From positions 13,910 through 40,139 of the forward strand of contig DGHD01000053.1 of NCBI GenBank assembly GCA_002392505.1: a stretch of DNA of 26,230 nt, written 5' to 3'. Below are positions 1 to 26,230 of the stretch, piece after piece. Made by a program: the position numbers and the translations under genes. Origin of the DNA: Christensenella sp. UBA3857 (GTDB taxonomy: Bacteria; Bacillota; Clostridia; Christensenellales; CAG-138). The stretch's first letter is position 1. Each line of letters starts with the position of its first letter. The notes under the pieces were generated by a model. That model was not told the DNA's origin. It worked only from the letters and a program-made list of their open reading frames with translations, and made no database searches.

Positions 1-253
1 TTGCTTCCTGCTCGATGCTCTCCTGAGCCTGCTTCTTGGTGCCGACGAAAAGAACGGTGCCGTTATCCATGGCAACGTCGCGAACAAAGGCGTAAGCCTC
101 GTCTATCTTTTTGACGGTCTTCTGAAGGTCGATGATGTAGATGCCGTTACGCTCGGTGAAGATGTACTCGCGCATCTTGGGGTTCCAGCGACGGGTCTGG
201 TGACCGAAATGGACGCCCGCCTCGAGGAGCTGCTTCATAGAAATGACTGACAT
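1..253 (-). CDS. rpsB: 30S ribosomal protein S2, N-terminal part (runs off the left edge)
   Basis: This is the first 84 codons of ribosomal protein S2, a structural protein of the 30S subunit. The reverse-strand translation begins [18 protein letters not shown], then [22 protein letters not shown] and [12 protein letters not shown], which are classic S2 N-terminal motifs. The ATG lies at 253..251 with a strong GGGAGG-type ribosome binding site at 267..261. The gene is cut by the window edge, so its C-terminal two thirds and its usual neighbour tsf are not visible. It has its own promoter and a structured 5' leader, so it is transcribed separately from the lipoprotein gene upstream. Identification is secure. 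Confidence 0.97.
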
Positions 254-355
254 AAAAATAACCTCCCGTTAATTTATTCCTCCCCGCGCATCATCTCCCA
301 CGGAACCGCTTTTATGCGGACGGGCCGTAAGATCCACACGGGTGAGTTTTATGCC
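254..355 (-). promoter_or_regulatory. Structured 5' leader of rpsB, possible autoregulatory element
   Basis: About 100 nt separate the rpsB promoter from its start codon. The leader can fold into stacked helices: 295-299 with 340-346 (one bulge), 300-303 with 325-328, and a terminal hairpin 306-309/316-319 with a six-base loop. Ribosomal protein operons often have leaders that bind the encoded protein and repress translation. That this one does so is inference. I did not recognise a specific published S2 leader class. Confidence 0.4.
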
Positions 356-362
356 AAATAGC

Positions 363-391
363 ATTATATCATAATAAAATGCCCCGCGCAA
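363..391 (-). promoter_or_regulatory. Sigma-A type promoter of rpsB
   Basis: On the minus strand TTGCGC (391..386), a 17-bp spacer and TATAAT (368..363) form a near-consensus housekeeping promoter. Transcription would start near position 356 and read through the structured leader into rpsB. The -35 box lies inside the 3' arm of the hairpin that appears to end the upstream transcript. Confidence 0.8.
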
Positions 392-409
392 CAGGATTTT
401 TGCACGGGG
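371..409 (-). terminator. Probable intrinsic terminator after the thiI-lipoprotein genes
   Basis: On the minus strand, 409..402 (CCCCGTGC) pairs with 389..382 (GCGCGGGG) as an 8-bp stem with one G-U pair and a 12-nt loop. A T-rich but interrupted tract (ATTTTATTAT) follows. It sits 17 bp after the lipoprotein stop codon. The weak T tract and long loop make efficiency uncertain. Its 3' arm carries the rpsB -35 box. Confidence 0.55.
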
Positions 410-425
410 AACAGATATATTTTCA

Positions 426-1142
426 CTATTTTATCCTGTTCAGGAGCGCATCCTGCGTCAGGATATCCGAAACGCTGCTCAGCCGCACCTTTATGCGGGG
501 CGCGCCCGCGTCGAACGAGAACGCCTCATACTCGCGGTAAACGAGGAATATCCCGCCGTAGGTGAAAAGGAACTGCGCCGAATCGTCGAATCGCGGACCC
601 ATGCCGATCGCGGTGTACCCGTTTTCCTCCATGCTCGCGGAAACTATCTCGCCGAGCCTGGGGGCGTAATCCACGCCCGCGCCGAAGCAATCGGAAAGGC
701 AGACCGGCTCGCCGGTATCGCAGTTGAAGTTGGCGGTGCGGGATTCTGTATCCGACCCGTCAGCGGACATGAAATTCAAAGTGAAGGAAAGAAGCCCGTA
801 ATTGTTGAACTCGCACACGAAATCGACCGTGCCCGCGACTTCGCCGCAGTCGGAGGCGAACTCCATCAGGGTGGAATGGAGCGAGATGTTGAGCAGATCC
901 ATCCCGCTGTCGCAGACGTAGGGGTATTTCACCCGGCATTCCCCGCGCATGAGCGTCTTGGGGATTATCGAGAGAGGACGCCTCAAAATGCTCTGCGAAA
1001 GCTCGCCCGAATTGATCATCTGCCCGTGCGGAGGGCGAGTGCCGCCCGCGTCGGTCGAGCTGCTCAAAAGACAGCCGCATGCGGATACTGCGATCAGCAG
1101 CAGCGTTAAAACGTATGCGGTTGTCCTTAAAACGGACTTCAT
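426..1142 (-). CDS. Lipoprotein with RsiV/DUF3298-like C-terminal domain
   Basis: This is a 238-aa secreted protein. The N-terminus has a basic start, a hydrophobic stretch (residues 8-19) and a lipobox VSAC, with Cys22 as the likely lipidated residue, so it should be anchored on the outer face of the membrane. The C-terminal half (about 135-230) has the pattern of the DUF3298/RsiV fold: GEPVCLSDCF, then a GGIFLVYREYEAFSFDAG block resembling the 'pYeiapyaaG' motif, then a hydrophobic end. RsiV itself is a lysozyme-sensing anti-sigma factor, but this protein has no cytoplasmic anti-sigma part, so that role should not be transferred. The start ATG overlaps the thiI stop (ATGA, 1139-1142), suggesting translational coupling. 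Ligand and function are unknown. Confidence 0.75.
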   Translation of the reverse strand: MKSVLRTTAYVLTLLLIAVSACGCLLSSSTDAGGTRPPHGQMINSGELSQSILRRPLSIIPKTLMRGECRVKYPYVCDSGMDLLNISLHSTLMEFASDCGEVAGTVDFVCEFNNYGLLSFTLNFMSADGSDTESRTANFNCDTGEPVCLSDCFGAGVDYAPRLGEIVSASMEENGYTAIGMGPRFDDSAQFLFTYGGIFLVYREYEAFSFDAGAPRIKVRLSSVSDILTQDALLNRIK

Positions 1143-2308
1143 TTGATAAGCATTATCTCCGTATCGGCTATCGCCTTTTCGATCATTTCGCTGAAATCGA
1201 CCCTTGCTTCGCTTGCGCGCAGCTCGTCGAGCTTGGGCTTTGTAACGGGGTGCTTCGGCACGAACACGGTGCAGCAGTCCTCGTAGGGCAGTATGCTCGT
1301 TTCATAAGTGCCAATGCGCCTTGCGATATCCATTATCTCGTCCTTGTCAAAGCCTATGAGCGGACGGAAAACGGGCATCGAAACGGCGTCGTTCGTGACG
1401 CAGAGCGCCTCGAGCGTCTGGCTCGCCACCTGACCCAGGCTCTCTCCCGTGATGAGCGCCATCGCGCCCTCGCCCCTTGCGATCCGCTCGGCTATCTTCA
1501 TCATAAGACGGCGCATAAGGACGGTGGTCTCCTTCTCGGGGCATTTCTCGTAGATCGTCATCTGGATATCGGTGAAGGGCACGAGGAAGAGCTTTATCTC
1601 GCCCGCGTATCTCGAAACGAGCTTCGTAAGCTCCACCACCTTGTCGCGCGCGCGCTCCGAGGTATAGGGGTAGGAGTAGAAGTGCACCGCGGAGAGCGTA
1701 AGCCCGCGCTTTGCCATCATGTATCCCGCGACGGGGCTGTCTATGCCGCCGGAAATAAGCAGGCTCGCCGCGCCGGCGGTGCCGGTGGGCATACCCTTCG
1801 CGCCGGGGATCTCCTCACAATAGATATAAGCCTTCTCGCGTATCTCGACGGAGAGCTTGATTTCGGGCTTGTGCACGTCGACGTGCAGCTCGGGGAAGCG
1901 CTCGAGCACCCTGCCGCCGAGCTCCTTGTTGATCGTGTCGCTGTTCATGAAATAGCGCTTGTCCGATCTTCTCGCAAAGACCTTGAAGCTCGTGCCCGCG
2001 TCGGGGGAGGAGAGCCGCTTTTCCATCAGCTTGAGCGCCGCCTGAACGACGGTCTCCCAATCCTTGTCGACCGCTTCGGCGGGGGATATGGAGTGTATGC
2101 CGAAAACCCTCGTAAGGCGGTCGAGCGCCTCGTCAAAACGCTCCTCGCTTATGCCGCGGACGTATATCCTGCCCTGCTCGCGCTCGATCTTGGGATCGAG
2201 CCCGTGAAGCGCGCGCTTCATGTTGCTGATGAGCGCACGCTCGAAATAGGGGCGGTTAAGCCCCTTCAAATGTATCTCCGTATAACGTACGAGAAGTACC
2301 TTTTCCAT
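1139..2308 (-). CDS. thiI: tRNA 4-thiouridine synthase ThiI (short form without rhodanese domain)
   Basis: ThiI adenylates U8 of tRNA and transfers sulfur to make 4-thiouridine; in some bacteria it also serves thiamine thiazole synthesis. The 389-aa protein has an N-terminal ferredoxin-like/THUMP region (about 1-165), the motif IPGAKGMPTGTAGA, and the PP-loop SGGIDSP (186-192) that binds ATP. A Cys345-Cys346 pair in LPYEDCC matches the family's catalytic cysteine region. It ends at the normal length for Gram-positive ThiI, without the C-terminal rhodanese domain of E. coli. In Bacillus subtilis this short form takes persulfide sulfur from a dedicated desulfurase (NifZ). A cysteine desulfurase gene lies just upstream here, which fits. 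Its stop overlaps the start of the lipoprotein gene. No TPP riboswitch is seen upstream. Confidence 0.95.
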   Translation of the reverse strand: MEKVLLVRYTEIHLKGLNRPYFERALISNMKRALHGLDPKIEREQGRIYVRGISEERFDEALDRLTRVFGIHSISPAEAVDKDWETVVQAALKLMEKRLSSPDAGTSFKVFARRSDKRYFMNSDTINKELGGRVLERFPELHVDVHKPEIKLSVEIREKAYIYCEEIPGAKGMPTGTAGAASLLISGGIDSPVAGYMMAKRGLTLSAVHFYSYPYTSERARDKVVELTKLVSRYAGEIKLFLVPFTDIQMTIYEKCPEKETTVLMRRLMMKIAERIARGEGAMALITGESLGQVASQTLEALCVTNDAVSMPVFRPLIGFDKDEIMDIARRIGTYETSILPYEDCCTVFVPKHPVTKPKLDELRASEARVDFSEMIEKAIADTEIMLIK

Positions 2309-2383
2309 TTTTCCCTTTTGCCCCTGCTGTGCAAAGGCGTCCTTTCTTTTGATATTCGGCGGTCAGGCGCTGTACGTTTTGAT

Positions 2384-3529
2384 TCAGCGCCTTCTGAATC
2401 TCCTGAGCAGGCTTACCTGCTCCTCTATCATCTGCGCCGCGGTATCGGCTTCGTCAACAGTGTTGAAGTGCGAGAAGCTGAACCTTATCGCTCCGTCCTG
2501 CCGCTCACCGAGTATGCCCATGGCGTTAAGCACGCGGTTCCTGCCGCGCTTGTGCGCCGCGCAGGCGGAGCCGGTCGAAACGCAAAGCCCCTTTTCGGAA
2601 AGCGCGTTCAGCAGCACCTCTCCGCGCACTCCGAGGAAGCTCACGTTGAGTATATGCGCCGCGCCCTCGCCCATCGGGGGAGAGTTGAGCGTCACGTCCT
2701 TGATGCGCTTCAGGTTCCCGTAAAGGCGCTCCTTGACCGCGAGGATCCTCTCGCGGTATGCCGCGCGGTTGAGGGCGTAGTCCTCCACGGCGGCGTTAAA
2801 AGCCATTATGCCCGGCATATTCGACGTGCCGGAGCGCATGCCGGATTCCTGCCCGCCGCCCATCAGATAGGGCTTTACGCGCACGCCGCGCCTTACGTAC
2901 AGCGCGCCGACGCCCTTGGGGGCGTGGAGCTTATGCCCGCTCGCCGAGTACATATCACAGCTGACGGGCGCCTCCTTCATAAACGCCTGAACGCCGTCGG
3001 AATGGAGCAGGCATTCGGGCGCGAGCCGCTTCATCATGGCGTATATCCCGTCGATATCGTTTATCGCGCCGGTCTCGTTGTTGACGTGCATTATGCTTAT
3101 CAGCCCCGTGGAGGGGGTCATGAGCGCCGCAAGACCGTCGAGCTTAACGCGCCCGGTCATGTCCACGGGGGCGAAGACGACGTCGTAACCCTGCTCCTTA
3201 AGCTCCATCGCAGGCTCGTAGACCGAGGGGTGCTCAACGGGGGAGATGATCACGCGCGTCTTGCCGCGCATGGCTTTGAGCGAACCGAATATCGCGGTGT
3301 TGTTCGATTCCGTCCCGCAGGAGGTGAATATCAGCTCGCCGGGGTCGGCGCCGATTTTCGACGCGATATTCGCTCTCGCCGCGTTAAGATCCCTTTCCGT
3401 TTTCACCGCGGCGGAATAAGCGGCGGCGGGATTAAAGGGCTTTTCGAGCATGTATTCTTTTGCGGCGGCCGCCGCCTTGTCAAGGCATACGGTGGTCGCG
3501 CTGTTATCGAAATAGATCATATCGTTCAT
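2384..3529 (-). CDS. Cysteine desulfurase (NifS/IscS family, likely sulfur donor of ThiI)
   Basis: This is a PLP-dependent enzyme that removes sulfur from cysteine and holds it as a persulfide. Visible motifs are the start MIYFDNSATT, the PLP-stacking His in PVEHPSVY, HSDGVQAF, the Schiff-base Lys in SGHKLHAPKG and the catalytic Cys in STGSACAAHK. Length, about 380 aa, is normal. Three in-frame starts are possible: TTG at 3532, ATG at 3529 and ATG at 3520. The GGAG site (3536..3533) is only 3 nt from the second and 12 nt from the third; the third gives the canonical N-terminus. The gene lies 75 bp upstream of thiI on the same strand, the arrangement expected for a desulfurase dedicated to tRNA thiolation (NifZ-like). 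Use in iron-sulfur cluster assembly is an alternative, but no scaffold gene is present. Confidence 0.93.
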   Translation of the reverse strand: MNDMIYFDNSATTVCLDKAAAAAKEYMLEKPFNPAAAYSAAVKTERDLNAARANIASKIGADPGELIFTSCGTESNNTAIFGSLKAMRGKTRVIISPVEHPSVYEPAMELKEQGYDVVFAPVDMTGRVKLDGLAALMTPSTGLISIMHVNNETGAINDIDGIYAMMKRLAPECLLHSDGVQAFMKEAPVSCDMYSASGHKLHAPKGVGALYVRRGVRVKPYLMGGGQESGMRSGTSNMPGIMAFNAAVEDYALNRAAYRERILAVKERLYGNLKRIKDVTLNSPPMGEGAAHILNVSFLGVRGEVLLNALSEKGLCVSTGSACAAHKRGRNRVLNAMGILGERQDGAIRFSFSHFNTVDEADTAAQMIEEQVSLLRRFRRR

Positions 3530-3540
3530 CAACTCCGTTC

Positions 3541-3562
3541 GGAAAATAGGGGCGTACCCCTA
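3541..3562 (-). terminator. Weak terminator-like hairpin between the PBP and desulfurase genes
   Basis: On the minus strand TAGGGG (3562..3557), the loop TACG and CCCCTA (3552..3547) form a 6-bp hairpin followed by TTTT. It lies 44 bp after the PBP stop. No promoter fits between it and the desulfurase gene, so it probably attenuates rather than stops transcription. It may also be chance. Confidence 0.4.
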
Positions 3563-3605
3563 TACCCAAAGTATGACTCCTGGCTGAAAAAGTGTGCCTG
3601 CTTCG

Positions 3606-6428
3606 TCACGGCTCGGGCGATTCGGTCGGCTTCGTCGGATCGACGGAGATGGGCGGAGGATAGATCGACTTCAGATAATCGTAATTGGTCTTGAGCGATT
3701 CCGTCGCGGTCTTTATCCGTTCGGGATCCTGGGACTGTATAGCCGCACGCAGGTCCTCGATGAGATTGATCAGCGTCGTCCTGTCCGGATCGGGCAGCGT
3801 CTGCACCTCGTTCAAATACGTGTTGACCTGGGATATCAGCGTCTGTGCGCGGCTGATAAGCACCTCAAGGCTGTCCGAGGAGGGCGGAGTGCCCGCGCCG
3901 TGCACGTGGCAGACCGCGCCCGTCGAGAGACACCACGAATGATAGCTCGAGGCGGTCATGTTCGTTACGACTCCGTTGGGGAATATCTTGCGGAAGAGCT
4001 CCTTGCCGTTGACGCCGTGCTCCTCGTCCACGAATTCCTTGAGCAGCGCGAATACGGAGTCGGTCGGGAATATCAATATGCACTTGCTGTAACGCGACGT
4101 CGAGGGACAGTAGGGACCCGCCACCTCGCCGGAGGCGGAGCAGCCATCAATAAGCGCGTGCATCGGGCAGTATTCGGTAGGCATATTGTCCACCGCACAC
4201 CAGTCGGTGACAGGGGGATTGATCGAATCGTGCATGCAGGCGTTCGTTGCGAGCTTGCCCGAAACGGAGCAGATGGTCACCTGAGTGAGCCCGAGATCCG
4301 AGGGCGAAACGTCCATAATGGGCTTATCGGAAAGCCCCTGGTGGATCTTCTCCATATATGCCTGCCAGAGGGGCGCTGCGGCCTTTCCGCCGGTGGAGCC
4401 GGAGGCGAGTTTCTCGGAATAGAGATCGTGCCCTATCCACAGTGCACAGGTGTAATAGCCGGTGAAGCCGGCAAAGTAAACGCTGGTGTAGTCGTCGTTC
4501 GTACCGGTCTTGCCGGCGACGGTGATGCCGTCGATCGCCGCGCGCGTACCGGTGCCCGTCTTAACGACGTCCTCGAGCATATCGATGAGCATGTAGCAGG
4601 TGCTTTCCTCATATACCCGGTAGCTCTTCTGAACGGCTTTCGCGTCGAGCACGACGTTCATATCCTTGTCGAGCACGACGGTGAACGAGATGGGTTCCAT
4701 ATACATGCCGCCGTTCGCGATGCAGGCGTAGCTCGCCGCCATCTCGATGGGCGTGATGCCCGTCGTGCCGAGGGCGAGACCGGGACCGTCCTCGTTTATC
4801 CTGGAGGGCTTGACGCCGAGCTTCGCAAGGTATTCGGCGCCGGTCCTGGGAGTGACGTAATCGAACAGCGTCCTTGCGGCGACTATGTTGAGCGATTTTT
4901 CGATACCCTTTCTGATGGATATCATGCCGACGTACTTGGTGGAGCCGATGGCGGGGTAGCCCTTTTCGCCGCCATAGCCCTCGATGGGGAATTCGGCGTT
5001 GAGTATCGGCGTCCCGCAGGAGAGCCCCAGATCGAGTGCGGGACCGTAAACGGAGAGCGGTTTGATCGCGGAGCCGACGGGCATGGAGCTCTGATAAGCG
5101 CGGTTAAGGGCTTTCTTTATAGTGGGCTCCGTCCTTCCGCCGATAACGGCGATGACCTCTCCCGTGTGCTGATCCATAACGACGGTCGCCGCCTGGGGCT
5201 GTATTATCTCGTATGTGGTGCCGTCCGAGCCGGTGGTGATCTGAATGCCGGCGGAGGGGTTCTGAAGCTCGGGATAATTCGCCCAGGAGGTGATGGTCTC
5301 CTGCACGGTGTTCTGTATCTTGGGGTCGACCGTAAGGTAGATATGATAGCCGCCGGTACGCAGCTCGTTCTCGATCGCGGTGCGGTTAGCCTTGGTATCG
5401 TCGAGCCCGCGCTGGGCAAGCATATGCGTTATCACGTCGTAGACCGCGTATTCCACAAAATACGGCATATCGTAAAGCTGCTTCTTCTCGCTCTTTTCGA
5501 CAATATGCACCGTCTCGTGAAGGGCGGTCTCATACTGCTCATGCGAGATCTTGCCCGCCTTATACATCGCTTTGAGCACAATGTCGGTGCGCTTGTCTGT
5601 AACGTCCATCTTGTTGCGCCCGTCCTCGTAGAAGCGGGAATACGTGTTTGCCCTGGGGTTGGTGTAATAGGGCTTCTGGACCATGCCGGCAAGCATGGCG
5701 CACTCCCTTATGGTAAGCTCGTTCAGATCCTTGCCGAAATAGTCCTTCGCCGCGGAGGCGAAGCCGTAATTCGATTCGCCGAGGAACACGTCGTTCATAT
5801 ACGCCTCGAGGATCTTGTCCTTGGTCATGATATGCTCGAGCTCGTATGAAAGATAAGCCTCCTGTATCTTGCGCTTATAGCTCTTTTCGTTGGAGAGTAT
5901 CTTGTTTTTGATGAGCTGCTGCGTCAGCGTCGATCCGCCGTGGGTGTTCTCGTTGCGGAAGGTGTTGACTATCGCAGAGAAGAGGCGCTTGAAGTCGACG
6001 CCGCCGTGCTTATAGAAGCGCACGTCCTCAATCGAGGTGAGCGCGTTCTTGAGCATGTCGGGGATATCCTCTATATCGACCCACTCGCGGTATTCCATTC
6101 CCGCGAAGCTCGTTATCATATTGCCGTTTCGGTCGTAGATATAGCTGGTGCGTTCCGTCCTCGAAAGAACGGATACGTCAAGCGAGGGGGTGGTGTCCAT
6201 ATACGCCTTCGCGACGCCCATAACAAGACCGAATCCGCCTATGCCGCCGAGCACCAGAGCTATCGCGAGCATCGCGATGGTATCGAAGAACAGGCTCAGC
6301 ACGAACGGACGTGCGCCCTTCCTTTTGCTGAAGACCTTGCCCTCGTTCTCGCCGGAGCCCTCCGGAAGCGCGCCGACCGAAGCCCGACGCTCCTTCAGAT
6401 CACGTTTTTTTGACTTATTAACAGCCAT
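3606..6428 (-). CDS. Class A penicillin-binding protein (bifunctional glycosyltransferase/transpeptidase)
   Basis: This enzyme polymerises lipid II into glycan strands and cross-links them, acting outside the membrane. The 940-aa protein has a basic cytoplasmic tail (1-40), one membrane anchor (about 42-72), a GT51 domain (about 95-260) with the catalytic glutamate in SIEDVRFYKHGGVD (E134) and GGSTLTQQLIKN (164-175), and a transpeptidase domain with SAIK (S453-K456), SLN (512-514) and KTG (640-642). Beyond the catalytic core, residues 715-840 carry nine cysteines, followed by a predicted helical stretch (about 850-920) and a proline-rich end. This is a long C-terminal extension. The start ATG has an AAAGG site 8 nt upstream and a strong promoter at 6530..6502. 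It heads the minus-strand gene run. Confidence 0.95.
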   Translation of the reverse strand: MAVNKSKKRDLKERRASVGALPEGSGENEGKVFSKRKGARPFVLSLFFDTIAMLAIALVLGGIGGFGLVMGVAKAYMDTTPSLDVSVLSRTERTSYIYDRNGNMITSFAGMEYREWVDIEDIPDMLKNALTSIEDVRFYKHGGVDFKRLFSAIVNTFRNENTHGGSTLTQQLIKNKILSNEKSYKRKIQEAYLSYELEHIMTKDKILEAYMNDVFLGESNYGFASAAKDYFGKDLNELTIRECAMLAGMVQKPYYTNPRANTYSRFYEDGRNKMDVTDKRTDIVLKAMYKAGKISHEQYETALHETVHIVEKSEKKQLYDMPYFVEYAVYDVITHMLAQRGLDDTKANRTAIENELRTGGYHIYLTVDPKIQNTVQETITSWANYPELQNPSAGIQITTGSDGTTYEIIQPQAATVVMDQHTGEVIAVIGGRTEPTIKKALNRAYQSSMPVGSAIKPLSVYGPALDLGLSCGTPILNAEFPIEGYGGEKGYPAIGSTKYVGMISIRKGIEKSLNIVAARTLFDYVTPRTGAEYLAKLGVKPSRINEDGPGLALGTTGITPIEMAASYACIANGGMYMEPISFTVVLDKDMNVVLDAKAVQKSYRVYEESTCYMLIDMLEDVVKTGTGTRAAIDGITVAGKTGTNDDYTSVYFAGFTGYYTCALWIGHDLYSEKLASGSTGGKAAAPLWQAYMEKIHQGLSDKPIMDVSPSDLGLTQVTICSVSGKLATNACMHDSINPPVTDWCAVDNMPTEYCPMHALIDGCSASGEVAGPYCPSTSRYSKCILIFPTDSVFALLKEFVDEEHGVNGKELFRKIFPNGVVTNMTASSYHSWCLSTGAVCHVHGAGTPPSSDSLEVLISRAQTLISQVNTYLNEVQTLPDPDRTTLINLIEDLRAAIQSQDPERIKTATESLKTNYDYLKSIYPPPISVDPTKPTESPEP

Positions 6429-6501
6429 TTCAATAACCTTTCATGCGTTTTTTATGGGAACACGGGGAAGGATATACCTCTCCATATTATAATCCATCAT
6501 G

Positions 6502-6530
6502 ATTATAACACACTTCTTCGGCAAACGCAA
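6502..6530 (-). promoter_or_regulatory. Sigma-A type promoter of the PBP gene
   Basis: On the minus strand TTGCGT (6530..6525), a 17-bp spacer and TATAAT (6507..6502) lie about 75 bp before the PBP start. A second TATAAT (6491..6486) has no good -35 box. The divergent cdaA gene starts at 6655. On the plus strand I see only a weak candidate -10 (TATTAT, 6593-6598) without a convincing -35. Confidence 0.75.
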
Positions 6531-6654
6531 ACAAACGGTGCTTTTTTCATATAAATATTATTTTGGGGGTACAAATTTATCGGATTGTATGGTATTATTA
6601 TGTGGGGAAGACCCGGGCCGGGCATTACTATGCCCATTTTGAACGGAAAGGGAA

Positions 6655-7560
6655 GTGAGAGATTTGCCGTTAGCCGATATTCTGGCCGCTATCCGGACAG
6701 GCTTTTCACAATTCAGAATACAGGATCTGCTGGATATCCTGATCATATCGTATCTGATATTCAAGCTTATCCAGTTCACGACGAACACAAGGGCGTCCCA
6801 GGTCGTAAAGGGCGTCGTCGTGCTCTTGTTCCTTTTCATTATAAGCAACCTGCTCGATCTTATCACCGTGCGGTACCTTTTGAATTCCTTCCTGGTATCC
6901 GGTATCGTCGTGGCCGTCGTGCTCTTCCAGCCTGAAATACGAAGGGCGCTCGAAAGGATCGGACGCTTCCGTTTCACTATCACCCAAAGGGAGACCCCGT
7001 CGTTCGAAATCGTAAACCAGATACTTCTCGCAGTCGAGAATATGTCCAGGCGCAAGGTCGGCGCCCTCATAGTTCTCGAGAGGAACACCAAGCTCGGCGA
7101 CTATGTGCAGACCGGCACCGTGATCGATGCGGAGATCTCGGACGCACTTATCGAAAACATATTCGAGCCGAAGACCCCCCTGCACGACGGCGCGATGATA
7201 GTCCGCGAGGACAGGATCTACGCCGCGGCGTGCGTGCTCCCGCTGTTCGACGATCCGAATATCGCAAGGGAGCTCGGAACAAGGCACAGGGCGGCGCTCG
7301 GCATATCGACCGTGAGCGACTCCATAACGATCGTCGTATCGGAGGAGACGGGCACTATCTCCTATGCGCACGACGGAAGGCTGACGCGGCACGTCGATCA
7401 TGATTCCCTGGAGGAGCTTTTGAATTCGCATTTCAATCCTCCCCAGGACAAGACGTTCAAGCTGAACGGCAAAAAACAGGAAGACGGCAGTACCGAAGGA
7501 AAGGAGGAGCTCAAACGCAATGGAAAACGGCACGGAAAAAAGCACAGCAAAAACAGGTAA
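6655..7560 (+). CDS. cdaA: Diadenylate cyclase CdaA (c-di-AMP synthase)
   Basis: CdaA makes the second messenger c-di-AMP from two ATP and is usually essential in Firmicutes, where it controls potassium and osmolyte balance and affects wall integrity. The 301-aa protein has three N-terminal membrane segments (about 25-42, 48-68, 74-92) and a DAC domain with the signature DGA (178-180) and GTRHRAA (208-214). A basic, lysine-rich tail (about 270-301) follows. The open frame begins with GTG at 6655, very close behind GGAAAGGG; TTG at 6664 is a possible alternative, so the exact start is uncertain. The last 41 bp overlap cdaR, whose ribosome binding site lies inside this gene. The usual third partner, glmM, is not next door. 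Confidence 0.95.
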   Translation: MRDLPLADILAAIRTGFSQFRIQDLLDILIISYLIFKLIQFTTNTRASQVVKGVVVLLFLFIISNLLDLITVRYLLNSFLVSGIVVAVVLFQPEIRRALERIGRFRFTITQRETPSFEIVNQILLAVENMSRRKVGALIVLERNTKLGDYVQTGTVIDAEISDALIENIFEPKTPLHDGAMIVREDRIYAAACVLPLFDDPNIARELGTRHRAALGISTVSDSITIVVSEETGTISYAHDGRLTRHVDHDSLEELLNSHFNPPQDKTFKLNGKKQEDGSTEGKEELKRNGKRHGKKHSKNR

Positions 7561-8905
7561 TTTCCTCTCCGGCATACGCAGGCTGATCGCCGCCGGCACG
7601 AATTCCGGCACGAAGGGCGAAAAAAAGCCCTGGTTCAAGCTCCCGCTCGCAAAGCGCATATTCTTCCTCGTCCTGTCGGTACTGCTCGCAATGTTCCTTT
7701 GGGGCTACGCGCTCATGGCGAAAAACCCCGACAGGAAGAAGACCTTCGCGAATATCACTCCCACGATCGAGGCGAGCGCCATGGAGACGCTGAACACCAC
7801 GCGTTTCATCGCCCTTTACGGGGATCTTAACGAGCTTTTGAAGCCGGTCTCCGTAACCGTCTCCGCCCCGATAACCGACGTGTCGAGGATAAAGGCGAGC
7901 GATATCACCGCATCGGTCGATCTTAAAAAGGTGACGCATACCGGCGCCTACGATCTTGAAGTCAAAGCGACGTGCGCCGTCGGCACCGTCGTCAGCGTCG
8001 AGCCGAGCACGATAAGGCTCGAATTCGATACCCTCAAGAGGAATGACAGCATACCCATCACCTGCGTGTTCACGGGCGAGCTGCCGGAGGGGTATTGGCA
8101 CGGCGAACCGAAGCTCAATACCGATAAGGTTGACCTTTCCGGCGCGCAGAGGACGATCGACAGCATAAAGCGCGCGGTATGCTATATCGATCTCGACGGG
8201 CTGACTTCCGGCATCAACGACGCCCTGCAGCTCACGATAATCGATAAAGAGGACAACGAGATGAGCAACGCTTCGTTCCGCGAGGTCATTCCGTCCGTCA
8301 CGGTCGAGATGGAGGTGCTGCCGCACAAGGTGGTGCCGATAGAGTATGAGATATCGGATGCGGACCAGCTGCCGAATTATCTCCAGCTGGAGGAGCCGCG
8401 CCTTTCCGTCACGGAGGTCGATATCGCCGCGCCGGCGGACGTGCTCGACATGATCGACAAGCTCGTAAGCGAGCCTCTGCATATCAGCACCATAACGGAG
8501 CCGCAGCAGTACACCGAAACGCTTACGTTCGGCCTGCTGCCCGAGGGAGCAAAGCCCATCGACGGCACCAACCTTCAGGGCGTGCTGCTCGCGCTGAATA
8601 TCACCGAAAAGATCGAGAAGCAGGTGTTTGATCACTTCGCCATCAGATTCGAGGGCGAATCTCCGGATCTTATCTACGAGTACGCGTTTACCGATGTGGA
8701 TATCACCATAATGGGTCCCGCAAGGCTCGTCAAGGAGTTCCTGACCACCGACCTGACCGTTGTGGTCAACGTGGGCGACAGGGGTCCGAACGTTTACGAT
8801 CTCTCGATAGAGACCTCGGTCGATAAGGACCGCTTCGGCGAGATCGAGATAATACTCGCAAAGAGCGTCGTGCGCGTTACGATAAGACAAAGATCAGCAC
8901 AGTAA
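7520..8905 (+). CDS. cdaR: CdaR, YbbR-domain regulator of CdaA
   Basis: CdaR is a membrane-anchored protein with extracytoplasmic YbbR repeats that binds CdaA and modulates c-di-AMP synthesis. The 461-aa product has a short cytoplasmic part, one membrane helix (about 46-66, AKRIFFLVLSVLLAMFLWGY) and then an all-beta region with about four YbbR-like units of roughly 85-95 residues. The start is ATG at 7520, with GGAGGAG about 10 nt upstream inside the cdaA reading frame. The two genes overlap by 41 bp, so their translation is probably coupled. The cdaA-cdaR order is the one known across Firmicutes. Confidence 0.92.
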   Translation: MENGTEKSTAKTGNFLSGIRRLIAAGTNSGTKGEKKPWFKLPLAKRIFFLVLSVLLAMFLWGYALMAKNPDRKKTFANITPTIEASAMETLNTTRFIALYGDLNELLKPVSVTVSAPITDVSRIKASDITASVDLKKVTHTGAYDLEVKATCAVGTVVSVEPSTIRLEFDTLKRNDSIPITCVFTGELPEGYWHGEPKLNTDKVDLSGAQRTIDSIKRAVCYIDLDGLTSGINDALQLTIIDKEDNEMSNASFREVIPSVTVEMEVLPHKVVPIEYEISDADQLPNYLQLEEPRLSVTEVDIAAPADVLDMIDKLVSEPLHISTITEPQQYTETLTFGLLPEGAKPIDGTNLQGVLLALNITEKIEKQVFDHFAIRFEGESPDLIYEYAFTDVDITIMGPARLVKEFLTTDLTVVVNVGDRGPNVYDLSIETSVDKDRFGEIEIILAKSVVRVTIRQRSAQ

Positions 8906-8942
8906 AAGCCGCGCGGCGGCAGCCCGAAAGGCGGAAATACGA

Positions 8943-10538
8943 ATGAAACTTCTGGCAACCAATCTCAATATGCCCTTCAACGCCGACGAGTCGACCATAC
9001 GCCTGCTCATCGGCGCCGACACTCGCCTCCCCGCGGAATGCATAAGGAACATCCGCATCGTCCGCAGGTCGCTCGACGCAAGGGACAAGAACGATATCCG
9101 CTTTATCTACTCCGCCGAATTCGAGGTGGACGATAAGGATCATAACCGCTATTCCGGGCGTTACGCCAAAACGGTGAGCAAGGCGCCCGAAAAGCCCGTC
9201 ATCGCAGAGATCACGGGCGCCGTACCGCAGCCCGCTCCCGTCGTGGTCGTCGGCGCGGGTCCCGCGGGGCTGTTCGCGGCGCATACCCTCGCCGTGCGCG
9301 GCTATAAGGTCGTTCTGATAGAGCGCGGTCGTCCCATCGAAGAAAGACGGGCGAGCGTCGATACCTTCTGGGCGTCGGCGAAGCTCGATCCCGAAAGCAA
9401 CGTCATGTTCGGCGAGGGCGGCGCGGGCGCTTTCTCGGACGGTAAGCTCACCACAAGGATAAAGGATCCGCGCGCGGAGACCGTCGTGGAAATGCTCGTC
9501 AAATTCGGCGCGCCCGAAAGGGTCGCCGTCGACGCGAAGCCCCACGTCGGCACGGACGTGCTCCGAACCGTAGTGCACAATATCCGCACGGATATCGAGG
9601 CGCACGGCGGCGAGGTCAGGTTCTCCTCGAAGCTCACCGACATAGTGTCTGAGGACGGCGCAGTCACCGCCGTCGTCGTCAACGGGGAGGAGAAGCTCCC
9701 CTGCTGCGCGGTCGTGCTCGCGCTCGGTCAGGCGGCAAGGGATACCTGCCGCATGCTCTTCGACAGGGGCGTGGAGATCACCGCCAAGCCCTTCGCCGTC
9801 GGCGTCAGGATAGAGCATCCGCAGTCCTTCATCAATAAGTCGCAGTTCGGCAAATTTGCCGGTCATCCGCGTCTCGGCGCGGCGGAGTACAGGCTGACCG
9901 CCAAAACGGGCAGCCGCGGCGTCTACACGTTCTGCATGTGCCCCGGCGGCTTCGTCGTGGCGTCCTCGTCGAACGAGGGCGAGGTAGTCACCAACGGCAT
10001 GAGCTATTCCGCCCGTGATGCGGAAAATGCCAATTCGGGCATAATAGTACAGGTGAACCCCTCCGACCTGGGCGGCGCGGCTTTCGCCGGGGTCGAATTC
10101 CAGGAAAAGCTCGAGCGTGCGGCGTTCAGGCTCGGCGGCGGGGATTATTCCGCCCCCGCGGAGCGAGTCGCGGACTTCCTTGCCGATTCCGATCCTCAGC
10201 CCTTCGGAGCAGTGACGCCCACATACCGCCCGCAGGCGGTCCCCAGGAATCTGAAGAAATGCCTTCCCGGCACGGTCTACCGCGGCATAAAGGACGGCAT
10301 CACCGCCTTCGGCAGGCAGCTCAAGGGCTTTGATATGGGCGACGCGGTATTGACCGCCGTCGAATCGAGGACGAGCTCTCCCGTACGCATCAACCGCCTT
10401 GAAAACGGCGAGGCGACAAGGCTCAGGGGGCTCTACCCCGTGGGCGAGGGCGCGGGCTACGCCGGCGGCATAGTCTCCGCCGCGGTGGACGGCATACGCG
10501 CCGCCGAAAGGATAATCGCTCTTTACAGGGCGGAATAA
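8943..10538 (+). CDS. Uncharacterised FAD-dependent dehydrogenase (COG2509 type)
   Basis: This is a 531-aa flavoprotein. An N-terminal region of about 95 residues precedes the FAD-binding fold: VVVVGAGPAGLFAA (100-113) is the GxGxxG dinucleotide motif and E127 in LIERG should bind the ribose. FGEGGAGAFSDGKL and a C-terminal LYPVGEGAGYAGGI, typical of the second FAD contact, follow. The arrangement fits the COG2509 family, whose substrate is unknown. It lies 37 bp after cdaR and 16 bp before an ATPase gene, and is likely cotranscribed with both. No signal peptide or membrane segment is seen, so it should be cytoplasmic. Flavin binding is well supported; the reaction is unknown. Confidence 0.85.
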   Translation: MKLLATNLNMPFNADESTIRLLIGADTRLPAECIRNIRIVRRSLDARDKNDIRFIYSAEFEVDDKDHNRYSGRYAKTVSKAPEKPVIAEITGAVPQPAPVVVVGAGPAGLFAAHTLAVRGYKVVLIERGRPIEERRASVDTFWASAKLDPESNVMFGEGGAGAFSDGKLTTRIKDPRAETVVEMLVKFGAPERVAVDAKPHVGTDVLRTVVHNIRTDIEAHGGEVRFSSKLTDIVSEDGAVTAVVVNGEEKLPCCAVVLALGQAARDTCRMLFDRGVEITAKPFAVGVRIEHPQSFINKSQFGKFAGHPRLGAAEYRLTAKTGSRGVYTFCMCPGGFVVASSSNEGEVVTNGMSYSARDAENANSGIIVQVNPSDLGGAAFAGVEFQEKLERAAFRLGGGDYSAPAERVADFLADSDPQPFGAVTPTYRPQAVPRNLKKCLPGTVYRGIKDGITAFGRQLKGFDMGDAVLTAVESRTSSPVRINRLENGEATRLRGLYPVGEGAGYAGGIVSAAVDGIRAAERIIALYRAE

Positions 10539-10554
10539 AAAAGGACGAACAAAA

Positions 10555-11268
10555 ATGAAGCGTTATTACGTTATAATAGGCAACTTCGGCTCCGGCAAGA
10601 CGGAGCTTGCGCTCAACATGGCGTTCGAGGGCGCCGCGAAGGGCGAAAAGGTCACGCTCGTCGATATCGACGTCATCAACCCCTACTTCCGCTCGACCGA
10701 AAGGAAGACCGAGCTCGAGGCGGCGGGCATAAGGCTCATCTCCCCTAACTTCACTTCCTCCGGCGTGGAGGTCCCCTCCATCCCGGCGGAGATATTCTCC
10801 GTTTTCTCCGACAATTCCGATCTCGTCATATTCGACGTCGGCGGGGATCCGGTCGGCTCCATCGCGATGGGTCAGTATTACGGCTATTTCAAGGAGCTGG
10901 AGAATTTCGAGGTCTGGTACGTCATCAACGCGCGCAGACCGCTTTCCTCCGGTCCGGACGAAAATATCGAGATGCTCGCGAAGATACAGGGCGTCAGCCG
11001 CCTGAATGTCACGGGGATACTCAACAACACCAACCTCGCGCATGAGACTTCGGCAGCCGACCTTAAATACGGGCTCGAGGTCACAAGGGAAGTCTCCCTC
11101 CGCACGGGCTATCCCGTCATCGGCACCATCGGCACGCCCGAGGTGCTCGGCGAATTCCTCAAAGAAGCCGAGGAAAAAGCCTATGATAAGCGCTTCATAG
11201 GCAAGGCGTTCCCGATCGAGCGCTATATGCACAGGGACTGGGTGCGCTATACCGAAGAGGGACTGTAA
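10555..11268 (+). CDS. P-loop ATPase of unknown function (MinD/ParA-like fold)
   Basis: This is a 237-aa cytoplasmic protein starting MKRYYVIIGNFGSGKTELAL. The Walker A motif GNFGSGKT (9-16) is followed by VTLVDIDVINPYFR, matching the switch/Walker A-prime region of SIMIBI-class ATPases, and LVIFDVGGDP, a Walker B-like strand. No second functional domain is visible. Related proteins occur in Clostridia near oxidoreductase genes; here it follows the COG2509 flavoprotein directly, which hints at a link but does not prove one. Its TAA stop shares one base with the ATG of the next gene. Confidence 0.75.
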   Translation: MKRYYVIIGNFGSGKTELALNMAFEGAAKGEKVTLVDIDVINPYFRSTERKTELEAAGIRLISPNFTSSGVEVPSIPAEIFSVFSDNSDLVIFDVGGDPVGSIAMGQYYGYFKELENFEVWYVINARRPLSSGPDENIEMLAKIQGVSRLNVTGILNNTNLAHETSAADLKYGLEVTREVSLRTGYPVIGTIGTPEVLGEFLKEAEEKAYDKRFIGKAFPIERYMHRDWVRYTEEGL

Positions 11269-11777
11269 TGATCCTCGTCCCGAAAGAGGAATACCGTCTC
11301 GACGCTTCACTCTCCGTATGCTTTACGGGGCACAGGGCGGATAAGCTCCCCTGGGGCTATAACGAGGCGGATAAGCGCTGCCTGTTGCTCAGGGAGCGTC
11401 TTGAAAAAGAGATACTCCGCGCTTATGAGAACGGGAAAAGGTATTTCCTCTCCGGCATGGCGGACGGGTTCGATCTCTACGCCGCCGAAGCGGTGCTTCG
11501 CCTTAAAAGGAAATGCCCCGGAATGGAGCTTGCAGCGATATTCCCCTACGGCACGGGCGATACCCCGCGCAAAAAACGCATAGCAAGGCTCTCGTATGCG
11601 GTCGTGTCGCTGCACGAAAGCTATTCGAGCCGCTGCTTCATGGAAAGGAACTCCTTTCTGACGGAGCATTCCGCCGCCGTCATCGCCTGTTTCTCCGGCG
11701 ACGAGTCGAGCGGCACCGCCGCCACGCTCCGCATGGCGAAGCGCAGGGGGCTTGAAATAACTATACTCTGCCCTTGA
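11268..11777 (+). CDS. SLOG/YpsA-family protein (DUF1273-like)
   Basis: This 169-aa protein has the YpsA/DUF1273 hallmarks: SVCFTGHRADKLPWGYNE near the N-terminus, FLSGMADGFDLYAAEAV in the middle and a C-terminal GTAATLRMAKRRGLEI. The family has a Rossmann-like SLOG fold related to DprA and lysine-decarboxylase-like proteins and is thought to bind nucleotide-derived ligands. In Bacillus and Staphylococcus, YpsA affects cell division, but its biochemistry is unresolved. The start overlaps the stop of the ATPase gene by one base (TAATG), indicating translational coupling. Confidence 0.85.
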   Translation: MILVPKEEYRLDASLSVCFTGHRADKLPWGYNEADKRCLLLRERLEKEILRAYENGKRYFLSGMADGFDLYAAEAVLRLKRKCPGMELAAIFPYGTGDTPRKKRIARLSYAVVSLHESYSSRCFMERNSFLTEHSAAVIACFSGDESSGTAATLRMAKRRGLEITILCP

Positions 11778-11801
11778 AAGGGCTTTTACGGAAGGTTTAC
11801 C

Positions 11802-13733
11802 ATGCCTGTACTGGCTGTTAATAATCTAAAAAAATCCTTTGTCACGCGTGTGCTTTTCGAGGGGTTGAGCTTTGAGGTGGAGGCGAACGATCACGTCGGC
11901 TTTATCGGCGTGAACGGCACCGGCAAGACCACGCTGTTCTCCATCATCGAAGGACGCGAGCCGTATGACGAAGGTATGGTGGCGCTCGGAAAGGGCGTAA
12001 CGATCGGCTCCATGGCGCAGACCGCGCGGGAGAGCGGCGATTCGCTTTACGATTACGTGCTCTCCGTGTTTTCGGAGCTCATTAAAACCGAGTCGGAGCT
12101 CGACCGGGTGAACGACGCGCTCCTGTACTCCGGCGCGGACGAAAAGCTGATCGAAAAGCAGCACCGCCTGCGCGAGGCGTTCGAGGACGGCGGCGGTCTG
12201 ACTTACAGGGCGCGCACAAGGTCCACGCTACTCGGCCTCGGCTTTGAGGAGTCGGAGCTCAATAAGCCCTTCGCCGTGTTCAGCGGCGGGCAGCGCAACA
12301 AGGCGCAGCTTGCGCGCGTGCTGCTCTCCGGGGCGAATCTCCTGCTCCTTGACGAGCCGACCAACCACCTCGACATAAAGTCCATCGAATGGCTGGAGGA
12401 TTATCTTTCCTCCTACCGCGGCGCGTTCATCGTCATCTCGCACGACAGGTATTTTCTGGACCGCGTCACCAACAAGACGATGGAGCTCAAAAATCAAAGG
12501 CTCTGCGTTTCAAAGGGGAATTACTCCCGCCATATGGAGCTTCGCTCCACCGCGCGTGAGCTCGAAATGCGAAAGTACCTTCGCACCGTGAAGGAAATCA
12601 AGCGCATCGAGGGCATGGTCGAGCAGCAGAAAAGATGGGGGCAGCAGCATAATTTCATCACCGCCGCGCATAAGCAGAAGGCGGCGGACCGGCTGAAGGA
12701 GACCCTTGTCGAGCCGGAACGCGATCCCGCCTCGATCCATTTCCGCCTCCCCGCCAGGGACGGCGGCGGAAACGACGTCGTCATCGCAAAGGGGCTTGCC
12801 AAAAGCTTCGGCGATAAAAATGTGTTCTCCGGGCTCGATCTGCTCGTCAAAAAGGGCGAAAAGGTGTTCATTCTCGGCGACAACGGCTGCGGCAAGACCA
12901 CGCTTTTGAACATAATCGCCGGCCGCATGAGACCCAGCGCGGGCGTCTGTACGCTCGGCGCGCATATCGAGGCGGCGTATTACGAGCAGACCATGACCGG
13001 ACTCGATCCCGAAAACACCGTACTTGAAGAGGTCTGGGACAAATACTACAATACGATACCCCGCAGGGATATCATGAACATGCTCGGCGCGTTCCTCTTC
13101 CGCGGCGAGGAAGTCGAAAAGAAGATAGGCATGCTGTCGGGCGGCGAAATGGCGCGCGTGCAGCTTTTGAAGCTGATGCTCACAAGGGCGAACCTCCTTC
13201 TCCTTGACGAGCCGACCAACCATCTCGACATCCCCTCGAGGGAGGCGCTCGAAAACGCGCTTGACGAGTATAACGGCACCGTAATGATCGTCACGCACGA
13301 CAGGTATCTCGTCAACCGCCTCGCCGACAGGATATTCCATATGACCGAGAACGGGCTTACCGAGTACGTCGGCGGCTATGACGATTATCTCGAGGCGCTC
13401 CGGGAGCAGGAGGAGAACGCGCCCGCGCAGGCGGAGAAGCCCCTTTCGCAAAACGCCATCGATTATAAGGAAAAGAAGGCGCTCAAGAGCGAGCTCGGCC
13501 GCGCAAGAAACGCCGCCGCAAGGGCGGAAAAGGCCGTCGCCGAAAAAGAGGCGGAGCTTGAGAGCCTGAACCGCGAGCTCGAAAGCCCGGCGGTCTCGTC
13601 CGATTACAAGAAAGCGGGTGAGATTTCAAAGAAAGCGGACGCCGTAAGGCAAACGATCGAAAAGCTCTACTCCGAATGGGAGAGGGCGGAGGAAAGGCTC
13701 AAAGAGCTTTCGGACGATCAAATCACAGAATAA
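11802..13733 (+). CDS. ABC-F family ATPase (Uup/YdiF-like, ribosome-associated)
   Basis: This 643-aa soluble protein has two ABC ATPase domains in tandem and no membrane segments. Domain 1 has Walker A GVNGTGKTT (about 36-44), signature FSGGQ and LLLLDEPTNHLD. A charged linker (about 235-300, with EIKRIEGMVEQQKRWG) matches the P-site tRNA interaction motif region. Domain 2 has GDNGCGKTT, LSGGE and a second LLLLDEPTNHLD. A lysine/glutamate-rich coiled coil (about 550-640) forms the C-terminus, as in Uup and YdiF. ABC-F proteins act on the ribosome, resolving stalled states or giving antibiotic protection. The housekeeping setting argues for a general translation role rather than resistance, but this is inference. 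Confidence 0.9.
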   Translation: MPVLAVNNLKKSFVTRVLFEGLSFEVEANDHVGFIGVNGTGKTTLFSIIEGREPYDEGMVALGKGVTIGSMAQTARESGDSLYDYVLSVFSELIKTESELDRVNDALLYSGADEKLIEKQHRLREAFEDGGGLTYRARTRSTLLGLGFEESELNKPFAVFSGGQRNKAQLARVLLSGANLLLLDEPTNHLDIKSIEWLEDYLSSYRGAFIVISHDRYFLDRVTNKTMELKNQRLCVSKGNYSRHMELRSTARELEMRKYLRTVKEIKRIEGMVEQQKRWGQQHNFITAAHKQKAADRLKETLVEPERDPASIHFRLPARDGGGNDVVIAKGLAKSFGDKNVFSGLDLLVKKGEKVFILGDNGCGKTTLLNIIAGRMRPSAGVCTLGAHIEAAYYEQTMTGLDPENTVLEEVWDKYYNTIPRRDIMNMLGAFLFRGEEVEKKIGMLSGGEMARVQLLKLMLTRANLLLLDEPTNHLDIPSREALENALDEYNGTVMIVTHDRYLVNRLADRIFHMTENGLTEYVGGYDDYLEALREQEENAPAQAEKPLSQNAIDYKEKKALKSELGRARNAAARAEKAVAEKEAELESLNRELESPAVSSDYKKAGEISKKADAVRQTIEKLYSEWERAEERLKELSDDQITE

Positions 13734-13748
13734 TGAGGAAAGTATAAA

Positions 13749-15428
13749 TTGACAAAGAAAAAAACAACCAAAACAAGACCCAAGCTCAAAATAATCCCCC
13801 TTGGCGGTCTCGGCGAGATCGGCAAGAACATGACCGTCATTGAATACGAGAACGATATCATAGTCGTCGACTGCGGTCTTTCATTCCCGGATGAGGATAT
13901 GCTGGGCGTCGATCTGGTCATACCGGATATGACGTATCTTGAGGATAATTTCGACCGCATACGCGGCTTCGTCATAACCCACGGGCACGAGGACCATATC
14001 GGCGCCGTGCCCTACGCGATGCAGAAATTCGACGTGCCCTTCTACGGCTCAAGATTCACGCTCGCGCTGATAGAGCACAAGATGGAGGAGCATAAGATAA
14101 AGCGCGCCGACTTAAGGACGGTCGTCGCGGGGGACGTGGTGCAGCTCGGCTGCTTCAAGGTGGAATTCATAAAGGTCAGCCACTCGATCGCGGGCGCGCT
14201 CGCCGTCGCGGTGACTACGCCCGTCGGCGTGGTGATCCACACGGGCGACTTCAAGGTGGACTACACCCCCGTGGATAACGAGCCCATCGACATCGCGCGC
14301 TTCGCGTATTACGGCACGAAGGGCGTGCTCGCCCTTATGATGGATTCGACCAACGCCGAATTCCCCGGCTCCACCCCGTCCGAGCTCGCGCTCGGCGGCA
14401 CCTTCGAGAAGGTGTTCGACACCGCGGAGGGCAGGGTGATCGTCGCCTCGTTCGCCTCCAACGTGTACCGCATACAGCAGGTGGCGGACGTTGCGATTCG
14501 GCATAACAGGGTGCTCTGCTTCCAGGGCAGGTCCATGGTAATGATCGCGAGGATCGCCATGGAGCTCGGTTATCTGAGCATACCGGAGGAGAGCATCGTC
14601 GAGGTGGAGAAGCTCAAGAACTACTCCGACAGCCAGGTATGCGTTTTCACCACCGGCTCGCAGGGCGAATCGATGAGCGGGCTTTTCCGCATGGCGAACG
14701 CGAACCATAAGCTCAATATCGGCAAGGGCGATACCGTCGTCATCTCCGCCTCCGCCATACCCGGAAACGAAAAGGCGGTCGGCAAGGTCATCAATCAGCT
14801 GTTCATGCGCGGGGCAAACGTGGTCTATGACCGCCTTGCCGACGTGCACGTGTCCGGTCACGCCAGGCGTGAGGAGCTGAAGCTCATGATGCGCCTCATA
14901 AAGCCCAAGTTCTTTATCCCCGTCCACGGCGAAGCGAGGCATCTGCACCATCACGCGCTGCTTGCCGCCTCCCTCGGTATAAAGGAATCGAACATTTTTG
15001 TAATGGATACCGGCGCCGTGCTCGAGCTCTCCGGCAGGAGCGGCAAGCTCGTCGGCTCCGTGCCCTCCGGCAGCGTGCTGGTGGACGGCGCGGGCGTGGG
15101 CGACATCGGCTCCGCGGTGCTCCGCGAAAGGCGCCTGCTCTCGCACGACGGCATGTTCGTAATGGTCATTGCGATAAAGCGGTCCACGGGCGAACTCGCG
15201 GCGGAGCCCGAGATCATCTCAAAGGGCTTCGTCTATTCCAAGGACGCGGACGAGCTCATGGAAGAGGTAAAGACGATCGCGCGCGAGCAGTCGCTCGCTT
15301 TCGCTTACGCCGACCGCACCGAATGGGGCAACATCAAAAACGCCGTCAAATCCGGCGTAAAGAGCTGTCTCGTTAAGAGGACGGGACGCACGCCCCTCAT
15401 ACAGCCCATTTTCATGGAGGTGGAATGA
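13749..15428 (+). CDS. rnj: Ribonuclease J
   Basis: RNase J is the 5'-to-3' exonuclease and endonuclease that drives mRNA turnover and rRNA maturation in many Gram-positives. The 559-aa protein shows PLGGLGEIGKNM, the metallo-beta-lactamase zinc motif THGHEDH (77-83), SHSIAGA, HTGDFK, the beta-CASP block starting around MMDSTNAEFPG, and SGHARREELK with FIPVHGE. The start is TTG at 13749 with GAGG 10 nt upstream; no better start precedes it. It follows the ABC-F gene by 15 bp. Its TGA stop overlaps the ATGATG start of the next gene, with that gene's GGAGG site inside the rnj coding end. It is one of the clearest calls in the window; only one RNase J paralogue is present here, so J1 versus J2 is undecided. 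Confidence 0.95.
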   Translation: MTKKKTTKTRPKLKIIPLGGLGEIGKNMTVIEYENDIIVVDCGLSFPDEDMLGVDLVIPDMTYLEDNFDRIRGFVITHGHEDHIGAVPYAMQKFDVPFYGSRFTLALIEHKMEEHKIKRADLRTVVAGDVVQLGCFKVEFIKVSHSIAGALAVAVTTPVGVVIHTGDFKVDYTPVDNEPIDIARFAYYGTKGVLALMMDSTNAEFPGSTPSELALGGTFEKVFDTAEGRVIVASFASNVYRIQQVADVAIRHNRVLCFQGRSMVMIARIAMELGYLSIPEESIVEVEKLKNYSDSQVCVFTTGSQGESMSGLFRMANANHKLNIGKGDTVVISASAIPGNEKAVGKVINQLFMRGANVVYDRLADVHVSGHARREELKLMMRLIKPKFFIPVHGEARHLHHHALLAASLGIKESNIFVMDTGAVLELSGRSGKLVGSVPSGSVLVDGAGVGDIGSAVLRERRLLSHDGMFVMVIAIKRSTGELAAEPEIISKGFVYSKDADELMEEVKTIAREQSLAFAYADRTEWGNIKNAVKSGVKSCLVKRTGRTPLIQPIFMEVE

Positions 15429-15769
15429 TGGTTTACGATAAGGCGAACGAACTCGCTCGGGAAATAAAGGAAAGCGCCGAATACAAGCGCTACGCCGCCG
15501 CCAAGGAGAACGTGGCGGAGGGCAGCGCGACGAAGGCGCTCCTTGCCGAATACAAGAAGCTCCAGCTTCGCGCGCAGGCGGCATACGTCGCGGGCGAGCA
15601 GGATGAGGAAACGCTCGACAAGCTCCGCCGAATGGGCGAGCTCCTGCAGATGGATAAGGACGCCTCGGAATTCCTGATCGCGGAATTCACTCTGAGCCGT
15701 ATGCTCGGGGATATCTACAAGATACTTGCCGACGCCGCCGGGATGGATCTCGGCGCGTTGGGCGAATGA
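15428..15769 (+). CDS. YlbF/YmcA-family protein (Com_YlbF, DUF964)
   Basis: This is a helical, highly charged protein of about 113 aa. It begins MVYDKANELAREIKESAEYK and has a long amphipathic helix through KKLQLRAQ, matching the YlbF/YmcA family. In Bacillus subtilis YlbF, YmcA and YaaT form a complex that steers RNase Y cleavage and affects competence, biofilm and sporulation. Two adjacent ATGs are possible, at 15425 and 15428. The second lies 7 nt after GGAGG (15416-15420) and is the better spaced. Either start overlaps the rnj stop, so production is probably coupled to RNase J. That suggests a role in RNA turnover here too, which is an inference from position. Confidence 0.82.
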   Translation: MVYDKANELAREIKESAEYKRYAAAKENVAEGSATKALLAEYKKLQLRAQAAYVAGEQDEETLDKLRRMGELLQMDKDASEFLIAEFTLSRMLGDIYKILADAAGMDLGALGE

Positions 15770-15788
15770 TCCCACGAAAGGATAAACA

Positions 15789-17297
15789 ATGAGCCTTTTC
15801 AAAAAGCAATTCATGCGCCCCGACGACGGGGACGATATCGAGATCGCGGCGGACGGGATAGTGATAGAGCCCCCCGCGGATGCGGCAGAGCCCGCGCTCG
15901 AGGAGGCGGAGGAGCCCGCGCCCGAGGAGACGGCAGAGCCCGCGCACGAGGAGGCGGAGGAGCCCGTCGCCGATGAGGATGAGATCGTTACCGAAGAGGA
16001 AGCGATCGACATTTCGCCGGAGGTCGCGAAGACGGCGGTATTTCCCGTCGTCGACAAGCCCCCGCAGATCAATATGAACACGCAGGAGATCGAGATAACG
16101 CGTGAGATCGTGCTGGACGACAGCATGATCAAGGACGCGAAAAAAGGCAAAAAGCGCAGGAAGATGGATCCCGCGAAGAAGGAAAAGCTCCTTAAAACTT
16201 GGAGCAAGATTAGCCCCGCCGCGGCGTTTATCTGCGCGCTCCTTATAACGCTTATAGTTGTAAGGGTCGGCGTAAAGGTCGTTTATAACAAGCTCGCGCA
16301 GCCTGTCGACCCATCCGATCCCACGCCCGTAGTGGTGGAGATCCCCAAGGGCAGCGGCGCTTCCGCGATAGCGAAGATACTCTACGAAGCGGGCGGCGAG
16401 GGTAATCCCGGGCTCATAAAGAACAAGGCGGTGTTCAAGGTCTACGTCGACTTCATGAACAAATCGTCCGGACTCAAGGCGGGGACGTACATACTTTCCC
16501 GCAACATGAGCATCAGCGATATTGTAAACATCATCTGTACGGGCAATCCGCCGAGGGCTTCCGTCAAGTTCACCATTTCGGAGGGCATGACGGTGGAGTC
16601 GATCGCCAATAAGCTCGTTGAAAAGGGCATACTCAAATCCGGCGACAGGTTCCTGGAGCTGTGCAAAACGGGCAAAGCCTTCACAAACAGCCATTGGTTC
16701 GTGAAGCAGCTCGTCGACGAGGGCAGACCCGACCGCGTCTATATGCTGGAGGGCTACCTCTTCCCCGATACTTACGAGGTCTATGAGGACGCCACGGAGG
16801 AAGAGATCATTACAAAGATGCTCGACCGCTTCAACGAGATCTACTCGAGGAAGTACATCGAGCGCGCGGAAGAGCTCGACCTTACCATGGACCAGGTGGT
16901 CATACTCGCATCCATTATAGAAAAGGAAGCGAAGCCCTTCGACTTCAACAAGGTCTCCGCGGTCTTCTATTCGAGGACGGCGCTCGATATGCCCCTCTAC
17001 TCCGACGCGACCCTCGGCTATATCTTAAAGACCAACGCGATGGAGTTCTCTCCGGCGGAGCTCGATACCGATTCCCCCTATAACACCTATAAGTACAAGG
17101 GACTGCCCGCCGGACCCATTTCGAATCCCGGCGTCGCCGCGATAGAGGCCGCCCTCTATCCCAACGAGCAGTACATAGAGGAAGGCTACCTCTTCTTCTG
17201 CCTTATGGATCCCAACACCGGCGCGCTCGTATTCGCCAAGACCGCGGAGGAGCATGCCGCCAACGTTGAAAAGTACAGACCGCTCTGGGGCAATTGA
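15789..17297 (+). CDS. mltG: Endolytic transglycosylase MltG (YceG-like)
   Basis: MltG cuts growing peptidoglycan strands near the membrane and so sets glycan length. The 502-aa protein has a long acidic cytoplasmic N-terminus (about 10-115), a basic patch (KKGKKRRK, 118-125), one membrane helix (about 143-166) and an extracellular YceG domain. Visible motifs are EGYLFPDTYEV (321-331), ASIIEKEA (374-381) with the likely catalytic glutamate E378, and LPAGPISNPG (439-448). Within the N-terminus, residues 33-60 are imperfect tandem repeats of an EPA-x-EE unit. The start ATG has AAAGGA 6 nt upstream. It precedes a U32-family gene, the same neighbourhood as yrrL-yrrN/O in Bacillus subtilis but without trmR (yrrM) between. 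Confidence 0.93.
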   Translation: MSLFKKQFMRPDDGDDIEIAADGIVIEPPADAAEPALEEAEEPAPEETAEPAHEEAEEPVADEDEIVTEEEAIDISPEVAKTAVFPVVDKPPQINMNTQEIEITREIVLDDSMIKDAKKGKKRRKMDPAKKEKLLKTWSKISPAAAFICALLITLIVVRVGVKVVYNKLAQPVDPSDPTPVVVEIPKGSGASAIAKILYEAGGEGNPGLIKNKAVFKVYVDFMNKSSGLKAGTYILSRNMSISDIVNIICTGNPPRASVKFTISEGMTVESIANKLVEKGILKSGDRFLELCKTGKAFTNSHWFVKQLVDEGRPDRVYMLEGYLFPDTYEVYEDATEEEIITKMLDRFNEIYSRKYIERAEELDLTMDQVVILASIIEKEAKPFDFNKVSAVFYSRTALDMPLYSDATLGYILKTNAMEFSPAELDTDSPYNTYKYKGLPAGPISNPGVAAIEAALYPNEQYIEEGYLFFCLMDPNTGALVFAKTAEEHAANVEKYRPLWGN

Positions 17298-17316
17298 AGC
17301 CGGAAGGACGCTCAAT

Positions 17317-18651
17317 ATGACCAAGCTCGAGCTGCTCGCTCCCGCGGGCAATACGGAAAGGTTCAAAACCGCGATAAGATACGGCGCGGACGCCGTCTAT
17401 TTGGGTCTGCCCGCGTTTTCGCTCCGGAACCTTGCGGATAATTTCAGCCTCGAAACCCTGCCGGAAACGGTCGGATACGCGCATGACCGCGGCGTAAAGG
17501 TGTTCGTCACGGTCAATTCCTTCGTGCGGGAGGCGGAGCTTGAGCCCCTTCGCGAAACGCTGCGCCTTCTCCCCGGCACCGGGGCGGACGCGCTCATAGT
17601 CAACGACCCCGCCGTGATATCGATCTGCCGGAGGGAGATCCCCCAAATGCCGCTCCACCTTTCCACACAGGCGAACACCCTTAATTCGGAAACGGCAAAA
17701 TTCTGGTTCGATCAGGGAGTAAAAAGGATAGTCCTCGCAAGGGAGCTCACGCTTGACGAGGTCAAGCGCATCCGCGACAATACCCCCGAAGAGCTCGAGC
17801 TCGAGGTATTCGTCCACGGCGCAATGTGCGTCAGCTACTCGGGCAGATGCCTCCTGTCGAATTACATCGACGGGCGCGACTCCAACCGCGGCGAGTGCGT
17901 GCAGCCCTGCCGCTGGAAGTACGAATTCCGCGAAGCCGGAAAGAACGGCGAATGGTTCGGGCTCGAGGAGGACGCCTCGGGGAGCTATATCCTGAATTCC
18001 CGCGATATGTGCCTCGCCCCGTATCTTAAGGAGATCGCGGACGCGGGCGTTTCCTGCATCAAGATAGAGGGCAGGATGAAGTCCATACTCTACGTCGCGA
18101 CCGCCGTGAACGCCTACCGAATGGCGCTCTCCGGCGCGCCGACCGAAACCGTGATGAAGGAGCTTTTAAGGCTCTCCCACCGTCCGTACACAACGGGCTT
18201 CGCCTTCCGCGAGAGCGAAAAATGCAGAGAAAGCAAGTCCGGAGAGACCAAAAGCCTTCCCCTTGGGGGGAAGGTGTCAGCGGAGCTGACGAATGAGGGG
18301 TATGATTTTTACGGAATTTCCAAGGGAAATTTCAACGCCGTTTACGGGCAGAACCCCGGGGAGCTCATGGAGTACGAGACCGGCGGCTACACGCAGGAGG
18401 CGAAGATCGCCGCTGTCGTGCTCGAATACGACGGGGAAAAGCGCGAAGCCCTCATAGAGCAGCGCAATAACTTCAGGCTCGGCGAAAGCCTCAATATCCT
18501 CGCCCCGTCCGACGTAACGCGCTCGTTTACCGTCTCCGCCATCCGCACGGAGGAGGGGGAGAGCCGCGATTCCGCTCCCCATCCCAAGGAAAGGCTTTGG
18601 ATCGCCTGCCCGGAACCGGTCGCCCCGGGTGATATACTCAGGCAGCTTTAG
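17317..18651 (+). CDS. U32 peptidase-family protein, probable tRNA hydroxylase TrhP
   Basis: This 444-aa protein has the U32 signature: ELEVFVHGAMC (161-171), SGRC (175-178) and GECVQPC (192-198), whose four cysteines likely bind an iron-sulfur cluster. Members next to mltG (Bacillus YrrN/YrrO; E. coli YegQ) are TrhP proteins that use prephenate to hydroxylate U34 of tRNA. That role is inferred from family and neighbourhood. The start is ATG at 17317 with GGAAGGA 8 nt upstream; an earlier in-frame ATG at 17254 lies inside mltG and would add 21 unlikely residues. Residues about 311-328 are encoded by a palindromic repeat inserted in frame after SHRPYTTGFAF, a place where relatives have only a short link. 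The active-site half is upstream of it and intact. Confidence 0.85.
   Translation: MTKLELLAPAGNTERFKTAIRYGADAVYLGLPAFSLRNLADNFSLETLPETVGYAHDRGVKVFVTVNSFVREAELEPLRETLRLLPGTGADALIVNDPAVISICRREIPQMPLHLSTQANTLNSETAKFWFDQGVKRIVLARELTLDEVKRIRDNTPEELELEVFVHGAMCVSYSGRCLLSNYIDGRDSNRGECVQPCRWKYEFREAGKNGEWFGLEEDASGSYILNSRDMCLAPYLKEIADAGVSCIKIEGRMKSILYVATAVNAYRMALSGAPTETVMKELLRLSHRPYTTGFAFRESEKCRESKSGETKSLPLGGKVSAELTNEGYDFYGISKGNFNAVYGQNPGELMEYETGGYTQEAKIAAVVLEYDGEKREALIEQRNNFRLGESLNILAPSDVTRSFTVSAIRTEEGESRDSAPHPKERLWIACPEPVAPGDILRQL
18250..18300 (+). repeat. Palindromic interspersed-type repeat inserted in frame in the U32 gene
   Basis: Two adjacent perfect inverted repeats lie here: CCTTCCCC (18255-18262) with GGGGAAGG (18267-18274), and GTCAGC (18276-18281) with GCTGAC (18285-18290), followed by a GAATGAGGGG tail. 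The pattern resembles REP-like repeats that I recall as common between genes in gut Clostridia. Here it sits inside a coding region, keeps the frame and contains no stop. A degenerate match to the tail lies just after the same gene. Confidence 0.65.
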
Positions 18652-18720
18652 CCGACTGATGAGGGGCGCCGTCAAAGCAGTTGATCCTTCTCATTAGCTG
18701 AAAGGTCAATCATCCCCCAA
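18652..18720 (+). repeat. Intergenic stretch with a decayed copy of the repeat tail
   Basis: Positions 18652-18667 (GCCGACTGATGAGGGG) match the tail of the repeat at 18285-18300 at 13 of 16 bases. The rest of the stretch has partial dyads (CAGCT/AGCTG, ATGAG/CTCAT) but no T tract, so I do not call a terminator for the long plus-strand gene run here. Confidence 0.35.
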
Positions 18721-18725
18721 TATGC

Positions 18726-18731
18726 TATAAT
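18726..18731 (+). promoter_or_regulatory. Candidate -10 box upstream of the membrane protein and pgk-tpi
   Basis: A perfect TATAAT lies 60 bp before the small membrane protein gene. The expected -35 position (around 18703-18709) has no good TTGACA match. It is the only promoter candidate upstream of pgk-tpi after the U32 gene, so it may serve both genes. Confidence is limited by the missing -35. Confidence 0.4.
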
Positions 18732-18755
18732 CAAGCTGTAAAGGGTCAAAACCCA

Positions 18756-18796
18756 TATAAACATGAAACTAATTTGCAGGAGAAAGAAAGCATGAA
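18756..18796 (+). repeat. Direct repeat, left copy (upstream of small membrane gene)
   Basis: This segment, from TATAAA through the ribosome binding site to the first codons of the small membrane gene, matches 19106-19147 at about 34 of 42 positions with one gap. Shared blocks include TATAAA, ATGAAAC, AATTT, GGAG and the ATGAA start. The two copies flank the small membrane gene. Confidence 0.6.
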
Positions 18797-19127
18797 ACAC
18801 GCAAAAGCAAAGATGACGATCGTTTCGCTCATCCCGTTCATACTTTTCTTTGCTGCGGGAATAATGGAGGCAATTGTTGCAATAGGGTACAAGATCAATC
18901 CCTATCATTGGTTTGAACACCCGCTCACCATTGTTGTGGCGCTGCTGGCTATCGCGGGGATGATCGCATCCGTTGTGTGCTTTGTCTGTGTCAGGATAAT
19001 GCTCAAAGTGTCGGGTGAATCTGCTCCTTTTGCCGAGGTCATGTCGATAATTGGGCTGTTGTTGCCCGTGGTGATCATCTTGGTACTTGTGATTCGTGAA
19101 CTAATTATAAATATGAAACAAATTTAA
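18792..19127 (+). CDS. Small three-helix membrane protein, function unknown
   Basis: This 111-aa protein is not one I recognise. After a basic start (MKHAKAKM) it has three hydrophobic segments, about 9-30, 43-68 and 79-103, and ends INMKQI. The start is ATG at 18792, supported by AGGAGA 8 nt upstream; the earlier in-frame TTG at 18774 overlaps that site and is rejected. Codon use looks more mixed and AT-richer than the neighbouring housekeeping genes. It lies 15 bp before pgk-tpi and is flanked by a direct repeat that includes both ribosome binding sites, which suggests later insertion into the pgk leader. It is probably cotranscribed with pgk-tpi. Confidence 0.7.
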   Translation: MKHAKAKMTIVSLIPFILFFAAGIMEAIVAIGYKINPYHWFEHPLTIVVALLAIAGMIASVVCFVCVRIMLKVSGESAPFAEVMSIIGLLLPVVIILVLVIRELIINMKQI

Positions 19128-19147
19128 CGGAGGAAATAAATCATGAA
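19106..19147 (+). repeat. Direct repeat, right copy (end of small membrane gene to pgk start)
   Basis: This is the second copy of the repeat at 18756-18796. It covers the last codons of the small membrane gene (NMKQI and stop), the GGAGG site and the first codons of pgk-tpi. The spacing between copies is 350 bp. Confidence 0.6.
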
Positions 19148-21077
19148 CAAAATGACGGTCAAGGATCTTAACGTAACCGGCAAGCGCGTACTCGTGCGCG
19201 TCGACTTCAACGTGCCCCTTAACAAGGAGCTCAGGATCGACGACGAGAGCCGTATTATAGGCGCTCTCCCCACGATCAAATACCTTGTAGAGCGCGGCGC
19301 AAAGGTCATCCTCTGCTCGCATCTCGGACGTCCCAAGGGCAAGTTCGTTCCCGAAATGAGCCTTAAGCCCGTGGCGAACAGGCTTCAGGAGCTCCTGCCC
19401 GACGTTAACGTGGTTTTCGCGAACGACGTTATCGGCGAAGACGCGAAGGCGAAGGTCGAGGCGCTCAAGGAGGGCGAGATAGTGCTTCTTGAGAATCTGC
19501 GCTTCCATGCCGAGGAGGAGAAGAACGATCCCGAATTCGCAAAGAAGCTCGCTTCCTATGCCGATATCTACGTTTCCGACGCGTTCGGCACCGTGCACCG
19601 CGCCCATGCTTCCACCGTGGGCGTAGCCGATTATCTGCCCGCCGTATGCGGCTTCCTCATCGAGAAGGAGCTCGGCTTCATGGGCAAGGCGCTCGAGGAT
19701 CCGGACCGTCCCTTCGTCGCAATACTCGGCGGCAAAAAGGTCGGCGACAAGATCGGCGTCATCACCAACCTGCTGGGTAAATGCGATACGCTGCTCATCG
19801 GCGGCGCAATGAGCTATACCTTCTACCGCGCGATGGGGCTTAACGTGGGCAACTCCCTCGTTGACGAAGCCTCCATCGAGCTTGCCAAGTCCCTTATGGA
19901 CGCCGCCAAGGAGAAGGGCGTGCGCCTGATGCTCCCGATCGACTGCGTCGTCGCTTCCGAATTCTCCGAAGCTGCCGAGATCAAGACCGTGCCCTATGAC
20001 GCCATGCCCGACGGGTTCGAGGGTCTCGATATCGGCGAAGCCACCGCTAAGCTCTACGGCGATATCATCAAGGAAGCCAAGACCGTCGTCTGGAACGGTC
20101 CGATGGGCGTTTTCGAGATGGCTCCCTTCGCGAAGGGCACCGAGGCGGTCGCTCTCGCCTGTGCGGAGTGCCACGGCAAGACCATCATCGGCGGCGGCGA
20201 TTCCGCTTCCGCGGTCAACAAGTTCGGTCTCGGCAGCAGGATGAGCCATATCTCCACCGGCGGCGGCGCCTCCCTCGAGTTCCTGGAGGGCAAGGTGCTT
20301 CCCGGCGTAGCGGCGCTGAATGACAAAACGGCGCGCCGCAAGCTCATCGCCGGAAACTGGAAGATGAACATGACCCCCTCCGAGGCGGTCTCCCTCGTCA
20401 AGGAGCTGCTTCCCCTCGTAAAAGAGGCGGAGGCGGAGGTCGTCGTCTGCCCGCCTTACGTCGATATCCCCTTCGTCGCGCCCCTCTTAAAGGGCTCCAA
20501 CGTCCGCCTTGGCTCCCAGAGCATCCATTGGGCGGAAAAGGGCGCCTTCACCGGCGAGATCAGCGCGAAGATGCTTCTCGAGCTCGGCGTTGAGTACGCC
20601 ATCATCGGTCACAGCGAGCGCCGTCAGTACTTCGGCGAAACGGATGAGAGCGTAAACGCCCGCATAAAGGCGGCTCTCGGCGCGAATATCACCCCCATCG
20701 TCTGCGTCGGCGAAACGCTCGAGCAGCGCGAGGCGGGCGTTACGGACGAGTTCCTTGCAACCCAGGTCAAGGGCGCGTTCGCGGGGATCGACGCGGATGA
20801 CGCGGCGAAGGTCGTAATAGCTTACGAGCCCATCTGGGCGATCGGCACCGGCAAGACCGCCTCCGATGAGGAAGCCGACCGCACCATCGGCGCGATCCGC
20901 AAGGTCTGCGGCGAGCTTTACGGCTGCGCGTTCGCGAAGAACGTACGCATCCTCTACGGCGGCTCCATGAACGCCAAGAACGCTCACGGCTTAAAGTCCA
21001 TGGAGAATATCGACGGCGGCCTCATCGGCGGCGCGAGCTTAAAGCCCGTTGATTTCAGCCACGTCGTACTGGACTGA
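19143..21077 (+). CDS. pgk-tpiA: Fused phosphoglycerate kinase-triosephosphate isomerase
   Basis: This 644-aa protein joins two glycolytic enzymes in one frame. Residues 1-395 are a complete [50 protein letters not shown] and GGGDSASAV. Residues 396-644 are a complete TPI: GNWKMN (404-409), the catalytic His490 in [11 protein letters not shown], the catalytic Glu562 in [12 protein letters not shown], and YGGSM near the end. There is no linker: PGK's usual end (VAALNDK) runs straight into [12 protein letters not shown]. Codon 396 is ACG (20328-20330) where a stand-alone TPI would have ATG. The start ATG has GGAGG 9 nt upstream. A PGK-TPI fusion is known from Thermotoga maritima; I am not certain how widespread it is in Clostridia. 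The next gene but one, gpmI, follows in the same pathway. Confidence 0.95.
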
Positions 21078-21082
21078 GGAAT

Positions 21083-21124
21083 AAAAAACAAGCTTCGGGC
21101 GTCCGGCTGCGGGCGTCCGAAGCT
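21083..21124 (-). terminator. Orphan minus-strand terminator-like hairpin after pgk-tpi
   Basis: A 15-bp stem with a GCTG/CAGC tetraloop spans 21091-21124; the outer arms are AGCTTCGG and CCGAAGCT. On the minus strand it is followed by TTGTTTTTTATT, a classic terminator tail. On the plus strand no T tract follows. No minus-strand gene lies upstream of it, so it may block antisense transcription, or act as a stabilising hairpin between the pgk-tpi and lipoprotein cistrons. Confidence 0.5.
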
Positions 21125-21154
21125 GAAATGCGGCTTGATCGGAGGATGTGACTC

Positions 21155-21610
21155 GTGAAAAAATTCATGCCTTTACTTGTGAGCGTATCGCTCATCTGCG
21201 CCATGCTCATTACCCTTGCCGGATGCACCAAGAATAATTTGATGTCAGAAGATATCGAGCCGAAGATCGAGCAGATGCTCGATTACATTTCTGCGGGTGA
21301 TGAGGAAGGGGCATACTCCATGATGTATCCCGGGGAAGTGCCCGAAGAGGCTTTTCTTGATAATTTCGAAATCATCAGGAATTCCTTCCCCGTTCCCGAG
21401 GAGCATACCTTGTCGAGGAATACCTTTCGCTCCGTAACAGGCCTTGGCACCGAGGTCGTAAAGGAGTTTATCGGTGAGTATTATATCGCAGCCGCCGATC
21501 AGCGATTAAGGCTGACTGTTGAATGGAAGGAAACAAAAACCGAAAAGGGTTTTGTTTCTTTCAACATAATTAAAGAAATGGATCTCGCCTTTACCGGCGA
21601 AGATCGATAA
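21155..21610 (+). CDS. Small lipoprotein, function unknown
   Basis: This 151-aa protein has a lipoprotein signal peptide (MKKFMPLLVSVSLICAMLIT) ending in the lipobox LAGC, with Cys24 as the likely anchor residue. The rest is acidic, with PKIEQMLDYISAGDEEGAY near the start of the mature part. This resembles the general fold of small secreted NTF2-like or DUF4878-like proteins, but I do not make a firm family call. The start is GTG at 21155, with GGAGGA 8 nt upstream. The gene sits between pgk-tpi and gpmI with no promoter of its own that I can see, so it is probably cotranscribed. Its codon use is somewhat less GC-rich than its neighbours. Confidence 0.75.
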   Translation: MKKFMPLLVSVSLICAMLITLAGCTKNNLMSEDIEPKIEQMLDYISAGDEEGAYSMMYPGEVPEEAFLDNFEIIRNSFPVPEEHTLSRNTFRSVTGLGTEVVKEFIGEYYIAAADQRLRLTVEWKETKTEKGFVSFNIIKEMDLAFTGEDR

Positions 21611-21626
21611 CATTAAAGGAAACACA

Positions 21627-23168
21627 ATGAAAAAACTAACCGCACTTATAATACTCGACGGCTTCGGCTACCGTGAAGAGGCGGAGGATAACGCCGTCCG
21701 CATCGACGGTATAAAGAATATCCGCGCGCTCAAAAAGAAATATCCGCATACCCTTATCGGCGCATCGGGGCTCGACGTCGGTCTTCCCGACGGGCAGATG
21801 GGCAATTCCGAGGTCGGTCATATGAACCTCGGCGCGGGCAGGGTAGTATTCCAGGATTACCCCCGCATAGACAAAGCCATAAAGGACGGCGATTTCTTTG
21901 AAAATCCCGCCTTCAAAAAGGCTATGGAGAACTGCCTCGAGCATGATTCCGCCCTGCATCTTCTGGGCCTCTGCTCCGACGGCGGCATCCATTCCCGCCT
22001 CGGGCATATGTACGCGCTTCTTGAAATGGCAAAGCGCATAGGGCTTAAAAAGGTCTATATCCACTGCTTCATGGACGGGCGCGACACGCCCCCCACGAGC
22101 GGGCTCGATTACATAAAGGAGGTCGCCGCCAAATGCCGCGAGATCGGCGTGGGTGAGATCGCCACGGTCCAGGGACGCTTCTGGGGCATGGACCGCGACA
22201 AGCGTTACGAGCGCGTAAAGCTCGGCTTCGACGCTATCGTCAACGGAGAGGGCGTTTACGAGCCCGATCCCGTTACCGCCATGGAGCATTCCTATGCCAA
22301 CGGCAAAACGGATGAATTCGTCGTCCCCGCCGTCATCGTAAAGGACGGCGCGCCCGTCGCCGCGGTCAATGAGAACGACAGCGTCATTTTCTTCAATTTC
22401 CGCACCGACCGCCCGACCGAGATGACCGAGGCGTTCATTTTCGAGGACTATAATTACTTCGAGCGCAAACGCGGCTATATCAGGACGTACTACGTCTGCA
22501 TGACGCTCTACCGCGACGATTTCGCCGAGAAGGCGGATATCGCCTTCCGCCCGCTGCACTATGAGAACCTGCTCGGCGAATACGTCTCCCGCATGGGCAA
22601 AACGCAGCTCCGCCTGGCGGAGAGCGAAAAGAAGCGCCACGTCACGTTCTTCTTCAACGGCGGCACGGACGAGGTCTCGGAGGGCGAACAGCACGTGCTG
22701 ATCCCATCGCCCAAGGTGGAGACCTACGACCTCGCGCCCGAAATGCGCGCCTACGATATAACCGAGATCGCGCTGAAGGCGGTGCGTGAGCACAGGTTCG
22801 ATCTTCTCGTAATGAACTTCGCCAATCCCGATATGGTCGGGCATACGGCGGTAAAACCCGCCGTCATCGCCGCGGTGCACGCCGTGGACGAGTGCGTCGG
22901 CAGGCTCGTTGCCGAGATCGTCAGGGAGGGCGGCTCCTGCATCGTCACCGCCGATCACGGCAACTGCGAGACGATGGTCGAGAACGGCAAGCCCATGACC
23001 GCGCATACAACAAACCCCGTCCCCGTGATCTACGTCGCTTCCGACGCGGATGAAGTCACCCTCAAAAAGGGCGGCAAGCTCGGCAATATCGCCCCCACGC
23101 TGCTCGAAATGATGGGGCTCCCCAAGCCGAAGGAGATGACGGAGGACAGCCTGATCGTCCGCAAGTAA
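21627..23168 (+). CDS. gpmI: 2,3-bisphosphoglycerate-independent phosphoglycerate mutase
   Basis: This enzyme converts 3-phosphoglycerate to 2-phosphoglycerate with two manganese ions and a phosphoserine intermediate. The 513-aa protein has the metal-binding start LIILDGFGYRE (Asp11), the catalytic serine in QMGNSEVGHMN (Ser61), HCFMDGRDTPP, FFNFRTDRPTEMTEAF, and the second metal cluster in FANPDMVGHT and VTADHGNCE. Length is typical. The start ATG has AAAGGA 6 nt upstream, 16 bp after the lipoprotein gene. Together with pgk-tpi it covers successive steps of lower glycolysis. gap and eno are not in the window. Confidence 0.97.
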   Translation: MKKLTALIILDGFGYREEAEDNAVRIDGIKNIRALKKKYPHTLIGASGLDVGLPDGQMGNSEVGHMNLGAGRVVFQDYPRIDKAIKDGDFFENPAFKKAMENCLEHDSALHLLGLCSDGGIHSRLGHMYALLEMAKRIGLKKVYIHCFMDGRDTPPTSGLDYIKEVAAKCREIGVGEIATVQGRFWGMDRDKRYERVKLGFDAIVNGEGVYEPDPVTAMEHSYANGKTDEFVVPAVIVKDGAPVAAVNENDSVIFFNFRTDRPTEMTEAFIFEDYNYFERKRGYIRTYYVCMTLYRDDFAEKADIAFRPLHYENLLGEYVSRMGKTQLRLAESEKKRHVTFFFNGGTDEVSEGEQHVLIPSPKVETYDLAPEMRAYDITEIALKAVREHRFDLLVMNFANPDMVGHTAVKPAVIAAVHAVDECVGRLVAEIVREGGSCIVTADHGNCETMVENGKPMTAHTTNPVPVIYVASDADEVTLKKGGKLGNIAPTLLEMMGLPKPKEMTEDSLIVRK

Positions 23169-23208
23169 AAATATACCGTCCAAAGCGGCCCAAAAAAGCA
23201 AATAATGC

Positions 23209-23237
23209 TTGCAAAATGCGGCACACGGTGGTATAAT
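23209..23237 (+). promoter_or_regulatory. Sigma-A type promoter of secG
   Basis: TTGCAA (23209-23214), a 17-bp spacer and TATAAT (23232-23237) lie 35 bp before the secG start. No terminator hairpin with a T tract is visible between gpmI and this promoter. Confidence 0.8.
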
Positions 23238-23272
23238 GTCCGTCGCAGTTGATATTTTGAAAGGAAATAACT

Positions 23273-23578
23273 ATGGATATCTTAGAAATCGTCATCACTT
23301 TTCTGCTGCTCATCGCGGCTGTTCTTCTCGTGATCGTGGTCCTTCTTCAGGATTCCAAGAATTCGGGTCTCGGCAGCGCGTTCGGCTCCGAAAGCACCGC
23401 TCTCACCACCCGCGGTAAAAAGGCAAGCCGTGAAAAGCAGCTCCAGAAGCTGACTGTTATACTCGCCATCATCGTTGCGGTGCTTGCGATCATCATGCTG
23501 CTCATCCCCGCGTTCACCAAGTGGTTCACCCCCAAGACCACCAACGCGATGCTTGACGCGCTTCGCTATTACTTATAA
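23273..23578 (+). CDS. secG: Preprotein translocase subunit SecG
   Basis: SecG is the small auxiliary subunit of the SecYEG translocon. The 101-aa protein has two hydrophobic helices (about 5-25 and 59-79) separated by a loop with VVLLQDSKNSGLGSAFG, the characteristic SecG motif. AAAGGA precedes the ATG. It has its own promoter and is followed by a strong terminator, so it forms a single-gene transcript. In many Firmicutes secG is followed by rnr and smpB; here rnr (RNase R) is absent and smpB follows after the terminator. Confidence 0.95.
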   Translation: MDILEIVITFLLLIAAVLLVIVVLLQDSKNSGLGSAFGSESTALTTRGKKASREKQLQKLTVILAIIVAVLAIIMLLIPAFTKWFTPKTTNAMLDALRYYL

Positions 23579-23603
23579 TTCGGTAAAGCATAGTATTTCA
23601 ATG

Positions 23604-23643
23604 CACAGCGCTCGCAATAAGACTCCGGGCGCTGTGTTTTTTT
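23604..23643 (+). terminator. Intrinsic terminator of secG
   Basis: CACAGCGC (23604-23611) pairs perfectly with GCGCTGTG (23629-23636) across a 17-nt loop, followed directly by seven Ts (23637-23643). It lies 26 bp after the secG stop. Confidence 0.88.
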
Positions 23644-23665
23644 CCAAATGAAGGAGGCGCTTTTC

Positions 23666-23731
23666 ATGCCGATAAAAAAAGGGATACGCTCCGTCGCCGA
23701 AAACCGCAAGGCGAGGCATGATTATTTATGA
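23666..23731 (+). pseudogene. Truncated duplicate of the smpB 5' end (21 codons and stop)
   Basis: From 23651 this repeats the start of smpB, including an AAGGAGGC ribosome binding site, the 7-nt spacing to ATG and the first 20 codons. It reaches TTA then TGA at 23729-23731. Over the shared 60 coding bases it differs from intact smpB at only two positions, both silent (AAA/AAG and CAT/CAC). It could be translated as a 21-aa peptide because its ribosome binding site is strong. Whether this is a dead remnant or a leader peptide cannot be told from sequence alone. Intact smpB starts 269 bp downstream. Confidence 0.8.
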
Positions 23732-23910
23732 TCCTTCCGCGTTTATCCGCTGCGAGCTGAAGCGAGCCGCGCGGGTCAGCGCGTCCGCGCCGCGACAGGC
23801 GCGGAACCTCGATCGAACAAGCAAGGAGTACCGCTCCTGCGAGACAGTTCAAAGATACTTCCGAATACCTGATCCGGAGTGTAAACGGGAAATGGATAAG
23901 CACACTTACC
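23732..23910 (+). other. Hairpin-rich segment between the two smpB starts
   Basis: No gene is recognised here. The segment contains a perfect 8-bp GC-rich hairpin (TCCGCGCC 23784-23791 with GGCGCGGA 23798-23805) and a second one (AGGAG 23824-23828 with CTCCT 23834-23838, extended by an outer GC pair of bases). TGATCC occurs near both ends. It lies between the terminator of secG and smpB, so it could be an smpB leader, inserted DNA or a small RNA. No promoter was found with confidence. Open frames on either strand here look non-coding. Confidence 0.45.
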
Positions 23911-23934
23911 GTGTTTTCAAAGGAGGCAATTAAT

Positions 23935-24408
23935 ATGCCGATAAAAAAGGGGATACGCTCCGTCGCCGAAAACCGCAAGGCGAGGCACGATTATTTTATT
24001 GAAGATACGTATGAAGCCGGGCTTGCTCTCGTCGGAACGGAGGTCAAATCCATCCGCGCGGGCAAGGTCAATATTAAGGACGCCTACGTAAAGGTCAAAA
24101 ACGGCGAGGCGATCGTCGTCGGCATGCACGTTTCGCCCTATGAGCAGGGCAATATCTTCAACCGCGACCCGTTCAGGGAAAGGAAGCTCCTCCTCCATAA
24201 GCGGGAGATAATGAAGCTCAAAGCCCTTTCCGAGGCGGACGGGTACAGCCTCATCCCGCTTAGCCTTTATCTTAAAGACGGGCTCGTCAAGATGCAGCTC
24301 GCCGTCGCCAAGGGCAAAAAGCTCTACGATAAAAGGCACGACCTCGCGGAGAAGGACGCCAAAAGGCAGATCGAACAGCGCCGCAAGGAAGACCGTTACA
24401 GGGATTGA
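23935..24408 (+). CDS. smpB: SsrA-binding protein SmpB
   Basis: SmpB binds tmRNA and delivers it to stalled ribosomes for trans-translation. The 157-aa protein has the typical N-terminus [20 protein letters not shown], then [30 protein letters not shown] and the basic C-terminal tail [18 protein letters not shown] that enters the mRNA channel. The start is ATG at 23935, with AAGGAGGC 7 nt upstream; an in-frame GTG at 23911 precedes the ribosome binding site and is rejected. Its 5' end is duplicated upstream (23651-23731). ssrA lies about 0.9 kb downstream, separated by a convergent regulator gene. Confidence 0.97.
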
Positions 24409-24412
24409 AAAC

Positions 24413-24448
24413 GAAAAAGGCTTCTCCAACAAGGAGAAGCCTGCTTTT
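24413..24448. terminator. Bidirectional terminator between smpB and the MerR gene
   Basis: AGGCTTCTCC (24418-24427) and GGAGAAGCCT (24433-24442) form a perfect 10-bp stem with a 5-nt loop. TTTT follows on the plus strand (24445-24448), and the A-run before it gives TTTTTC on the minus strand. It lies between two convergent genes and fits both. Confidence 0.85.
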
Positions 24449-24451
24449 GCC

Positions 24452-25159
24452 TTATTTCCCGCAGAAATGCGCTATCGCCTTCGATACGAACTCCGCCGTG
24501 CCCTCGCCGCCCGCGGCGTCGATGTTTTCCTTAAAGCGCGGGTCCGAAACGTACATCTGCCCGAGCCCGAAGAGTATCTCGTCCGTGCAGGTATAATAGT
24601 TTTCGCTTATGTAAGCCTTCAGCTTCGCGGCGCACCCGCGCGCCTCCGGCCCGTCCTCGGGCAGTTTTTTAAGCTTTCCGAACTCCGCAAAAAGCTCCGT
24701 CAGCCCCTCCGCCGCAGCCGCGCCGGGCTTTTTCTTTTCAAATTCCCCGTAAGCGGCGGTGCCGCCCCAGCGCTTTTTCGCCTCCTCGGCGTACTGTTTT
24801 TCCTTCGATCCGTCAAACGCGGTAAAATCCATAATGTCTCCTTTCGCCAAAAGGCTGTCGGTAAGGTCTATAAGTCCGTCCAGGCGCTCCCGCCTGAGCT
24901 TGAGAAGCGCAAGCTGATCCTTAAGCGCCGCGCTTCTGTCATAGCCCGGCGCGTCGAGTATGCGGGCGATCTCCTTGAGGGGGAACCCGAGCTCGCGAAA
25001 CAGCAGTATTGATTGAAGCCTCGAAAGCGCCGCCCCGTCATATAGCCGATAGCCCGCCTCCGTAACGCGCGGGGGCTTCAAAAGCCCGATCGCGTCGTAA
25101 TGATGAAGCGCGCGCACGCTCACGCCTGTAAGCGCGCTCACTTCATGCACCGTCATCAC
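24452..25159 (-). CDS. MerR-family regulator with TipAS-like ligand domain
   Basis: This 235-aa protein begins with a MerR winged helix: MTVHEVSALTGVSVRALHHY, then DAIGLLKPPRVTEAGYRLY and LFRELGFPLKEI. A linker coiled coil (about 75-105) leads to a C-terminal domain with AEEAKKRWGG and LFAEFGKLKKLPEDGPEAR, characteristic of TipAS, which binds thiopeptide-type or other drug ligands. Such regulators bend over-long promoters to activate them. The start is GTG at 25159 (AAGGTG 7 nt upstream) or ATG at 25156. Its own promoter has a 19-bp spacer covered by a 21-bp dyad, so autoregulation is likely. No efflux or resistance gene adjoins it, apart from the GNAT gene 0.9 kb away. Confidence 0.9.
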   Translation of the reverse strand: MMTVHEVSALTGVSVRALHHYDAIGLLKPPRVTEAGYRLYDGAALSRLQSILLFRELGFPLKEIARILDAPGYDRSAALKDQLALLKLRRERLDGLIDLTDSLLAKGDIMDFTAFDGSKEKQYAEEAKKRWGGTAAYGEFEKKKPGAAAAEGLTELFAEFGKLKKLPEDGPEARGCAAKLKAYISENYYTCTDEILFGLGQMYVSDPRFKENIDAAGGEGTAEFVSKAIAHFCGK

Positions 25160-25184
25160 AGTCGATCACCTTCCCTTCGCAGGT

Positions 25185-25215
25185 ATTATAAACTATAACG
25201 CAGCGTCAGAGTCAA
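25185..25215 (-). promoter_or_regulatory. MerR-type promoter with operator dyad in a 19-bp spacer
   Basis: On the minus strand TTGACT (25215..25210), a 19-bp spacer and TATAAT (25190..25185) lie just upstream of the MerR gene. Positions 25192-25212 form an odd 21-bp dyad, ACTATAACGC-A-GCGTCAGAGT, with 8 of 10 arm positions matching. A 19-20 bp spacer filled by a dyad is the hallmark of MerR-controlled promoters. Confidence 0.78.
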
Positions 25216-25234
25216 GAGGTTTTTACAAAAAAGG

Positions 25235-25262
25235 TTGATTTTATTTCAAGTTGGTGTATAAT
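25235..25262 (+). promoter_or_regulatory. Promoter of ssrA
   Basis: TTGATT (25235-25240), a 16-bp spacer and TATAAT (25257-25262) lie 33 bp before the mature tmRNA 5' end. The short leader contains a CTCCG/CGGAG hairpin just before the mature end, probably removed during 5' processing. It is divergent from the MerR promoter; the two -35 boxes are about 20 bp apart. Confidence 0.75.
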
Positions 25263-25295
25263 AAGCAGTACTCCGCCAAGACGGAGGTTTATCAA

Positions 25296-25650
25296 GGGGG
25301 CGTAAATGGTTTCGACGGGGACCGTGGATGCCGGATAAGCGAGCCGAAGCCCCGTGCTTCGTTAAAAACGGGAAACTCTATAAATATAACTGACAATAAC
25401 AGCTATATGCCCGTCGCTGCCTAACGGCGCGACTGTCCGCCTTAAGCTTCCCACGGCGTAAGATACGGGCATCATCAATGTGGGGAACCAACCCGGGCGT
25501 GCCTCGTCCCGGGCGGGATCAAGGGGCTGCCGGATCCGTAAGCCCGCCGATGGGCGTGCGGTGAAGAAAGACTCAATGCGTCGGCTATGCTCGTAGAAAG
25601 TTTTGCAGACAGATCTTCGGACAGGAGTTCGACTCTCCTCGCCTCCACCA
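25296..25650 (+). ncRNA. ssrA: Transfer-messenger RNA (tmRNA)
   Basis: tmRNA rescues stalled ribosomes and tags the stalled peptide for degradation. The 5' end GGGGGCG (25296-25302) pairs with CGCCTCC (25640-25646) as the acceptor stem, followed by A and an encoded CCA (25648-25650). The conserved GTAAATGGTTTCGACGGGG block follows the 5' end, and the T arm AGGAG-TTCGACT-CTCCT is at 25623-25639. The total length of 355 nt is normal. The tag frame ends with GCT GCC TAA at 25422-25424. By analogy with related tmRNAs the tag starts at GAC (25392) and reads DNNSYMPVAA, with aspartate instead of the usual alanine first. The resume point is inferred. It acts with smpB, encoded 0.9 kb upstream. Confidence 0.95.
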
Positions 25651-25819
25651 CGAACCGGGAGGGATACCAACGGGTATCCCTCCCGGTTCGTAATAGAAGC
25701 CGTTGTCGAGCTCCTCGAGAATTTGCGGAGCAAATTCTTTAAGCGCTGCGCCGAGGAAAAGAACGATAAGAAAAGAGAAATGCGCAGCGCAGGAGTTCCG
25801 ACTCTCCTCGCCTCCACCA
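25651..25819 (+). mobile_element. 169-bp hairpin-rich insertion at the tmRNA 3' end (putative integration remnant)
   Basis: The segment begins at the base after the tmRNA CCA and ends with a second, slightly decayed tmRNA 3' end. It holds a perfect 18-bp hairpin with an AACG loop (25651-25668/25673-25690), a 9-bp hairpin (25718-25726/25730-25738) and a 9-bp GCGCTGCGC/GCGCAGCGC stem (25743-25751/25782-25790) enclosing 30 purine-rich bases. No T tract follows the first hairpin, so it is not an ordinary terminator. The arrangement matches what is left when an element integrates at a tRNA or tmRNA 3' end: gene restored upstream, displaced end downstream. It has no coding capacity I trust. Mobile origin is inference. 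Confidence 0.55.
25790..25819 (+). repeat. Displaced duplicate of the tmRNA 3' end (attachment-site-like)
   Basis: This 30-bp stretch repeats tmRNA positions 25622-25650 with a single inserted C in the T loop (TTCCGACT instead of TTCGACT). It includes the acceptor 3' strand and CCA. Nothing else of the tmRNA is present, so it cannot be a functional RNA. Together with 25622-25650 it forms a direct repeat bounding the 169-bp insert. Confidence 0.8.
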
Positions 25820-25822
25820 TCA

Positions 25823-25862
25823 AAGAAACCTCTTTTGTCTACCAAGGCAAAAGAGGTTTCTT
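25823..25862 (+). terminator. Probable original terminator of ssrA
   Basis: AAGAAACCTCTTTTG (25823-25837) pairs perfectly with CAAAAGAGGTTTCTT (25848-25862), and three further pairs close an ACCA loop. Read as CCTCTTTTG/CAAAAGAGG with an upstream A tract and downstream TTTCTT, it is a normal intrinsic terminator. It begins 3 nt after the displaced CCA, the place expected for the tmRNA terminator before the insertion. Confidence 0.65.
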
Positions 25863-25956
25863 ACTGCATTTCGGACAAAAAACGACCGGATAAAATAGTA
25901 ACAAGCAAAATCAGGCTTCGGAATAGACGAACGGTTGCATCACAGCTTTTTTGCGT

Positions 25957-25985
25957 TTGACGCTGCCTATGGAGTTTGGTATAAT
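25957..25985 (+). promoter_or_regulatory. Sigma-A type promoter of the GNAT gene
   Basis: TTGACG (25957-25962), a 17-bp spacer and TATAAT (25980-25985) lie 34 bp before the acetyltransferase start. This is one of the closest matches to consensus in the window. Between the tmRNA terminator and this promoter (25863-25956) I see no feature. Confidence 0.85.
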
Positions 25986-26019
25986 GAATTCGGTAAATCC
26001 GGATTTGAGGAGGCTTAAA

Positions 26020-26230
26020 ATGACAGGCAGATATGAACTGGAAAACAAAGGGATAAGACTTGAAAAGGTGAATGACAATAACTTCGTTGATCTGATGGAG
26101 CTTGAAGTTGCTGAATCGCAGAAAGACTACGTTGCTTCGAACACGGTGAGTATGGCTCAGGCTTATGCCGTAAATGCAAGCGGCAGATTTGTTCAGTGTT
26201 TCGGTATCTACGATGGAGACACAGCGGTCG
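26020..26230 (+). CDS. GNAT-family N-acetyltransferase, N-terminal part (runs off the right edge)
   Basis: The first 70 codons are present. The start is ATG at 26020, with GAGGAGG 7 nt upstream. The sequence contains IRLEKVNDNNFVDLMELEV, then SQKDYVASNTVSMAQAYA and FGIYDGDTAVV. This matches the beginning of GNAT enzymes related to diamine/spermidine acetyltransferases (BltD or PaiA-like), where QKDFVASN and a following GIYDGD strand are typical. The acetyl-CoA-binding motif lies beyond the window, so substrate cannot be judged. It has its own strong promoter. The TipAS-type regulator upstream is on the other strand and separated by ssrA, so a regulatory link is speculative. Confidence 0.82.
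   Translation, partial: MTGRYELENKGIRLEKVNDNNFVDLMELEVAESQKDYVASNTVSMAQAYAVNASGRFVQCFGIYDGDTAV

Follow-up and report, generated by a model that had tools for sequence, protein, structure and literature searches.

The tmRNA gene of Christensenella sp. UBA3857 is followed, directly behind its CCA end, by a 149-nt insert and, beyond that, by a repeat of its own last 20 nt, from the T loop to CCA. Inserts with the same fold recur behind tRNA genes of the genus, and most of them carry three bases that are identical to the T stem of the gene they follow. On balance, we think that these units are probably attP-sized, non-autonomous elements which are moved in trans, most likely by tyrosine integrases acting in T loops. 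The stretch analysed (the window, 26,230 nt) comes from a draft genome of 1.42 Mb that is 53.5% complete, and the contig stops at 26230, 411 nt past the tail copy.

The intact tmRNA gene (ssrA), the target of the insertion, lies at 25296..25650 on the forward strand, like the parts of the insert and of the sequence behind it that are described below. It is detected by ARAGORN and by Rfam (RF00023, 164.2 bits) and encodes the tag peptide DNNSYMPVAA. The T-loop TTC of the gene (25628-25630) is followed by a 20-nt tail which runs from the GA of the T loop to CCA (25631-25650). On the far side of the insert, one finds TTC again (25796-25798), a single inserted C (25799), and a copy of the tail that is identical at 20/20 positions (25800-25819). 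The two ends thus form a perfect direct repeat of 21 nt (25630-25650 and 25799-25819) with a spacing of 169 nt. The distance from TTC to CCA is 20 nt in 88 of 91 tRNA and tmRNA genes, the 88 being those in which the T-loop motif was found. The first-pass annotation had described a duplicated tmRNA 3' end whose copy contains one additional C, and the direct repeat and the reading of the T loop agree on this point. It had also proposed that the arrangement is that of an integration into the 3' end of tmRNA, and this is supported: the intact gene and a displaced 3' fragment flank the insert, and the same arrangement recurs at tRNA genes.

The insert begins with a hairpin of 18 bp, identified as an inverted repeat and by folding, that abuts CCA (25651..25690); in other units CCA is likewise followed by hairpins, which by eye differ in sequence. 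A left arm (25705..25715), in which GAGCTCCT (25708-25715) is the inverted code, forms with 25791-25802 an outer pair that encloses two helices. H1 (25717..25739) pairs GAGAATTTGC with GCAAATTCTT (25717-25726 with 25730-25739), and H2 (25743..25790), which has a purine-rich loop, pairs GCGCTGCGC with GCGCAGCGC (25743-25751 with 25782-25790). The right arm (25791..25799) consists of AGGAGTTC and the inserted C, and contains GAGTTC, as does the T arm of the tmRNA. The presence of inverted repeats, noted at first reading, is confirmed; those found are the 18-bp hairpin, H1, H2 and the outer arm pair. Folded as RNA, the 169 nt reach −77.6 kcal/mol (z of −7.2, none of 200 shuffled sequences being equally good), and a 120-nt piece folded as DNA has a z of −2.9 (2 of 200 shuffles equally good). 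A simple scan for terminators flagged nothing that resembles an intrinsic terminator at 25651-25690 or at 25820-25862. There is no integrase gene inside the 149-nt insert; the overlapping open reading frames of at least 90 residues all extend past it to either side. Elsewhere in the window, a single 644-residue frame (19143-21077) contains both phosphoglycerate kinase (PF00162, E 2e-162) and triosephosphate isomerase (PF00121, E 8e-91).

Copies of a gene's own tail are common behind tRNA genes. In the genome of the window, they occur behind Gly(TCC), Ala, Pro, Ser, Trp, Lys and Gln. Neighbourhoods of tRNA genes were surveyed in this genome and in three more species of the genus, keeping the 91 tRNA and tmRNA genes that have no other tRNA within 80 nt downstream; Lys of the window's genome, which contains Ns, is not among the 91, and dropping ten genes that are followed by fewer than 150 nt left 81. 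With a threshold of at least 15/17 over the 17 nt from T loop to discriminator, within 1000 nt, a copy of the own tail was found for 34/81 genes (7/16 in the window's genome) and none for 47/81. The control, in which tail segments were compared with the regions downstream of other, dissimilar tRNA genes, gave 16 matches in 5810 comparisons. At 14/17 or better, the values are 38/81 and 46/5810; inverted copies of the T arm (at least 12/15) occur at 18/81 genes, compared to 230/5810 in the control. Since 24 of the 34 copies begin 134-156 nt behind CCA, the usual repeating unit is about 160 bp long. The suggestion that the insert is a non-autonomous element is thus strengthened by copies at many tRNA 3' ends, mostly bounded by the 3' sequence of the host gene itself.

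The same surroundings hold other sequences. By eye, further classes of inserts are seen in loci L054, L140, L021, L020, L035, L058, L053, L044 and L042, with other cores and either the same tail geometry or only an inverted copy of the T arm; a core reading GGCGCGGGAGTGAATGA...TCAGAGCCGCGCC is common to the inserts at the tmRNA genes of G004 and G013 and at tRNA-Gln of G000. Genes for a four-helix-bundle protein (PF05635, 23S rRNA intervening-sequence protein) lie inside arrays behind Ser and Trp tRNA genes (L157:3574-3981, E 3e-25; L117:3250-3618 on the minus strand, E 1e-28; and, by eye, L349 behind tRNA-Trp). In six loci with units, only tRNA reached the Rfam gathering score; matches below it include mir-1255 on a hairpin (E 1.7e-4). 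A 6S RNA-like match (L054:1350-1501, 35.1 bits for a gathering score of 46.4, E 5.4e-4) is located between tRNA-Val and tRNA-Gln in the genome of the window.

The first-pass annotation had proposed to look for an empty ssrA site in close relatives, and empty sites were found at both the tmRNA and the tRNA-Gly(TCC) genes. In G001, the CCA of tRNA-Gly(TCC) is directly followed by TAGCGAG (TAGCGAGTATTGAC), while in G000 and G004 a 141-nt insert and a perfect 20-nt tail copy stand before TAGCGAGTATTGAC. The two inserts differ from each other (72% identity over the 101 nt that align). From the start of TAGCGAGTATTGAC onwards, G000 is 88% identical to G001 over 295 nt, and G004 is 73% identical to G001 over 147 nt. 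The tmRNA gene of G004 is filled with a 134-nt insert and a perfect tail copy, and the sequence that follows the copy is found directly behind CCA in G001, G002, G003, G006 and G012 (75% identity to G001 over 162 nt). The occupancy of the tmRNA site therefore varies among close relatives. The insert of G004 belongs to another class than that of the window, and the tmRNA genes of G011, G013 and G032 carry further inserts. By eye, the empty tmRNA site (L008, L015, L022, L024 and L026) has a short coding end behind CCA in five species, reading for example ..NQTNFYFWPSGFAVKVKI*, which is perhaps a remnant of an older integration. In L101 and L040, beyond the Gly(TCC) tail, a reverse-strand gene after the TAGCGAG hairpin resembles, by eye, the end of a large serine recombinase.

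Alignment of 25 inserts of the window's kind (class A) gives a three-helix structure that is paired in 88.8% of the cells, a percentage which is inflated by the choice of the H2 columns from the same alignment, changes on both sides of a pair being less affected. The covariation is 0.437, compared to a mean of 0.150 after shuffling (none of 500 shuffles as high) and to 0.03-0.11 when the structure is slid along the alignment; it fits selection at the DNA or at the RNA level alike. The covariance model R1, built from these 25 units, matches the window at 25691..25809 with 63.7 bits; the window's own unit is among the 25. R1 finds class A units in 12 of the 13 genomes of the genus, the genome without a unit being G010. 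With stricter filters, they occur in 15 of 103 genomes of the family and in 3 of 26 genera; the matches in G023 are short and weak. R1 gave 118 matches in 96 stretches, 21 of which were dropped (19 opposite-strand doubles and 2 incomplete ones at contig ends), leaving 97 units. For 84 of them, some tRNA tail of the genus matches at 13/17 or better, and the other 13 were left out of the analysis of the code. These 84 pairs of element and target span 17 tRNA or tmRNA types in 10 genomes. The elements measure about 141-149 nt plus the 20-nt tail, and near-identical class A copies occur in tandem, for example four behind Met in G009.

The arms of the fold contain the signature of the host. The right arm ends in TTC ahead of the tail in 81/84 units, and the TTC is separated from the tail by one base in 69 of these 81 (A in 53, T in 14), by two in 7 and by none in 5. 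The core is a 6-nt motif, nnnTTC, in which nnn equals the bases of the host's T stem, where host means the tRNA species to which the tail beyond the unit belongs. The nnn of the right arm matches the host in 62/81 units, compared to a mean of 22.8 when hosts are permuted across tRNA species (0/5000 as high), and the inverted left arm, immediately 5' of H1 and also readable in 81/84 units, matches in 73/81 (permuted mean of 19.8, 0/5000 as high); the kinship between units makes this test too generous. A fourth base is not matched to the host (11/81 compared to 5.4, a value reached by 611 of 5000 permutations, and 6/81 compared to 6.7). Relatedness does not account for this sharp edge after three bases. 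Among the 43 units located at most 60 nt behind a tRNA, there are 39 in which no other tRNA fits the tail better than the host does, and 30 have a tail that matches the host at 15/17 or better. The exceptions are L126, L170, L186 and L173, the clear one being L186, where Ser(CGA) of G007 carries a tail of the Ser(GCT) type.

The sequence beyond the tail copy (25820-25862) had been taken for the probable original ssrA terminator. This assignment is not supported, since the same hairpin occurs at other tRNA genes and is not specific to ssrA: it lies directly behind the CCA of Val and Asn in G004 and of Gln in G001, and behind displaced tails of Ser in G000 and Arg in G004. In a search of the window's genome, it was found behind a displaced tRNA-Ser(GGA) tail. 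It is instead the left end of a separate family, which we call the F cassette. The hairpin has 16 listed contexts, including one that is merely a palindromic copy read on the other strand; most of them abut CCA or a displaced tail, and two are in tandem. In the window, the hairpin is followed by a sigma-70-like promoter (25957..25985, 11/12 matches) and an open reading frame cut by the contig end (26020..26230). Over its first 63 aligned residues, this ORF shares 34 with a GNAT acetyltransferase frame that lies further down the tRNA-Ser array of the same genome, and the GNAT ORF of L002 matches PF00583 (E 8e-15); the 70-residue piece in the window itself has no Pfam match. In the examples that were read (L128, L193, L179 and L002), the hairpin precedes a TATAAT-like box and a small ORF; the ORF in L179 is a GNAT acetyltransferase (E 1.5e-12), and small ORFs in L002 and L128 have no Pfam match. 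The sites of the family are L128:186 and 989, L193:2301 and 2809, L179:2478, L002:1531 and 25820-26230 of the window, and they share a conserved left hairpin (AGAAACCTCTTTTGTCTACC...), a promoter-like box, a small ORF and, by eye, similar 3' ends. They are in tandem in two arrays behind tRNA genes. The family resembles gene cassettes whose insertion behind CA produces no copy of the tail, and the order of the array suggests that the F cassette probably was in place before the class A unit entered.

Which enzyme could move the class A units was approached through their distribution, and the absences quoted here come from draft assemblies, which makes them weak evidence. Matches to the integrase family PF00589 occur in 12 of the 13 genomes of the genus. 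The sole match in G000 is a frame of 117 residues; G005 has no match, yet it has three class A units (its assembly is 61% complete), and G010 has integrase matches and no class A unit. Behind tRNA-Ser(GCT) of G008, a PF00589 match lies about 200 nt behind the tRNA, and an identical 20-nt tail stands behind TTC 5.8 kb further on. This element indicates that integrases which use the TTC/tail exchange point live in the genus; its right end is devoid of the class A fold. Repeats of TTGGCAAC were noticed near two integrase ends. Cas1 was found in 4 of the 13 draft genomes, and not in G000, G001, G003 and G004, which have units; the Y1 (HUH) transposase was found in 5 of 13, and not in the unit-bearing G003, G004, G007 and G012. 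Neither co-occurs with the units, and both were rejected as the engine. A reverse transcriptase (PF00078) is found in 10 of 13 genomes, and all eight that were tested belong to the PADLOC type UG26 (E 1e-160 or better). As the engine it is not supported either: G010 has it and no class A unit, and it was not detected in G003 and G012, whose assemblies do carry units. The reverse transcriptase loci (L295-L302, for example L298:1330-2553) have a conserved leader of about 200 nt upstream that by eye resembles a structured RNA, and five of the eight contain tRNA-Arg(CCT). In L298, L300, L302 and L297, downstream of the reverse transcriptase gene, 5' halves of tRNA-Arg(CCT), broken near the anticodon, precede the intact gene (by eye); they may be remains of further elements for which the anticodon loop is the site.

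A viral contig of IMG/VR (L303) contains a tRNA-Pro, an adjoining integrase and phage genes and, 12.3 kb further on, a class A fold followed by a Pro tail. Its last gene stops after residue 87, where the fold begins, while in 12 other viral contigs with relatives of this gene the frame continues for 89-92 codons past the break, and R1 has no match (E of at most 1) in these 12 stretches. The intact gene of the relatives led us to reject the idea that the fold is the natural right end of the prophage. Going by these sequence comparisons, L303 is best read as a deletion that joined the prophage to an existing class A unit. Used as a query in viral contigs, the integrase of L303 matched only L303 itself. 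The last gene is related to 13 proteins in the protein database and had no match in the 103 genomes of the family, in a search that carried no control known to match. Of two patterns made from the fold motif, one matched no viral contig, and the other matched five, none of which has an R1 match.

The origin of the displaced tail bears on the mechanism. In the model put forward for genomic islands, the element brings a gene end that restores the gene, and the old end is displaced (PMC4383910). The most similar core is at the same tRNA type for 31/84 units (8.4 after permutation, 0/500 as high) and at a gene with the same T-stem code for 47/84 (21.2, 0/500), the units of L157 being labelled Ser(GGA), the tRNA they follow. 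This sharing of tRNA type and code above chance favours a tail carried by the element. On the other hand, the nearest neighbour of 53/84 units is at another tRNA type (with the same code in 16), which counts against it. So does a pair of units behind Gly(TCC) and Gly(CCC) in G004: their cores are 96% identical and each displaced tail is that of its own host, while a carried tail should be misplaced in one of the two tRNAs. These host-specific tails might, however, have arisen by gene conversion between the two glycine loci.

According to the reading that we favour, the element would insert at the T loop or 3' end of tRNA and tmRNA genes, after which the gene would be intact, with the element behind CCA and a copy of its last 20 nt on the far side. 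The exchange point would be in the T loop (TTC^GA), the class A fold would be a recombination arm, and a candidate tyrosine integrase encoded elsewhere would carry out the recombination; we infer mobilisation in trans. Specificity would be set by the identity of the cores of element and target, by analogy with what is reported for phage Ms6. The junction of the G008 element and the Ms6 precedent favour a T-loop tyrosine integrase acting in trans. No integrase is linked to class A units. The extra T-loop base, exactly one in most units, also counts against an integrase, since it is unexpected from a simple double-strand exchange, as do the 47/81 genes that have no copy at 15/17 or better and the 4/43 tails that the host does not match best. 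These observations leave some room, distinctly less than for integrases, for a transposition that duplicates its target site. One strand would be cut at TTC^GA and the other behind CCA, and each insertion would copy the tail from the host; the agent would be an integrase of unknown type, a DDE enzyme whose cuts are widely staggered, or target-primed reverse transcription. The host-specific tails of the G004 glycine pair, the fit of 39/43 first-position tails to their host, the sharing of cores between tRNA species (53/84) and the precedent of casposons at tRNA genes (PMC6614799) agree with this proposal, but no candidate enzyme was found: Cas1 was not detected in four unit-bearing genomes, and UG26 does not follow the units (G003 and G012 versus G010). 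Insertion may also be guided, a speculative and rather doubtful idea, in which the left arm, GAAnnn, located at the base of H1, would serve as a guide of 6 nt by pairing with the nnnTTC in the T arm of a tRNA. As RNA or single-stranded DNA, the guide would direct cutting at TTC^GA; a change of three bases would retarget the element, and the 20-nt tail would be copied from each new host.

Explanations that dispense with a mobile family fare worse. As an alternative, the first-pass annotation had suggested that the insert could be a scar left when an island was deleted. It is true that the same tRNA genes serve integrases and prophages as sites, and the deletion in L303 joined a prophage to a class A fold, but independent deletions, each leaving a left and a right end, would not give a single covarying fold, one usual size and near-identical tandem copies; we disfavour scars in general and hold them to be unlikely. 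It is more improbable still that the units are fast-changing but immobile RNA or terminator modules maintained by the host, even though they place a hairpin behind CCA and neighbours share the tRNA type (31/84 versus 8.4): empty sites exist in close relatives, different classes occupy one gene across species, and near-identical units lie at different genes. A local duplication that long ago copied the 3' end of tmRNA, with no link to other loci, would be enough for the tail copy alone, and has next to no chance of being the explanation, given that the same fold and geometry occur at many other tRNA genes.

The units share features with several known systems. Integron cassettes have folded attC sites whose structure is conserved over sequence, paired arms and tandem arrays. 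The class A units share paired arms and tandem arrays with them, and perhaps also an end that is conserved in structure more than in sequence, with the gene cassettes of family F in the same arrays, but their target is the T arm of a tRNA rather than attI, their core is matched to the host and they carry no gene. At the tyrT locus of E. coli, 178-bp repeats contain the 3' end of tRNA-Tyr (rtT RNA). The units similarly stand in tandem behind a tRNA gene and include its end each time, but tyrT is a single locus, whereas the units have a fold in common and form a family spread over many tRNA genes. The repeats derived from REP/RAYT and IS200/IS605 are, like the units, short and hairpin-based, with an arm resembling a guide at the base of a hairpin next to the end, but Y1 was not found in the unit-bearing G003, G004, G007 and G012.

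Islands integrated into tRNA and tmRNA genes by tyrosine integrases (of the Islander type, or phage Ms6) have an intact target and a displaced 3' fragment, as the units do. The attP of an island is about 250 bp long and contains a fragment of the tDNA (PMC4383910); phage Ms6 integrates in T loops of tRNA-Ala, and re-matching its attP core redirected it to other tRNA-Ala T loops (PMC1762012). An exchange point in the T loop and a specificity set by the identity of attP core and target would thus be common to both. Unlike islands, the units are about 161 bp long, have no integrase, form multi-unit arrays, use one fold across many tRNA species and usually show a single additional base in the displaced T loop. 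Casposons duplicate their target when they insert at tRNA genes, and most members of family 2 are located in such genes (PMC6614799). The regeneration of a repeat-like tail beside a fixed leader is reminiscent of casposon and Cas1 spacer integration, but the units are tiny and have a core code, and Cas1 was not found in G000, G001, G003 and G004. Searches of the open-access PMC literature, a scope outside which most subscription papers fall, listed no paper recognised as a description of such elements.

If this interpretation is true, tRNA genes across a genus of gut Clostridia have been colonised by integrating elements that are close to the size of an attachment site, with an exact match of three bases between element and host gene. 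The units are easily missed, because many of them sit at contig ends, and gene cassettes with one small gene each occupy the same places. The 84 pairs of element and target are a natural set for the study of integrase specificity, and the colonisation itself would make it testable how integrative elements switch from one tRNA gene to another without killing the cell.
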